Origin: Gammaproteobacteria bacterium
GTDB lineage: Bacteria > Pseudomonadota > Gammaproteobacteria > Pseudomonadales > Halieaceae
Assembly: GCA_024644535.1 (NCBI GenBank)
Contig: JAHEKX010000027.1
Span: forward strand, 20,037-84,036
Direction of reading: 5' to 3'
Length of the DNA stretch: 64,000 nucleotides
The translations under genes were made by a program, and so were the position numbers. Positions 1-64,000 of the stretch are shown one piece after another. The notes beneath the pieces were generated by a model, which saw only the letters and a list, made by a program, of their open reading frames with translations, did no database searches and was not told the origin of the DNA. Positions within the stretch are counted from its first letter, which is position 1; each line of letters starts with the position of its first letter.

Positions 1-903
1 AGGTCTTGATAACATGGTCTTCAAAAGATCGCTTAGTAAAGAGTGCTCGTGTGAAGGCATAGGGTATCGAGAATCTTGATTTTTATGCATGAATAAGACC
101 ACTACAAACATTGCAACAATTATAAATACGCTCAGGACAACAAGAGTCAAATAGAAAGGATATTGCTCAACGCCGCTAATTATGGGTTGGGCCTGCAACT
201 GTATGGGGGGATAAAATATTGGTGGCTGAGCTCGCATTCCGGTTGATACTGAATCGACTGATTGAGCGGATTGACTAACTGAGTGGTTTAAATGCGGAGC
301 TGATAGCATTCGCTGCACGATAGGCTCTTCTTTTGATTGCTCCTTGTTAGCCACGCTGATTTTTGGCAAATTGATTTCTTCTGGTAACGGATAGGCCGAC
401 GCCAATTTAGGCTGAGAAATCGCTGCAATTAATTTTTTTGACACTAACTGTGTGTCAATTACAGGCTTATAATTGACGGCTACTTCACCTGAATTTACTG
501 TCAATTCTACCGGGAAAATACGTCTATAGTTCTCAAACTTCACATCTAGAATAATGGCAAAGCTAGCCATGTCGACAAAACCCTTAGACTTAATCAGATA
601 GCGGCTAGTGCTCATTTTACGCACAATAACGCCATCCAAGAATGCAGGACGAATATAACCGAGGGCTTCGTAATCGACTTCAGACGCTACGCTAACACTT
701 AAAGGATCGGCGGTTGATGTCAAAAACTCAGCAACACCATATATCGGCTTACCTATTGTCGGAAAAATATTTAACCTTAGGTCTTGCGTTGCGCTCGCGC
801 ATTCGGCCCCCAATAATAGCAAGACTAGTAGCAGGCGAACTTTGAACAACCGCGCAGAAAAATTCGCGGCCTTTACTAATCCCTTATCCATATATTTGCT
901 CAT
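1..903 (-). CDS. FimV-like N-terminal domain membrane protein, partial (3' end outside window)
   Basis: An uninterrupted minus-strand frame runs from an ATG at 903 to the left edge, 301 residues, so the C-terminus is missing. Residues about 20-36 form a signal peptide (leucine run, then AECASA). Residues about 40-125 resemble the FimV N-terminal domain: an LRLN...GKPIYG strand, SVSVAS, an aromatic-rich segment with FLDG, a RYLIKS strand and FPVELTV. A low-complexity Ser/Gln/Pro linker follows, then a single membrane helix at about 246-266 (YLTLVVLSVFIIVAMFVVVL) and a short cytoplasmic stretch. FimV proteins organise the cell pole and type IV pili; here the role is inferred only. The start overlaps the 3' end of the giant adhesin gene by 20 bp; an alternative ATG at 891 overlaps that stop. 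This suggests co-expression with the adhesins. Confidence is high that it is a gene, moderate for the family. Confidence 0.65.
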   Translation of the reverse strand, partial: MSKYMDKGLVKAANFSARLFKVRLLLVLLLLGAECASATQDLRLNIFPTIGKPIYGVAEFLTSTADPLSVSVASEVDYEALGYIRPAFLDGVIVRKMSTSRYLIKSKGFVDMASFAIILDVKFENYRRIFPVELTVNSGEVAVNYKPVIDTQLVSKKLIAAISQPKLASAYPLPEEINLPKISVANKEQSKEEPIVQRMLSAPHLNHSVSQSAQSVDSVSTGMRAQPPIFYPPIQLQAQPIISGVEQYPFYLTLVVLSVFIIVAMFVVVLFMHKNQDSRYPMPSHEHSLLSDLLKTMLSRP

Positions 904-3900
904 CACTTTGAATGTTTGGTTGATCGTTGATGGTATTTGTCTGGGTGGAATCTAACCTTCCCAATATTTCACGTAAATCGTTGTCAAGCGCAGAGCCTTC
1001 ACTAACGTAAATTAGCTGATCTTGCGACAACTCTTGATCGTTAATGAAGATGTCAAAATCTGACTCATCAGTTAGATAATGCGATAAGTCAAGGATTGTA
1101 GTTTGTGACAAAAATGCCCAATCCATATTCGATTCCGGAAGGATTAGAATTTGCTCAAACTCATAAAACTTTTCAATTACCAGCGTTAACTCTTGACTGA
1201 TCGACTGTATAAAAGGGTTATGGCTCTCAGCTATTGCATCAATGGCTTGCTCAATTACTTTATCCAAATTTTCTTGGCTAAAATTTTCTGAGGGGTCGAG
1301 CATCGACAAGGTAGAGTTTATACCACCGGTTATGCTATCAAACGTGGAGAGCGCTGCGAGTATTAGCCCATGATGTTCATTAGCTGAAATACCGTCTGAA
1401 ACATCAAAATTTCGGTCTGTTATAACCTCGACTTCACTTTGTATCGCCTCAAGCCCAAACAACGAATATATTCTATGTGTAACCAGGCGATTGGCATCTT
1501 CCAGTGGGATCGAGGTATTAAATTCTGCAATACGTAATGCCAATTCGGTAAGCGGCGTCACAATTATCGGGGCTGTAGGTTGGACGTCGCGATAATCTAC
1601 TAGTGCACGCAAACCAAAACCGCCAGTGTTAAAGTCAAAGTCTTTTAACTGACCAGTAAACTCATCAAGATAATCTAGAGCAGGTGAACCATCTAAAATA
1701 TTTATAATTACCGGTCCGCTGAAGCCAAGTGGTATTAAATCATCGTATCTGACAATACTTTTGACAGGATCAAAGTCGGAGGTTCCCAGCAATTCACCTT
1801 CGAGATTATAGGCCCTCACAACCAATGCATCGGTGACAAATTCTCCGGCTGTTACCGTGATCCATCCATCGCCATTTGGGTTAACATACTCCGTGCCGTC
1901 TGTGTCAACGAGTGTCACTTTGTCGTAATTGTAATAGCCTTCAGCTGTGTTACCCGATAGAGATCCGGCAAGCTGGCTAAGCGTCACATCAAAGACAATA
2001 TTGGAACTATTCTGGAAGTTTTGTAACGAGATTTGCTCCCCACTATCAACGAGAAATTCTAGATTTTCAGATATCGTTTCTTCATCTCCAGAATTGAATG
2101 TCGCGAAGACTAAATCACTATCCAGTAATTTAACGTTAATGACTGTATTAGCAGGAATTATCAATGCTTCGCTATATGTCAGCGTAAAACGATCTGGCTC
2201 TAATTCAAGTTGGATTCGTTCAATACTCGGCTTTATATTGTTAAATTCCCACGCTCCACTCACGGAAAGTGGGGAGAATACGAGATCAGCGTTACCACCA
2301 GATCCTGACAAGCTAACACCCGAATCCAGACTAATCGACTGAACCTCAACCGATCCAGAAAAGTCGGTTTCTAACGGCTGCGTAACCGTAAAAATTAAAT
2401 TCCTGGCATCAGTTGGATCAATCGACTGGAGAGAGGCTGAATGACTTTTTGAAATGGCGTTGCCATCTGAGTCGACACCGGTCATCAAGAGCTGAAGGTC
2501 AACACCAGATATATCTGAAACAGACATAGCTCGATCGAACGTCACTCTCAGCGGTAATGTGGAACCCGTCAACGTCGTCACGTTCCATTCAGCACTCACC
2601 ACCTGAGCTGCGCCGACCGCCGAGTCTGAGACCGAAATAGTTATAGTTTTATCATTGTATTCACTACCATTAGCTGCTCTTAGGGTAAAATTGTATGCTG
2701 AGCTCGCGTTAGTTTCGTGATCCAAATTCTCGGTAATAGTGAGAGCGCCGGTCTCCTGATCTACAGAAAACGGCACTGAGTTGCTTCCTCCACTATTTTC
2801 CAATATTGAGTACTTGATATCCCCCGACACACCTGTGCCCAGTTCTGCAAGTGTCGGCTGGAAAGTGGTGCCTGCTAGTACCTCAGGGGTATCAATCAGC
2901 TCAAGTGGGCTGTCGTATTGAGGATTGTTTCCATCATCTATTACGTTGAGGAGCAGCGGCAAATCTTTTGGGGCCCCTTCCTCGTCAATCGCACGAATGC
3001 GGAACAATAATGCAGATATCGTTTCGTAATCTAACTCTACGCCGGTCTTAAATGTTAGATCCCAATACTCTGGGATGGCGGACTGCCTCGTGATATCGAA
3101 ATACTGATCTGCGCCATCCAGAAGAGTCAAAGCTACCAATGGGTCGTCAACCCCCAATATCCACGCGTAATCTGAGAGCTCCGTGTTTTCCTCGAGTGAG
3201 CCCAAGCTCAGGCGCATCTCTGACAACTCGATGCTTTCGAAAGCGCCAGTTATTGGATTTCTCGCCTGCAACGAAATAAAGTTCGCTGGCACACCGCTTT
3301 CATTGACGTCCACCCTAATAAATTGACTGGCAGATTTCCCACTGGCGCCAGTCGCTACTAACGTAAACGTGTAAACACTTTGGAAATCGTAGTCGGGAGA
3401 ACTATTTAGGGATACGCTACCCGTTGCAGGATCCACAGTAAGCAACTGAAAGTCACCTGTGCGCTCAAGCGAAAAAACAACGTCATCAGATAGATCTCGG
3501 GAAACGTTATCATCAAAAATATCGTCCACTGACCCAGGTATATATACTATTGCACCGTCCTCAGCATACTCTTCAACCGACCTTACCGCGTCATATTCTC
3601 CCTCTGCAGAGGGATCAGCCTGAAACACCGGAGCACTTTCATCTACGTTTCGTATACGTACAGTTATAGAAGCTGACGCTCCTATGTTCCCAGCAGAGTC
3701 AACCGCGTTGACCGTTAGGTTAATCGCCTTGACATCTTGATCAATCCGCAAATCTTCGCTCAGAGATTCAAAATCAAACTGCCAGAGACCACTAATCGCA
3801 TCCTGGCGAATACTAACGCCCCCTGTATCTGGGTTAATTCTGAAATACTGTTCATCACCGGAAGCCAGCTGGTACTGAACTGGAGAGGTATCGTCTGACT

Positions 3901-6900
3901 TAGAAATAAAGAAAAGTGAAGTTTGATACGGTTGATTTTCGAACAGATCCACCTGACCATCTACGATCGGATTGCCATCAACATCCAGGAAGACCGGTTC
4001 CGTTGGTGGTGTTGAATCGAAAGTGAGAACTCCCGTTTTCTCGGGCACATTAGCAATTACTTCGTTATTCTCGTTCAACATTCGAACTGTATAACTCAGA
4101 TTAGTATTATCTAGTTGCTCAGAAACTAGTGCAGGTAAAAGAGAAAGATCGAAAGACGACTCTCCAAGATAACCAGCGCCGGCCTCGCTGCCATCAATAT
4201 TTGAGATTAGCGGTGAATAGCCATCAAGGGTAAACTCGATTTTAGCACCTACCTCTGAAGCAAAACTGACGACTGTAAACTTGGCGTCGGGGCGGAGAAT
4301 GCTATCGCCAGAAATAATTCCTATAATAGACGGTCCAGCGCTATAATTTATTACTGTCAGAGCATCGAAAGAGGAATACTGAGGTAATTCATTACCCGCT
4401 AAGTCGCGTGCTACCAGCGAATCCAAGAAATATGAAGTCGGAATAATATCAGCATTTATGTCGTCAATTGTGGCACCCTGAAGTTCGAATCGGAGCTCAG
4501 AAGTGCCAAGCGCATTATCGGAAGGTACTACTAGAGTAGCCTGGTTAGGCTCTCCAATAAGGTTTGACAGTTGTATGAAACTAGCGTCGCTCTCATCGAG
4601 CGTTGTCCAATCTATCGCGGCACTAGAGTCAAGTATGGCGATGATCGTTAAATTTACCTTGCCATCATCACCTAAAGTAGAGCTCACAAACAATTCAGAG
4701 AAATATGGGATACTCTTGTCAACCGTATAGTTCCTTTCAAGAAACAGCGAAGTGGTATCTCCAACATTACCACTTACATCAATTTGATAGGCTCTAACCT
4801 GCTCCGATATGATTTGTCCTTCAGCCAATTCCACTGCCGTTAAATAGGTATTACCTGAGCGCGTCCAACCGCCTTGCGGGGCAAACTTGTCAATAAAGCT
4901 TACCCCTCCATCAAGCGAGTAACGAAGGATGGAGTATTTTTCTAGACCTGATATTTCCACAAGGTCAGAGCGAGTCACCCCATCAGTCGCTGATTCTCCA
5001 GTATCGCTAAGACCTAGCACCAAATCTGGGGGCCTAACAGTGTCGATCAGAGGATTGAAAAGGTCTAATAACTCCAAAGAATTTCCGGCTGGATCCAACA
5101 AAGCATCCAGAGGAACATTGGCGGAGCCGATGCCGGAAAAGTCATAATCAAGTTCGAATTCCACTGAAAAAAGTAATGGGTTTTGAGAATCGACGAGGGG
5201 CTCGGCCGAAAAGCTCAAGCCATTTATTAGAATTTCAGAAAAACTCGGAGGCCATGGATCTAATCGCTCCGAGAAAAGTATGTTGAGCAGATACATGTCC
5301 GCATTACTTTCCGTCAAGGTATCTGTTGTATCAATCCACAATTTGACGGTTGGGGGGACTAAGTCAATTGTTAAATCAGCCTGGCTATCAATAGATATTT
5401 CGGGGATTGATCCGATCACAGAAAAGCTAGCTGACTGCCCGGCCACAAAATCGGGCCACTCGCCTTCATCAGGGATATCGTTTAGTAAATCGATAGACCA
5501 AACGTTATCTATTACTCGAACATCGGTATATTTTGCAATTAACGTTTGTCCGTCTCGGATTTCTACATTCAACGTCTGGCCGGAGGATAACCAAGCCGCC
5601 CCAGTAATCAGAGGTGCTGCCGAATTAGAGATTATGGCGTTAACTTGCACGGTCTCATCAAGATCATTGACTGAAATTTGAATATTTTTTTCAACGTAAT
5701 TCCCCGCTAAGTCTGTCGCGTTTACCGTCAACGCATACTGGTCTTTACTCTCAAAATCTGGTGAATTATTAAAATAAATTTCTCCTGTTTGTTCATCAAT
5801 ATTCACATCGGCTGCATCTGCTCCACTAATCGAATAGGACACAGTACTTTCATCGGTAGCCGAAGCTTGATAAACCAGTGTGCTTACAGGGATATTTTCG
5901 TCGAAATTTAGCGTCACCGGGTCTTCATTAGATTCAAACACTGGGCTTGTAATATCAGGTAACTTGATATTTAACTCGTTAGTAGATTGGTCAATCGCAA
6001 ATTTTGTGCTGTCAAGTTCACTAATCGTCTTAGCTACAATTTCGTAAGTCGAATTATCGGAAAGCGTCGTTAGTGTGCCTTCGCTAGGCGTAGCTATTTC
6101 CAAATCTAAAGACCACGTACCGTCTTGTTGAACAGCTACTTCATAAGTGGCACCCGATACCGTTACAAATAACGCTTCATTTTCTGCGACGACAGCGGTT
6201 CCTGAAATCACAGGCAGTAGTGTATCCGCATCTAGCTCATTAACTATGGGTATATTAGGGACACTGACCGTATTCTCAACGACATCATTAATCGACAATT
6301 GAATTTCTTTGGAAGCGCTATTGCCGGCTAAGTCTGTGGCAACGACTGACAATATATAGCTGGATTTCACTTCATAGTTAGGTGAATTCCGGAATCGGAG
6401 TTCACCCGTGAGGCTATTAATCGAAAAATAAGTAGAATCTGCCCCAGTTATGCTATAACTCAACGAGCTGGAGTCATCCGCTACTTCTGCGCCCACGATC
6501 ATGGCAACTGGAATATTTTCATCGACGGCTATTTGGATAATATCTTCGTCAGATCTAAAGACCGGAGAGGTCGCATCAATAAAAATGGACAAACTCTTTG
6601 TGACTGTGGCATCTGATTCGAGCTTAGCCGCCATCGTGTAGCTGCCATCTGCGAAGGACTGAAAAACCCCAGAGGGTATGGAGAAAGATGCTTTGTTAGA
6701 AGCGACCTGCGTGGAGTAAGACAACGAATCAATGGTGAGTGTAATAGTTTCGCCATCAGCAATACCCACCGTATTAACGGTGACTAAGTTGGCAATATCA
6801 ACTTCTTCTGAATTAATTGCTGTGCCAAATGTTGTAGCGATTGAAGATATAAGTTGTAGAGATGACCCTTGGGAAGTATTAGAGCCTATGTTATTAATGG

Positions 6901-8779
6901 CTTCAATTAATGCTGTTACCAGTGCAAAATAGGCGACTTCATCAAGAGCAAGATCTGTATTGGATGAATCCGTGTTTTCTAAAACAGGTATCTCTACGTA
7001 AGACATGTAATTTGCAAGTTCATTGGCATGACTGTCTTTTACGTAAAGACTAAACTGCGCATCTGTACCATCGGCCAGCATGGCAATGATAGATGCTGGA
7101 ACTTGGATAGAGGTCACATCACCAACTATGCTAACTGGTCCTAACAACTGTCCTGCAAAATTCAAATGAAGTTTGTCACCTTCAGTAGTATTAGTTGTTA
7201 CCACTGTCATGGTTACCGAGGAACTATCATCAACAATAGGGCTCAGTTGCAAGCCCTCGATGCGGACATTTCTGCCGTCAGGACCCCCAGTACCTATATC
7301 ACCAAAGCTATCGTTGAAGATATAACTAGTATTCAAACTCTGTAACAACGTTCCTGTAGCGTCAATTGCCGACAACTGATACGGGATGGAGCCTGCGCCC
7401 AAGTTATCTATCAAAGCCTTCCCAAGAACAAAAGAAGCGTTACCCGAGGCGTCTACTCTTTGACTAAAAAGCTGACCATTTAATGAAAGCTGAATAATAT
7501 CGTTTTGGTCGAGATCAGTGGTCACACTCAACAACGTGTTATCCGGGTTTAGCGTAAAATATGCACTGAGAATATGAATTTTGTTTTCTGAACCATTGCC
7601 TTCTGTAACATCTTGATTGTACGTATTAGGTACGGAAATAAACGATTGGTAAGTATCCACCACCTTACCTTTTGTATCTTTTATTGTTACCGCGTATGGA
7701 ACGTCCGTACCTGAACTTAGAGTTTTCAGAACATTTTCAGGGACTGATATTGATGTAATCGAACCCAAAATGCTTACAGGACCAACAATACTCCCTGCGA
7801 CATTAAGATAAATTTTATCTCCCGACTCGGCATTCCGCGTGCTAACCGACAAGGTTAAAGAAGTGGTATCAGCTTTGATTAGAGGCAACTGTATACCGTC
7901 AATTATGGGATTCCTCTCATCCTCTTGATCTTCTCCATCGCTTTCTAAAGAAGATTTGAATACATACCGACCGCCAAGCTCCTCTAAGACGGAGCCATTT
8001 GCATCAATCGCCTTAATAATGTAAGGGGTTGAACCCTCGCTCAGCTGCCCTATCACAGTAACAGGGATATCAATTACCACCCTCCCATCTGTGCCCACCG
8101 CACTACTGTACACTTGGCCAGAAAGTTTCAGCTGAACAGAAGATCCCTGCCTTAAATCAGTTTCAATCTCAAGAAAAAATGGACTTTCAGGGCTGTCACT
8201 TTCTTTAATTACGGAGGATAAAATATGAACCTCATCAGTTCGTTCAGATGAACTCGTCGACAACCCGGTCGAAGTTGTTTCTGACGGCGTGGGCATGATT
8301 GTAGCTATGGTTGAACTATCACCATCCAAAGTTACACCAGCAAACAAGCCAGCCAATGCGGGAAACGCCCAAGCATACGAATCAGAATCTGGGAATGGCA
8401 AAATCGTAGCATTTGATCCTGAGTTGTAATAGGCAAAACCATCGCCATACTGCACGCTCACTAGTCCTTCGGTCGGCTTATAATCCTCAAAATATACCGA
8501 CGTCCCGCTGTCAAAACGCGCAATTTCCGTTGCTCGCTCAGGGTCATTACCGAAATACTCATAAAAGTAAATCGACGTGCCATCAGGTAACACTATTTCT
8601 AAATCATTACCTATTTTACGTCCCTCGGCCATAGGAATTGGACTCATTGAAGAACCATCGAGCAATGTATAGCTTGCACCATTCTTGGCAAGAAGCCCGC
8701 GCACAGTTGCAGCATCGAAAACCTTCGATTCTGAACCGATTTGCTCCCTAATAAGGATCTGCTTCTGATTTTCTTTCAT
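884..8779 (-). CDS. Giant cadherin/Ig-like repeat surface adhesin (2631 aa)
   Basis: A 2631-residue acidic, cysteine-poor protein built of beta-sandwich repeats. Residues 1 to about 130 form a BapA/T1SS-adhesin-like prefix domain (DLEIVLPDGTSIYFYEYF), followed by a hydrophobic Ala/Gly segment near 137-152. Residues about 185-600 hold two copies of a roughly 200-residue unit, each made of two subdomains (VHILSS/IHILSA and IIDGIQL/VRIEGLQL). Cadherin-like repeats follow at about 745-830 and 950-1035, with DENIPV, TGEL/TGEI, SPxxE and ATDLAGN motifs; more divergent repeats occur at about 1620-1790 and 1980-2050. Near residue 2410 there is a VTPLTELA motif, then a helical C-terminus. There is no Sec signal peptide and no obvious RTX nonapeptide array, although type I secreted adhesins often carry one. 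It lies 84 bp after the 646-residue gene and overlaps the FimV-like gene. The likely role is cell-surface adhesion or biofilm; the export route is unknown. Confidence 0.8.
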   Translation of the reverse strand: MKENQKQILIREQIGSESKVFDAATVRGLLAKNGASYTLLDGSSMSPIPMAEGRKIGNDLEIVLPDGTSIYFYEYFGNDPERATEIARFDSGTSVYFEDYKPTEGLVSVQYGDGFAYYNSGSNATILPFPDSDSYAWAFPALAGLFAGVTLDGDSSTIATIMPTPSETTSTGLSTSSSERTDEVHILSSVIKESDSPESPFFLEIETDLRQGSSVQLKLSGQVYSSAVGTDGRVVIDIPVTVIGQLSEGSTPYIIKAIDANGSVLEELGGRYVFKSSLESDGEDQEDERNPIIDGIQLPLIKADTTSLTLSVSTRNAESGDKIYLNVAGSIVGPVSILGSITSISVPENVLKTLSSGTDVPYAVTIKDTKGKVVDTYQSFISVPNTYNQDVTEGNGSENKIHILSAYFTLNPDNTLLSVTTDLDQNDIIQLSLNGQLFSQRVDASGNASFVLGKALIDNLGAGSIPYQLSAIDATGTLLQSLNTSYIFNDSFGDIGTGGPDGRNVRIEGLQLSPIVDDSSSVTMTVVTTNTTEGDKLHLNFAGQLLGPVSIVGDVTSIQVPASIIAMLADGTDAQFSLYVKDSHANELANYMSYVEIPVLENTDSSNTDLALDEVAYFALVTALIEAINNIGSNTSQGSSLQLISSIATTFGTAINSEEVDIANLVTVNTVGIADGETITLTIDSLSYSTQVASNKASFSIPSGVFQSFADGSYTMAAKLESDATVTKSLSIFIDATSPVFRSDEDIIQIAVDENIPVAMIVGAEVADDSSSLSYSITGADSTYFSINSLTGELRFRNSPNYEVKSSYILSVVATDLAGNSASKEIQLSINDVVENTVSVPNIPIVNELDADTLLPVISGTAVVAENEALFVTVSGATYEVAVQQDGTWSLDLEIATPSEGTLTTLSDNSTYEIVAKTISELDSTKFAIDQSTNELNIKLPDITSPVFESNEDPVTLNFDENIPVSTLVYQASATDESTVSYSISGADAADVNIDEQTGEIYFNNSPDFESKDQYALTVNATDLAGNYVEKNIQISVNDLDETVQVNAIISNSAAPLITGAAWLSSGQTLNVEIRDGQTLIAKYTDVRVIDNVWSIDLLNDIPDEGEWPDFVAGQSASFSVIGSIPEISIDSQADLTIDLVPPTVKLWIDTTDTLTESNADMYLLNILFSERLDPWPPSFSEILINGLSFSAEPLVDSQNPLLFSVEFELDYDFSGIGSANVPLDALLDPAGNSLELLDLFNPLIDTVRPPDLVLGLSDTGESATDGVTRSDLVEISGLEKYSILRYSLDGGVSFIDKFAPQGGWTRSGNTYLTAVELAEGQIISEQVRAYQIDVSGNVGDTTSLFLERNYTVDKSIPYFSELFVSSTLGDDGKVNLTIIAILDSSAAIDWTTLDESDASFIQLSNLIGEPNQATLVVPSDNALGTSELRFELQGATIDDINADIIPTSYFLDSLVARDLAGNELPQYSSFDALTVINYSAGPSIIGIISGDSILRPDAKFTVVSFASEVGAKIEFTLDGYSPLISNIDGSEAGAGYLGESSFDLSLLPALVSEQLDNTNLSYTVRMLNENNEVIANVPEKTGVLTFDSTPPTEPVFLDVDGNPIVDGQVDLFENQPYQTSLFFISKSDDTSPVQYQLASGDEQYFRINPDTGGVSIRQDAISGLWQFDFESLSEDLRIDQDVKAINLTVNAVDSAGNIGASASITVRIRNVDESAPVFQADPSAEGEYDAVRSVEEYAEDGAIVYIPGSVDDIFDDNVSRDLSDDVVFSLERTGDFQLLTVDPATGSVSLNSSPDYDFQSVYTFTLVATGASGKSASQFIRVDVNESGVPANFISLQARNPITGAFESIELSEMRLSLGSLEENTELSDYAWILGVDDPLVALTLLDGADQYFDITRQSAIPEYWDLTFKTGVELDYETISALLFRIRAIDEEGAPKDLPLLLNVIDDGNNPQYDSPLELIDTPEVLAGTTFQPTLAELGTGVSGDIKYSILENSGGSNSVPFSVDQETGALTITENLDHETNASSAYNFTLRAANGSEYNDKTITISVSDSAVGAAQVVSAEWNVTTLTGSTLPLRVTFDRAMSVSDISGVDLQLLMTGVDSDGNAISKSHSASLQSIDPTDARNLIFTVTQPLETDFSGSVEVQSISLDSGVSLSGSGGNADLVFSPLSVSGAWEFNNIKPSIERIQLELEPDRFTLTYSEALIIPANTVINVKLLDSDLVFATFNSGDEETISENLEFLVDSGEQISLQNFQNSSNIVFDVTLSQLAGSLSGNTAEGYYNYDKVTLVDTDGTEYVNPNGDGWITVTAGEFVTDALVVRAYNLEGELLGTSDFDPVKSIVRYDDLIPLGFSGPVIINILDGSPALDYLDEFTGQLKDFDFNTGGFGLRALVDYRDVQPTAPIIVTPLTELALRIAEFNTSIPLEDANRLVTHRIYSLFGLEAIQSEVEVITDRNFDVSDGISANEHHGLILAALSTFDSITGGINSTLSMLDPSENFSQENLDKVIEQAIDAIAESHNPFIQSISQELTLVIEKFYEFEQILILPESNMDWAFLSQTTILDLSHYLTDESDFDIFINDQELSQDQLIYVSEGSALDNDLREILGRLDSTQTNTINDQPNIQSDEQIYG

Positions 8780-8863
8780 ATTGCTGCCAAAACCTTAGTT
8801 TTTTGACTCACTAAAAGCTAAAAATGGCCCCCGTCAATCTGCGTTTTACTGCTGAATGTCTGT

Positions 8864-10804
8864 TTATCCCCATGTGACATACTCATCGGCACTGTGCTCG
8901 ACACTTGATTCATCGACAGCCTTAACTGTCACTGACCAATTCGGGTCAGTTACCTGCTCTTCAATTTCCGCTTCAATGGTCATAACACCAGCATCAATCT
9001 CTTGTTGAGTCGGAGAATCTGTGGCTACAACCTTCCCATCAATAATTAGATCGAAAGAGGAATCAGTATCGAACTCGTTGATTGCAATCTCTAATTCGAT
9101 AAAATCAACCGAGTTATCCAAATATCCGAGATCATTTTCATGCGCCGGATCTGTTTCGCTATCAAAATAACTGATCCCGTTTATCACCAGGTAATAAGGT
9201 TCATCATCGAATGCAGCTGTGCCAGCATCAACGTTTACAATATCTGATGTATCAGTGGAGAGGTCTGATGCCGTGATGTCCGTGATAGACGTCTCCTCAC
9301 TTACAGTCTCGGACATTCGGCCCAAAACATCCGTTAATGTAGCGCGGACATTCATTACCTCTCCGCCTGCAAAAACCCCATGTTTGGGTTCATATCGGCT
9401 GGTACCAGCTTCCTCATTACTAGCAGCAGAAAAGCTTGAAGCAAAGTCCAGTTCGCTCAAATCAACACCATCAAAACTAACAACGAAACTAGCACCTGTA
9501 TCAATAGTAAATGCGCCGCTGGAATCATCGATCATAATTAATGGTGACGCAGGCTCTCCTGGATCTAAAAAAGCTCTCTGCATTGAGGTTATTTCCTCGA
9601 AAGTCAGCGCGCCACTAATTCTATTGATCACCGGCAAGACGCTTGCAATTAATTCGGACGAAGCTTCTTCGTTTAATCCGATCATTAAGCCTTCCAAAAA
9701 CTCTTGATTGGCCAGATCAATATTCCTCTGCCCCTTTGAAAGATGCGTCGCTAGAAGTTCAATGAAGGTTTCCGCAGCAATTTCGTCCAACTGCGCGACT
9801 TCACCTGTTATTAACATCAAAGTAGATGACAGTTTTTGTAGTGCCAGATCCTCTTGAGAAGGCTCTAAGCGCAATGAATCAAATTGCTCTAGACTATCGT
9901 CCAACAAGTTTGTGCCAATTTCATAGGGCCAATTCCCGAGACCGACCGGAAAAGATGAGTCCAGGCCAGCTTCCCTTCGAGCCTCAGCAACAATTGACCA
10001 GTCCGTCTGAGCGTAGATTTTACTGGGTTCATAAGTTAGGAGTGTTTCACCGTCAGGAAGAGAAATCTCAAAAGCCGAGAGCAATTTCGCTTCAGCTTCT
10101 TCGATTGACAAGCCCGATTTATCTGCTATTTCAACCAAGACAGTTGTCAATGGGTTTATGACTGTCGAAGACGCTTTCGTCTTTAACGTCACCATATTGC
10201 TGGAACCAGTCGCCGTATTTACGCCTCCTTTAGCCACAATATTTAACCCCGTATTATTCGGATTATGCTGAAATGAGAATCTGCCGTCCTCCGACGTCAC
10301 AACTCCTTTCAACTCTTGTAGCGTTCCGTCTCCCTTTTCTAGATATAGCTGGGCTCCGGAAATCGGATCATCGACAACGACTCCGCCAGCATAAAACTGG
10401 GGGGCGGTCGAAGTTGAGTTCGAATTTGCTAGCAACGCTCCTCCTGCGGCTAAGAAACCATAGGAAAACAGGTTGTCATTTGAGGAACTGCTATCAGCCC
10501 CATCATCACTCTGTGACTGCCCGACCTGAGCGATCGGTAGTTCAATGTGGTCAGCAATAGCATTTTGTAATGCAGCGAGAATCTCTTCATAGCTATCTAG
10601 ACCATTGAGCTTTGCTGCCATACCTCGCAATCTTATAATTCGGCCATCATTCAGTTGAATCCGTACGTCCCGGCCGTAGTATGTTATGAGTGCCTCATCA
10701 ATAAGATCAGGGTAGATTTTACTTAATTCACTTAGCGCACTCCCCATCTGATCGGTCTGATTATCACCTGACCACAACTTTTTATACTTGTTCAATATTT
10801 CCAT
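8864..10804 (-). CDS. Secreted/surface protein with adhesin prefix and PLTTL domain (646 aa)
   Basis: The start is set at ATG 10804 (MEILNKYKKLW). An upstream in-frame GTG at 10891 lies between the -35 and -10 elements of a strong promoter candidate and is unlikely to be translated. The N-terminus resembles that of the downstream giant adhesin: an amphipathic segment, a RIQLNDGRIIRLRG strand pair, a Ser/Asp-rich linker and a hydrophobic Gly/Ala segment (FSYGFLAAGGALLA, about residues 112-126). Next is a carboxypeptidase-regulatory-like beta fold (VVVDDPISGAQLYL...GRFSF) and the INPLTTVL motif at about 216-223, with a helical region after it. The acidic C-terminal half has Ig-like strands. No enzyme motif was seen. 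It may be a smaller companion adhesin or surface scaffold, first gene of the three-gene unit. The function is inferred from architecture only. Confidence 0.7.
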   Translation of the reverse strand: MEILNKYKKLWSGDNQTDQMGSALSELSKIYPDLIDEALITYYGRDVRIQLNDGRIIRLRGMAAKLNGLDSYEEILAALQNAIADHIELPIAQVGQSQSDDGADSSSSNDNLFSYGFLAAGGALLANSNSTSTAPQFYAGGVVVDDPISGAQLYLEKGDGTLQELKGVVTSEDGRFSFQHNPNNTGLNIVAKGGVNTATGSSNMVTLKTKASSTVINPLTTVLVEIADKSGLSIEEAEAKLLSAFEISLPDGETLLTYEPSKIYAQTDWSIVAEARREAGLDSSFPVGLGNWPYEIGTNLLDDSLEQFDSLRLEPSQEDLALQKLSSTLMLITGEVAQLDEIAAETFIELLATHLSKGQRNIDLANQEFLEGLMIGLNEEASSELIASVLPVINRISGALTFEEITSMQRAFLDPGEPASPLIMIDDSSGAFTIDTGASFVVSFDGVDLSELDFASSFSAASNEEAGTSRYEPKHGVFAGGEVMNVRATLTDVLGRMSETVSEETSITDITASDLSTDTSDIVNVDAGTAAFDDEPYYLVINGISYFDSETDPAHENDLGYLDNSVDFIELEIAINEFDTDSSFDLIIDGKVVATDSPTQQEIDAGVMTIEAEIEEQVTDPNWSVTVKAVDESSVEHSADEYVTWG

Positions 10805-10881
10805 ATCATCACCGTTATCATATTTGACAGAAACGCCTACCGCAACGAGGCGGAAAGCGACAAAAACGCCAATTAAAGACG

Positions 10882-10910
10882 ATATTGTCACAATGTGACT
10901 AAAGTGTCAA
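10882..10910 (-). promoter_or_regulatory. Sigma70-type promoter for the adhesin unit
   Basis: On the minus strand a perfect -35 TTGACA (10910-10905) is followed by a 17-bp spacer and a -10-like CAATAT (10887-10882). It lies about 80 bp upstream of ATG 10804. The spacer carries a perfect 13-bp palindrome. The -10 is a weak match, so activation by a bound regulator is possible (inference). Confidence 0.5.
10887..10899. repeat. Perfect palindrome GTCACAATGTGAC in the adhesin promoter
   Basis: Two 6-bp arms (GTCACA/TGTGAC) flank one A, located between the -35 and -10 elements. It is a plausible operator for a dimeric regulator. A second inverted repeat with the related half-site TGACA lies at 10931-10944. 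Confidence 0.5.
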
Positions 10911-10930
10911 CACTACACCCCGCGCGATCC

Positions 10931-10944
10931 TGACATTATTGTCA
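10931..10944. repeat. Inverted repeat TGACA-TTAT-TGTCA upstream of the adhesin promoter
   Basis: Five-bp arms around TTAT, 21-34 bp upstream of the -35 element of the minus-strand promoter. It shares the TGTCA half-site with the palindrome inside the promoter, which suggests a two-site operator. No regulator gene is adjacent. Confidence 0.35.
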
Positions 10945-11584
10945 AAAGTCACAACGGCGACTGATATCACCCTTGCTGAAATCGCTAGTTCGAGCGATTT
11001 TAAAAGCGGATCAGCTTATGATGTTTGTCGAAGCCAAACTTACCCACTGACACCCTATTTGGTATTTCGATGACTTAATGCCGGCCTAGGATTATCGGGC
11101 CATCACCAGCTACTCAAGAATGTATGAAACTAATTGCTAGAATCAAAAGCTTTGCAGATTTCGGTAGGATTTAAACCCGGAACCGCACATCTCTGGTGTT
11201 ATCCGAGAACAAAAGAAGTGGAAATTCTCTTTCAACAATATAAACAGAAGAATTCGTGAAAATTTTTGGTTACGGTGGGAGATCATTTTACCAATCAAAC
11301 AACACTGGAAAAAAAGTATCTTTGATATCACACGTTTTAGGTCATACCCGAGAAAAAAAGGTGGTAGAGGTTTGTTTGCGCTTGGTGAAGATAGGCCTCA
11401 TGTTAGCCTGATCCACAAGCCCTTAAGGCCGCCTAATGGTAACACCCGGTTCTTGCAATCACATCAACTTACCTAAAAAGGAAGGACCGCCTGCACTGGG
11501 GCTAGCCGATGAACGACGAAAATCTATGGTTTTCGGCCGGAGGGGCCAAACATACCCTGCCGTTCCCACCAATCAAAAACAAAG
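10945..11584. other. Long gene-free interval
   Basis: About 640 bp with no convincing gene. It contains an 8-bp hairpin at 10979-11000 and a smaller one at about 11517-11536 (CGAAAA/TTTTCG). Short frames at 11143-11331 (minus) and 11436-11654 (plus) lack a ribosome site and family features. A tRNA-T-arm-like string near 11160-11180 does not fold into a tRNA. The stretch probably holds upstream control DNA of the adhesin unit plus decayed sequence. Confidence 0.5.
10979..11000. repeat. 8-bp hairpin of unknown role
   Basis: Arms AAATCGCT and AGCGATTT pair perfectly around a 6-nt loop AGTTCG. No T-tract follows on either strand, so a standard terminator is unlikely. It sits in the gap upstream of the adhesin promoter. 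Confidence 0.4.
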
Positions 11585-11609
11585 AAGGGCTACACTCGGT
11601 GCAGCCCTT
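11585..11609 (-). terminator. Rho-independent terminator after the TonB receptor remnant
   Basis: On the minus strand AAGGGCTGCA and TGTAGCCCTT pair with one mismatch around CCGAG, followed by CTTTGTTTTTG. It begins about 40 bp after the receptor stop codon. Confidence 0.7.
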
Positions 11610-11650
11610 TCAAAAACGCTCTCAAATAATCGGGAGCAGTTGATAGCAAC

Positions 11651-13198
11651 TTAGAAAGTATACTCTACTCCAATCGTGTAGTTCTTACCGTAGATGTCGT
11701 ACTGCGACAACTGACTTTTATTACCCCAATAGTAGTACTCGGGACGATTGTTCAAGTTGGCAGCCTCAAAGCGAGCAGTCAGGTTTTCGTTCACTTTATA
11801 TTTCGCGACCAAATCAAACTGCATGAAAGGCGCCACCCAACGGGTGTTATTGTTGCTGACGTTACCGATGTCGCCATCCTCATCGGCTAACCAATCGATG
11901 TAGTCACTGCGATAGTTACCTGCTAAGCGCACGTCCCATGGGCCTTTGTCATACCCGACGCTGATGTTGGCGGCTTTTTCCGCCAACTTGCGGAAAGGGG
12001 TTTTAAATACGGAGTTGTCTTCAAACTTGAATTCACTCTCGCTATCGGTAAAGGTCAAGTTCGCAGCCAGGTACAAACCGTTATCCCAACCGTATTGACC
12101 GTTCAACTCCAAACCATTGATGTATGAATCACCTGAGTTGATCCATGTTTCAACACCATCGTTGAAAGCAATATCGTTAATGGTCGCGACTTTCTGCAGA
12201 GTCGGATAGATCGCGTTCTTAATATCTTTTCTGAAGAGTCCAATCGCCGCATAGGCCATATCGTCGCCGTAGTACTCAAGACTCAAGTCAAAGTTTGTAG
12301 CTTCGTAAGGCTTAAGATCTGGGTTGCCTACGCTGCCGCTCACATCACCGGCGGTGCCATAGTTTACCGAGGTAATTGGCGCTGTCTGAGTGAATCCAGG
12401 ACGACTTAAGCCGCGCCAAATTGCCGCACGTAATTGCACTTGATCGTTAATAAAGTATTTTACCGTGACGCTTGGAGACCAAAAACCATAACTCTTGTCC
12501 GACGAAGTACGGTTACCATCTTGGTCATAAGCTTTGCTGTCTGTTTTGGTGTGCTCATAGCGCACACCCGCAATCACAACCGCATTTTCAAGTTCAATAG
12601 TATCTTGAACATATACTGCGCTAATGTCTTCATCAGTGGTGAAATCGCGGCTGATCGCGTCTTCAAAATCCACATCCATCTGCGCGACTTGGTTGCGCAT
12701 TGCATAAACCGTAGCGCCGCTGACGTGGTTACCGAACACTTGGTTGGCAAAGAACCAGTCGTTAACAGTACCCGAATCCCAATCCGCCATCGTAGCGCCA
12801 TCCCAGGTGTAACCGATAATATAGTCGTTTACATCTTTCGTGCGCGAACGCGTTTTAAAGCCCGCTTTTACAAGACCCATTGACGTTTCTTTTTCAGCAT
12901 TGAATTCAAAGCTTAATTCTTCGTCGTCGCTGATATTGGCCCACATCTCAATGGCGTCAAACTCTAAGTTGGCCGGATCACGCAAAGTTGCGTCGTAAGC
13001 AACCAGATACGGCCGCTTCGGGTTTGTCCAGTATATTTCACCGCCAAGGGCCTTATCGTCATTGCGGAAGGTCACATCCGCGTTGTCGCTGTCATCTTCT
13101 TGCGCCCAGCTATCGCCAATCTAGTCGTGCAACATGAATGTGCCTTGGTCCGTTTCCAGCTCTAAGTTCGGCATGACTTCGTTTATACGTATTCCCAT
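11651..13198 (-). pseudogene. TonB-dependent receptor remnant: barrel only, in-frame amber codon
   Basis: The 474-residue open segment (13075-11651) is a TonB-dependent receptor beta-barrel. It has alternating aromatic strands, RGLSRPGF, a GNPDLKPYEATNFDLSLEYY motif typical of these receptors, and a terminal TF with C-terminal Phe as in outer-membrane barrels. There is no signal peptide, TonB box or plug domain, and intact family members are usually 700-1000 residues. The same frame extends upstream to an ATG at 13198, preceded by AGAGG at good spacing. It is interrupted by TAG at 13123-13121, 25 codons in, between LHD and IGDSW; a Trp codon mutated to TAG is the simplest explanation. It is followed by a good terminator. 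The protein would have imported a large substrate across the outer membrane. It is most likely a pseudogene, truncated at the 5' end. Readthrough or sequence error cannot be excluded. Confidence 0.75.
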
Positions 13199-13363
13199 AC
13201 TATCTACCTCTAGAATGAATCACACAACGGCCAATCCATTGCACTTAAGAAAGTATGCACCCAGCACACACGCTTTTATATTAAATAAAACTAATTTACT
13301 TAATCGATAAAACCGATAGCAAAAAAATGCTAAGCTGATCGGGTGTTTATTAAACGCTTTTTT

Positions 13364-13984
13364 ATGAATTATCTCGCACACACCGCTCTTAGCCCAGCAC
13401 AGCCCCAAGCGCTGATTGGGAATTTACTTGGCGATTTCATGAAAGGGGTAGACCCTAAAGCTTTGTATCCTGACATACGTGCTGGCTTAGCTAATCATCG
13501 CAAAGTTGACGCCACGACAGACCAACATACCGACGTACTTAATTTAAAGCCTCTTTTACAACACCATATTCGACGCTTTGCCGGAGTCGCTATTGACATC
13601 TATTTTGACTTTTTGCTCTGCAAACACTGGGATCGTTACTACGCCTTGCCCTTAGATGACTTTATCCGCCAAACGTATAGGTTGATCGATAGCGCGCGCC
13701 ATTTGGTTCCCAGTGAACCCATGCGGTTTGCGCTTGGCCGCATGACTTCCCAAAACTGGTTTGCAGCTTACCGCGACGAGGACATGATTTTCAGAGTCAT
13801 CGACCGGGCAGCTCAGAGAGTACGCTATCGCAACAGATTTGGGGATTCTATTGCCGACATTGAACGCAACCGATTCGATATAGAGCAAGCATTTTTAAAA
13901 CTTTACCCCGAACTGATGATGATTACCGGACAGAGGTCAAAACAAGCTATTAAAAACCTAGCGACTTATCTTCATGTATCGTAG
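13364..13984 (+). CDS. acpH: Acyl carrier protein phosphodiesterase (AcpH, DUF479)
   Basis: 206 residues from ATG 13364 (MNYLAHTAL). The GTG at 13343 would add seven residues not expected in the family, so the later start is chosen. AcpH removes the phosphopantetheine arm from holo-ACP, giving apo-ACP in the cytoplasm. Family marks are the N-terminal MNYLAH, a GNLLGDFMKG segment supplying metal-binding acidic residues, a DATTDQHT segment and a helical body with DIYFDFLLCKHW and RMTSQNWF. The length matches the family. It is divergent from the receptor remnant and shares a 165-bp gap with it. No operon partner is evident. Confidence 0.8.
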   Translation: MNYLAHTALSPAQPQALIGNLLGDFMKGVDPKALYPDIRAGLANHRKVDATTDQHTDVLNLKPLLQHHIRRFAGVAIDIYFDFLLCKHWDRYYALPLDDFIRQTYRLIDSARHLVPSEPMRFALGRMTSQNWFAAYRDEDMIFRVIDRAAQRVRYRNRFGDSIADIERNRFDIEQAFLKLYPELMMITGQRSKQAIKNLATYLHVS

Positions 13985-13995
13985 GGCACGAACCT

Positions 13996-14271
13996 ATGTA
14001 TCTTTCCAGACACATTGCTCACCCCCTAGCCGTCGCAACTTTATTATTAATTGCACCTTCAAACGCTGCCTGTAATGCAATACCTGTGTCAGAGCAGATG
14101 ACTTAATCAACACAATCTGGCATTCATGTTGATTGGTGCGAGCATCGCATAGATGACGAGAGTAAGCAGCTACCCCAGCCGGACATTAACGGGCGAGAAC
14201 ACTACACCGACCGTTTCAGCACAGTGCCCCCCAATAAAAAAGAACAAGTCCAGACGCTAAAGAACCACTAG
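13996..14271 (+). pseudogene. Small secreted-protein ORF interrupted by TAA
   Basis: From ATG 13996 the frame encodes a signal-peptide-like start (HPLAVATLLLIAPSNAAC) and meets TAA at 14104-14106 after 36 codons. It then stays open in the same frame to TAG at 14271 (92 codons in all). The second part reads like a small hydrophilic protein (VDWCEHRIDDESKQL, NGREHYTDRF). No strong ribosome site is visible. It begins 12 bp after acpH. It could be a decayed small exported protein or chance openness; no family is recognised. Confidence 0.35.
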
Positions 14272-14290
14272 CGCCTCTTAAGACAAGTGT

Positions 14291-15337
14291 TTAAAGAGTC
14301 GCCATGTCGATGACGAAGCGGTAGTGAACGTCGTTTTTCTCTAAGCGCTCATAGGCTTCGTTAATGTAATCCATTGCAATCATTTCGACTTCGCAAGTGA
14401 CCCCCGTCTCCGCGCAAAAATCTAGCATCTGCTGAGTTTCGGCAATACCACCAATGGCCGAGCCCGACACCGCTTTGCGCCCCATCATCAGCAAACCATT
14501 ATTCAAGGGGGGCTCTTGCAAGCCGATAGGCCCTGTCATGACCAAATTGCCGTTACGACGCAGGCAACGAACGTAACCGCCCAAATCATGAGGGACTGGC
14601 ACCGTATCAACAATTAAATCCAGCGTATTAAACGTCGCTTTCATTTCAGCGCGCTCAGTAGAGAGTACAACATGGTGAGCGCCTAAACGCGCGGCCTCCT
14701 CGCGCTTGGACTCAGAGGTAGTAAACATCGTCACCTCAGCGCCCATAGCCACGGCAAATTTTAATGCCATGTGACCCAAACCACCTAAACCAATAACACC
14801 CACTTTCATGCCAGGGCCTACTTTATGGAAATTCAGCGGTGAATACGAAGTAATACCCGCACACAACAAGGGCGCAGCAGATGCAGGGTCAAGACCTTGT
14901 GGCACCCGCAACACAAAATCCTCAACGACGACGATTTTCTGAGAATAGCCGCCTTGAGTGGGCTGTCCATCACGTCCAACTGCACCGTAGGTGCCAATAG
15001 AACCTCGCTCGCAATACTGCTCTTCACCATCGTGACAAGAGCCGCAGATGCCGCAGCTATCGACCAAACAGCCCACTGCCACCCAATCACCAACTTGATG
15101 CTTGGTCACGTCGCTACCCACCTCGGTCACAACACCGACTATTTCGTGTCCAGGTACTAGTGGGTAATGCGTGTTACCCCAGTGGTTTTTGGCCGAGTGC
15201 AAGTCGCTGTGACATACGCCGCAGTAGCGAATTTCAATGGCGATATCTTTTGGTTCGGTGACGCGACGCTCTAACGGCCATTCTCTAAGGGAAGACTCAG
15301 GGTCGAACGCTGCGTAACTTTTTACTGTGGTAGACAT
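14291..15337 (-). CDS. Zinc-dependent NAD(P) alcohol dehydrogenase, cinnamyl-alcohol type
   Basis: 348 residues of the medium-chain dehydrogenase superfamily, close to YahK/AdhC-type aldehyde reductases, which interconvert aldehydes and primary alcohols with NADP(H). The catalytic zinc ligands are in CGVCHSDLH and the PGHE motif (PLVPGHEIVG). The structural zinc cysteines are in the CGICGSCHDGEEQYC stretch. The Rossmann dinucleotide motif is GLGGLGHMAL, about residues 183-192. Full length for the family. It stands alone, with gaps on both sides, so the physiological substrate cannot be inferred from context. Confidence 0.85.
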   Translation of the reverse strand: MSTTVKSYAAFDPESSLREWPLERRVTEPKDIAIEIRYCGVCHSDLHSAKNHWGNTHYPLVPGHEIVGVVTEVGSDVTKHQVGDWVAVGCLVDSCGICGSCHDGEEQYCERGSIGTYGAVGRDGQPTQGGYSQKIVVVEDFVLRVPQGLDPASAAPLLCAGITSYSPLNFHKVGPGMKVGVIGLGGLGHMALKFAVAMGAEVTMFTTSESKREEAARLGAHHVVLSTERAEMKATFNTLDLIVDTVPVPHDLGGYVRCLRRNGNLVMTGPIGLQEPPLNNGLLMMGRKAVSGSAIGGIAETQQMLDFCAETGVTCEVEMIAMDYINEAYERLEKNDVHYRFVIDMATL

Positions 15338-15690
15338 GATATCTCTCGCTTACAAACAGGGTGGTTAAACATACGCGATACAATGAGTGGGCTCAAGCCA
15401 CATCACCCTGACAGTAAATAGTAGCATCTGCCGCATAGGTCGATCGTGGCTATTTTGAAGAAAACCATAAACGGCTGACTGGGGCAATCAAGCCTTAAAA
15501 TCGTGCAGGATTGTGCTCTATTTCTGCTGTACAGTCTCGGGAATAGATCACCCACCAGCTTCAAGCAATGGCCATGAATACCGAATGCTCATTTGACCCA
15601 GTGCGTCGTGAGGTCGATAATCGCACCCGCATTCCGACACACCCATGATGCGGTACTTAGCTATCCCCATAGCGCATGCAAGGAAAAATG
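15338..15690. other. Intergenic region between divergent adh and MATE genes
   Basis: About 350 bp between two divergent genes, so it should carry both promoters. No strong sigma70 pair, operator or RNA structure was recognised. Only frames of under 30 codons occur. Confidence 0.4.
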
Positions 15691-17079
15691 ATGACCACCC
15701 AAAATGCGTATTTAGTCGGCTCGACCCGCCAGGTGTTCATTAAAACCGCCTTGCCTATCATTTTAATGATGCTAGTGAATGGCTCGTTCAATCTCATCGA
15801 CGCGCATTTTTTGGGCGTGTTTGTGGGTGCACAGGCACTCGCTGCGGTTACGGCAACCTTTCCCGCCACCATATTTTTTGTGGCACTATCCACCTTGGTC
15901 GCGAATGGGTTTGCTAGCGTCATGGCCAGGACGCTGGGCGCCAAAGATTACATACACGCTCGGGAAGCCTACGCTCAGGCTTTATCTCTGTCGCTGTTGG
16001 TAAGTGCCGTGCTAATTGCATTTTTTTTACGCTTTGGACAAAGCTTGACGCTTGCAATCAGCCAAGGACAAAGCGAGCTCGCCACCTTAAGCCATGATTA
16101 TTTGCTGATTATGGCATGCGCCACCCCCGTCACCTTTGCGCTGGCAGTTAATGGCGACTCTTTGCGCTGCGAGGGCCAAATTCGTTTTATGACGGTCGTA
16201 TCTTTGGCGACCGTGTGCTTAAACGCGGCACTGAATTACGTATTTATCGTGCAGATTAAATTAGGTGTGGCGGGTTCTGCGTATGGCACGGTGTGCGCGC
16301 AACTTGCCGGCCTACTAGCCGTCGCCTACTTCCGCTATGGTCGGAACGATGTCTTGCAGCTCCCATTTATCAAGCTGACTTTGCATTCTGATTTGTGGGG
16401 GAGATTCGTAAGTCTAGGTGCACCATCTAGCCTTCGTTACATTGGTTTGGCATTATCATCTGGCGCAATTTTATACAATTTGCAAGCACTTCCACCCGAG
16501 CAGTATGGAATTACCGTCAGTGCTTACGGCATCATAAACCGGGTTATGACCTTTGTATTTTTGCCGCTTTTAGGTCTTAGCCTTGCCTTTCAAAGTATTG
16601 TGGGTAACACCTATGGCGCAAAGCAGCTTGATCGCGCCAACGACGCTATCGGAACCGCATTGTGGGTCTCGCTATTTTACGGATTCATCATTCAGGGGCT
16701 TATCTTATATTTAAGCGCAAGTATTGGCTCTTGGTTCGTTGACTCACCAATGGTGATTGATCAGGTCGACCAAATACTGCCCATTTGGACGGCCGCACTG
16801 TTCCTGATGGGACCACTTATGATCGTAGGCATGTTATTCCAGAGTATTGGTGATGCAAAACGCGCCGCCATCATGAGCGTCGTAAAGACCTATTGCTTTT
16901 CGATTCCGCTTGTTTTCGCTATTAGTCATTATTTTGGCGTCCATACCATATGGTATTCGGCCCCTGCTGCTGAGGTGCTAGCGCTTGCAGTCGCGCTGGT
17001 CGTGCTTTACGAGCGCTCCGACATCAACTCATTCAAATACGGTCTTTTATTCAAAGCTTCCGCGAATGCGCAACCGTGA
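15691..17079 (+). CDS. MATE family multidrug/organic cation efflux transporter
   Basis: About 462 residues with roughly 12 hydrophobic segments in the inner membrane. Several Met codons are possible (15676, 15688, 15691). AAGGA at 15680-15684 is best spaced for ATG 15691, giving MTTQNAYLVG. MATE proteins export cationic drugs or metabolites in exchange for Na+ or H+. Family features are the N-terminal FIKTALPIILMMLVNGSFNL helix, the two-fold repeat of six helices and the RYIGLALSSGAILYNL region in the second half. Length is normal. It is followed by a convergent DsrE gene. Substrate and ion are not determined. Confidence 0.8.
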   Translation: MTTQNAYLVGSTRQVFIKTALPIILMMLVNGSFNLIDAHFLGVFVGAQALAAVTATFPATIFFVALSTLVANGFASVMARTLGAKDYIHAREAYAQALSLSLLVSAVLIAFFLRFGQSLTLAISQGQSELATLSHDYLLIMACATPVTFALAVNGDSLRCEGQIRFMTVVSLATVCLNAALNYVFIVQIKLGVAGSAYGTVCAQLAGLLAVAYFRYGRNDVLQLPFIKLTLHSDLWGRFVSLGAPSSLRYIGLALSSGAILYNLQALPPEQYGITVSAYGIINRVMTFVFLPLLGLSLAFQSIVGNTYGAKQLDRANDAIGTALWVSLFYGFIIQGLILYLSASIGSWFVDSPMVIDQVDQILPIWTAALFLMGPLMIVGMLFQSIGDAKRAAIMSVVKTYCFSIPLVFAISHYFGVHTIWYSAPAAEVLALAVALVVLYERSDINSFKYGLLFKASANAQP

Positions 17080-17173
17080 TAGGGATACTGTACCTTTCAT
17101 CGTGACGGCCCATGCGCGCCCGTCGCCACTGGAGCATCCCTAACACGATCAAAAACCTAACCCTCTAGGCTAT

Positions 17174-17713
17174 CTAGAACGGGTTCAAGGTATAACCACT
17201 CTGTTGTAAGACCGCGTGCGCTGTCATTGCTGACAGCGCCATTTGCACCTCAGGCAAGAAATCCGTTTTCGCCATGCCATAAAATGCAGCACTCTGCCCA
17301 CAGACTATAAATTGCACGCCCTTATCCGCCAGCGCTTTCACCAAAGGTGCGTTCACATTTTTATGTAGGGTCTTTTCTTCGTAGTACTCATCATTACCGA
17401 CGTCGTCACCTCCACTGCCGTGCACAACGACCACAACGTTTATTTTGTCGGGTGCAAAACCCGCATCCACGTGCATGTTAATAAAACGAGCGGCCGCTAA
17501 GATCGTTTTGTTAATCTCGCCAGGCGCTGCCGCCTTTGCTAAGTCGAAGACCACCTTGAACTCCGTATCTCGAGACACCGGCCAGTCTTCTTGGACGCGT
17601 ACAAAGGGGCCATAGTCTTTGATATAACCGTATTTTTGAATACCCGCCGGCATGGCACCCAACGCAGCAACCGAACACATAATAAACGAAATGCCCAACG
17701 CAAGACGCACCAT
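17174..17713 (-). CDS. Exported DsrE-family protein
   Basis: 179 residues with an N-terminal signal peptide (LALGISFIMCSVAALGAMPAG), so likely periplasmic. The body has a DsrE/DsrF-like alpha/beta fold: FKVVFDLAKAAA, a KINVVVVVHGSGG strand-loop, LADKGVQFIVCGQSAAFYGM with one conserved-type cysteine, and a C-terminal helix. DsrE-like proteins bind or relay sulfur through such a cysteine, but exported single-gene members are poorly characterised. It is convergent with the MATE gene and divergent from the globin. No sulfur-oxidation genes are nearby, so the role is open. Confidence 0.75.
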   Translation of the reverse strand: MVRLALGISFIMCSVAALGAMPAGIQKYGYIKDYGPFVRVQEDWPVSRDTEFKVVFDLAKAAAPGEINKTILAAARFINMHVDAGFAPDKINVVVVVHGSGGDDVGNDEYYEEKTLHKNVNAPLVKALADKGVQFIVCGQSAAFYGMAKTDFLPEVQMALSAMTAHAVLQQSGYTLNPF

Positions 17714-17991
17714 TTTTATAGCCTCTTCAATTTATCCTCAAGATTAACCCAGGGCCAGATCGAAATCGATCAGTAAAGCGCCAAATATTAAGTTCGAGAG
17801 CGCTTTTCCCAAATCGACGCGTTCAACAAGGCGGAAAACAATACAAACTTATACCGGGACCACGAAATTAGCCTTTATTTGCCCACAGTCATTAACGCAC
17901 TCGCATTAACCCCCAATATTTGCCTATGGGACCAAACCCAGAAAATCCCAAACAGGTTATACTCATGGCTTTAAATTAGCACGAGTCGACT

Positions 17992-18417
17992 ATGCAGACC
18001 CCCTACCAGCTTTTGGGCGAAGAAAAAATCCGTGAACTTTGCCAGGCCTTTTATCAGGCTATGGATACGCTTCCTGAAGCCTCGGACATTAGAGCCATGC
18101 ATGCCAAAGATCTTGGCCCCATCAGTGAAACACTAGCCGAATATTTGATTGGCTGGATGGGAGGACCACCCTTGTATCACGAAAAAAAGGGCACAGTTTG
18201 CCTGACGGATCCCCACGCTGCCTACCACATCGGCCCCAAAGAAACCGAACAGTGGTTATTGTGTTTCGCTACGGCTTTAGACGCCATTAACGCATCCGAT
18301 GACGTGAAGAATATGCTGCACACCCCAATCAGACAAGTGGCCGCTGCAGTACAAAATCGAGATCACTCGAACGCGGCCGACCAAGACCCAAATATCATTG
18401 CGGTTGGCAGAACCTAG
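17992..18417 (+). CDS. Group II truncated hemoglobin
   Basis: 141 residues. The order of features fits group II truncated globins (HbO type): an N-terminal LLGEEKIRELCQAFYQAMD helix with the B10 Tyr (about 21), a GWMGGPPLY E-helix segment, the AYHIG motif giving proximal His (about 79) and Trp at G8 (about 88, QWLLC). The family binds heme and O2 or NO and serves oxygen chemistry or NO detoxification in the cytoplasm. The extra C-terminal tail is hydrophilic. A TATACT hexamer about 30 bp upstream may be a -10, but the -35 is poor. The BASS transporter starts 40 bp downstream and may be cotranscribed. Confidence 0.8.
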   Translation: MQTPYQLLGEEKIRELCQAFYQAMDTLPEASDIRAMHAKDLGPISETLAEYLIGWMGGPPLYHEKKGTVCLTDPHAAYHIGPKETEQWLLCFATALDAINASDDVKNMLHTPIRQVAAAVQNRDHSNAADQDPNIIAVGRT

Positions 18418-18457
18418 CCACAAATAAATACATAACAATAACGTCGAGATAATACTA

Positions 18458-19321
18458 ATGGATCTACTCGCGAGCTTGTCGCAATTTATACCCTTTGGCC
18501 TAATCATTATCATGTTCGGCATGGGGCTATCCCTGACCCTCGCCGACTTTAAGCGCGTCATAACGCAACCCACGGCCTCTTTGGCGGGACTGGGGGGCCA
18601 GATGGTTGCTTTGCCTCTCATCGGCTGGTTAACCGCAATCTTGTTTCAGCTTGAAGCTCAAACAGCGGTTGGGGTTATTATCTTGGTGTGTTGTGCAGGT
18701 GGTGCCACTTCTAACTTATTCTCGTATTTAGCCAAAGCCGATACCGCTTTGTCGGTAACACTAACCGCGGCTAGCAGTTGTATCACCATTATTACGCTGC
18801 CGATTGTGGTAAACCTAGCTCTTAATCATTTTATGGGTACTGAAGCTGAGTTATCGCTGCCCGTCGGCCAAACGATACAAACACTGGCAACTATGACCGT
18901 AATACCGGTTGTAGTAGGTATGATTTTGTATGCAAGGTTCCCAAAACAAGTCTCTCAGCTTGAGCCTTGGGTGAAAAAACTCTCCTTACTGGTTTTGGGC
19001 CTGATTGTTTTACCAACTCTAGTCAACGCGCCAAATACCGTTGCGGGACACCTTACCACTTTAGTACCAGCTTTATTTTTTCTGAATTTCGCCAGCATGC
19101 TGTGCGGTCATGTGATCGCAAAAGCACTGTCACTCAATCCATCGCAAACCGGCACACTCACCATCGAAGTCGGCGTACAAAACGTGGTCACCGCGTTTTT
19201 TGTGGCAGCCAACTTGATAGGTGACGTGTCGCTATCGGTGCCTGCGGCCGTTTATGCCATTCCCATGGTGCTGAATGCGGTGCTGTATATTTTGTGGGCA
19301 CGACGCCAAGTCAGCCCCTAA
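18458..19321 (+). CDS. Bile acid:sodium symporter family (BASS) transporter
   Basis: 287 residues with about nine to ten hydrophobic helices. The family signature region CCAGGATSNLFSYLAKAD lies near residues 85-105, and VGVQNVVTAFFVAA near 230-245; these are the two crossed-helix, sodium-binding parts of the fold. Bacterial BASS proteins import organic acids or steroid-like anions with Na+ across the inner membrane. Full length. It follows the globin on the same strand by 40 bp. The substrate is unknown. Confidence 0.8.
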   Translation: MDLLASLSQFIPFGLIIIMFGMGLSLTLADFKRVITQPTASLAGLGGQMVALPLIGWLTAILFQLEAQTAVGVIILVCCAGGATSNLFSYLAKADTALSVTLTAASSCITIITLPIVVNLALNHFMGTEAELSLPVGQTIQTLATMTVIPVVVGMILYARFPKQVSQLEPWVKKLSLLVLGLIVLPTLVNAPNTVAGHLTTLVPALFFLNFASMLCGHVIAKALSLNPSQTGTLTIEVGVQNVVTAFFVAANLIGDVSLSVPAAVYAIPMVLNAVLYILWARRQVSP

Positions 19322-19364
19322 CTCTGAATGTTTATCAGGCCTCTCAGATGCATTGACTCTCAGG

Positions 19365-20132
19365 TCATTTGAAGCCCAGCACTTTCCTCGCAACCCACTC
19401 ACGGCCAACTTCGGGTAGCCATCGATCTAGCAAGCTCCAAGCTTTTGACTCCGTTCCAATAAGATGCCCCGTACCGCCCTTTTGAATTGCTTGATCAATT
19501 GTTTCCGCCACCACAATAGGCTCGAGCCCGGGTACCGAATTTTCGGACAGGTAAGTGCTTGCAGCGGCGCCCATTTTGGTATTGATAATGGGCGGTTTAA
19601 CGCAAGTTACAGAAATATCATGGCGCTCCCACTCCAGAGCTAGAGCTTCGGTGAATCCATTGACAAAAAACTTACTGGCCGAGTAAATCGCCAGCGTGGG
19701 CACACCGTGAACACTAGACACAGAGCATATGTTTACCAGGGTCGATCTAGGCGTTTCAGCCAACATTGGGAACGCTGCATGCGCCATTCGCATAACTCCA
19801 AGCACATTCACTTCAACCATTTTGTTTTGTTCAGCAAGATCCAATTCTTCAAAATAACCCGCCGACAACACCCCAGCGTTATTTACCAAAACGTCCATCA
19901 CATCGTGGGTTTGCTCTGCAAAATGTTGCAGTGCATAGGTCACCGACTCATCATCGGTCACATCGCAAACACCCCCAAAGCAACGTCCAAATTCGGCTTG
20001 CTTTAATACCTCGGCAAGGGCCTCTGAATCCCGATCGTACAGTCCAACACGCCAGCCTTTCTCGGCGAAATAACGCGCCGTAGCTAAACCTATTCCACGC
20101 GCCGCACCCGTGATCATCATGGTTCTAGACAT
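19365..20132 (-). CDS. Short-chain dehydrogenase/reductase (SDR)
   Basis: 255 residues from ATG 20132, chosen because AAGG lies six bases upstream and the protein then begins MSRTMMITGAARGIG. A longer frame from 20192 adds 20 untypical residues. The classical SDR set is present: TGxxxGIG cofactor motif, NNAG, a catalytic Ser in the ICSVSS strand and YSASK (Tyr and Lys). These enzymes reduce or oxidise carbonyl/hydroxyl groups with NAD(P)H. It is the last gene of a four-gene operon after the sulfotransferase-like gene, 37 bp away. The substrate is unknown. Confidence 0.85.
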   Translation of the reverse strand: MSRTMMITGAARGIGLATARYFAEKGWRVGLYDRDSEALAEVLKQAEFGRCFGGVCDVTDDESVTYALQHFAEQTHDVMDVLVNNAGVLSAGYFEELDLAEQNKMVEVNVLGVMRMAHAAFPMLAETPRSTLVNICSVSSVHGVPTLAIYSASKFFVNGFTEALALEWERHDISVTCVKPPIINTKMGAAASTYLSENSVPGLEPIVVAETIDQAIQKGGTGHLIGTESKAWSLLDRWLPEVGREWVARKVLGFK

Positions 20133-20169
20133 AACACACCTTGTTCTTATCGTTTTTAAGGTCTGGTCA

Positions 20170-20898
20170 TCATACTCGTAAGCGACGTTCATACAAGTCT
20201 TGATAGTACGGGCGCGCTTGATCAGCCAGCGCTTGCAGGTCCCGGTTTAAGGCAGGCTGAGTTTTTCGCGGTTTAGCAAACCCAGTGGAGGCCCAAACAG
20301 ACGCGTACCAGTGCGGCGCCCACACACCGTCACTATCTCGTGGACCTGCGGGCCAATTCAGCATTTGGTCAGTAAAATCAAGACCCAAAGCCAAGCACCA
20401 AGCGCGCAGCATTGCCTCGGGCTTGGCTAAAAACTCGGCACTATCGATAACCACTGGGCTCGGATCCAAATACTGGCACACATACTGGTATAGCTCGGCC
20501 TGTTGTGCAAAACCAATATCCTGAAGCGTTGGCGTCTCGCGGACTTGAGCGTAAGAGGCCACCACCGACTCAGGGTCTCGAATGAGAAAGCAGTGTGTTA
20601 GATTCGACATCCATCCCCGATCCACCTCGGCAAGCACGTGGAAACTCATCTGTTTTTGATAGAAAATCGGAGCATGATTCGGGGCCAAACCTTGGCACAA
20701 AGCCGTCACGTCACGCCAATCGGTGCTTTGAGAGGCAATCACTTCATCTCTACCCGGATGATCAAGCCCTGTCCGCTTTAAATAATAGGCGTAAAACGGT
20801 TCGTCTAAAACTTCGCAATCCACACGGTTTTCCCAGGCACGCATCATCGCTGTCGAGATATTTCTCGGACCAGACCAAACGGCTAGACGTAAATTCAT
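20170..20898 (-). CDS. Sulfotransferase-family protein
   Basis: 242 residues starting at ATG 20898. The start overlaps the stop of the aminotransferase gene as ATGA, so translation is probably coupled. A P-loop-like SGPRNISTAMMRAWE at residues about 8-22 corresponds to the 5' phosphosulfate-binding loop of PAPS sulfotransferases. A later HCFLIRDPESVVASY matches the 3'-phosphate-binding region. Family members move sulfuryl groups, but small bacterial members linked to class IV aminotransferases have no firm substrate. A bare P-loop role cannot be excluded. Length is near the short end of the family. Confidence 0.65.
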   Translation of the reverse strand: MNLRLAVWSGPRNISTAMMRAWENRVDCEVLDEPFYAYYLKRTGLDHPGRDEVIASQSTDWRDVTALCQGLAPNHAPIFYQKQMSFHVLAEVDRGWMSNLTHCFLIRDPESVVASYAQVRETPTLQDIGFAQQAELYQYVCQYLDPSPVVIDSAEFLAKPEAMLRAWCLALGLDFTDQMLNWPAGPRDSDGVWAPHWYASVWASTGFAKPRKTQPALNRDLQALADQARPYYQDLYERRLRV

Positions 20899-21806
20899 GC
20901 TTGAGATTCTTGCTCGATCATCTCTAAGTATGCCGCTTGTAAACACTTAACCATCGCGCCACGCTCGCCAGAACCTATGGTACGGCCGTCGACTTCGCGC
21001 ACAGGGCACAAACCGGCAAAGGTACCCGTCACAAAAGCCTCATCGGCCCCATAAACGTCGGTCAGACTAAAGTTTTTTTGATAGACCGGAATATCTAATT
21101 CGCGGCACAAACGAATGACATTCCCACGCGTAATACCGCCCAAACAGAAGTCTCCACTTGAGGTCCAAACTTCGCCCTTTCGCACAATAAAAAAGTGTGT
21201 CGAATTGCAGGTCGCCACAAAGCCATGAGGATCTAGCATCAAGGCCTCGTCAGCTCCAGCCTTCGCCGCTTGAATGCAGGCCGTAATACAGTTGATTTTG
21301 GAGTGGGAGTTGAGCTTTTGATCCTGCACATCAGGGTAGCCGCGACGGACATGTACCGTAAATAAACGGATACCGTGCTCAGACGTCTCGGGCAAGGCTT
21401 GTTTGTACTCTGGAATAATCACAATCGTCGCCGCTGAAATAGTTACCCTAGGATCTTGATAGGGGGTCGCTTTAATACCGCGCGTAACCATTAAGCGAAT
21501 GTGCACGCCGTCATGCATGCCGTTCGCTTCTAAAGTGCCAGATAAACGCTCAGTGAGCTGTTCGCGACTTACCCCGACATCCATGTCCAGCGCTTTAGCC
21601 CCCTCGTACAGTCGATCTAAGTGCTCGTTTAAAAAAGCGATTTTACCCTTGTGGACGCGTAAGCCCTCCCAAACCCCATCACCCAGAATAAATCCTGAGT
21701 CAAACACCGACACCACGGCTTGCTGCCTAGGGAAAAGCTCGCCGTTAATATTAATTAAAATATCGGCGTTACGAGGGTCGTCTAAATAATCATGTGTCCC
21801 TTTCAA
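20895..21806 (-). CDS. Class IV PLP-dependent aminotransferase (branched-chain/D-amino acid type)
   Basis: 303 residues, fold type IV. Recognisable parts are FDSGFILGDGVWEGLRV near 35-51 (start of the family core), an RLMVTRG strand, DEALMLDPHGFVATCNSTHFF near 185-207 and a C-terminal VTGTFAGLCPVREVDGR. The catalytic Lys region is unusual: it reads QDQKLNSHSKIN (Lys164 and Lys170), and the Lys spacing differs from the usual K-x-x-N of the family. It could be a branched-chain, D-alanine or (R)-amine transaminase. It overlaps the sulfotransferase gene by 4 bp and lies 4 bp after the TIP30-like gene, so all are one operon. Confidence 0.75.
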   Translation of the reverse strand: MKGTHDYLDDPRNADILININGELFPRQQAVVSVFDSGFILGDGVWEGLRVHKGKIAFLNEHLDRLYEGAKALDMDVGVSREQLTERLSGTLEANGMHDGVHIRLMVTRGIKATPYQDPRVTISAATIVIIPEYKQALPETSEHGIRLFTVHVRRGYPDVQDQKLNSHSKINCITACIQAAKAGADEALMLDPHGFVATCNSTHFFIVRKGEVWTSSGDFCLGGITRGNVIRLCRELDIPVYQKNFSLTDVYGADEAFVTGTFAGLCPVREVDGRTIGSGERGAMVKCLQAAYLEMIEQESQA

Positions 21807-21810
21807 GCGA

Positions 21811-22473
21811 TTAATCTCCTTCAGGCAGGACAGACTGAATGTCGTCTAGCACATACTCTGCCGCAGGTGTCTCAATTTGGGTCGCAATAATTGCAATAGC
21901 GCCCGCGAGTTCATGGGCATTAATTGGGCGATAGCGACGCAGTATAGGTAACCTGCAGAGAGGTGTAAGTAAGCGATCGCCGAGCACCTCACCCAGACGC
22001 TCATCTGCTCTTCGAGCTCTTATCAACGAGGGTTTCATAAGCACGGTGGTTTCAAAGCCTAATTTTTTCACTGCCTCATCAAGCTCGCCCTTCATGCGTA
22101 AATAAAATCCCCTAGCCTTAGGCGAAGCCCCAGGTGATGAAATGACAAAAATGCGCTTTGCCCCCGCCTCTCGTGCACAACGAGCAAATGTATATTGGTA
22201 TTCAAAATCTACCTTGTATTGCGCGGCTTTGGAACCCGCTGTCTTCAGCGTCGTGCCCAGACATAAAAAAATATCGTCAGCAACGATTAAGTTCGCCCAT
22301 TCTTCAGGGCGATCAAAATCGATTACATGTTCCTCAACTAACGCGCTGGTATAGCCTACCAATCTGCGACTAAACGTTTGTACTTTTTCGTAAGCGCCCG
22401 AGTCATACAATTCAGTCACCAAATGCTGACCTGTAGCACCAGTCGAGCCGATAATTGCCGCTTTTCTATTCAT
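21811..22473 (-). CDS. TIP30/HTATIP2-like NAD(P)H-binding reductase
   Basis: 220 residues, an atypical SDR of the NAD(P)-binding/TIP30 group. It has the cofactor motif GSTGATGQHL at about 9-18, LCLGTT, a SSPGASPKARGFYLRMKGELDE segment that includes the YxxxK active-site pair (YLRMK), and MKPSLI followed by RARR. Likely a cytosolic oxidoreductase of unknown substrate. It is the first gene of the operon that continues with the aminotransferase. Confidence 0.75.
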   Translation of the reverse strand: MNRKAAIIGSTGATGQHLVTELYDSGAYEKVQTFSRRLVGYTSALVEEHVIDFDRPEEWANLIVADDIFLCLGTTLKTAGSKAAQYKVDFEYQYTFARCAREAGAKRIFVISSPGASPKARGFYLRMKGELDEAVKKLGFETTVLMKPSLIRARRADERLGEVLGDRLLTPLCRLPILRRYRPINAHELAGAIAIIATQIETPAAEYVLDDIQSVLPEGD

Positions 22474-22731
22474 GAATATTCCATATTCGAATTACTCGCC
22501 AATCCTTACATAAGACAACCGAGTTTTGCGACATCTTACCTGCAAAAAGGACTCAATCCACCTAGATTTGATCTCTACTAGGGCAGATACTGTCACGCTA
22601 AAACCCAAATCCGTGCAGCTTAGTAAATTCTGGACTATGCCGCACAAGGAAAAATCCGATTGGTACCGATAACGCTCAAGAGTAGTCCTGAAAAAACTGT
22701 TCGCTGACCCAATAGACTTGCCACTAATTCT

Positions 22732-23283
22732 ATGAAAATTTTGTACTTAAGCGGCCGCGGTGGCGAACTCCACCAAGGGCTTGGCCGACACCTACAGTCG
22801 CTTGCCACCGAATTTGGAGGCATTGCTTTTAACGAGGCGACACTATCACATAGCTTTGGTGAGCAAATAGATGCTGTTGAACAACTAATCGCCAGCTATG
22901 CCTGCAAAGACACTTACCTTATCGCCAACTCATACGGTTGTTACGCACTTTTACATGCCCTAATCGGGGCGCCTTCACTACCCTCAAAAACCTTGATGCT
23001 TTCACCCTTATTAGGTCGTATTCACCTACGTTCGGAAGGTTTTAGTTCTAGCCCCCCAAGACTCAGGGCACTGAATCAAGCACTGGCCCAACATACCATT
23101 CAAAAGCCTGCCTACCTGTCTATGGTGGCCGGTGATCAAGATCCCATTTGCGAGTCGGTTGAGCTACAAGACGTGGCAGACGTATTGGACGCTGATCACT
23201 GCGAGTTACTGCATCATCTGGGTCATATGATAGAACACGATGTCATGGACACCGTGCTCGGTAAGTTTTTCGCCCAGCAATAG
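22732..23283 (+). CDS. Small alpha/beta hydrolase, YqiA-like
   Basis: 183 residues. The order fits a compact esterase-like alpha/beta hydrolase: an N-terminal strand (KILYLSGRGGE), the nucleophile elbow ANSYGCYAL (Ser in N-S-Y-G rather than G-x-S-x-G), the acid loop VAGDQDPI and the C-terminal His in LGHMIEH. The enzyme may cleave esters or thioesters; the substrate is unknown. It is convergent with the OYE gene and divergent from the TIP30-like gene, with about 260 bp of promoter-bearing gap and no clear site. Confidence 0.65.
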   Translation: MKILYLSGRGGELHQGLGRHLQSLATEFGGIAFNEATLSHSFGEQIDAVEQLIASYACKDTYLIANSYGCYALLHALIGAPSLPSKTLMLSPLLGRIHLRSEGFSSSPPRLRALNQALAQHTIQKPAYLSMVAGDQDPICESVELQDVADVLDADHCELLHHLGHMIEHDVMDTVLGKFFAQQ

Positions 23284-23327
23284 ACAACTCAGTGACAAGA
23301 CACCAAACGACTTTTCAAAACAGGACC

Positions 23328-24617
23328 TCAGCTCGATCGCGCTGCCAACCAAGCCTTAGCCCTAGCCGTTTGCGTTTTGGTGGCACTCATAACGGACAAC
23401 TCGTCAGCCGCTTTGCCTTGTTCACCAATCAACGCAATTTGCTCGTAGTACCAATATTGGGTTGCAAAAGCACCGATGGTTCTAAACAGCTTTAAATGAT
23501 TTAAAAAGCCAAGCCACGACGGGAGCAAAGACAGGTGTTTTTCGTACCGAGGTAGCTCTGCCTCGCCCGCGAGCAATCGGTTCGGCGCATCAGTCATCAC
23601 GCACATAGGGCGCCCGACTCCGATTATATCAGCGCCACCTTCGTTTAGAGCTTCTTCCATGGCATCACGCCGGCGCAAGCCGCCTGTCACCATAAGAGGT
23701 ACTGTGAGTGTTTCGCGCATGGCTTTTGTGAAGTCTACGAAGTAGGCCTCACGAGCCAATGTAGACGCGGCCACGGCTTGCTCCTCGACCGGCTCCACAC
23801 CTTCTAGGTCGAGCAGTTTAGGCTGTTCATAGGTACCGCCCGACACCTCGATCAAATCGATCCCGGCTTCCTGTAGCCATGTTGCTACTTGCAGGCTTTC
23901 GTTAAAATCAAAGCCACCTTTTTGAAAATCTGCACTGTTTAACTTAACCGCTACTGGAAACTCTGCCCCCACAGCCTCTCGCACCGCATCATAGACCTCA
24001 AGTAGCAAACGCGCTCGATTCTCGAGCGAACCGCCGTATTGATCATTACGCTGATTACTTCTTGGGCTCAAAAACTGAGAGAGTAGGTAGCCGTGTGCAG
24101 CGTGTAACTGAACACCCGTGAAGCCCGCTTGTTTTAGGGTTGCCGCACAGTAAGCAAAGCCCCGAATAATTTCCGCAATCTCGGCTTCTGTTAAAGCTTG
24201 AGGCTCGCCAAATTGACCGCCGGGCAAACCGAGTTTTACCGCCGAAGGTGCTTTCGGGTGGGCATTCACAACTTTCTGCGTTTGACGACCTGCATGACTG
24301 ATTTGCGCCCAAAACTGATTGCCATTTCGTGTTGCGGCTTTTGCCCAAGACGCCAAAGCGTCTCGTTTTTCGTCGGACATCTCGCTATCCACAATCACAT
24401 TGCCGGGGCGCTCTAAATGATCACGATCGATAATGACATTGCCGGACAACAGCAAACCTGCGCCACCGTCAGACCAAATACCATACAGGTTTTCGAGAGC
24501 GGTGGTAGCGCAACCATCGGGAGCAGCTAAACCCTCGGTCATAGCCGCTTTACAGATCCTGTTATGCAAGGAGACGCCGCAGGGCAGCACTAAGGGATCA
24601 TTTAAAGAAACAGACAT
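23328..24617 (-). CDS. NADH:flavin oxidoreductase, old yellow enzyme family
   Basis: 429 residues, FMN-dependent TIM barrel. Visible features are NRICKAAMTEG (FMN-binding first strand), AQISHAGRQ, the substrate-binding pair in QLHAAHGYLLSQFLSP (His-x-x-His), RSNQRNDQYGGSLENR, VKLNSADF, VTGGLRRRD and GADIIGVGRP. OYE enzymes reduce alpha/beta-unsaturated carbonyls. This member lacks the C-terminal Rossmann domain of 2,4-dienoyl-CoA reductases and ends with a hydrophobic/aromatic helix seen in the fungal-like branch. The gene is isolated and the substrate unknown. Confidence 0.85.
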   Translation of the reverse strand: MSVSLNDPLVLPCGVSLHNRICKAAMTEGLAAPDGCATTALENLYGIWSDGGAGLLLSGNVIIDRDHLERPGNVIVDSEMSDEKRDALASWAKAATRNGNQFWAQISHAGRQTQKVVNAHPKAPSAVKLGLPGGQFGEPQALTEAEIAEIIRGFAYCAATLKQAGFTGVQLHAAHGYLLSQFLSPRSNQRNDQYGGSLENRARLLLEVYDAVREAVGAEFPVAVKLNSADFQKGGFDFNESLQVATWLQEAGIDLIEVSGGTYEQPKLLDLEGVEPVEEQAVAASTLAREAYFVDFTKAMRETLTVPLMVTGGLRRRDAMEEALNEGGADIIGVGRPMCVMTDAPNRLLAGEAELPRYEKHLSLLPSWLGFLNHLKLFRTIGAFATQYWYYEQIALIGEQGKAADELSVMSATKTQTARAKAWLAARSS

Positions 24618-24757
24618 AGACTTACCTTCTTGTATTTATAGTTTGAATTTTGAAGATCCTCCCGTCGCTTGATGTCAGTGCTTGGATTGACCTGCGTCAG
24701 AGATCTTTTACCCTACTCACGTTATGATGACACAAACATCCTCACAAGGGTCTAATT

Positions 24758-25339
24758 ATGCCAAGGTTAACGCTAGCGAACACCGTACTTGCGATTACAG
24801 TCTTTAGCTTCACATCCCTGCAAGTCTCGGCTGACCAAAACAATGCCCAGACCGAACTAACGCAACAGGCGAAGCAGTTAGTGGCCCAGTTTGCGGGCCA
24901 ATTAAAACCTCAGCTTAAACAAGCGCTGCAATCTGGGGGGGCGGCGCACGCTGTTGATGTTTGCGCTGAGACAGCGCCCGCGATAGCCCAAAATTTAAGC
25001 GTCGAGAGCGGCTGGATTATTCGACGTACCAGCGATAAAAGCCGCAACCCAGAAGCTCAAGCTGATACCTGGGAGCAAGCTCGCATCGATGCTTTCAAAG
25101 CGGCCGTGCTTGCTGATGACACGCAAGGCTTAGAGTATTCTGAGCAAACGACAGAGGGCTTTCGTTATGCGAAGGCACAACTGACCGAGGGCCTGTGCCT
25201 AACGTGCCATGGCAAGCAATTGGCCGATAGCACCAAAACTGCACTAAAGACGTTTTACCCTGAAGATCGCGCTAAGGGCTACGAACTGGGCGAAGTCCGC
25301 GGAATTTTTAGTTTAACGAAGCCCGTCAAACCCAAGTAA
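24758..25339 (+). CDS. Exported DUF3365 heme protein with CxxCH
   Basis: 193 residues with a signal peptide (TVFSFTSLQVSA), then a Tll0287-like/DUF3365 domain: HAVDVCAETAP, WIIRRTSDKSRNP and a single CLTCHG motif at 147-152 for covalent heme c. It should act in the periplasm as a one-heme redox or sensor protein. An AAGGG ribosome site lies seven bases before the start. It is convergent with the MOSC gene, 10 bp apart. The partner is unknown. Confidence 0.8.
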   Translation: MPRLTLANTVLAITVFSFTSLQVSADQNNAQTELTQQAKQLVAQFAGQLKPQLKQALQSGGAAHAVDVCAETAPAIAQNLSVESGWIIRRTSDKSRNPEAQADTWEQARIDAFKAAVLADDTQGLEYSEQTTEGFRYAKAQLTEGLCLTCHGKQLADSTKTALKTFYPEDRAKGYELGEVRGIFSLTKPVKPK

Positions 25340-25349
25340 AACCAAAATC

Positions 25350-25802
25350 CTAGGCGTCGAGCCAATACACAGGGTCGTCGAGTTGTATAATGGCGCCTTG
25401 TTCAACACGACAACAGACGCCTCCTCGCCAGTCTGCCTCGAGGGCGGCTCGCAAGCCCTTGGCTGCTGCATCCATACGATGACAGGGGTCGCATTCATAC
25501 GATACCCGCAAGCGCGCATCGCCAATAGCCAACACTCGACCAACATCCTCAGGGCCAAAGGTAATACCATTAACCAAGAGGTTGGCACGACGTGTCGTCC
25601 ACTCAAGATCCTGTCCTATCGCAGCACAGGCTTGCTGCCACTGGGCTTCACTTAAGACCGTTACTTGGCGCTTTCCCGGCTTTCCACGACAGTCACCCGA
25701 CAAACCCTGGTCGATACTAATCACGCCTTGACGCAGTGGCTCCATCAAAGCTTTAGGGCAAGCTCGACGGGCAATACCTAAAAGTTGCGCTGATATGTTC
25801 AT
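25350..25802 (-). CDS. MOSC domain-containing protein
   Basis: 150 residues, a stand-alone MOSC domain. Visible marks are GLSGDCRGKPGKRQVTVLS, RRANLLVNGI, GDARLRVSYECDPCHRMD, which contains the conserved Cys thought to bind sulfur or cofactor, and a C-terminal GGVCCRV. MOSC proteins handle molybdenum-cofactor-linked sulfur transfer or N-hydroxylated compounds. It is 8 bp downstream of the DHH gene, so probably its operon partner. The substrate is not known. Confidence 0.75.
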   Translation of the reverse strand: MNISAQLLGIARRACPKALMEPLRQGVISIDQGLSGDCRGKPGKRQVTVLSEAQWQQACAAIGQDLEWTTRRANLLVNGITFGPEDVGRVLAIGDARLRVSYECDPCHRMDAAAKGLRAALEADWRGGVCCRVEQGAIIQLDDPVYWLDA

Positions 25803-25810
25803 GGGTGGCT

Positions 25811-26773
25811 TCAGCGCTTATAGATTTCGGCAAGCGCCTCGATGAACCGAGGCACGTCTGCTTCGGCCAGACGATTAATACCCGCTGCAGCCGCTCGACC
25901 ACCGCCCGTTGGGAACTGACGGACTAAAGTATCAGCACCTTCGCGCCGATTAAGGGGCGCGCGAACACTGACTAAGGAATGCTCATCACCTAAATCCGTT
26001 AAAATCGCATGCGCTCGATCAGGGTTTTCTTCGACTAAGCTATTGCTAAACACCCCACTGACTCGACGAGCCCAGGTCGCATTGGGTAAGCGATAAATTG
26101 CATAATTCTCAGTGGCTATTTCGGGCACTAGAGCGGCGGCTAGTGACATATCTGATTCGTAGCCGTCCGCTAGCGTTTCGAACACTAAGGCTTGTTCTTT
26201 CACGAACACCATCGGGGATTCGCACTGCACTACGGCGCGATACAAATCGGCAGGGTGGTAGTACAAATCCTCCAAGCTTGGACCGTAGCCATTGTAATTC
26301 AGATACAGTCCCAACCGCTCATACAGCTCTAAGGCGTCCTCGTTCAGGTTTAGAGTTTTACCGAGGGCCCGGGCGCTTTTGTAGAGATTATCACCAAAAG
26401 CACCGACCACAGCCCAATCTGCAAATGCCCCCTTAAGCACACCATTAATCAATAGTGCGGTGCAAACTTCCGGTGCTGGGTTAATCACCGTGGTTAAATT
26501 CGCATGCTCTGGAACTTCACCCGCAAAATGATGATCGCAATAAAACACTCGCGAACCGACCGAGAGCAATCGTTCAACATCATCGCGATTCTTATCAAAC
26601 GAAATATCTAAAGCCGTCACCTCATGCGCAACATCGGTCGGCACCTGAGATAACAATGCGATGTCGCGTTTGACACCAGTCACCAACTGGCTATCGCTAG
26701 GGCGAGCCAAGCGCCATTGTGCGAGCGCACAAATCCCATCGGCATCGCCATTAAACACATCGTAATTGGCCAC
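25811..26773 (-). CDS. DHH-family phosphoesterase
   Basis: 320 residues from GTG 26773, preferred because GGAG lies seven bases upstream and the protein then starts just before the first motif (NYDVFNGDADGICA). The GTG at 26812 has no such site. DHH signatures are GDADG, DISFDKN, the DHH triad in YCDHHFAG, GAFGDN, and a C-terminal DHHA1-like FPTGGGRAAAAGIN. Manganese phosphoesterases of this type cleave oligonucleotides or cyclic nucleotides. Lacking a CBS or GGDEF domain, the substrate is open. It precedes the MOSC gene. Confidence 0.75.
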   Translation of the reverse strand: MANYDVFNGDADGICALAQWRLARPSDSQLVTGVKRDIALLSQVPTDVAHEVTALDISFDKNRDDVERLLSVGSRVFYCDHHFAGEVPEHANLTTVINPAPEVCTALLINGVLKGAFADWAVVGAFGDNLYKSARALGKTLNLNEDALELYERLGLYLNYNGYGPSLEDLYYHPADLYRAVVQCESPMVFVKEQALVFETLADGYESDMSLAAALVPEIATENYAIYRLPNATWARRVSGVFSNSLVEENPDRAHAILTDLGDEHSLVSVRAPLNRREGADTLVRQFPTGGGRAAAAGINRLAEADVPRFIEALAEIYKR

Positions 26774-26876
26774 GAAATTCTCCCATACCACCGAAAGTAA
26801 ACATAAGCGCACAGGATAGGGAATTAACCACCAAAGTCAAAGTAAAGTGGCGCGATCCGGGGACCGCGCCATAGAG

Positions 26877-27197
26877 CTAGCGAAGTACTAAACGATCTCG
26901 GTTACGTTCTAAAATCGACGCACCTATACCTTTAACTTCCGCAAGTTCATCAAGGCTAGCAAAGGGCCCATACTGCGTTCGATAAGCAACAATAGCCCGA
27001 GCTTTAGAAATACCGACACCCTTCATGACAGTCGCCAGGGTCTCAGCATCAGCAGAGTTCAAATCCACTTGTGTGACTTCCGCAACCTGCATTTTTGAGT
27101 CCTGAGCAAACGAAGGCAAAGCAGCTAAGCTTAATGCAGCGACTGTAACAAAGGCCATCAAGGTTTTTGTTAGGTTCAGTGATAACATCCTGTTCAT
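26877..27197 (-). CDS. comEA: ComEA-family helix-hairpin-helix DNA-binding protein
   Basis: 106 residues from the second of two adjacent ATGs (AGGAG is seven bases upstream of it). It has an exported N-terminus (MAFVTVAALSLAALPSFAQ) and then one helix-hairpin-helix pair, DLNSADAETLATVMKGVGISKARAIV and GPFASLDELAEVKGIG. ComEA binds incoming double-stranded DNA in the periplasm during natural transformation. A TTGGCA/TATGTT promoter and a 6-bp hairpin lie upstream. No other competence gene is nearby. Confidence 0.85.
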   Translation of the reverse strand: MNRMLSLNLTKTLMAFVTVAALSLAALPSFAQDSKMQVAEVTQVDLNSADAETLATVMKGVGISKARAIVAYRTQYGPFASLDELAEVKGIGASILERNRDRLVLR

Positions 27198-27215
27198 CAT
27201 AATTCTCCTGTTTTA

Positions 27216-27233
27216 GTGCGCTTCATTGCGCAC
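27216..27233 (-). promoter_or_regulatory. Hairpin in the comEA leader
   Basis: GTGCGC and GCGCAC pair perfectly around a 6-nt loop in the 5' leader, just before the ribosome site AGGAG. It could modulate translation or transcript stability (inference). Confidence 0.4.
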
Positions 27234-27237
27234 ATAA

Positions 27238-27266
27238 AACATAAAAAATCACAGCGCGCTTGCCAA
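27238..27266 (-). promoter_or_regulatory. Sigma70-type promoter for comEA
   Basis: Minus strand -35 TTGGCA (27266-27261, five of six), 17-bp spacer, -10 TATGTT (27243-27238, four of six), about 40 bp upstream of the start. Confidence 0.5.
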
Positions 27267-27307
27267 CAAACTGACGCTGTAAGATGAACAATGACTGAAA
27301 GTGGTGC

Positions 27308-28012
27308 TTACAAACCCAAGCTCTGATGAATGCTAGTCAATGTCGCGATCGGGTCCGCAGATTGAGTGATAGGTCGACCAATCACCATGTAATCCACTCC
27401 GTTCGCAATCGCTCGCTCGGGCGTCATAACACGAGTCTGATCACCCAAGTCTGCACCTCTGGGGCGAATACCCGGCGTTACGGTTAAAAAGCTTTCGCCA
27501 CAGATGTTTTTTACCAGAGCAGCCTCGAGCGCAGAGCACACCACGCCATCAACACCGCAATCGGCTGCAAGTGCAGCCAAACGCGTAACCTGCTCTTGTG
27601 CGTTGCCGGGAATGCCGACTTCAGCCAGCTCACCATCTGACAAACTCGTCAACACCGTCACAGCCGTAAGCAATGGACGCTGCTGGTAGCCCGATAAGGC
27701 CTCTGCAGAAGCCGTCAGCATTTTACGCCCGCCGCTGGCATGCACGTTGACCATCCACACCCCTAAATCTGCGGCAACCCGAAGCGCAGCGGCCACCGTA
27801 TTAGGAATATCGTGAAACTTTAGATCCAAAAAAAGCTCAAACCCCCGAGACTGAAGAGTCTCAACCCATGACGGCCCATAGCGTGTAAACATTTCTTTAC
27901 CGACTTTTAGCCGACAGAGGGCAGGGTCTAGCTGGTCTACTAAAGCCAAACACGAGGCTTCGGACGGAAAATCCAGAGCCACAATCACTGGCTTGGCATT
28001 GTCAGATATCAT
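27308..28012 (-). CDS. pyrF: Orotidine 5'-phosphate decarboxylase
   Basis: 234 residues. It converts OMP to UMP, the last step of pyrimidine synthesis. The family signature [11 protein letters not shown] (about 61-71) holds the catalytic Lys/Asp set. Other marks are VALDFPSE at the start, [18 protein letters not shown] and YMVIGRPIT (phosphate-binding). Full length. The start overlaps the lapB stop by 4 bp, so it is coupled to the lap genes. Confidence 0.95.
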
Positions 28013-29220
28013 GTGTTAATCGTCTTCTTTAATCCGATGGGCTTTATCGAGCCCCAGAATTTACAGCCAGGGCAAAACCAATGCAGATGCTGCCCTCTAA
28101 AGCCACAATGCCCACAGCGATATGCGGGGCTAGTCTCGGTGAGCTGCCGCATTAACGTCATCGCCACGTCAAGTTTAGACGCCAGCTGAGAACGACTCTC
28201 TTCCAATTGCCACAGCATTAACCGATACAAACCACGTAAAGAGGCCGCATCACGCATGGCATCTGTTAAAAAAACGGCAGCGGCCTCGGCACCCCTATGA
28301 TCTTTGATATGATCCGCCAAGGCGATCATCAAACCCGGTGTCGGATACTTCTCGAGACTTTGGCGAAGAAAGTCACCAAAACGCTCGGACTGCCCCAAGG
28401 CCTCGTAGCAGGTGCCAAGTAATGGAACAATCTCTGGCAAAAACTCGGCATCTTGCTGTTCCACCCGCCCTAGCAACTCAATCGCTTTATCAAATTTTTG
28501 TTCGTGCACCTCAATTTGAGCGCTCATTAAAGTTACTCTCACGTTAGCCGCATCTTCTCTTGAGGCGGCCGCCAGCGCATCTTTCGCACCTTTTAAATCT
28601 TTCTGCTGCAAACACAACTGAGCAACTTCGCAATAAAAATGAGGCAAAAGCACGTTAACCGACTGCTCGCCTGGACCTGCCACATCGTTTTTTCGCCCGC
28701 CAAAAAATGTACGCTTCGCTAGCAAAGAACTTGCCATCGCGATGGCTTTATCCCAGTCTCGCTCCATCTGATATATTTCGATCAAATAGCGCCTTGCCCC
28801 CAATGCCTTGGCGTCAGACTCCACTATTAAATCGAGCAACAATTGCTCAGCTCGATCTAATAATCCAGCGGCAATATAATCGCGCGCCAACTCTAGATGA
28901 GCTTCATGTTGGTAGGCATCGGGCAAGTCCACATGCGCAAGCACGTTTTCGTGCACTCTAATCGCACGCTGAACCTCGCCCTTCTTTCGCAATAAGTTAC
29001 CCAACGATATATGGGTCTCGAAGGTCTGTGAACTGACCTCTAACGACTCTATAAATTCATCAAGCGCACCATCGGGGCGACCATCCAAGAGGTAATTAAG
29101 ACCTTTGTAGTAATCGCTTGAACGTGATGATTTGGTCAAAGATCGACGTGAATGTCTACCGAGCAGCCAACCAGTAGCTATTGCCACCAAAATTAAAATG
29201 AATAGAGGCGCTGAATTCAC
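28009..29220 (-). CDS. lapB: LPS assembly protein B (TPR/rubredoxin-like)
   Basis: 403 residues: an N-terminal membrane anchor ([16 protein letters not shown]), about nine TPR-type helical repeats, and a C-terminal rubredoxin-like metal site [18 protein letters not shown] with CxxC pairs. LapB (YciM) controls LpxC proteolysis by FtsH and so lipopolysaccharide synthesis at the inner membrane. It overlaps lapA and pyrF by 4 bp each. The order lapA-lapB-pyrF is the standard one. Confidence 0.95.
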
Positions 29221-29498
29221 TGCGTCGAGCTCTTCTCGTTAGCCTGTTTTTTTAACGCACGCTCCGAGCGCTGAGCACGCCACGAAATACGGGCCACTGA
29301 TGGCAAAGACAACAACCAGCCCAAGAGTACGCCGACCAAAAGGAAAATAATAAGCCATGCCCCCAAGGGTAGAATCAAAAAACTTAGACCCAAGCCACTA
29401 ATTTGGGTTTCAATCGGATTAAACTCGACAAAAACTGCCGAGGCCGCAGCAGCGACAGTAACAAGAGAAACTGCAAATAAACGCCTAATGATTTTCAT
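29217..29498 (-). CDS. lapA: LPS assembly protein A
   Basis: 93 residues with two membrane helices (about 5-23 and 40-65: VTVAAAASAVFVEF; LIIFLLVGVLLGWLL) and a basic tail. LapA is a small inner-membrane partner of LapB. It lies 16 bp after ihfB and overlaps lapB by 4 bp. Confidence 0.85.
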   Translation of the reverse strand: MKIIRRLFAVSLVTVAAAASAVFVEFNPIETQISGLGLSFLILPLGAWLIIFLLVGVLLGWLLSLPSVARISWRAQRSERALKKQANEKSSTQ

Positions 29499-29514
29499 GC
29501 GGTGCTCATCACCA

Positions 29515-29808
29515 TTAAGACAAGCTCAACCCTTTGTTTACGCGCTCGCGGAGCTCTTTTCCGGGTTTAAAGTGAGGCACGTATTTGCCATTCAAGTCGA
29601 CAGAATCGCCCGTTTTGGGGTTTCGACCCAAGCGCGGTTCGCGGTAATGTAGCGAGAAACTACCAAACCCTCGAATCTCGATCCGTTCACCTGACGACAG
29701 CGCATCCGACATTTGTTCTAGAACGCTTTTTACCGCAAGTTCAACATCTTTTAATGAAAGTTGAGTCTGTTTCGCCGCAATGGCTTCAATGAGTTCGCTT
29801 TTAGTCAT
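29515..29808 (-). CDS. ihfB: Integration host factor subunit beta
   Basis: 97 residues, DNABII family. [20 protein letters not shown] at the start, [25 protein letters not shown] across the beta arm with the DNA-bending Pro, and a basic C-terminus. IHF bends DNA at specific sites in recombination, replication and transcription. It is separated from rpsA by a bidirectional terminator and starts its own small operon with lapA, lapB and pyrF. Confidence 0.95.
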
Positions 29809-29877
29809 TCCGTTTTGTCTTTCATGGGCCGATTAACACAGCTACGATAGCACAAGTCCCTAATTTAAAACAAAAAA

Positions 29878-29897
29878 AAGGCCCCTTTAGGGGCCTT
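29878..29897. terminator. Bidirectional-type terminator after rpsA
   Basis: AAGGCCCC and GGGGCCTT pair perfectly around a TTTA loop, with an A-tract on one side and a T-tract on the other. On the minus strand it follows the rpsA stop by about 15 bp. Confidence 0.9.
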
Positions 29898-29911
29898 TTT
29901 TAAGGACTTTA

Positions 29912-31588
29912 TTACTGATCTTGCATTTGCGCTTTAATCAGATCACCAATAGTGCCTGGTGAAGAGCTCGCTGCATCTTGCTCACGCAGCGATTTAACCG
30001 CTTCTTGCTCGTCTTCGTAGTCTTTCGCTTTTATCGACAAGCCAATGGTACGGTTCTTGCGATCAACAGCGATGATTTTAGCTTCAACGGTATCGCCTTC
30101 TTTAAAGGCGCTACGTGCGTCTTCGATACGCTCGCGACTAATGTCTGCAACTTTCAACACACCTTCAACTTCCTCCGCCAAGCTAATAACCACAGCTTTG
30201 GCGTCAACCTCAGTTACAGTACCGCTAACGATGGCGCCGCGGTCATTCTCAGCAACGTAGTTAGAGAAGGGGTCATTTTCAAGTTGTTTGATACCCAAGG
30301 AGATACGCTCACGCTCAGGATCAATCGATAAGATAACGGTTTCAATTTCGTCACCTTTCTTGAAATTGCGAACTGCTTCTTCACCGGTTTCGTTCCAACT
30401 GATATCAGACAAGTGCACCAAACCATCGATATTGCCTTCCAGACCGATGAAAATACCGAAATCGGTGATCGACTTGATGCCACCAGATATCTTGTCGCCT
30501 TTGTTGTACTGAGCAGCGAAAGCATCCCAAGGGTTTTGCTGGCACTGTTTGATACCCAAAGAAATACGACGACGCTCTTCGTCGATATCTAGAACCATAA
30601 CTTCAACTTGGTCGCCCAATTGAACGATCTTAGAAGGATGTACGTTCTTGTTCGTCCAATCCATTTCGCTTACGTGAACCAGACCTTCAACACCCTCTTC
30701 TAGCTCCGCAAAGCAGCCGTAGTCGGTAAGGTTGGTGACGGTGGCCATGCAACGCGCACTTTCTGGATAACGGTTTTTGATTTCCACCCATGGGTCTTCG
30801 CCCAATTGCTTCAGACCTAGGCTTACACGATTGCGATCGCGATCGAACTTCAGTACTCGAACGTCGATTTCTTGGCCAACTTCAACAATCTCAGACGGGT
30901 GTTTAATACGCTTCCAAGCCATATCGGTGATATGCAGCAAGCCATCTACTCCGCCCAAATCAACGAAGGCACCATAGTCGGTCAAGTTCTTAATCACACC
31001 CTTAACTGCCATACCCTCTTGTAGGTTCTCGAGCAACGCTTCGCGCTCAACCGAGTTGGCTTCTTCCATAACCGCACGACGAGATACGACAACGTTGTTA
31101 CGTTTCTGGTCTAGCTTGATCACTTTAAAATCGAGCTCTTTACCTTCTAGGTGCAAAGTCTCGCGAATTGGACGTACGTCAACCAAAGATCCGGGTAAGA
31201 AAGCGCGGATTGAGTTGATGTCCACAGTAAAGCCACCCTTGACCTTACCGTTAATAATACCTTTAACCACTTCATCACCAACGTGAGCCGCTTCAAGATC
31301 TTTCCAAGACTCTGCGCGTTTGGCTTTTTCACGTGACAATTTGGTCTCGCCGAAACCGTCTTCTACAGTTTCCAGGGCAACTTGTACTTCGTCACCAATC
31401 GACAAAGTGCATTCACCGTTGGCGTCTACGAATTGTGACATTGGAATCACACCTTCGGACTTAAGACCAGCATGAACCGTGACCCACTCGTTGTCGATGT
31501 CAATCACAACGCCAGTGACAATCGAACCGGGCTCCATGTCGACGGTTTTTAAACTTTCTTCAAATAATTCGGCGAAATTCTCGCTCAT
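29912..31588 (-). CDS. rpsA: 30S ribosomal protein S1
   Basis: 558 residues from ATG 31588 ([13 protein letters not shown]), the usual start; a longer frame to 31732 is not credible. Six S1 RNA-binding domains follow each other, with repeated [10 protein letters not shown]-, [10 protein letters not shown]- and [10 protein letters not shown]-type motifs and SLGIKQ ends. S1 unwinds and docks mRNA on the 30S subunit. The leader between cmk and rpsA has two stem-loops, in keeping with known autoregulation by S1. Confidence 0.97.
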
Positions 31589-31609
31589 GGTTTCTACCTG
31601 TTGTTTAAC

Positions 31610-31646
31610 GAGTCGTTCGACTCTCTCCGCGCTCCAGCTCACGCGG
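31610..31646 (-). promoter_or_regulatory. rpsA leader stem-loops (candidate autoregulatory region)
   Basis: Two hairpins: GAGTCG/CGACTC at 31623-31610 and CCGCG/CGCGG at 31646-31627, on the minus strand just upstream of the rpsA ribosome site. In enterobacteria S1 represses its own mRNA through such a structured leader; here this is inferred. Confidence 0.5.
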
Positions 31647-31700
31647 GTTATTAAATTCAGCGCACTGGGCCGATACTGGTAAAGCCCTGGTACACTCGTT

Positions 31701-32369
31701 CTATCTGCTCGCGTCTGCCACTGCCTTTGCAACTATGGCAAGCACTTCCTCTATCGATAAAGCCGTACTGTCGAGCATAATTGCGTCGTCGGCAGGCTTT
31801 AGCGGGGACGCCGATCGTGCACTGTCTCGCTCGTCTCGGGCCTTAATGTCCGTTAAAAGGCGCGGCAGACTAACATTTTCACCCAACTCAAGCAACTGTT
31901 TCGCGCGTCTATCCGCTCTAGCCTCGGCGCTAGCGGTCAGAAAGATTTTAACGGTAGCGTCGGGAAAGATCGTGGTACCCATGTCGCGACCATCGGCGAC
32001 GAGCCCCGGATGTTGCTGAAAGGCTCGCTGCCTTTGAAATAAAGCTTCCCGAACCAAGGGCAAAGCAGCCACCTTTGATGCCCCCATGCCGGCCTCTTCA
32101 CTGCGCACCCTTGAGGTCACATCAGCGCCATCCAGTTCGATCACAACCGCGTGATCGACAATTTGGAACTCAACATCTAAAGCCCGAGCGCAAGCAGCCA
32201 TAGCTTGCGGATCATCCAGCGACAATGAGCGGTCTATACCCGCCAAAGCTGTCAATCGATACAAAGCGCCTGAATCCAGCAGATGCCAACCCAATTGTTC
32301 CGCCATTAAACGAGCGATAGTGCCTTTACCCGCGCCGCTAGGGCCGTCGATGGTGAGAACGGGAATCAA
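31701..32369 (-). CDS. cmk: Cytidylate kinase
   Basis: 222 residues. P-loop GPSGAGKGT at 9-17, [20 protein letters not shown] and the LID-like RAxxRAKQL region. It phosphorylates CMP and dCMP with ATP. It overlaps aroA by 4 bp and precedes rpsA, the usual gammaproteobacterial order. Confidence 0.95.
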
Positions 32370-33676
32370 CGGTCCGTATCCAAAGTCGTAATTTGCAAGC
32401 CCAAACCGCGAGCGAGAGCATCAAAGTTTGGGAACGAGGTCGATACCGGGTCGCAATCCTGCACAATAATCGTATCGTTTGCGCGTAAAGCGGCAATGGC
32501 AAAACTCATAGCAATGCGGTGGTCGTGGTGTGTTTGTATAGTCCCACCGCCGATCTGACCGCCATCGATAATAATGCCATCGTCCAAGACCTCATTGACC
32601 ACCCCAAGCGTTGTTAGCCCTTCGGCCATACTGGCGATACGGTCGCTTTCTTTCACCCGCAACTCTTCTGCACCGCGAAGAATAGTGCGCCCCTGGGCAC
32701 AAGCGGCGGCTATAAATAGCACCGGAAATTCATCAATCGCCAAAGGCACCTGCTCCTCCGGAATCTCGATACCTGTTAATGGTGCATACTGAACGCGAAT
32801 ATCCGCCACCGGTTCGCCCCCGACCTCACGTTCGTTCTGCAACTGGATATTGGCACCCATCAAACGCAGTATGTTAATCACACCGACGCGAGTTGGGTTA
32901 ATGCCAACATGTGACAGCAACAAGTCAGAGCCGGGTGCTATAGAGGCCGCAACCATAAAGAACGCCGCTGATGAAATATCGGCGGGCACTTCAATAGAAC
33001 GCCCCTGCAAGCGCCCTTCTCCACCCAAGGTGACCTTAGCGCCAGCACGCTGTAAGGGATAACCGAAGCCCGCTAACATTCGTTCGGTATGATCTCGCGT
33101 CGGAGCAGGCTCTGTGGTCGATGTCTGACCTTCGGCCCACAATCCGGCCAACAACACGCAGGACTTAACCTGAGCACTGGCCATGGGCAGAACATAGTCG
33201 ATACCAGTTAATGGTTGATTAGCGGCAATTTTCAAGGGCGGACGACCTCCCTCTTCGCTGCTGATAGAAGCCCCCATAAGCGTTAAAGGATCAATCACTC
33301 GACCCATCGGGCGCTTACACAATGACACATCACCAGTAAGTGTCGCCTCCAAGCCGGCACCGGCAACAATACCCGAGATCAAACGCATACTGGTACCCGA
33401 ATTACCCATATCTAATGGCATATCGGGCGACCTTAGGCCATGTAGGCCGACCCCATGGACTGTGACGTGCCCGTCGACAGGGCCCTCGATGTGGACACCC
33501 ATGGCACGAAAAGCTGCGACCGTGGCCAAAGCATCTTCGCCTTCTAGAAATCCCGAAATTTCAGTCACACCCTCGGCAATAGAACCGAACATAATAGAAC
33601 GATGCGAGATCGACTTATCACCCGCAACCCGAGCTTCGCCAACTACGGACCCACCGGGCAAACATTTAAACTCCAT
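32366..33676 (-). CDS. aroA: 3-phosphoshikimate 1-carboxyvinyltransferase (EPSP synthase)
   Basis: 436 residues. GDKSISHRS near 18-26, GNSGTSMRL, KRPMGRV, ASAQVKS, TRDHTERML, the IDEFP catalytic stretch, ELRVKESDR, DHRIAMSF and TSFPNF. It makes EPSP from shikimate-3-phosphate and PEP in the shikimate pathway. In Pseudomonas this sequence group is fused after prephenate dehydrogenase; here it is a separate gene starting 4 bp after tyrA. Confidence 0.95.
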   Translation of the reverse strand: MEFKCLPGGSVVGEARVAGDKSISHRSIMFGSIAEGVTEISGFLEGEDALATVAAFRAMGVHIEGPVDGHVTVHGVGLHGLRSPDMPLDMGNSGTSMRLISGIVAGAGLEATLTGDVSLCKRPMGRVIDPLTLMGASISSEEGGRPPLKIAANQPLTGIDYVLPMASAQVKSCVLLAGLWAEGQTSTTEPAPTRDHTERMLAGFGYPLQRAGAKVTLGGEGRLQGRSIEVPADISSAAFFMVAASIAPGSDLLLSHVGINPTRVGVINILRLMGANIQLQNEREVGGEPVADIRVQYAPLTGIEIPEEQVPLAIDEFPVLFIAAACAQGRTILRGAEELRVKESDRIASMAEGLTTLGVVNEVLDDGIIIDGGQIGGGTIQTHHDHRIAMSFAIAALRANDTIIVQDCDPVSTSFPNFDALARGLGLQITTLDTDR

Positions 33677-33680
33677 CTAT

Positions 33681-34565
33681 TTAGTCCTTTTTAGCGTTCT
33701 GCTTTACCAGAAACGTATCTCGCGAATTTTTCGCCCGCTTAAAAATTGTCATCATTCGTTCGCCATCTGAGCTCGCAATGGCAGCTCGCAAGTCGGAAAG
33801 CCCATTGCTAAAAGAATCGATGGCTCTGAGCAATTCATCTTTATTGGCCAACGCGATATCGCGCCACATCACAGGGTCACTCGAAGCAATTCGAGTGAAG
33901 TCTCGAAAACCACCGGCAGCGTAGCGAAATATATCAACGGATAAATCACTCTGCGCCAGCGTATCTACCAAAGAATAGGCCAACATATGCGGCAAATGAC
34001 TGGTCGCCGCAAGCACTTTGTCGTGCAACTCTACCGGCATCGATATGACCTCTGCGCCAGCCCATTGCCAAAGTTTTGCGACCGATTGGACAGCCGTCGC
34101 CGAGCTGCCTTCATGAGGGGTCAAGATAACTCGATGATCTACAAATAAATCAGCTTTGGCGGCGTGCACTCCCGAACGCTCAGAACCTGCAATAGGATGC
34201 CCAAGAACTACGTATTGGGGCCATGAAGGCAACCCCATCGACTCAACCGCACGCCACAAATTCCCCTTTACTGAGGCCACATCTGTCAAGATGGGGGGCG
34301 ACTCCATACTCTCGGCAATACCAACCAATTGGACCATTTGCTGTTGCGCCAGCAACGTTGGCGTTGCGATAACCACTAAATCACAGCAGTCCAACAGATA
34401 CTCGGGCTGCTCTACGGCTTGGTCAATAATACCCAATGATAATGCCGCATCTACGGTGGATGACCGATGTCCGTAGCCAATTAACTTATTGATTTCAGGG
34501 CGATCGCGTAAAGCACAAGCAAGCGAGGCTCCAATCAGACCCAACCCCAAAAAACCCACGTTCAT
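33681..34565 (-). CDS. tyrA: Prephenate/arogenate dehydrogenase
   Basis: 294 residues. Rossmann motif GLGLIGASL at 6-14, IATPT, TDVASVKG, GHPIAGSERSGV, HDKVLAATSHLPHMLAYSL and GFRDFTRIASSDP. It oxidises prephenate (or arogenate) towards tyrosine. There is no ACT or chorismate mutase domain. The start overlaps the pheA stop by one base (TAATG). It is separate from aroA rather than fused. Confidence 0.93.
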   Translation of the reverse strand: MNVGFLGLGLIGASLACALRDRPEINKLIGYGHRSSTVDAALSLGIIDQAVEQPEYLLDCCDLVVIATPTLLAQQQMVQLVGIAESMESPPILTDVASVKGNLWRAVESMGLPSWPQYVVLGHPIAGSERSGVHAAKADLFVDHRVILTPHEGSSATAVQSVAKLWQWAGAEVISMPVELHDKVLAATSHLPHMLAYSLVDTLAQSDLSVDIFRYAAGGFRDFTRIASSDPVMWRDIALANKDELLRAIDSFSNGLSDLRAAIASSDGERMMTIFKRAKNSRDTFLVKQNAKKD

Positions 34566-35692
34566 TACAACACTGCCCGCGGGTAAGAACCCAAGACCTT
34601 AATCAAAATGGATTGCTCTTCAAGCTCGCTTAAAATGGCCGCAACCTTTGTGTCCTGACAATGCCCTTCGAACTCGATAAAAAAGACGTAAGCCCATTTT
34701 TCCGTTTTGGATGGACGCGTATCGATACGCGTTAAACTGATGCCCTCACGCTGAAAAGGTGCCAACAAACCCAGTAAGGCCCCGGGCTTATTGCGCGAAG
34801 ATACCACCAGTGAAGTTTTGTCTTGGCCGCTGGACGGCACCTCATCGCGACCAATAATCAAAAAGCGTGTAGTGTTGTCTGGGTTATCTTCAATTCGCTC
34901 GGCGAGCTTCTCTAGGCCATAAAATTCGGCGGCAGCATCCCCCGCAATCGCTGCGACCCCAGGTTCTTTTGCAGCACGCTTAGCCGCCTCTCCGTTACTT
35001 GAAACTGCTTGCCACTCGACGTGAGGCCAGTGATGATTTAGCCAATTTCGGCACTGAGCCAAGGCTTGTTGGTGTGCGATAATCTTGGTGACATTTTCCA
35101 TCGACGAGCCTTTTAGGGCCAACAAGTGATGATGGATGGGGATTTCCACTTCACCCACAATGTGCAAGGGAGTATCAATAAAGCTATCGAGGGTGTGACT
35201 TACCATGCCTTCGGTAGAATTTTCCACCGGAACCACGCCGTAATGGCAAGTGCCCGATTCCACTTCCGCGAATACCCGGTCTATTGTTCCCTGCGAAACG
35301 CAGACCGCCGCATGTCCAAAGTGCTTAATTGCCGCCGACTGGGTGTAGGTGCCCTCTGGACCCAAGTAGGCCACCTGCAGTGGACGTTCAAGCGCCAAGC
35401 AGGCGGACATAATCTCCCGAAAAATATAGGCAACGGTGTCGTCCGCTAAAGGCCCTTGATTGCGCTCTTTAATCTTCGTAAGCACTTGGGCTTCACGCTC
35501 AGGCCGATAAAAAACCGGCTCCGGAGACTCACCCGTTTCTTTCACTAGAGCCAACACCTCGGCAACTTTGATTTCTGCCACTTGCTGGGCGCACTGCGCC
35601 CTCTCGCTAATCAGCTGCAGTATTTCGCTATCGAGGGCATCGATACGATTACGAATGGCAAGCAATTGCGGTGTTGGCTGAGTATCACTCAT
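34565..35692 (-). CDS. pheA: Bifunctional chorismate mutase/prephenate dehydratase
   Basis: 375 residues. The AroQ-type chorismate mutase domain covers about 1-95 (RNRIDALDSEILQLISERA), the prephenate dehydratase domain about 105-280 (YLGPEGTYTQSAA, VVPVENSTEG, DNTTRFLIIG) and a C-terminal ACT domain follows (TSLVVSSRNKPGAL, LTRIDTRPSK) for phenylalanine feedback. It lies 6 bp after serC. The hisC-type aminotransferase found after pheA in Pseudomonas is absent. Confidence 0.96.
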   Translation of the reverse strand: MSDTQPTPQLLAIRNRIDALDSEILQLISERAQCAQQVAEIKVAEVLALVKETGESPEPVFYRPEREAQVLTKIKERNQGPLADDTVAYIFREIMSACLALERPLQVAYLGPEGTYTQSAAIKHFGHAAVCVSQGTIDRVFAEVESGTCHYGVVPVENSTEGMVSHTLDSFIDTPLHIVGEVEIPIHHHLLALKGSSMENVTKIIAHQQALAQCRNWLNHHWPHVEWQAVSSNGEAAKRAAKEPGVAAIAGDAAAEFYGLEKLAERIEDNPDNTTRFLIIGRDEVPSSGQDKTSLVVSSRNKPGALLGLLAPFQREGISLTRIDTRPSKTEKWAYVFFIEFEGHCQDTKVAAILSELEEQSILIKVLGSYPRAVL

Positions 35693-35698
35693 TGGTGT

Positions 35699-36778
35699 TT
35701 ACCCGTTGTTGCTCTCAAAATCGCGCATGTAGTCGATTAAAGCATCGACGGCTGCTTCGGGAACAGCGTTATAAATGGAAGCACGCATGCCACCCACCGA
35801 CCGGTGACCTTTAAGGTTAAGCAAGCCTGCCGCCTCCGCACCCGCCAAAAAGGTTTTATCTAACGCGGCGTCCGCGAGCGTAAATGGCACATTCATTAAC
35901 GAACGGTTCTCTATAGCCACGGGGTTAGCGTAAAAGCCCGAGCCGTCGATATAGTCGTACAACTTGCCAGCTTTACGCTGGTTGATTTCTGCCATGGCAG
36001 TTAAACCACCCAAATCTTCCAGCCACGCAAATACCAAGCCAGCCAGATAAATCGCGAAGGTGGGCGGCGTGTTGTACATCGAGTCATTGTCAGCAGCCAC
36101 CTGCCAATTCAGCATGGTTGGACAGTGTTCAGAGGCATTACCTAATAATTTTTTGCGCACGATTACAACGGTTAATCCGGCGGGCCCAATATTTTTCTGA
36201 GCACCGGCGTAAATCACGCCGTAATCGTTTACGTTAACAGGCTGTGACAATATGGTCGAAGACATATCCGCAACAATTGGCGTCCCGCCAATGGGAAGTT
36301 CGCTGTAAGCTACACCACCAATGGTTTCGTTGGGGCAAATATGAACATAGGCTGCGTTATCACGACGAGCCCAAGAGCTGATTGCGGGCACATAGGTGAA
36401 ATTGCGATCTTCCGAGGAAGCCACAACCGATACGTCGGCAAAGCGCTTAGCTTCAGCAATCGCTTTTTTGCTCCACTGTCCCGTATTGACGTAGTCGGCA
36501 GCCTGATTGCCCGCCGCCAAATTCAGAGGCACAGCAGCGAATTGCTGGCTGGCACCGCCCTGCAAAAACAAAACAGCATAGTCATCGCCAATTCCCATCA
36601 ATCGTCGCAAGGACGCTTCGGCTTCATTCGCGATCGACACAAATTCATCGCTGCGATGGCTCATCTCCATAATGGACAAGCCGCTTCCCTGCCAATCCAT
36701 TAGATCGGCCTGGGCTTTAGACAACACAGCTTCTGGCAGGGCCGCGGGCCCCGCACAAAAATTAAACACTCTGGACAT
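35699..36778 (-). CDS. serC: Phosphoserine aminotransferase
   Basis: 359 residues from ATG 36778 (MSRVFNFCAGPAALPE), with AAGGA six bases upstream; the longer frame to 36859 overlaps gyrA and is rejected. PLP Lys is in GAQKNIGPAG; other marks are SGLSIMEMSHRS, FLQGGASQQF and HRSVGGMRAS. It makes phosphoserine from 3-phosphohydroxypyruvate for serine, and also serves PLP synthesis, linking to pdxJ at 49 kb. It lies 19 bp after gyrA. Confidence 0.96.
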   Translation of the reverse strand: MSRVFNFCAGPAALPEAVLSKAQADLMDWQGSGLSIMEMSHRSDEFVSIANEAEASLRRLMGIGDDYAVLFLQGGASQQFAAVPLNLAAGNQAADYVNTGQWSKKAIAEAKRFADVSVVASSEDRNFTYVPAISSWARRDNAAYVHICPNETIGGVAYSELPIGGTPIVADMSSTILSQPVNVNDYGVIYAGAQKNIGPAGLTVVIVRKKLLGNASEHCPTMLNWQVAADNDSMYNTPPTFAIYLAGLVFAWLEDLGGLTAMAEINQRKAGKLYDYIDGSGFYANPVAIENRSLMNVPFTLADAALDKTFLAGAEAAGLLNLKGHRSVGGMRASIYNAVPEAAVDALIDYMRDFESNNG

Positions 36779-36797
36779 GAGTTTTCCTTGTACTAGT

Positions 36798-39374
36798 TTA
36801 CTCGGCGTTATCGCCTTCAGCCGAGTCAGTGTCACCTGACAGCTCGTCTGATTCATCAATTTGCGTAATACGCACCAATTCCTCGCCCTCTTTCAGGCGA
36901 ATGACTCGAACACCCTGAGTATTTCGACCCAAGCTCGAAATTTCTGATACGCGAGTACGTACCATCGTTCCTTGGTTCGAGATCAACATCAGCTCATCCG
37001 CTTCGCCAACCTGCACCGCGCCCACTAATGGGCCATTGCGATCGTTTGTCACCATCGCAATAACACCTTTGGTGCCTCGACCTTTTCGCGGAAACTCGGA
37101 TGCCATTGTCTTCTTGCCATAGCCGTTCGCACTGGCGGTAAGCACATAGCTATCCTCCTGCGGAATAATCAAGGCGATCATTTCGTCTTCATCCCCCATC
37201 CGGATACCGCGCACACCGCGCGCTGTGCGCCCCATAGGACGAACATCTTGCTCGGCAAAGCGCACCGCTTTACCAGCGCTACTCATCAACATCACATCTG
37301 ACTCACCGTGCGTGATCGCAGTTCCGACCAGCACGTCGTCTTCGGCCAATTCCAGCGCACGTAAACCCACGCTCCGTGGACGTGAAAAATCGGTCAAAGC
37401 TGTTTTCTTGACAATGCCCTTAGCCGTGGCCATAAAGATGTAGTGGTCTTCGGTGTACTCTGCCACAGGCAAAATCGAGGTGACTCGCTCGCCCGGATCG
37501 AGCGGCAACAGGTTCACCATGGGACGACCACGAGACTGACGCCCTGCAACAGGAATTTGATAAACCTTCAACCAATACACTTTGCCCAAGTTGGTAAAAC
37601 ATAAAATGGTCGAATGCGTCGACGCCACCAGCAAATGCTCGACAAAATCTTCGTCTTTGACTGCCGTAGCACTTTTTCCCATTCCTCCCCGACGCTGAGC
37701 TTGATAGTCCGACAGCGGCTGCGTTTTCGCATACCCGCCGTGCGAAATAGTCACCACGCGATCTTCCGGCGTGATCAAGTCTTCTACCGACAGGTCGTGC
37801 TGAGAATCGACAATTTCGGTCACACGCTCATCGCCGAATTCCTCGACCACTTCTTCAAGCTCTTCTCGGATCACCTGCTTTAAACGGTCCGAGTCACCTA
37901 AAATGTGCAGGTAATCGGCAATTTCTTTCAGCTTTTCTTGGTACTCATTCAGCAGCTTTTCGTGCTCAAGGCCCGTTAAGCGATGCAAGCGCAATTCCAA
38001 AATCGCTTGCGCCTGCGCTGGAGATAGTCGGTACATGCCATCATGCAAACCGTAATAATCCTCTAACCCATCGGGACGGCAAGCATCTTCGCCAGCCTGC
38101 TCCAGCATGGCTACCACATCGCCGGGAGACCACACTTTCGCCAATAGCCCCTCGCGGGCATCGGCTGGGCTCGGAGAGTTCTTAATGAGCTCGATGATAG
38201 GGTCAATGTTGGCGAGCGCAATCGCCAAACCTTCAAGTAAATGCCCTCGCTCTCGAGCTTTGCGCAATAAATAAATGGTTCGACGCGTAACGACTTCGCG
38301 ACGGTGACGCAAAAAGGCATCAATAATTTCTTTTAAATTCATCACCTTGGGCTGGCCGTTTTCTAGCGCGACCATATTAATACCGAACACAGATTGCAGC
38401 TGAGTCTGAGCATACAAATTGTTCAGCACCACATCACCCATCTCACCGCGCTTGAGTTCGATAACGACACGCAGACCGTCTTTATCGGACTCATCACGAA
38501 GCTCGGAAATACCCTCAAGCTTTTTCTCTTTTACCAGCTCTGCAATGCGCTCAATCAGGCGCGCCTTGTTCAACTGGTAAGGAATTTCGTGAATGATAAT
38601 GGTGTCGCGATTTTTGGCTTCGTCAGTAATGACCTCAGCTTTCGCACGCACATAGATACGACCTCTACCAGTGCGATAGGCCTGCAAAATTCCAGCGCGA
38701 CCGCTGATAATGGCACCCGTTGGAAAATCGGGCCCAGGTATGTGCTCCATCAATTCGTCGATGGTGATTTCGGGGTTGTTCAGCAGGGCCATACACGCAC
38801 TGACTACTTCGGTCATGTTGTGCGGCGGGATATTAGTCGCCATACCAACTGCGATACCCGACGATCCATTGATTAACAGATTAGGAATACGCGTCGGAAG
38901 AACTGCTGGGATTTGCTCGGTGCCGTCGTAGTTATCAACAAAATCGACGGTTTCTTTATCCAAATCTGCCAACATTGCGTGTGCGATTTTGCGCATGCGG
39001 ATCTCGGTGTAACGCATGGCCGCAGCCGAGTCGCCATCAATCGACCCAAAGTTGCCCTGACCATCAACCAGCATATAGCGTAACGAGAAAGGCTGAGCCA
39101 TACGTACAATGGTGTCGTAAACCGCCGAGTCACCGTGTGGGTGATATTTACCGATCACGTCACCCACTACGCGGGCAGACTTTTTGTAGGCCTTGTTCCA
39201 GTCGTTCGATAATTCGTTCATTGCGAATAGCACGCGGCGATGCACCGGCTTGAGTCCATCGCGCACATCGGGAAGAGCTCGCCCAACGATAACGCTCATG
39301 GCGTAATCAAGATATGACTGTTTTAGCTCGTCTTCGATATTAACTGGAAAAATTTCTTTTGCTAACTCGCCCAT
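36798..39374 (-). CDS. gyrA: DNA gyrase subunit A
   Basis: 858 residues. Topoisomerase IIA motifs are [23 protein letters not shown], and the catalytic Tyr in AAMRYTEIR near residue 122. The quinolone-determining region keeps the Ser and Asp of the sensitive form (GDSAVYD). The GyrA box QRRGGMG precedes the six-bladed C-terminal beta-pinwheel. The acidic tail is short. With GyrB it introduces negative supercoils. A consensus TATAAT lies about 80 bp upstream. serC follows closely. Confidence 0.97.
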
Positions 39375-39452
39375 AGGCTTTAAAACACCCCTGTCTGCGG
39401 GTTGCGCCCACCAGTTTAAGTCTGGCGACGTTCCCTTCGTTTTAATCCGCTG

Positions 39453-39458
39453 ATTATA
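39453..39458 (-). promoter_or_regulatory. Candidate -10 element for gyrA
   Basis: A perfect TATAAT on the minus strand, about 80 bp before the gyrA start. No good -35 is found 16-18 bp upstream, so only the -10 is called. Confidence 0.4.
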
Positions 39459-39575
39459 CGCTTTCAGGCCCCTAACCGCTAATTTTTTAGGGTTTCGCTT
39501 GGGGAGCAGAATGCGGCGGCGAAAATTCCGATATACTGCGCGTCTCTAGTACCCTGCAAATCAAAAGGAAGCGAT

Positions 39576-40922
39576 ATGCCAAGTCCTCTCGAGCTACACG
39601 CAGCCTGGGTTTACACCGGTGACGCCCATTCAGATCTACTTAAGGATCATACGCTTTGCGTCGACGAAAATGGCAAAATAGAAGCGCTAATCCCAAGCCA
39701 AGAAGCCCCCAGGGATCCACGTGCGCAGCAAGTCGAGCTTAACAACCATCTGCTAATGCCTGGACTAATCAACTGCCACGGGCACGCTGCCATGACCTTA
39801 TTAAGGGGATTCGCCGACGATCTGGCCTTGACCCCCTGGCTGCAAGATCACATTTGGCCGACCGAGGCCCGCTGGGTAGACGCCGACTTTGTGACCGATG
39901 GGGTCAACATCGCCATGGCCGAAATGATCAAAACAGGCACCACGACGTTTAGCGACCAGTATTTCTTTCCTGACAGTACAGCCCAGGCGGCCAGCGACGC
40001 AGGCATGCGTTGCCAGGTGAATTTCCCGCTGATTAACGTGCCTACACAATGGGCGAGCACACCCAACGAGTATCTAATCAAGGGCCTAGCGGTGCGCGAT
40101 AAATTCAAGTCGAGCGAACTCATTTCGGTTATTTTTGGCCCGCATTCTCCTTACTCGCTGGAAGAAGACGATATTGCAAAGATTGCGACGCTCGCCAATG
40201 AGCTGGAAATGGGAATACAAATGCATGTGCACGAGACGAAGTCCGAGGTACTGCACGCGGTCGAGATTAACGGCGAACGACCCATTGCAACCCTAAACCG
40301 CTTGGGTATGCTTGGACCTCACATGCAGTGTGTGCATATGGTCTGGCTCAGCAAAGATGACATTCGCGCCGTTGCTGATTCAGGATCACATGTTGTTCAT
40401 TGCCCCAGCTCCAATATGAAACTCGCGTCGGGCGCTTGCCCTGTTAACGATCTATTAAAAGCGGGGGTCAATGTCGCTATCGGCACCGATGGCGCTGCAT
40501 CGAATAACGGCCTAAATTTGTTTGCCGAGGTCAGACTGGCAGCCCTGCTAGCCAAACTCACCAGCGAAAACCCCGCCAGCTTGAATGCTAAACACGCACT
40601 GCATATGGCGACTCTAGGTGGCGCCAAAGCATTGGGCCTCGACAATGAAACAGGCAGTCTAGAGCAGGGAAAATGGGCGGATATTATCGCTATAAGCTTT
40701 GACGACGCTTCTATGCAGCCCCTACACAACCCAATCTCACAGGTAGTCTATGCCGGGCATGGAGCGCATGTGCAGCACAGCTGGGTCGCTGGTCGCCACC
40801 TCTTGAACGATGGTAAACTGCAAACGCTAGATGAAGCCCAAATTATTCGTCGCGCTCAAGCTTGGCGGGGCAAAATCGCCAGCAATGCAAACCCCACGAA
40901 ATCAGCTAAGGAACTCGCATGA
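39576..40922 (+). CDS. mtaD: 5-methylthioadenosine/S-adenosylhomocysteine deaminase (TRZ/ATZ family)
   Basis: 448 residues of the amidohydrolase superfamily. Metal ligands are in GLINCHGHAAM, a lone His in QMHVHETKSE, HVVHCPSSN and the Asp in IGTDGAASNNG. The enzyme deaminates MTA or SAH in the purine/methionine salvage route. AAGGA lies before the start. The order after gyrA, mtaD-ubiG-mupP-SDR, is that known from Pseudomonas. It overlaps ubiG by 4 bp. Confidence 0.88.
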   Translation: MPSPLELHAAWVYTGDAHSDLLKDHTLCVDENGKIEALIPSQEAPRDPRAQQVELNNHLLMPGLINCHGHAAMTLLRGFADDLALTPWLQDHIWPTEARWVDADFVTDGVNIAMAEMIKTGTTTFSDQYFFPDSTAQAASDAGMRCQVNFPLINVPTQWASTPNEYLIKGLAVRDKFKSSELISVIFGPHSPYSLEEDDIAKIATLANELEMGIQMHVHETKSEVLHAVEINGERPIATLNRLGMLGPHMQCVHMVWLSKDDIRAVADSGSHVVHCPSSNMKLASGACPVNDLLKAGVNVAIGTDGAASNNGLNLFAEVRLAALLAKLTSENPASLNAKHALHMATLGGAKALGLDNETGSLEQGKWADIIAISFDDASMQPLHNPISQVVYAGHGAHVQHSWVAGRHLLNDGKLQTLDEAQIIRRAQAWRGKIASNANPTKSAKELA

Positions 40923-41626
40923 AGGCTCACACCAATGTCGATCAAGACGAGATCAGCAAATTCGAAGCGCTAGCATCACGCTGGTGGGACGAGCACGGCG
41001 AATTCAAGCCGCTGCATCAAATCAATCCGCTGCGAGCAAATTACATCGACACCCACTCACCCGTAGCCGAACGCAAGGTCATCGACGTCGGTTGTGGCGG
41101 CGGCATTCTATCCGAGTCTCTGGCTTTCCGCGGCGCCGATGTAACCGGTATCGATATGGGTGAAGCACCGCTGTCGGTCGCCGAATTGCACAAATTAGAA
41201 TCAGGAGCCAATGTCACCTACAGACGAAGCACCGCCGAGCAAGCAGCCGAAGAAGAACCCGAAGCCTACGATGTAGTTTGCTGCCTAGAAATGCTTGAGC
41301 ACGTACCCGACCCGGGCTCGGTCATTGCTGCCTGTGCGCGCCTAGCCAAGCCAGGTGCCACACTTTACTTCAGCACTATTAATCGCAACCCTAAAGCCTA
41401 TGCCTTCGCGATTATTGGCGCTGAGTACATGCTGAATTTGCTACCCAAAGGCACTCACGACTACCAAAAATTCATTCGCCCCGCCGAGCTCGCGCACTGG
41501 ATACGAGCAGCGGGGCTCGAGCTGGACGACATGATCGGACTGACCTACAACCCTATTAGCCAGCGCTATCGCCTGCAGCCCGGAGATGTATCGGTTAACT
41601 ATATGGTAAGAACGCAAAAACCATGA
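40919..41626 (+). CDS. ubiG: Ubiquinone biosynthesis O-methyltransferase
   Basis: 235 residues. SAM motif I is DVGCGGGILSE (about 60-70), followed by GIDMGEAPLSVA, CLEMLEHVPDP and RNPKAYAFAIIGAEY. UbiG carries out two O-methylations in ubiquinone synthesis. The start and stop overlap neighbours by 4 bp (ATGA). Confidence 0.95.
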   Translation: MKAHTNVDQDEISKFEALASRWWDEHGEFKPLHQINPLRANYIDTHSPVAERKVIDVGCGGGILSESLAFRGADVTGIDMGEAPLSVAELHKLESGANVTYRRSTAEQAAEEEPEAYDVVCCLEMLEHVPDPGSVIAACARLAKPGATLYFSTINRNPKAYAFAIIGAEYMLNLLPKGTHDYQKFIRPAELAHWIRAAGLELDDMIGLTYNPISQRYRLQPGDVSVNYMVRTQKP

Positions 41627-42294
41627 GCCAAACAGTCATCAAAGCCGTTTTGTTTGACCTCGATGGAACCTTAGTCGATACCGCACCAGACTTTTTATGG
41701 GCACTGAATCAAATACGTGCAAGTGCTGCGCAAATTCCCCTCAGCGAGGCCGAAATTCGCACCGCCATCTCTGATGGATCAGCAGGGCTGGTGCGGAATA
41801 CTTTGGGCATTAACGACGACGATCCAACATTTGAACGCACTCGCCAACAACTTCTGACACATTACTTTGACGTTATCGGCGTATACGCCAAGCTCTACCC
41901 GGGGCTTGACGAACTGCTTACCGAGTTTGACGCCAACGGCATTGCTTGGGGGATCTCGACCAATAAACCCAGTATTTACACCAACGCCTTGTTGAATCAA
42001 ATGGCACTACCTAACAGCCCCAGCACCGTGGTTTGTCCCGATCACGTCAGCAAGCCCAAACCGGACCCAGAGCCTTTGCTGTTAAACTGCCAACACTTAA
42101 ACTTGGCTCCTCACCAAGTCGTTTTTGTAGGCGACCACATCCGCGACATCCAAGCAGGCCGCGCCGCCGGCATGCACACTATTGCCGCCGCCTGGGGCTA
42201 CCTAGACGCGCCAGAAGAAGCAGAGAACTGGAACGCAGACGCCGTCTGCTACCGCAGCGAAGATTTAAACCAAGTCATTAAGGACTGGAGATGA
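41623..42294 (+). CDS. mupP: N-acetylmuramic acid 6-phosphate phosphatase (MupP), HAD superfamily
   Basis: 223 residues. HAD motifs are DLDGTLVDTAPD (nucleophile), STNKP, KPKPDPEP and GDHIRDIQAGR. It resembles phosphoglycolate phosphatases, but its place between ubiG and a YciK-type SDR matches Pseudomonas MupP, which dephosphorylates MurNAc-6-P in cell-wall recycling. The other recycling genes (amgK, murU) are not in the window. Confidence 0.75.
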   Translation: MSQTVIKAVLFDLDGTLVDTAPDFLWALNQIRASAAQIPLSEAEIRTAISDGSAGLVRNTLGINDDDPTFERTRQQLLTHYFDVIGVYAKLYPGLDELLTEFDANGIAWGISTNKPSIYTNALLNQMALPNSPSTVVCPDHVSKPKPDPEPLLLNCQHLNLAPHQVVFVGDHIRDIQAGRAAGMHTIAAAWGYLDAPEEAENWNADAVCYRSEDLNQVIKDWR

Positions 42295-43043
42295 AGTATT
42301 CAGACATAGCCCCCTTTAACACCTCAGTCGAGTTAAGCGATAAAGTCATTTTGATTACCGGTGCGGGAGCGGGTATTGGCGAGCAGCTGGCTATTGGTGC
42401 GGCACGCGCAGGCGCTACCGTTTTGCTGCTGGGTCGCAACGAAGTCGCGCTCAATGGGGTGTACGACCAGATTATTGGCGAAGGCCTAGCTGAGCCAGTG
42501 GTCATACCCATGGACTTGGCCACGCTTGACGAGCAGCAGGCCAACCAGTTGAGCCACATGATCGGCAATGCTTTCGGCCGCCTTGACGGACTCGTACACA
42601 ACGCGAGTCTTCTGGGTAAGTTAGGACCAATTGCAACCACCAACCTGAGTGAGTGGTCGCAGGTCATGAACGTTAACGCCCTCGCACCTGTCGCCATAAC
42701 CAAGGCGCTTCTGCCCTTACTGAATGAATCGCAAGCCGCTTCTATTATCTTCACTAGCAGCGGCGTGGGACGGCAGGCGCGTGCTTTTTGGGGCGCCTAC
42801 TCAGCCTCAAAATTCGCCACAGAGGCTATCGCTGGCATTTTAGCTGCCGAATTAGAAACCGACGGCATTCGAGTAAATTGTGTAAATCCCGGTGCGACCA
42901 ACACAAAAATGCGACGCGCTGCTTTTCCTGGTGAGTCGCCCGACAGCAATGCCAGCGCCGAGAGTTTAGTTCCCGCCTACCTATTCTTGCTCAGCGAGTA
43001 CGCCAAGAACATACACGGCGCCAGCATCGATCTGCAAAAATAA
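42291..43043 (+). CDS. yciK: YciK-family short-chain oxidoreductase
   Basis: 250 residues. TGAGAGIGEQ cofactor motif, VHNAS, the FTSSGVGRQ active-site Ser strand and YSASK. YciK-type reductases use NADP(H); the native substrate is not known. The start overlaps mupP by 4 bp. The hairpin at its stop codon may terminate it. Confidence 0.8.
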   Translation: MKYSDIAPFNTSVELSDKVILITGAGAGIGEQLAIGAARAGATVLLLGRNEVALNGVYDQIIGEGLAEPVVIPMDLATLDEQQANQLSHMIGNAFGRLDGLVHNASLLGKLGPIATTNLSEWSQVMNVNALAPVAITKALLPLLNESQAASIIFTSSGVGRQARAFWGAYSASKFATEAIAGILAAELETDGIRVNCVNPGATNTKMRRAAFPGESPDSNASAESLVPAYLFLLSEYAKNIHGASIDLQK

Positions 43044-43058
43044 GGCCCTAGTGGGCCT
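43043..43058. terminator. Convergent terminator between yciK and rluB
   Basis: AGGCCC and GGGCCT pair around TAGT; on the minus strand TTATTTTTG follows, on the plus strand CGTTTACTTTTT. It serves rluB best and possibly both genes. Confidence 0.7.
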
Positions 43059-43061
43059 CGT

Positions 43062-43958
43062 TTACTTTTTCGCCTTAGCTTTTCTCAGCTGACGGTCCAT
43101 ACTCTTGCGCTCATCAACCGACAACTCTGGCACGGCCTTGGGCGGCAACTTGGCCATAGTATAAAGCACGTCAACGTCTTTTTGTTCAAGCTCCATCCAC
43201 TTGCCCTGCTTAACCTTAGACGGAATGAATACGTCCCCGTAGCGAACGCGTTTTAGGCGCGAGACCGTTAAGCCTTGAGATTCCCACAGGCGACGCACTT
43301 CGCGGTTCCGACCTTCCATCAGCACTACATAGAACCAATGGTTAATACCGTCACCACCACCATCCTGAATATCGGTAAATCGAGCAAACCCATCGTCAAG
43401 CTCGATACCACTGATAAGGCGTTGCAAGGTATCGGTATCCCACTCCCCCATAACACGAACCATGTACTCCCGCTCAATCACCGCCGATGGATGCATCAAG
43501 GCGTTAGCGAGCTCTCCATCGGTTGTAAACAGCAGCAAGCCCGAAGTGTTGAAATCTAACCGGCCGATACTGATCCAACGGCCACCCTTAACTCTGGGCA
43601 GTCGTTCGAATACTGTACGACGCCCCTCAGGGTCTTTGCGTGTGCAGACCTCTCCGGTAGGCTTATGGTATAGCAAGCAACGAACGGCTTCCGCCGGAGC
43701 GCGTGACAGGGCGTGACCGTCGACTTCGATTACCGCGTTATCGCAAACTCGGTCGCCCAGCTCAGCGATACGCCCATCCAATTTGACTCGACCGTCGGAA
43801 ATCCATTTTTCCATTTCACGGCGCGAACCCAAACCTGCGCGCGCCAATACTTTTTGCAATTTCTCGTCTTTCTGGCTTTTACCCAACCCCGTTATTTTCG
43901 CTTCTTTTTTAAGGTCGAGCTCAGGCTTCTTGCCTTTCGTTTTGTGTTTATTGCTCAT
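43062..43958 (-). CDS. rluB: 23S rRNA pseudouridine synthase B
   Basis: 298 residues: a Lys-rich N-terminal extension, an S4-like domain ([21 protein letters not shown]), the catalytic Asp in [21 protein letters not shown] and [14 protein letters not shown]. It modifies 23S rRNA at the site equivalent to U2605. The C-terminus is basic. It follows scpB by 32 bp. Confidence 0.9.
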
Positions 43959-43990
43959 TCAACATCCCGTCGATTGTAAAATTTAAAAGT

Positions 43991-44722
43991 TCAGTCAAAT
44001 TCGCGTGAAATAACATCACCGACCGAGTCTTCGTCTGGCTGCTCAAACGCACTTTCGTAGTCGTCTGAAATGTGTTTTTCGGCATCTTGTGCCGGCGCAT
44101 TTGCCGCTGACTGAGCAGCGTCAGTTGCAGTGCCCGCCCCTGCCTCAGCGGACTCAGGCGCGGGCTCAGCAAACCCAAAGTCGGCATTCAGCGTTTCGAA
44201 ATCTCGAACCTCGGCAAGGGGGGGCAGCTGATCAAGACTTTTTAAATTAAAGTAATCCAAAAATTGACGCGTAGTCGCATACATCGCCGGGCGACCAGGG
44301 ACATCTCTATGGCCTACCACTCGCACCCACGAACGCTCCAATAAGGTCTTTACAATATTGCTGCTTACCGCGACACCGCGAATTTCTTCGATTTCTCCAC
44401 GCGTAATAGGTTGGCGATAGGTAATTAACGCCAGGGTTTCGAGCAGGGCGCGGGAGTAGCGCTGCGGGCGCTCTTCCGACAATCGCGCTACCCAGTCGGA
44501 CAAGTTTTGACGAACTTGGAACCTAAAGCCACTGGCAACGCGAACCAACTCGAGCCCCGTCGACTGATAACGCTCCTGCAAAAGCTCAAGGGCTTCTTTA
44601 ATCGTGTCTGGATCAGGCCGCTCATGCTCCTCAAATACTTCTCGCAACTGCGCGGTAGATAGGGGTTTGCCCGCGGCAAACAAAGTCGCCTCTACGATAT
44701 TGGCTAAGTTAATTTCACTCAT
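43991..44722 (-). CDS. scpB: Segregation and condensation protein B
   Basis: 243 residues. Two winged-helix domains: IVEATLFAAGKPLS and LETLALITYRQPITRGEIEEIRGV, with YATTRQFLDYF. The C-terminus is a low-complexity Ala/Glu/Asp tail. ScpB forms the kleisin complex with ScpA and SMC/MksB in chromosome condensation. It overlaps scpA by 4 bp. Confidence 0.93.
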   Translation of the reverse strand: MSEINLANIVEATLFAAGKPLSTAQLREVFEEHERPDPDTIKEALELLQERYQSTGLELVRVASGFRFQVRQNLSDWVARLSEERPQRYSRALLETLALITYRQPITRGEIEEIRGVAVSSNIVKTLLERSWVRVVGHRDVPGRPAMYATTRQFLDYFNLKSLDQLPPLAEVRDFETLNADFGFAEPAPESAEAGAGTATDAAQSAANAPAQDAEKHISDDYESAFEQPDEDSVGDVISREFD

Positions 44723-45591
44723 GATACACGCGCCTTGACATGAATGGGCCCAAAGGCCTCGGTTTGCACAATTTCAACCAATGACTCTTTAATTAGTTCC
44801 ATAATGGCCAAAAAAGTTACCACCACCCCCATGCGGCCCTCCTCGGCTTTAAAGAGCGATACAAAGGGCATAAAACTCTCGCCAGACAGTCGCTCAAGGA
44901 CTTGTGACATCCGCTCGCGGGTCGATAGCGCCTCGCGTTGAATATGATGGCTTTCGAACATGTTAGCGCGCGCCATAACCTCAGAAAAAGCCACTAATAT
45001 TTCTTGCAAACCTACTTCCGGCTCGGGCCGGACTCGCTCAATCTCAGGCGGTGCTGCACTGGTCAAGAACACATCGCGATCCACGCGCGGCAATTCATCG
45101 ATATCCTCAGCCGCCTTTTTAAAGCGCTCGTACTCTTGCAATCGGCGAATCAGTTGCGCTCTGGGATCTTCTTCATCTTCCTCGTCGGCGACTTGCCTCG
45201 GCAAAAGCATTCGCGACTTTATTTCCGCCAGCATGGCCGCCATTAGCAAGTACTCTGCTGCCAATTCAAACTGTAGCGCGTCCATCAGCTCGACATACTG
45301 CATGTACTGCTCGGTAATATCCGAAACATCGATATCTAAAATATCTAAATTCTGCCGACGAATTAAATACAGTAGTAAATCGAGAGGGCCTTCAAACGCC
45401 TCTAATATGACCTCTAAGGCCTGAGGCGGAATATACAAATCTTTGGGGAGTTCAGTCAGCGCCTGCCCCATAACCACAGCAAAGGGCATCTCGCCTTGCT
45501 GCGGTAGAGGCGGTCCCATAACGGCTTTGGGGTTAAAAGGGCTAGTGCCCTTAGCGCCAGCGGTTGGATTACTCAACTTATTCTCCTTCAC
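44719..45591 (-). CDS. scpA: Segregation and condensation protein A
   Basis: 290 residues. The kleisin N-domain EAFEGPLDLLLYLIRRQNLDILDIDVSDITEQYM is clear, then AAEYLLMAAMLAEIKSRMLLP, an acidic linker and the C-terminal winged helix. The first 45 residues are a non-conserved extension, so the true start may be later. It precedes scpB. Confidence 0.92.
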   Translation of the reverse strand: MKENKLSNPTAGAKGTSPFNPKAVMGPPLPQQGEMPFAVVMGQALTELPKDLYIPPQALEVILEAFEGPLDLLLYLIRRQNLDILDIDVSDITEQYMQYVELMDALQFELAAEYLLMAAMLAEIKSRMLLPRQVADEEDEEDPRAQLIRRLQEYERFKKAAEDIDELPRVDRDVFLTSAAPPEIERVRPEPEVGLQEILVAFSEVMARANMFESHHIQREALSTRERMSQVLERLSGESFMPFVSLFKAEEGRMGVVVTFLAIMELIKESLVEIVQTEAFGPIHVKARVS

Positions 45592-45621
45592 TCATCTCGA
45601 GTGTAGTGCAAGTATACCCGA

Positions 45622-46245
45622 CTATAGCCCAAAGGGGGCAATATCCCCTTTGCCTTGTCGCACCAAAACAGGCTCATCGTCGGCTAGATCAATCACACTC
45701 GTCATTTCCAAACCGCAGTAGCCTCCATCAATTACCAGATCGACATCGTGCTCCAGTAAGTCTCGAATCTCGTAGGGATCAATCAAGGGGTCGTCGTCGC
45801 CGGGCATAATCAGAGTAACGCTCATCATGGGCTCGTTCAATTCGGACAGCAGCGCCTGGGCGATAATGTTCTCTGGAACACGCAATCCGATCGTTTTTCG
45901 CTTGGCGTGCAGTAGACGCCGAGGCACTTCAGGCGTGGCCTTTAAAATAAACGTATAGGGCCCTGGCGTTGTGGCCTTCAGTAAGCGATACGCGGCATTA
46001 TCAACACGTGCGAAATTGGCCAGCTCGGATAGATCCCGACACACCAACGTGAAGTTGTGCTTATCATCCAGCTTCCGAATGCGGCGAATTGTATCCAAAG
46101 CGCGTTTATCGCCTATGTGGCAACCCAAAGCATAGGCCGAGTCGGTGGGGTACACCACAATTCCACCCGAGCGAATAATATCGGCCGCTTGCTTAATGAG
46201 TCGTGCCTGCGGGTTGTCCGGATGGATCTGAAAAAATTGACTCAT
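45622..46245 (-). CDS. yciO: YciO-type threonylcarbamoyl-AMP synthase family protein
   Basis: 207 residues, Sua5/YrdC/YciO fold: VVYPTDSAYALGC, KHNFTLVCRDLSELA, PGPYTFILKAT, KRKTIGLRVP. YciO members resemble TsaC but their role in t6A is uncertain. It lies between rnm and scpA, as in E. coli and Pseudomonas. Confidence 0.85.
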   Translation of the reverse strand: MSQFFQIHPDNPQARLIKQAADIIRSGGIVVYPTDSAYALGCHIGDKRALDTIRRIRKLDDKHNFTLVCRDLSELANFARVDNAAYRLLKATTPGPYTFILKATPEVPRRLLHAKRKTIGLRVPENIIAQALLSELNEPMMSVTLIMPGDDDPLIDPYEIRDLLEHDVDLVIDGGYCGLEMTSVIDLADDEPVLVRQGKGDIAPFGL

Positions 46246-46270
46246 TAGTTTTACTCCTTAGGCCGCAGGC

Positions 46271-47110
46271 TCACCAGCCGGCCCAAATAGGGTTAAGATT
46301 ACGCGCAAGTGCCGCATCTAAACCCAAGCGCGGACCCCATTCAGAGTCCGCATGAAAATCACTACCCAGTGACACACTGAGTTCAAAGTCCTCCAGCAAA
46401 CGTCGGACATAGAGGGCGACATCGGCTTGTTCCCTCCCAAGAGGCAACTCCATAGCGCCCCCACCGGCGTTTACAAAAGCAGAGACCAAACGTCTAAGCT
46501 TAGCCCTGGTCATGCCGTAGTGTTGAGGGTGCGCGAGCACGGCCACTCCGCCAGCCTGAACAATCACCTCAACGGCCTGTTCAAGACTTGGCCAAAACAC
46601 TTTAACATCGCCCAATTTACCGCGACCCAACCACCGTTTGAAGGCCGAATTCACAGAATCGCAATACCCAGCTTCAACCAACCATCGAGCAAAATGAGGG
46701 CGCCCAACTTGAGCGCTTCCCGCTATTGCCTTCGCACCCAGGAAAGCGCCATCGAATCCCTGCTTGGCCAGACGACCGGCGATTAACTCGGCGCGCTCTA
46801 TTCTGGCCCGCTCTAAACCCTGTAAATAAGAGTCGAGCGCTGCATTCTGAACATCAAAATTCAAACCCACCACGTGAATCGTAACGCCCTGCCATACGCA
46901 AGATAATTCAGTTCCCGAGATTAATTGTATCGAAGCGGCCGGATTGTTTAATATCCATTCCTGGGCTATCGCTAAACCCTTGATCGTATCGTGATCGGTC
47001 AATGCCATGGTTCCAATATTGGCAGCAACGACACGCGACAGCAGGTCTGGCACTGATAGGGCGCCATCAGAGCATGTGCTGTGCATGTGTAAATCTAAAC
47101 GCTGCGACAT
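46271..47110 (-). CDS. rnm: PHP-domain 5'-3' exoribonuclease AM (YciV/TrpH)
   Basis: 279 residues. PHP metal-binding motifs occur in order: DLHMHSTCSDG, ALTDHDTIKG, SGTELSC, GRPHFARWL, LAHPQHYG and SDFHADS. RNase AM trims 5' ends of rRNA and short RNAs. It precedes yciO, as in enterobacteria, and is divergent from yciB. Confidence 0.85.
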   Translation of the reverse strand: MSQRLDLHMHSTCSDGALSVPDLLSRVVAANIGTMALTDHDTIKGLAIAQEWILNNPAASIQLISGTELSCVWQGVTIHVVGLNFDVQNAALDSYLQGLERARIERAELIAGRLAKQGFDGAFLGAKAIAGSAQVGRPHFARWLVEAGYCDSVNSAFKRWLGRGKLGDVKVFWPSLEQAVEVIVQAGGVAVLAHPQHYGMTRAKLRRLVSAFVNAGGGAMELPLGREQADVALYVRRLLEDFELSVSLGSDFHADSEWGPRLGLDAALARNLNPIWAGW

Positions 47111-47217
47111 TACCGCTTTTATCCACCTTTTGATGTACTTGAACCATTTGCAACAAGTCTTTTGCGTATTGTTGCGTTACCATAGCAAGAGTGTACCACG
47201 ATCACCTCCGAGGCCCG

Positions 47218-47817
47218 ATGAAACAACTGCTGGAATTTGTACCAATAGCGCTATTTTTTATGAGCTATCAAATGAACGGAGAGACTATAAGTCTGGGCGA
47301 CTGGGTTTACACCATGGACGGCATATACAGTGCCACCTTGATTCTGATGATCGCCACGACCTTGCAGGTTTTGGGAACAGCCCTGTGGGAGCGCAAACTA
47401 GAAAAACGAGGGCTGTGGATGCTTGCCGCCGTACTGGTGTTCGGCACAGCGACGGTCATGCTGCGCAACGAACTCTTTATTCAGTGGAAACCCACCATTT
47501 TCAATTGGGCTTTGGGCATTTTGTTTATCGGCTCTCAGTTTATTGGCAAAAAAACCATCATGGAGCGAACTTTAGGTTCTCAGTTGCAGTTACCCAAGCG
47601 TGCGTGGACAACATTAAACCTGGTATGGGCCTGCCATTTCACCCTCGTGGGCGGATTAAATATTTGGGTTGCTTATACCTTTAGCGAGGACGCGTGGGTG
47701 AGCTATAAGCTTTACTCTGCCATTGGCTTTACGCTGGCACTGACCCTTCTTACCGCCATTATCATGACGCCTTACCTAAAAAAAGAAACCTCTGCCGCCG
47801 CTAAACAGGATCAGTAA
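47218..47817 (+). CDS. yciB: Inner membrane septation protein YciB (IspZ)
   Basis: 199 residues from ATG 47218 (MKQLLEFVPIALFF); a longer frame from 47191 is not supported. GAGG lies four bases upstream. Five to six membrane helices, with the typical KPTIFNWALG, FIGSQFIGKK and LNLVWACHFTLVGGLNIWVAY segments. It acts in envelope or septum integrity. yciI follows directly. Confidence 0.9.
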   Translation: MKQLLEFVPIALFFMSYQMNGETISLGDWVYTMDGIYSATLILMIATTLQVLGTALWERKLEKRGLWMLAAVLVFGTATVMLRNELFIQWKPTIFNWALGILFIGSQFIGKKTIMERTLGSQLQLPKRAWTTLNLVWACHFTLVGGLNIWVAYTFSEDAWVSYKLYSAIGFTLALTLLTAIIMTPYLKKETSAAAKQDQ

Positions 47818-47818
47818 T

Positions 47819-48115
47819 ATGCTGTTTATTATTTTATGTGAAGACAAACCCAACCACGGTGATGTTCGTGCAGCAACACGCCCTGCTCACCTAGCCCACA
47901 TTCAGCCCCTGGTGGATGCTGGCCGTCTAATTATTGCCGGCCCTATTCCCCGCGAAGCAAGCCCAGACCCCAGTATACCGGTAGAAGGCAGCCTAATTAT
48001 CGCTGAGTTCGACACTCAGACCGACGCCACAGAATGGGCCGCTAATGACCCTTATGCCCTTGCAGGCCTATTCCAACACGTGTCAATTAGACCATACCGC
48101 AAAGCACTCCCCTAA
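47819..48115 (+). CDS. yciI: YciI-family protein
   Basis: 98 residues, dimeric ferredoxin-like fold: RPAHLAHIQPLVDAGRLIIAGPI and WAANDPYALAGLFQHVSIRPY, with the conserved His and Asp. No firm enzymatic role is known. The start lies one base after the yciB stop. Confidence 0.88.
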   Translation: MLFIILCEDKPNHGDVRAATRPAHLAHIQPLVDAGRLIIAGPIPREASPDPSIPVEGSLIIAEFDTQTDATEWAANDPYALAGLFQHVSIRPYRKALP

Positions 48116-48173
48116 ACTTATGGTTTAGACCTCTTACCAGCAAGGTTATACTAAGAGTTTTGCGAGACACCCC

Positions 48174-48857
48174 ATGACTTCTGTGCAACGAATAATGGCT
48201 TTATGTGCGACAGCGCTCACACTCTGCAGCGTCCTAGCGAATGCCGAAATACAGTACATCAGCGACAAGCACTTCGTGCCGCTTCGCAGCGGACCAGGCG
48301 GGCAGTTTCGAATAGTCCATCGAGGTCTTCCCAGCGGCACGCAACTTGAAATCATTCAGTTAAGTGAAGATACAGAGTTCGCCGAAGTCACCACTCAAAA
48401 TGGAACACTCGGCTGGATTCGCACTCAATATTTAATGGACGAGCCGCCCGCCCGAGCCGTCTTAGAGAGCATGCAGGGCAGCCAAGCCGAACTAAAAACT
48501 CGCATGCAAAGCCTGCAGAACGAAGTCGATCGTCTTCGCACTGAGAAAGAAAGTGCCGTCGCGGCCATGAATCAGGCGCAAACTGATTTGGCAGAAACTC
48601 GAGAGGCCCTCGACAAACTGCGCAGCTTATCTGAGGACGCCATCAACATCGAGACTCGCAACCAAGCCTTGAGTCAGCGCGTCGAAGAGCTGACCGCCGA
48701 CTTTGAAGTGACCCAAGCAGAAAACCAGCGCCTGCAAGAGCGTATGGAACACAGTCAGTTCATGGATGGCGCACTCGCTGTAGGTTTGGGCGTATTAATA
48801 GCCTTGCTAGTGCCGCGGTTGTGGCCTCAACGCAGGCGCAGTTCTGGCTGGGTATAA
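48174..48857 (+). CDS. SH3-domain, coiled-coil membrane protein (TIGR04211/YgiM type)
   Basis: 227 residues: signal peptide (LCATALTLCSVLANA), a bacterial SH3 domain at about 27-90 (YISDKHFVPLRSGPGGQFRI, GWIRTQYL), a coiled coil at about 95-195 (heptads with Glu/Gln/Leu) and a C-terminal membrane helix (ALAVGLGVLIALLVPRLW) plus basic tail. It probably binds peptidoglycan or stays in the periplasm. It is in a row of plus-strand genes. Confidence 0.8.
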   Translation: MTSVQRIMALCATALTLCSVLANAEIQYISDKHFVPLRSGPGGQFRIVHRGLPSGTQLEIIQLSEDTEFAEVTTQNGTLGWIRTQYLMDEPPARAVLESMQGSQAELKTRMQSLQNEVDRLRTEKESAVAAMNQAQTDLAETREALDKLRSLSEDAINIETRNQALSQRVEELTADFEVTQAENQRLQERMEHSQFMDGALAVGLGVLIALLVPRLWPQRRRSSGWV

Positions 48858-48860
48858 TCT

Positions 48861-49475
48861 ATGAAAGTTAATGCTAAAAATCTGCTTGGAGTTCTCGCAG
48901 CTGTTTACCTAGTGACGACAACGGCCGCAGTACAATCGCAGGAATGCAACGGGGGCGAAGATCCCTCGCCCGTGGTCACAATAGAGACCACAGAGGGCGA
49001 CATCACCCTGTGTTTGTTTCACCACAAAGCACCAATTACTGTCGCAAACTTCCTCAAATACGCAGAATCTGGCCACTACGAGGGCTCGATTTTTCATCGC
49101 GTTATCAACGGCTTTATGATTCAAACGGGTGGATTTGATCAGCGGTATGAACCCTTACCCAGCGAATCTCCCATTGAAAACGAAGCAAAAAAATCCAAAT
49201 TACATAACGTCCGCGGTACCATCGCTATGGCACGTACCGACGACCCAGATTCTGCGACCGACCAATTTTTTATTAACCACCGCAACAACCTCCGCTTGGA
49301 CTGGGCTCCGGGCAAAGCGGGCTACGCCGTGTTTGGTAAGGTCCAGGACAAACTGAGCATGAGCACGGTAGATTACATTGCAACTGTGCCCATAAAAAAT
49401 CGAGGCGGTGCTTTTAGTGACAGTCCCAGCATGCCCATCGTAATTAACAAAGTGACTTGGACCAATAAACCGTGA
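48861..49475 (+). CDS. ppiA: Periplasmic cyclophilin-type peptidyl-prolyl isomerase
   Basis: 204 residues with a signal peptide (VLAAVYLVTTTAAVQSQ). Cyclophilin motifs are the catalytic Arg in FHRVINGFMIQTGG, GTIAMAR, SATDQFFIN and YAVFGKV. It catalyses proline isomerisation of exported proteins. The stop overlaps the pdxJ start (GTGA). Confidence 0.88.
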   Translation: MKVNAKNLLGVLAAVYLVTTTAAVQSQECNGGEDPSPVVTIETTEGDITLCLFHHKAPITVANFLKYAESGHYEGSIFHRVINGFMIQTGGFDQRYEPLPSESPIENEAKKSKLHNVRGTIAMARTDDPDSATDQFFINHRNNLRLDWAPGKAGYAVFGKVQDKLSMSTVDYIATVPIKNRGGAFSDSPSMPIVINKVTWTNKP

Positions 49476-50233
49476 TTGCTTTAAGCGTTAACGTGAACAA
49501 AGTGGCCTTACTCAGGAATTCGCGCGACACGGTCGTTCCCTCGGTGGTTGACTATGCTCTGCGCTGCATTAATTATGGCGCCCACGGCATAACCGTACAC
49601 CCCCGGCCCGACCAGCGTCATATCCGTGTCGACGACTGCCATGATCTAAAGCAAGCTCTTTCGGTTGAGCTGAATATCGAGGGCAACCCCTTCAGTCCCG
49701 CCATGCCAAGCACTCGCCAAGGTGTGAGTGACTACCCCGGATTTATGGCGCTAGTGGATGCCATTCGACCCGCACAGTGCACACTGGTGCCCGATGCTAA
49801 CGACCAACTCACCTCAGATCACGGCTTTGATTTAGAGCGCGATGCCCACATACTCAGACCTGTGTTAAAACAGCTCAAAGACTGGGGGGTGCGTAGCAGC
49901 GTATTTGTCGACCCTAATCCAAACACTGTAGCCTTGGCGGCCGATTTGGGGGCCGATCGAGTCGAGCTCTACACCGAATCCTACGCCCGAGAGTTCGAGC
50001 AGGGACGCGGCGATCAGAGCCTTGAGTTATTTTCGCGCACGGCCGAAGCCGCCCACCAGGCGGGGCTACAAATTAACGCGGGCCACGACCTAAACCTAGA
50101 TAATTTGACCTTATTCAGTGGACTGCCGCATTTGGCTGAGGTTTCTATTGGCCACGCCTTAACGGCTGATGCGCTGTATCTAGGCTTAGAACAAACCCTT
50201 GGTCGTTACTTAGCCGCCCTACAAAACAACTAG
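49472..50233 (+). CDS. pdxJ: Pyridoxine 5'-phosphate synthase
   Basis: 253 residues from GTG 49472, overlapping the cyclophilin stop by 4 bp. LSVNVNKVALLRNSR at the start, HGITVHPRPDQRHI, the FSPAMPS stretch, LVPD, FVDPNPNTVALAADLGADRVELYT and NAGHDLNLDNL. It condenses DXP with aminoacetone phosphate in PLP synthesis, in step with serC. Confidence 0.95.
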   Translation: MIALSVNVNKVALLRNSRDTVVPSVVDYALRCINYGAHGITVHPRPDQRHIRVDDCHDLKQALSVELNIEGNPFSPAMPSTRQGVSDYPGFMALVDAIRPAQCTLVPDANDQLTSDHGFDLERDAHILRPVLKQLKDWGVRSSVFVDPNPNTVALAADLGADRVELYTESYAREFEQGRGDQSLELFSRTAEAAHQAGLQINAGHDLNLDNLTLFSGLPHLAEVSIGHALTADALYLGLEQTLGRYLAALQNN

Positions 50234-50237
50234 AGCC

Positions 50238-50891
50238 ATGAGCGACTACCTGGTTCCTCACTCCCAAGAACCTATTGGGATACTGTACCAAGACGACCAC
50301 CTTTTGTTCGTTAACAAGCCGCACTTGCTATTGAGCGTGCCGGGCAAACACCCACTAAACAAAGACTGCTTAATTTCTCGCTTACAGCAATCCCACCCTG
50401 AAGCCCGCATCGTCCACCGGCTCGATTTAGACACCTCTGGCACTATGGTTATAGCCTTGGGCAAAGAGTGTCACGCCGAGCTGTCTAGGCAGTTTAGATT
50501 GCGACAGGTCGCCAAATCTTATATCGCCGTGGTGGCGGGGCAAATCAAAGAAAATACTGGCACCATTGATTTACCCATAAGCGCCGACTGGGAGCATCGA
50601 CCTCGTCAAAAAGTGTGCTTCGAGCGCGGCAAGCCCTCGGTGACACACTTTACTGTGTTAGCTCGAGACGACAACAGCACTCGCCTTCGGCTACACCCTG
50701 TCACAGGTCGGTCCCACCAGCTACGGTTGCATCTGCTGAGCCTTGGCCACCCTATTCTGGGTTGCGACCTGTACGCCGATCCCGAGAGTTTGGCGCGTTC
50801 AAACCGCTTGCTATTGCATGCCGAGCGCTTAGCGCTAAAACATCCAGTAACAGGGAAGTGGCTGAGCATCGAAAGTGAGCCAGCCTTTTAA
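50238..50891 (+). CDS. RluA-family RNA pseudouridine synthase
   Basis: 217 residues, catalytic core only, without an S4 domain. Catalytic Asp in the HRLDLDTSGTMVIA motif; also KSYIAVVAGQI and HPVTGRSHQLRLHLLSLGHPILGC. It resembles the short RluA/TruC type, so the target may be 23S rRNA or tRNA. It begins 4 bp after pdxJ. Confidence 0.88.
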   Translation: MSDYLVPHSQEPIGILYQDDHLLFVNKPHLLLSVPGKHPLNKDCLISRLQQSHPEARIVHRLDLDTSGTMVIALGKECHAELSRQFRLRQVAKSYIAVVAGQIKENTGTIDLPISADWEHRPRQKVCFERGKPSVTHFTVLARDDNSTRLRLHPVTGRSHQLRLHLLSLGHPILGCDLYADPESLARSNRLLLHAERLALKHPVTGKWLSIESEPAF

Positions 50892-50962
50892 GACTCGCGT
50901 AAGAATTGGGTGTGGAAGTCACAAAAAAGCCACTATCATATCGGTTTTGAGGAGATAAGCGC

Positions 50963-51466
50963 TTGGTCACCGCGTCGGAATACGATCAGAAGCATGTCAT
51001 TGTGGCGCAACCCAACTTGTCCGCCAGTTGGAAGCAGAACAAACAACTGATTATTTTCTTAGCGATTCCATCAATAGGAGCGGGCCTATTCTTTTGGAGT
51101 CTTGGTGCTTGGCCCATTTTGCCTTTTGCTGGCCTCGAAATCGCAGCTCTAGGCATTTCTTTGTACTACGTTCACTGGAAACTTCACTTCAAGCACGTAA
51201 TTACCTTTAAAGGTGACACCGTGCGAATTGACAAGGGTGTTTATGCACCAAAGTTCACCTACACCCTACCCCGAGACGAAACCAGCTTAGCTATTCGCCC
51301 CGAAAACCATCCATGGGATGGCCCCGAGCTTTTTATCCAAGATCGAACACACTCCATTCGTGTAGGTGAATTCCTCAACCGAGAGGAGTGTCTGTCATTA
51401 CAGGCGCATTTAAAGAACCAACTTCGTGTCAGCGCTTTTGGACCCACGTTTAAGCGGGATTTGTAG
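50963..51466 (+). CDS. DUF2244 membrane protein, TTG start
   Basis: 167 residues. The start is TTG at 50963, supported by GGAG eight bases upstream; no ATG fits. Two hydrophobic segments (about 29-47 and 50-70), then a beta-rich cytoplasmic domain (HVITFKGDTVRI, HSIRVGEFLNREE). DUF2244 is a family of unknown function. A terminator follows. Confidence 0.8.
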   Translation: MVTASEYDQKHVIVAQPNLSASWKQNKQLIIFLAIPSIGAGLFFWSLGAWPILPFAGLEIAALGISLYYVHWKLHFKHVITFKGDTVRIDKGVYAPKFTYTLPRDETSLAIRPENHPWDGPELFIQDRTHSIRVGEFLNREECLSLQAHLKNQLRVSAFGPTFKRDL

Positions 51467-51483
51467 GCAAGAAGTTATTACCT

Positions 51484-51507
51484 AAGGCATGGTATCATCG
51501 CCTTTTT
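51484..51507 (+). terminator. Terminator after the DUF2244 gene
   Basis: AAGGC/GCCTT outer stem with ATG/CAT inner pairs around GTAT and a one-base bulge, followed by TTTAAT. Confidence 0.55.
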
Positions 51508-51527
51508 AATCTTAAGGAACTAAGGGC

Positions 51528-52859
51528 GTGTCTGAAGCGCAAACGCAAAACCCAACCGTCGGATTTGTCAGCCTTGGGTGCCCGAAGGCATTGGTCGACT
51601 CCGAGCGAATTCTTACCCAACTTCAACACGATGGCTATGCGATTAGCAGCTCCTACGAGGGCGCCGATCTTGTTATCGTAAATACCTGTGGGTTTATCGA
51701 CAGTGCCAAACAAGAATCTTTAGATGCTATTGGCGAGGCTTTGGCAGAAAACGGCCGAGTAATTGTTACCGGCTGCATGGGCGCTGGCGACGACGCCAAA
51801 CGCATTCAGGACTTACACCCAAAAGTATTAAGCGTTACAGGCCCCGCCGCCTACGAAGAAGTCATGACGGCAGTGCGTCACCACGCACCCAAATCGCAAG
51901 ATCACAATCCCTTTATCGACTTAGTACCCGATCATGGCATTAAACTCACACCACGGCACTACGCTTACCTGAAAATCTCGGAAGGCTGTAATCACCGATG
52001 CAGCTTCTGCATTATTCCGCATTTGCGCGGCGATTTGGTCAGCCGACCTGCTGGCGATGTCATGCGCGAAGCCGAGGCTCTGGTGCGCGGCGGTGTGCGT
52101 GAGCTACTTGTAGTATCGCAAGACACAAGCGCCTATGGCGTCGACCTAAAATACAAAACCGATTTCTGGGATGGCCGCCCCGTCAAAACGCAAATGCTGG
52201 CACTAAGCGAAGCATTGGGGTCTTTGGGCGTGTGGGTGCGTATGCACTACGTCTACCCATACCCTCATGTGGACAATGTCATTCCTTTAATGGCCGAAGG
52301 TAAAATTCTGCCCTATTTGGACATCCCGTTTCAGCACGCTTCACATGACATCCTCAAAGCAATGAAACGCCCAGCGGCAGCTGAAAAGGTACTGGACCGC
52401 ATACACAACTGGCGCAAAATTTGCCCCGATTTATCGTTGCGAAGCACCTTTATTGTTGGCTTTCCTGGAGAGACCGAGGCGCAGTTCCAAGAGTTGCTCG
52501 ATTTCATCAGCGAGGCTCAACTTGATAACGTAGGCTGTTTCCAGTATTCCCCGGTCGAGGGAGCACCCGCCAACGCTCTAGCCAACCCCATTGCCGACCA
52601 GGTCAAACAAGAGCGATGGGAGCGATTTATGGCGCTACAACAAAGTATCAGCGCTGAACGGCGCGCGGCTAAAATTGGTACCGACCAGCAACTCATCATC
52701 GATCACGTAGACAGTGAAGGCGCTATCGGCCGCACCCGTGGTGACGCGCCAGAGATCGACGGCGTGGTACACCTACCAGGCTACACCGACCTGCGCCCGG
52801 GCGACTTAGTCACAGCAGAGATCACCGGCGCTGACGAATACGATCTCTGGGTCGAGTAG
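51528..52859 (+). CDS. rimO: Ribosomal protein S12 methylthiotransferase
   Basis: 443 residues from GTG 51528. Three domains: N-terminal UPF0004 ([12 protein letters not shown]), radical-SAM with CNHRCSFC and a C-terminal TRAM domain. RimO adds a methylthio group to Asp of S12. The stop overlaps rsmE by one base. Confidence 0.95.
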
Positions 52860-53575
52860 TGAACATCGTACTACTCGAGCCCAATGCCCTGGGTGACCAT
52901 TTTCAGGCTCAGCTCAGTGAACGCGCTCACAAGCATTGCATCGAGGTCATAAAGCCCGAGGTCGGCAGCCAACTTAACGTGGGCGTGTACGGTGGGAAAC
53001 TGGGTGTAGGTAAGGTACTCGAACACAGCAAGACACGCACCGTACTTGACGTGGAAATATCAGAACTGCCGCCGCGTAAAGAGACTCTCTGCCTGGTATT
53101 GGCCCTGCCCAGACCTAAAATGGTTCGCCGAATACTCAGTGCCAGTATCGAGCTCGGTGTCGAGACTGTTCACATCATCAATAGCTATCGCGTCGAAAAA
53201 AGCTATTGGCAGTCCCCCTACCTCAAACCCGATGCCATCGAGACCACCATTCACGCAGCGCTAGAACAGGCGGGAGACACTGTTCCCCCGAGCCTGCATT
53301 GGCACAAGGGCTTTAAGCCCTTCGCTGAAGATCATCTACCAAACCTCGTTAGGTCGTACCCGAACGCCTGGCTTGGTGACCACCGCGTGCACTCTCGACT
53401 GGATGTCAGTGCCTGTGACAGCCATCGGCTCATAGCTATTGGTCCCGAGGGTGGGTTTATTCCCTACGAAGTCGGCTTGTTACAGCAGGCAGGGCTTACA
53501 CCCATCAATTTGGGCGTTCGGATCATGCGCGTAGAAACTGCCGTCAGCGCTTTACTGGGTAAACTCATCACTTAA
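52859..53575 (+). CDS. rsmE: 16S rRNA (uracil-1498-N3)-methyltransferase
   Basis: 238 residues from GTG 52859. SPOUT fold with KRTVLDVE-like N-domain region, LVLALPRPKMVRRIL, the knot segment IAIGPEGGFIPYE and LGVRIMRVETAVSALLG. The end overlaps msrA by 4 bp on the opposite strand. Confidence 0.95.
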   Translation: MNIVLLEPNALGDHFQAQLSERAHKHCIEVIKPEVGSQLNVGVYGGKLGVGKVLEHSKTRTVLDVEISELPPRKETLCLVLALPRPKMVRRILSASIELGVETVHIINSYRVEKSYWQSPYLKPDAIETTIHAALEQAGDTVPPSLHWHKGFKPFAEDHLPNLVRSYPNAWLGDHRVHSRLDVSACDSHRLIAIGPEGGFIPYEVGLLQQAGLTPINLGVRIMRVETAVSALLGKLIT

Positions 53576-54213
53576 ATAGCGCAACTTACTCCCGTTCCGC
53601 GTAAGCCACAGTAGCCATTTGGGTTCTTGTGCAGGTATTGCTGATGGTAGTCTTCAGCGAAGAAAAAATTAGTAAATGGGGCAATCTCAGTAGTGATATT
53701 CCCATACCCTGACGCAGTTAAACCCGCTTGATACGCCTCGCAAGATGCTTGTGCCACTTGGAGTTGCTCATCGTTTGTGGTGTAGATCGCTGAACGATAC
53801 TGAGTACCCAAGTCGTTACCTTGACGCATACCTTGGGTTGGGTCGTGAGCCTCCCAAAACACGGTAAGCAATGTTTCAAGATTTGTAGCCGCCGGCTTAT
53901 AAATTAGCATCACCAATTCAACGTGCGCTGTTTTGCCGCCACACACATCTTCATAGGTCGGATTTTTAGTGACTCCACCGCCATAGCCCACTGCTGTTAA
54001 GCTTACGCCAACTTGTTGCCACATGCGTCGTTCAGCACCCCAAAAGCACCCCATACCAAAATAGACAACCTGCTCGTCAGCGGCATAGGGAGGTAACATC
54101 GAGCGCCCAAAAATCAGATGATTATGCCCCGGTGTAAGCACCTGATCGCGGTCAGGTAATGCCGTTTCGGCGGTGACTAAAGTATGTTTTTTGCGAATCG
54201 AGAACAAATCCAT
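53572..54213 (-). CDS. msrA: Peptide methionine sulfoxide reductase A
   Basis: 213 residues from the second of two adjacent ATGs (AAGGA seven bases upstream). Catalytic Cys is in FGMGCFWGAERR; other marks are VGYGGGVTKNPTYEDVCGGKTAHVE, FWEAHDPTQGMRQGNDLGTQYRSAIY and a C-terminal Cys. An N-terminal extension of about 45 residues precedes the domain. It reduces Met-S-oxide in proteins. Convergent with rsmE. Confidence 0.93.
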   Translation of the reverse strand: MDLFSIRKKHTLVTAETALPDRDQVLTPGHNHLIFGRSMLPPYAADEQVVYFGMGCFWGAERRMWQQVGVSLTAVGYGGGVTKNPTYEDVCGGKTAHVELVMLIYKPAATNLETLLTVFWEAHDPTQGMRQGNDLGTQYRSAIYTTNDEQLQVAQASCEAYQAGLTASGYGNITTEIAPFTNFFFAEDYHQQYLHKNPNGYCGLRGTGVSCAI

Positions 54214-54320
54214 CATTGAATCCTTACGATCAAAAGCTGAGGTACGTGCGGGCAAAGGGTCTTGCACCTTGACATCGAAGTCGTCATTATTTTAACGGGA
54301 TTGCGACAGTAGAGCCACTA

Positions 54321-55010
54321 ATGAGCGGAACACTAAAAACCACCAGTTCAAGCAATGAGGTCAGTGCCTTTATCCAGCAGCACAAAACCATCTCTAAGGT
54401 GGTTAAGCAACAGCAGCGCTTGCTGTTTGTGATTGACGCAACTGCCAGCCGACAACCCACTTGGAACCTCGCTTGCTCGCTAACCCATTCATTGCTGCAC
54501 ACGACCGATGGATTAAAAGGTTTAACACTAAAGCTTTGTTTCTACCGTGGGTTCGAAGAGTTCAGGCAGACCGATTGGCTCACCGATGCGGACGCGCTCA
54601 GTAAAAAAATGTCTAGTGTTCATTGCATGGCGGGGCAAACGCAAATTCGTAAAACACTGCGCCATGCGCTCAAGGAACATCAATCGAGCCCTCTTCGCGG
54701 CCTGATTTTTATAGGTGATGCGATCGAAGAACCACCACATGAGGTCATTAACCTGGCGGGGCAGTGCGGCTTGCGCACGTTACCCTTGTTTTTGTTTCAA
54801 GAAGGTCTAAACCCTACCGTCGAAGATATCTTCCAGCACATGGCCCGCTTATCCTCAGGCGCTTATGCCCGCTTTGATCTTGCGGCTCCCGATCGGCTAC
54901 GTGATCTGCTCAGTGCCGTGGCAGCCTATGCCCAAGGCGGTTATACTGCACTGACTCAGCGTCGCGATGCCGCGGCGCAAACGCTACTGGAACAGTTGCC
55001 AAGGTCATAA
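54321..55010 (+). CDS. VWA-domain protein of unknown function
   Basis: 229 residues. A von Willebrand A-like core starts with LLFVIDATASRQP (MIDAS-like Asp-x-Thr-x-Ser), then LKLCFYRGFEEFR, GQTQIRKTLRHAL and GLIFIGDAIEEPPHEV. It binds no known ligand. There is no signal peptide. It abuts the DnaJ-like gene with a one-base overlap, so the two are coupled. A conserved pairing would suggest a co-chaperone role (inference). Confidence 0.7.
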   Translation: MSGTLKTTSSSNEVSAFIQQHKTISKVVKQQQRLLFVIDATASRQPTWNLACSLTHSLLHTTDGLKGLTLKLCFYRGFEEFRQTDWLTDADALSKKMSSVHCMAGQTQIRKTLRHALKEHQSSPLRGLIFIGDAIEEPPHEVINLAGQCGLRTLPLFLFQEGLNPTVEDIFQHMARLSSGAYARFDLAAPDRLRDLLSAVAAYAQGGYTALTQRRDAAAQTLLEQLPRS

Positions 55011-55717
55011 TGCCAAAACTGATACTATTTACCGCTGCGGCACTTGCACTGTATATCGCAGTTACCCGCATCAAAGCGCTACCCACACAAAAGCGCAAAG
55101 CAGCCTACCTTCAGCTGATTTTTTTCGCTGCTTTGATCGTGGCAGTGTTATTGGCAATTAGCGGCAAAATGCACTGGATTGGCGCCTTACTCACCGGCTT
55201 ATTGGTGCTACTGCGACAATCACTTCCCCTAATCATCCAGTTATTACCCCACCTGAAAAATTGGCTGGGGCAATCAGGCGATGGGGCAACTTCCCAAGTT
55301 GAATCGGCCATTTTGCGTATGACGCTAAGTCACAGCAACGGTCGTTTAAATGGCACCGTGCTAGCCGGTGATTTCAGCGGCAAACAGCTGTCGGAGCTGT
55401 CACAAAACGAACTCGATACGCTATTAGAATATTGCCGCGCCAACGACACCGATTCCACTCAGTTACTGCTGTCTTACCTCGAACAACGCTTCGGCCAGGA
55501 CTATCAAAATCAGGCCCCACCGCGCAGCGATACCGGTGGACAACTAACCATAAAAGAAGCTTTGGCGATTTTGGGCCTTGCCGAAGACGCATCCAAAGAT
55601 GATATCGTTGCAGCACATCGCAAGCTCATGCAAAAATTACATCCCGACCGAGGCGGAAACGACTACCTAGCCGCCCGCGTGAACGACGCCAAAGCTAAGT
55701 TACTGGGAGAGCGCTAG
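55010..55717 (+). CDS. Membrane-anchored DnaJ C-terminal-domain protein (Tim14/PAM18-like)
   Basis: 235 residues: three membrane segments near 5-18, 32-50 and 55-75, a middle helical part (about 90-165) and a C-terminal J-domain (TIKEALAILGLAEDASKDDI, HRKLMQKLHPDRGG) with the HPD motif. J-domain at the C-terminus, and a membrane anchor, resemble Tim14/PAM18 or DjlA-type proteins. It should stimulate a DnaK-type ATPase near the membrane. Confidence 0.75.
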   Translation: MPKLILFTAAALALYIAVTRIKALPTQKRKAAYLQLIFFAALIVAVLLAISGKMHWIGALLTGLLVLLRQSLPLIIQLLPHLKNWLGQSGDGATSQVESAILRMTLSHSNGRLNGTVLAGDFSGKQLSELSQNELDTLLEYCRANDTDSTQLLLSYLEQRFGQDYQNQAPPRSDTGGQLTIKEALAILGLAEDASKDDIVAAHRKLMQKLHPDRGGNDYLAARVNDAKAKLLGER

Positions 55718-55721
55718 CACC

Positions 55722-55991
55722 ATGCCGGACACTTTCGTTATTCGCAATCAACTAGACCACTACTACAGCAAAAGTAAACAGTGGACCGACGGACGCGAAG
55801 CCCAAGCTGTCGCTCAATTCAAATACCGCGATGAAGCACTGAACACCATCGTTGAACTATCGTCAAAAGATATCGAGCTGCGCGCCGAGATCTTTGAGCC
55901 AGAGCTTACCGACAATGGCAAACTCAAGTTAGACGTTAGTGAGCACCCCCTGCCGGGCGATCTGCAAGAGTCCATTTCAGTCGCTATTTAG
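55722..55991 (+). CDS. Small hypothetical protein (89 aa)
   Basis: 89 residues with no signal peptide or membrane helix and an acidic C-terminus. No family is recognised. It begins 4 bp after the DnaJ-like gene, so it belongs to the VWA/DnaJ operon. Mixed beta strands are suggested by alternating polar/nonpolar residues. Confidence 0.6.
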   Translation: MPDTFVIRNQLDHYYSKSKQWTDGREAQAVAQFKYRDEALNTIVELSSKDIELRAEIFEPELTDNGKLKLDVSEHPLPGDLQESISVAI

Positions 55992-56043
55992 CCTACCGCG
56001 GGAACCTTTCATCGCTTTCGGCTGTCTTACTTATTCGCATTAC

Positions 56044-56069
56044 CTTGATTTAATGTGATCTACCCCCAT
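56044..56069 (+). promoter_or_regulatory. Candidate heat-shock (sigma32) promoter of htpX
   Basis: CTTGAT at 56044-56049 and CCCCAT at 56064-56069, 14 bp apart, match the sigma32 layout (CTTGAA-N13..15-CCCCAT) and lie about 50 bp before the htpX start. htpX is a known heat-shock gene in E. coli. Confidence 0.6.
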
Positions 56070-56118
56070 CATTGAAGTGGTATATAGCATTGTTACAAGC
56101 ATTTCAGAGGTAGTTTTC

Positions 56119-57000
56119 ATGCGTATCTTGTTGTTCTTGGTGACCAACCTGGCTGTACTGGTCTTGGTTAGCATCATATTTAATCTGCTGGGATTCGATA
56201 GTATTTTGGCAGCCAATGGCGTTGATCTGAATTTACAGGCGCTACTGGTTTTTTGTGCACTCTTTGGTTTTGGTGGGGCTTTTGTATCACTGTTCCTGAG
56301 TAAGTGGATGGCCAAAAAATCGACGCGCACTCAGCTCATCACACAACCCACAGACCGTCAAAGTCGCTGGTTGCTTGACACGGTTGCCGAGCTATCTCGT
56401 GAGGTTGGCATTAAAATGCCCGAGGTTGGGGTATTCCCCTCGCAGGCCGCCAACGCCTTTGCCACTGGGTGGAACCGCAACGATGCATTGGTCGCCGTCA
56501 GCTCGGGCTTATTGAACCGTTTCTCGCCCGACGAGGTTAAAGCGGTACTAGCGCACGAAATTGGACATGTCGCCAATGGCGACATGGTAACACTAACGCT
56601 AGTTCAAGGCGTTGTTAATACTTTTGTGATGTTCTTTGCGCGCATTATTGGCCACACGGTAGATCGCGTTATCTTTAAAACCGAGCGGGGCTACGGCATC
56701 GGCTATTACATTGCTACCTTCTTTGCAGAGATCGTGCTTGGAATTTTTGCGAGCATGATCGTGGCCTGGTTCTCTCGGTTACGAGAATATCGCGCCGATG
56801 CGGCTGGAGCTGCTCTTGCAGGCCGAGGCGCCATGATTAGTGCTCTAGAACGCCTTCAGCGAGAGCAAAACCTACCCAACGACTTACCCGGAGAACTCAC
56901 AGCGTTTGGCATTCGCAACATCAACAAGTTAGGCATAGCTAAGATGCTGGCATCGCACCCCCCTCTTACAGCGCGCATCGAAGCCTTGCGACGGGGTTAA
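56119..57000 (+). CDS. htpX: Membrane protease HtpX
   Basis: 293 residues from ATG 56119 ([16 protein letters not shown]), with AGAGG eight bases upstream; the longer frame from 56077 is rejected. Two N-terminal membrane helices, then the zinc site HEIGH at about 146-150 and further helices. HtpX degrades misfolded inner-membrane proteins. It has a heat-shock-type promoter. The DegS-like gene follows by 30 bp. Confidence 0.95.
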
Positions 57001-57021
57001 CGACGCATTACTGGAGACCCA

Positions 57022-57033
57022 ATGACCCAATGA
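57022..57033 (+). promoter_or_regulatory. Three-codon upstream ORF overlapping the DegS-like start
   Basis: ATGACCCA is duplicated, giving a first ATG at 57022 (best spaced to GGAG, 5 nt) that encodes MTQ and stops with TGA at 57033. The stop overlaps the real start ATG at 57030. Confidence 0.45.
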
Positions 57034-58136
57034 CCCAAGTGTTTCGATCTATCACACTATTTTTAATCACTTTTCTAGGTGCTTGTGGCCTCGGTGACAA
57101 TGGGTCCCTCACGCCTAGCGCGCTTGCCGAAACGCGTGACAAGGACGTGCCTGACTATTTAAGCTTTGCCACCGATGACGAAGCCAACACAACCGAGATT
57201 TTTAGCAAAGCCAGCCCAGCTGTGGTGTTTGTCACTAATAAAGCCCTGCGTCGGGGCTTGTTCTCGTTAAATGTCGAAGAGATCCCAAGGGGGTCAGGTA
57301 CGGGTTTTATTTGGAATAGCCAGGGTCTAATAGTGACCAACTATCACGTGATTGCTGGCGCACAAAAGCTCACGGTGACACTGCAAGACCGCAGTGAATA
57401 CGATGCTGAGGTGATTGGGGTAGCGCCCGAGAAAGATCTAGCGGTACTTCGAATTGAGGACGCACCCGATGATTTACAAACGCTGCCATTAGGTGACTCG
57501 AGCGAGCTCCAAGTGGGTCGTAAGGTCTTGGCGATCGGCAACCCATTTGGCCTGGATACCACGCTCACCACAGGTATCGTGAGTGCTTTAGGTCGCGAAA
57601 TTAAAGCCCCTAGTAATCGCACCATTCGCGGTGTGATTCAGACCGATGCGGCGATCAATCCAGGTAATTCAGGTGGCCCGTTACTTAATTCCATGGGACA
57701 ACTGATTGGTGTTAATACCGCCATTTACAGCCCAAGCGGCGCAAGCGCGGGTATCGGTTTTGCTATCCCGGTGAATACGGTAGCCGAGGTCGTACCACAA
57801 TTAATTAGTTATGGCCGAGTGCTTCGCCCGATACTGGGCGTAGAGCTAGCAAGCGATAATTGGATCAGGCGTTATAACATTCCGGGGGTACCCATTGTAC
57901 GCTTATTCCCCGGATTACCCGCCGATCAAGCCGGCATGCGCGGCGCCTACCGCAATTATCGGGGAGATATCGCTTTGGGAGATATTATTACTCACATCAA
58001 TGGCGAACGCGTTCGCAACAACGATGAATACTACACCCAGCTCGAGCGCTACCAAGCCGGAGATACTATTGCCGTAACAACTCTGCTAGGCAATGAGGAG
58101 CGCGACTACGAGGTTACTTTAGAGCAGTCGCGCTAA
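57030..58136 (+). CDS. degS: DegS/AlgW-like periplasmic serine protease
   Basis: 368 residues. Trypsin-like domain with His106 (TNYHVIAG), Asp136 (EKDLAVL), Ser214 (NPGNSGGP), then one PDZ domain (RPILGVELAS, LFPGLPADQAG, GDIITHINGERV). One PDZ and a membrane anchor fit DegS/AlgW, which cut the anti-sigma factor RseA/MucA in the envelope stress response. The N-terminus carries a lipobox-like LGAC (Cys19) instead of a plain membrane helix. No rpoE or rseA is in the window. Confidence 0.8.
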   Translation: MTQVFRSITLFLITFLGACGLGDNGSLTPSALAETRDKDVPDYLSFATDDEANTTEIFSKASPAVVFVTNKALRRGLFSLNVEEIPRGSGTGFIWNSQGLIVTNYHVIAGAQKLTVTLQDRSEYDAEVIGVAPEKDLAVLRIEDAPDDLQTLPLGDSSELQVGRKVLAIGNPFGLDTTLTTGIVSALGREIKAPSNRTIRGVIQTDAAINPGNSGGPLLNSMGQLIGVNTAIYSPSGASAGIGFAIPVNTVAEVVPQLISYGRVLRPILGVELASDNWIRRYNIPGVPIVRLFPGLPADQAGMRGAYRNYRGDIALGDIITHINGERVRNNDEYYTQLERYQAGDTIAVTTLLGNEERDYEVTLEQSR

Positions 58137-58140
58137 AAGC

Positions 58141-58263
58141 CTAGGGTGCAATCACAACCTCACCGTCGCTCAGCCCGGCGGTGATTTCTATTTCTGCTCC
58201 CTCCTCGCCTTAAACGAACAAAGCGCTTAGCGGTGCCCGCTTCAGTCGTCTCACAAACAGGGT
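58141..58263 (-). pseudogene. Decayed C-terminus of an RND efflux periplasmic adaptor
   Basis: On the minus strand the last 20 codons before TAG (58141-58143) read GAEIEITAGLSDGEVVIAP, a typical adaptor (HlyD/MacA-like) C-terminus. The matching upstream part (TEAGTAKRFVRL) is in another frame; one extra A near 58211 explains this. The rest of the gene is missing. No pump gene is adjacent. Confidence 0.45.
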
Positions 58264-58596
58264 AGCCAAGTTCGGTGGTCTGAGAAAAGCCTCAACCACG
58301 ACATAACAGCTTCAACATGCTTGTCATCCATGCCGGAGAGGACTTCTCGAAGACGCAAGGCAGCGGCATAAGATTGAAGCCATGCGCTACTGTTCATCAA
58401 GAAAACAAAACGCACAGCGAGCGACAAAAAAGAGAGCCACCCCTTTTTACAAAGCTCCAGCGATTATCCGTTCGATCATGGTGTTCGGTTCCGGTCACAA
58501 TGAGCCGATATTTTAACAGAGTCTTTAATCCAACACCTTGATCTAGGTTGAATCAACGACCGTTCAAAACCGCATTTATCTGTTATTCTTGGCGCT
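58264..58596. other. Gene-free interval before cls
   Basis: About 330 bp. One 48-codon minus frame (58397-58251) has no ribosome site. Probably decayed sequence from the adaptor locus plus the cls promoter, of which no clear element was found. Confidence 0.4.
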
Positions 58597-60036
58597 ATGG
58601 AATTGTCAATTCTGGCCCAAGTTTTCGCGCTAACGGTAACGGTCTTTACCTTACTGGGTGTTGTCTCGGCCATTGAGGCCGTCATGAAAACCCGCACTGC
58701 ACAGGGCGCTGTCGCTTGGGTCATTGTGCTGCTGACCTTTCCTTACATTGCCGTCCCCATCTACTGGATTTTTGGCCGCACTAAATTCGATGGTTACGTA
58801 GAGCAACGCAAGGCAGTCGAGGAGGCCTTAAAGACCAGCCAACAAGCCACATCTGATGCGATCTGGCCCAACAGTGTTAATACTGACGAACTGTGCGATA
58901 CATTTCGCACACTCCTGCCCTTGGCTCGCACGGCAGTTACGGTAGGCAATGATTTGCGGCTTTTAGTCAATGGTGAAGCGACACACACCGCTTTAATTAA
59001 TGCTATTCACAGCGCCCAAAAACACATTTATTTGGTCTATTACATCATCCGCGACGATCACATTGGCGCAGAGTTAATCAACGCACTTATTGTTAAAGTC
59101 CAGCAGGGCCTTGCCGTACACCTTATTTACGACGAAATCGGAAGTCGAGCCTTCGCCCGCTCGCCCCTACTAACCAGAGCACTTAGCCGCGGCTTGAACA
59201 TCGTTCCATTCAACACAACGCGTGGGCGTCGCAACCGCTTCCAGCTCAACTTCCGCAATCACCGCAAACTAGCATGCATCGACTCAAAACTTGCTCTACT
59301 CGGGGGGCACAATATAGGACGAGAGTATCTTGGGCAAGATCCTAAGATTGGGCCATGGCGTGATACCCACATTCAAATTCAAGGACCCGCTGTACTGGCA
59401 ATGGAACTCACCTTCGCTGCCGACTGGCGTTGGGCGACTGGCGAGCAATTACAACTGAGTTTCACTAATCCCGGCGAAAGTCGGCACGGCAAGCAGGTAT
59501 TGATCTTCCCGTCAGATCCCTCCAGCGAATTTGAAGAAGCTGGACTGATGTATCATCAGCTTATCAGTGAAGCCAAACATCGTCTGTGGATTACAAGTCC
59601 ATATTTTGTGCCAGACCACAGTATTATTTCGGCTTTGCAGTTAGCCGTGTTACGTGGTGTAGACGTGCGAGTAATGATCCCCGACAACCCCGATGGTCCC
59701 GTGGTAGCCATGGCAAATTGGTCCTACACCAAAGAGCTGCTGCCAGCGGGCGTTAAAGTCTTCCGCTACGGCCCGGGCTTTATGCATCAAAAAGTGACGC
59801 TGGTCGACGATGATCTGTGTGCGATAGGCACCGCCAATTTTGATAACCGCAGTTTTAAGCTGGCTTTCGAAATTACTGCAATGATCAATGACCGCGAATT
59901 TTCTCAGGAAGTTCAGCAAATGTTAGAGACGGACTTTGCGTCGGCCACCGAGGTATCAGGGCAACACTTTAGCCGTCGCCCATTTTGGTTCAAACCCGCT
60001 ATGGCGCTGGCGCGTCTGTTTTCGCCGGTGCTTTAA
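58597..60036 (+). CDS. cls: Cardiolipin synthase (PLD superfamily)
   Basis: 479 residues: two N-terminal membrane helices, then two HKD motifs, HRKLACIDSKLALLGGHN (His222) and HQKVTLVDDDLCAIGTANFD (His397). It joins phosphatidylglycerol units to cardiolipin at the inner membrane. The last 38 bp overlap the agcS-type gene on the opposite strand. Confidence 0.93.
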   Translation: MELSILAQVFALTVTVFTLLGVVSAIEAVMKTRTAQGAVAWVIVLLTFPYIAVPIYWIFGRTKFDGYVEQRKAVEEALKTSQQATSDAIWPNSVNTDELCDTFRTLLPLARTAVTVGNDLRLLVNGEATHTALINAIHSAQKHIYLVYYIIRDDHIGAELINALIVKVQQGLAVHLIYDEIGSRAFARSPLLTRALSRGLNIVPFNTTRGRRNRFQLNFRNHRKLACIDSKLALLGGHNIGREYLGQDPKIGPWRDTHIQIQGPAVLAMELTFAADWRWATGEQLQLSFTNPGESRHGKQVLIFPSDPSSEFEEAGLMYHQLISEAKHRLWITSPYFVPDHSIISALQLAVLRGVDVRVMIPDNPDGPVVAMANWSYTKELLPAGVKVFRYGPGFMHQKVTLVDDDLCAIGTANFDNRSFKLAFEITAMINDREFSQEVQQMLETDFASATEVSGQHFSRRPFWFKPAMALARLFSPVL

Positions 60037-61423
60037 CATCGGCCCAAGCTTGTGGGTCAATATCTAGGTCTTTCCACTCGTCGACCTCAAATATTGCTTC
60101 TTTCCCATCTGCCACTTTCTGATCGTAATCGTTTAAAAGGCGACGAGCGATGGGCGCCAGCAGAGCTAAACCTAATAAATTCACAACCGCTAACAAACCC
60201 ATAGTTAAATCAGCAAAGCTGAAAATGGTCCCTAAATCCTGCATTGAGCCCCAAAAGACTAAGCCCAAAATAGCGATACGGAAACCGTTAAACAGCGTTT
60301 GGTTTTCTTCGCTGAAATAGTCCAAGCTGTTCTCACCCAAATAGTAGTTGTACACAATCGAGCTAAACGCAAACAAAATCAGCGCAATACTGACGTAGGT
60401 TTCGCCCCACGCACCCACTTGCTCGGCCACCGCTCTCTGGGTCAGCGCCACACCTTCCACACCCTCGGCACCTGGCGTGTAAGCGTCTGACAGTAAAATC
60501 ATGGCCGCCGTTGCGGTACACAGTAGCAAGGTATCAATGAATACGCTGAAGGCCTGAACAATGCCCTGGTTCACGGGGTGTTTAACATAGGCTACCGCTG
60601 CGACGTTAGGCGCACTACCCAAGCCCGCCTCATTCGAAAATAGACCCCGACGTACGCCCTGTAAAATCGCTGCTCCAATACCACCGCCAATGGCCGAATC
60701 TAGCCCCAAGGCACTTTTTACAATCATGGAAACAATGCCCGGCAACTCTGCCGCGTGCATTAACAGAATGTAGACAGCGAGCGCGAAATAACCGACTGCC
60801 ATCAAAGGCACAATGACTTCGCTGACCTTAGCTATACGATGAATGCCGCCAAAAATAACAAAAGCGACACAAACCGTCAGTACCAAACCACTGGTCAGTG
60901 TGCTGAATCCAAAAGACGACTCAAGTGAACTAGCCACCACAAACGATTGCAAGGCCGGAAACGCTAATCCAAAAGTAATTAGCAACAGCACCGAATAGAC
61001 CGCAGCGAGTTTTGGTTTATTCAAGCCATGTTTAATGTAGAACGCGGGGCCGCCACGATAGTCGCCATTGGGTTCCGCGCGTTTGAACAATTGCGCTAAG
61101 GAACACTCGACGACACTGGTGGCCATACCCATTAAACCAATAAGCCACATCCAAAATATAGCACCTGGTCCGCCCAGAGTAATAGCAACGGCTACGCCTG
61201 CAATATTACCCGAGCCAACACGGCCGGCAACAGAAACCACTAAGGCTTGAAATGAACTAAGGTGTCCTTGCTCATGGTGAAAAGCGTTGCGCAACACCCC
61301 GAACATACGGCCAAAATAACGGAACTGCACGGCGCGTGTACTGACGGTAAAAAATAGGCCCATCGTCAGCAGCACAGCAATGAGCACATAGTTCCACAAC
61401 CAATCATTAACCACTGAAATCAT
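59999..61423 (-). CDS. Alanine/glycine:cation symporter (AGCS family)
   Basis: 474 residues from ATG 61423 (MISVVNDWLWNYV), with AGGG seven bases upstream; the frame to 61528 overlaps the next gene and is rejected. About 11 helices, with VAGRVGSGNIAGVAVAITLGGPGAIFWMW and RRGLFSNEAGLGSAPN, hallmarks of the family. Imports alanine or glycine with Na+. It starts 4 bp after the NSS stop. Confidence 0.92.
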   Translation of the reverse strand: MISVVNDWLWNYVLIAVLLTMGLFFTVSTRAVQFRYFGRMFGVLRNAFHHEQGHLSSFQALVVSVAGRVGSGNIAGVAVAITLGGPGAIFWMWLIGLMGMATSVVECSLAQLFKRAEPNGDYRGGPAFYIKHGLNKPKLAAVYSVLLLITFGLAFPALQSFVVASSLESSFGFSTLTSGLVLTVCVAFVIFGGIHRIAKVSEVIVPLMAVGYFALAVYILLMHAAELPGIVSMIVKSALGLDSAIGGGIGAAILQGVRRGLFSNEAGLGSAPNVAAVAYVKHPVNQGIVQAFSVFIDTLLLCTATAAMILLSDAYTPGAEGVEGVALTQRAVAEQVGAWGETYVSIALILFAFSSIVYNYYLGENSLDYFSEENQTLFNGFRIAILGLVFWGSMQDLGTIFSFADLTMGLLAVVNLLGLALLAPIARRLLNDYDQKVADGKEAIFEVDEWKDLDIDPQAWADVKAPAKTDAPAP

Positions 61424-61427
61424 AGTA

Positions 61428-62777
61428 CTACCCTGCAATTCCGAAATAGAAAATAACGACCAAGGCGGGGGGCACGATGAAGCGCGTGGTGAAACGCCAC
61501 ACGGAATACAAGGTTTGGCTAATAGCAAACTCGTCTTTACTGTATTCAGTCTTCATAACCCAGCCGGCAAATACAGCAATAAACAACCCACCCAAAGGCA
61601 GAAGTATCTGATTCGACAACAAGTCCATCGCATCGTTAAAGTTAAGCCCGGCCACTTTTACCTGATCTAGCACGTTGTAGGACAATAAGCTAACGATGCT
61701 TAAAGCAGCAACCGTACCCATAATCACCAAAGTCGCCTTGTGCCTTGCCATGGTATGTCGGTCTTCCATGTGCGCGATCAAGCTCTCGACCAAACCAACC
61801 ATCGAGGTAATGCCGGCCACAGACAGCATTACAAAGAACAAGACGGCGAAAGCATGCCCACCAGGCATTTGCGCAAAGGCGACTGGCAGGGTCTGAAAAA
61901 TAAGCCCAGGCCCCGCAGCTGGGTCCAGACCGTTGTTAAACACGGCTGGAAAAATAACTAAACCTGCAACCAAGGCTACCAGAGTATCGGCGAAGATAAT
62001 AATCGCGGCACTTCGGCTAATCGATACTGATTTAGGCAGATACGCGCCATACACCATCATGCCACCCATTGAAACGCCTATCGAGAAAAACGCCTGCCCC
62101 ACTGCAATTAAAAATACCTCGGGCCCTATCTTGGAAAAATCAGGAGTGAACAACCACGTCACAGCCTCCCAGAATCCGCCCGCGAAGACATTGTATATAG
62201 CCAGCCCAATCAACAATATAAATAAAGAAGGCATCATGATGCTGACCGCACGCTCGATGCCATCTTTAACTCCCGCGTAAATAATCATACCCGTAATCAA
62301 CAAACCAAGTAGGGTAAATAACAACATACCTTCGGTATTCGCGAGCATCCCACTAAACTCTGTAGCAGCGACTGCGCCGTCATACCCTGCAAAGCCCGTC
62401 ACCACAGCTTTGTATAGATACCATAACACCCAGCCCACGATACCGGCATAAACAATCTCGATGGTAAAAGCGGCCAAGAGTCCAATACCACCGACAAAAC
62501 GCCATCCGGTGCTTTTACCGCTTTCTTGCGCTACCGCGGCGACGGCGACAGTAGGACTGCTAGCACCGCGACGCCCCAGCATAATTTCGGCCATCATGCA
62601 GGGAATGCCGATTAAAACCACACAAGTTAAATACACCAAAACGAAGGCAGCGCCACCGTTTTCTCCGGTAACGTAAGGAAACCGCCAGATATTGCCAAGA
62701 CCCACAGCGAAGCCAATGGACGCCATCAAAAAAGTCCAACGCGATGACCAATGATCTTGTAATCCTGCAGCTGCCAT
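61428..62777 (-). CDS. Neurotransmitter:sodium symporter (NSS) family transporter
   Basis: 449 residues, LeuT fold with about 12 helices. The TM1 region (FAVGLGNIWRFPYVTGENGG) carries the substrate and sodium site. Bacterial members import amino acids. It forms an operon with the AGCS gene: two sodium-coupled amino acid importers. Confidence 0.9.
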   Translation of the reverse strand: MAAAGLQDHWSSRWTFLMASIGFAVGLGNIWRFPYVTGENGGAAFVLVYLTCVVLIGIPCMMAEIMLGRRGASSPTVAVAAVAQESGKSTGWRFVGGIGLLAAFTIEIVYAGIVGWVLWYLYKAVVTGFAGYDGAVAATEFSGMLANTEGMLLFTLLGLLITGMIIYAGVKDGIERAVSIMMPSLFILLIGLAIYNVFAGGFWEAVTWLFTPDFSKIGPEVFLIAVGQAFFSIGVSMGGMMVYGAYLPKSVSISRSAAIIIFADTLVALVAGLVIFPAVFNNGLDPAAGPGLIFQTLPVAFAQMPGGHAFAVLFFVMLSVAGITSMVGLVESLIAHMEDRHTMARHKATLVIMGTVAALSIVSLLSYNVLDQVKVAGLNFNDAMDLLSNQILLPLGGLFIAVFAGWVMKTEYSKDEFAISQTLYSVWRFTTRFIVPPALVVIFYFGIAG

Positions 62778-62830
62778 AACCTATTCCCCTATTGTTATTG
62801 TCATGATGTAATCGCAACGCACGTTTAACC

Positions 62831-64000
62831 TTAGTGAGATAAAGGTGCCGTTGCGCGCTCTAACCAAATGCGAGTATCAGCGTCCACCAAGGAGCCAATT
62901 TCTTGGTAAACACGCGCATGGTACTGATTAACCCAGCTTATTTCATCTGCAGTCAACATGTCTAATACCATTAAGCGACAGTCGAACGGCAGCAGTGTCA
63001 GGGTCTCAAACGCGTAAAAACCCTGGCGCTCAGCCGGAACAACAACCTGCAAGTTCTCGCAACGAATACCGTACTGGTCCTCTTCGTAGTAACCCGGCTC
63101 GTTAGAAACAATCATGCCTTCTTCTAAGGGCGTTGGACTGCCTAACTTAGCAATACGTTGCGGACCTTCATGCACACTCAGGTAACTACCTACACCGTGG
63201 CCCGTTCCATGTTCAAAATCCAGCTCTTGCTGCCATAAAAACTGGCGTGCCAAGGTGTCTAATTGCATACCCGAAGTACCCTTAGGGAAACAAATACGCG
63301 CCAGGGCGATATGCCCCTTCAGGACCAAGGTGAAATTCCGGCACATTTCTGGCGTCGGTTGTCCGATGGCCATCGTTCGAGTCACGTCCGTTGTCCCATC
63401 AAGATACTGACCACCACTATCGACCAGATACAGCGAATTGTTTACCAAAGGCCCGGGCAGACCATTGCGATGATTGTAATGACACAAGGCACCGTTGGGA
63501 CCGGCAGCCGATATTGTGCTGAACGAGGGCTCTAAGAACTCTGGGTTCTGACAGCGACAAGCATGCAACTTGTCGGCTAATTCGGCCTCATTTGGGAACT
63601 GACCCGCCGCCACGCTTTTGTCGATCCATGCCAAGAACGAGGCTTTTGCCGCTGCATCGCGTTTGTGCGCCTGCCGTGTGCCCTCGACCTCTACAGCATT
63701 TTTCCCGGCCTTGGCGGCCATTACTGGACACGCTTTGGCAATGACATTTACACCTTGAGCCACCATGGTCTGCCACGAGGCAGCATTGGTGTTCAGCGGG
63801 TCGGCCCCTACGCTTAAACCTGAACAAGAGGCAAAGACACTGTCTAACTCACTCGGTACGTGTGCTGTTACACCTGCACCAACGTGGGCTTGCCAATCAG
63901 CAGGAAGACGTGAGGGTTCGATAAACCACAGCACGCTGCCATCCGCTTTTAATAAGGCGTGGCTCTGCAAAATCGGCAACTGGGGAATATCACTGCCCCG
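62831..64000 (-). CDS. M24-family Xaa-Pro aminopeptidase, N-terminus outside window
   Basis: The frame is open across the right edge (RGSDIPQLPILQSHALL reads through), so about 390 C-terminal residues are present. Full proteins are about 600. Metal ligands: Asp in YLVDSGGQYLDGTTDVTRT, His in EHGTGHGVG, Glu in SNEPGYYEEDQYGIRCEN. It removes N-terminal residues before proline, with Mn2+ or Co2+. It lies about 50 bp before the NSS gene and may be cotranscribed. Confidence 0.9.
   Translation of the reverse strand, partial: RGSDIPQLPILQSHALLKADGSVLWFIEPSRLPADWQAHVGAGVTAHVPSELDSVFASCSGLSVGADPLNTNAASWQTMVAQGVNVIAKACPVMAAKAGKNAVEVEGTRQAHKRDAAAKASFLAWIDKSVAAGQFPNEAELADKLHACRCQNPEFLEPSFSTISAAGPNGALCHYNHRNGLPGPLVNNSLYLVDSGGQYLDGTTDVTRTMAIGQPTPEMCRNFTLVLKGHIALARICFPKGTSGMQLDTLARQFLWQQELDFEHGTGHGVGSYLSVHEGPQRIAKLGSPTPLEEGMIVSNEPGYYEEDQYGIRCENLQVVVPAERQGFYAFETLTLLPFDCRLMVLDMLTADEISWVNQYHARVYQEIGSLVDADTRIWLERATAPLSH

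Follow-up and report, generated by a model that had tools for sequence, protein, structure and literature searches.

The minus strand of the window (the whole stretch of 64,000 nucleotides analysed here) carries a reading frame in which the start of a 1-Cys-type peroxiredoxin gene runs into the back half of a TonB-dependent receptor gene, close to an intact acpH-like gene on the plus strand (Table 1). The only in-frame TAG of this frame is followed by 489 open codons, which confirms the observation of the sequence-only reading that the frame is intact on both sides of a single amber codon. The same reading had placed a good ribosome site 25 codons upstream of the TAG; a site with its start at that distance is indeed present, as a Shine-Dalgarno-like AGAGGT judged by eye from the leaders of the window and of G004. 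G004 is a complete, single-contig genome of the same genus, and L022 denotes its stretch that was compared with the window; the genome containing the window (G000) amounts to 2.49 Mb in 28 contigs with a completeness of 97.4%.

Table 1 Positions of the fused frame, its parts and adjoining features in the window
Feature	Position	Strand	Remarks
Fused frame	13198-11651	minus	ATG 13198 to TAA 11651; 515 codons before the final stop
Shine-Dalgarno-like AGAGGT of the former peroxiredoxin gene	13206-13211	minus	leader also in G004
1-Cys-type (AhpC/TSA family) peroxiredoxin remnant	13112-13198	minus	codons 1-29; G004 match
Amber codon TAG	13121-13123	minus	codon 26 of the frame and of the peroxiredoxin; TGG (Trp) in G004
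Deletion junction, 8-bp AGCTGGGC	13104-13111	minus	overlap of blastn pieces; pairwise alignments
TIGR01782-type TonB-dependent receptor remnant	11651-13108	minus	C-terminal 485 codons and stop, equal to G004 residues 386-870
Terminator-like hairpin	11585-11609	minus	3' of the receptor stop; 11-pair stem, then T-rich run; consensus match only
acpH-like acyl carrier protein phosphodiesterase, intact	13343-13984	plus	PF04336, E 2.4e-54

The receptor remnant shares 95% amino acid identity with the intact receptor of G004, an ORF of 870 aa. Its barrel matches PF00593 (E 5.2e-47, profile positions 26-436 of 436), and against TIGR01782 (TonB-Xanth-Caul) the remnant aligns from profile position 377 to the last, 868, with 256.8 bits where the cut-off, which the G004 receptor protein passes, is 310 bits. 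The plug domain PF07715, located at residues 94-197 of the G004 receptor, was not found by Pfam in the window piece, and no export signal peptide occurs in the fused frame, whose start consists of peroxiredoxin codons; the G004 receptor has what looks by eye like a leader, from residue 40 (MKHTNRWALAPMVMAIYSANLAYAQ). The earlier statement that signal and plug domain are absent stands; within the receptor remnant Pfam gives barrel families only. The window's genome has 26 PF00593 matches, and this one lies in the shortest open frame, 489 aa after the TAG, the frames of the others spanning 543-1066 aa. The nearest named receptors (826-831 aa) are those of L053 and L054, both from MAGs filed as Pseudomonadales, and of L055 (HTCC2207). 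A search of solved structures with the G004 receptor returned two sequences, both of the colicin I receptor (E 1e-9), and a structure predicted for the receptor of L053 with an alignment of four rows reached a mean pLDDT of 29.5 and was discarded. The terminator-like hairpin beyond the receptor stop lies within the stretch that is also present in G004, synteny with which ends at about window position 11493. The adjacent 0.6 kb (10892-11500) contain no long ORF and are absent from the nine other genomes searched; further along on the minus strand follow a 675-aa ORF (8864-10891) with no Pfam or NCBIfam match and, adjoining it, a protein of 2631 aa with cadherin and Ca_tandemer repeats (884-8779) that is likely an adhesin.

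The front of the frame belongs to a different gene, and the N-terminus of the G004 receptor bears no resemblance to these first 29 codons. Residues 1-29 are identical to the start of the G004 peroxiredoxin except at codon 26, and over codons 1-31 the two sequences differ by seven synonymous changes and one nonsense change (TGG to TAG). The intact G004 protein comprises 217 aa, encoded on the minus strand of L022 from position 5083, and matches PF00578 (E 3e-26) and PF10417 (E 1.3e-5); its homologues share 81% identity in G001 (residues 1-216) and 84% in G003 (residues 1-166, ended by a contig end). When the G004 peroxiredoxin was searched in the window's genome, it retrieved a 32-residue remnant (97% identity, with one TAG), which represents the N-terminal AhpC/TSA sequence of the 1-Cys peroxiredoxin, and paralogues at 33% and 26%; a Pfam search with the 29-aa remnant piece alone gave no match. 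The active-site cysteine region, for which we take the stretch PVCTTEF of the G004 protein as the marker, and the C-terminal domain PF10417 are deleted at the window locus. The genome retains another PF10417 peroxiredoxin, its one match to that family, on contig C20. Judged by alignment, the first 29 codons of the frame are not receptor sequence, and the residue opposite the TAG in the aligned G004 homologue is a tryptophan of the peroxiredoxin. The amber codon is no feature of the receptor, contrary to its description as a TonB receptor with an amber codon, and the ribosome site is that of the peroxiredoxin gene.

Gene order in G004 explains how the two parts came to be neighbours: acpH (plus), peroxiredoxin (minus), a phosphatase-like gene (plus) and the receptor (minus), an order that the window reproduces minus 3,109 bp, with acpH adjoining the peroxiredoxin or its remnant in both and serving as the synteny anchor. 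Blastn of the window against L022 returned two colinear pieces (11493-13111 and 13104-13919), which overlap by 8 bp. This octamer, AGCTGGGC, is common to both parent genes, in which it encodes Ser-Trp-Ala in the same frame. Breakpoint pairs drawn at random within both genes shared at least 8 bp in only 0.015% of 200,000 trials, which speaks for a repeat-mediated rather than a blunt deletion. At the DNA level, nothing in the window's genome matches the inner 3,101 bp of G004, so relocation of the missing piece within that genome was rejected, and protein searches for the segment found only paralogues at 37% identity or less, plus the remnant itself. Two further stretches of L022 (5805-7396, covering most of a 528-aa ORF, and 8549-11850) are without blastn counterpart near window positions 13920-14200 and 15353-15400; together with the 3.1-kb deletion they fit the smaller size of this genome (2.49 vs. 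about 3.1 Mb), although the polarity of these two gaps could be either way.

With high confidence, we interpret the fused ORF as a deletion-fusion pseudogene made of the peroxiredoxin start and the receptor back half, which also carries a nonsense mutation. Both colinear intact parent genes in a relative and deletion ends bearing a short repeat, as such an origin calls for, are found here. A single deletion between the 8-bp direct repeats, by slippage or microhomology-mediated joining, would have taken most of the peroxiredoxin, the intervening DNA and the signal, plug and front of the receptor; signal and plug would be missing because this loss of about 3.1 kb removed both along with most of the peroxiredoxin. 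The joined frame would have stayed open by accident, since both genes read the repeat in the same frame. The nonsense mutation in the peroxiredoxin part, arising before or after the deletion, would end translation after 25 codons, so that neither gene would yield a working product. An artefact, either a misjoined contig with the source genes intact or a base error at the TAG, appears improbable to us. The window locus is known from one assembly of 28 contigs and the undeleted order is seen in just one congener, G004, but a search of a genome that is 97.4% complete did not turn up the missing segment, and the join falls at an 8-bp repeat between near neighbours of G004 in their native order and orientation, whereas a chimaera would more likely link unrelated places. 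An 8-bp repeat is also shorter than the k-mers usually employed in assembly.

Comparison with homologues sets the direction of change. Searching 57 other genomes gave 18 non-self matches with E < 1e-30, each in an open frame of at least 738 aa. The sequence-only reading had named intact homologues of the same short form in relatives as a refuting observation; none of these 18 strong matches is short, and a conserved short receptor form was rejected on that basis. Three weak matches (26-31% identity) do occupy short frames, of 250 aa in G020 (E 8.5e-7), 423 aa in G038 (E 6e-4) and 227 aa in G046 (E 3.1e-4; C22:227784-228272, a frame with one TAG), and could represent contig ends or further disrupted paralogues. 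We give next to no credence to the converse scenario, in which the short form of the receptor came first and G004 acquired the middle segment. It draws on the lack of a match to the phosphatase-like gene in G000-G003, of which G001-G003 are only 73-89% complete, but no break at the junction point is seen in the G001 and G003 peroxiredoxins or in the receptors from L053, L054 and L055, all of which run on into sequence that is absent from the window. On this sequence comparison the window represents the derived state, because an insertion in G004 could not create matching halves of two conserved genes.

The length of the open frame after the TAG raises the question of readthrough, which the sequence-only reading had offered as one of two possibilities. 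In the fullest version of this idea, the fused gene keeps its peroxiredoxin leader, ribosomes read through the TAG or initiate internally, and the resulting plugless barrel protein would retain some role. The 489 open codons after the TAG and the lack of relaxed selection relative to G004 speak for it, and a retained role, if true, would explain the latter. Against it, the frame lacks both signal peptide and plug, strong matches in short form number 0 of 18, and a promoter scan of 11400-13400 gave no sigma-70-like site, where 2.8 would be expected by chance. TAG is moreover the terminator of 13 of the 53 counted ORFs of the window, a set obtained from 62 mechanical ORFs by removing by hand nine that overlap on either strand and in which the fused fragment is included. 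The PylS family gives three weak matches in the window's genome, none passing the cut-off; among 14 control genomes, 13 also match PylS_Cterm, one over the cut-off. A tRNA scan, covering the window, detected one gene, tRNA-Ser(tga). Amber recoding of the receptor is rejected, as the TAG lies outside receptor sequence and no PylS match exceeds the cut-off. It is very unlikely that readthrough yields a working product, and functional translation of the barrel, whether past the TAG or internally started, strikes us as barely credible; the readthrough suggestion gains no positive support, with no short form among the strong matches, no PylS over the cut-off, TAG ending 13 of the 53 ORFs and no signal or plug in the product. 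Its companion suggestion, a recent pseudogene, is the one that the data support: the fused ORF is ordinary gene decay, and probably recent.

Substitution patterns constrain the age of this decay. Between the receptor fragment and G004, dS is 1.17 and dN 0.023 (dN/dS 0.020), no indel separates the two, the fused frame holds one stop only, and no relaxed selection relative to G004 is seen. Counted over alignment columns free of gaps, changes unique to the window and to G004 number, with L053 as outgroup, 10 vs. 9 amino acid and 58 vs. 58 synonymous changes; with L054, 7 vs. 9 and 45 vs. 46; with L055, 7 vs. 8 and 39 vs. 46. Among sites invariant in the other four sequences, three are changed in the window and two in G004. 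Neutral decay along the whole branch would predict about 617 nonsynonymous changes and 34 stops, and the count leaves room for a selection-free share of the branch of no more than about 1.3% (background 9) or 2% (background 5), a bound that is rough because dS is near saturation. The absence of indels, the single stop and the lack of relaxation would also fit continued constraint, a reading that nothing else backs, and absence of relaxation is expected equally if the deletion is recent. Under the deletion-fusion interpretation, the lack of relaxed selection on the receptor fragment points to a gene loss that probably happened very recently, within about the last 1-2% of the branch at most by this rough bound.

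The lost receptor probably served the uptake of organic phosphorus, because its relatives sit beside a phytase gene or near an alkaline phosphatase gene. In HTCC2207 (L055) the receptor relative is followed by a phytase (PF02333), and in L053 the receptor adjoins a phosphatase-like gene, near an alkaline phosphatase (PF00245). A published account assigns HTCC2207 to the SAR92 clade and, from genome context, names a phytic acid transporter for it (PMC3400609), which may be the same gene as the L055 receptor. The phosphatase-like gene is divergent to the receptor in both L022 (3240-4307, plus strand, 355 aa) and L053 (2206-3237, 343 aa), the two proteins being 61% alike, and its motifs resemble, by eye, those of calcineurin-type phosphatases. 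The G004 gene has no Pfam or NCBIfam match and the L053 counterpart no Pfam match; they may constitute an unmodelled phosphatase family linked to the receptor. Using a Pho-box consensus with up to three mismatches, we found 13 matches in L055 against 5.2 expected, a number reached in 0 of 100 shuffles, including two overlapping sites at 8907-8934, 44-71 bases upstream of the HTCC2207 receptor start. L053 has one match (2.2 expected), before the receptor at 3280-3296, and L022 of G004 has seven (4.5 expected), none of them in the receptor-phosphatase gap at 3040-3239, so the Pho-box signal is suggestive for L055 only. Loss of the receptor may narrow the phosphorus diet of the organism.

More broadly, the locus illustrates how a single deletion between short repeats can cost a bacterium with a 2.5-Mb genome both a nutrient receptor and an antioxidant gene, and how the resulting scar can mimic a recoded gene. 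A literature search found no paper on a fused TonB receptor pseudogene. Relative to the intact 1-Cys-type peroxiredoxin of G004 (PF00578 and PF10417), the window retains codons 1-29 and the leader, but its copy stops at codon 26 and the remainder of the gene is deleted. The receptor remnant aligns over its full length with the receptors of G004, L053, L054 and L055 at 95%, 82%, 62% and 61%, respectively, and ends at the same C-terminus, whereas in comparison with TIGR01782 receptors it lacks the signal, the plug and the front part. Deletions between short direct repeats can leave fused pseudogenes. With such deletions the window shares the repeat at the ends, the single copy left behind and the joining of both remnants, and it is unusual solely in that the frame was kept open over the join.
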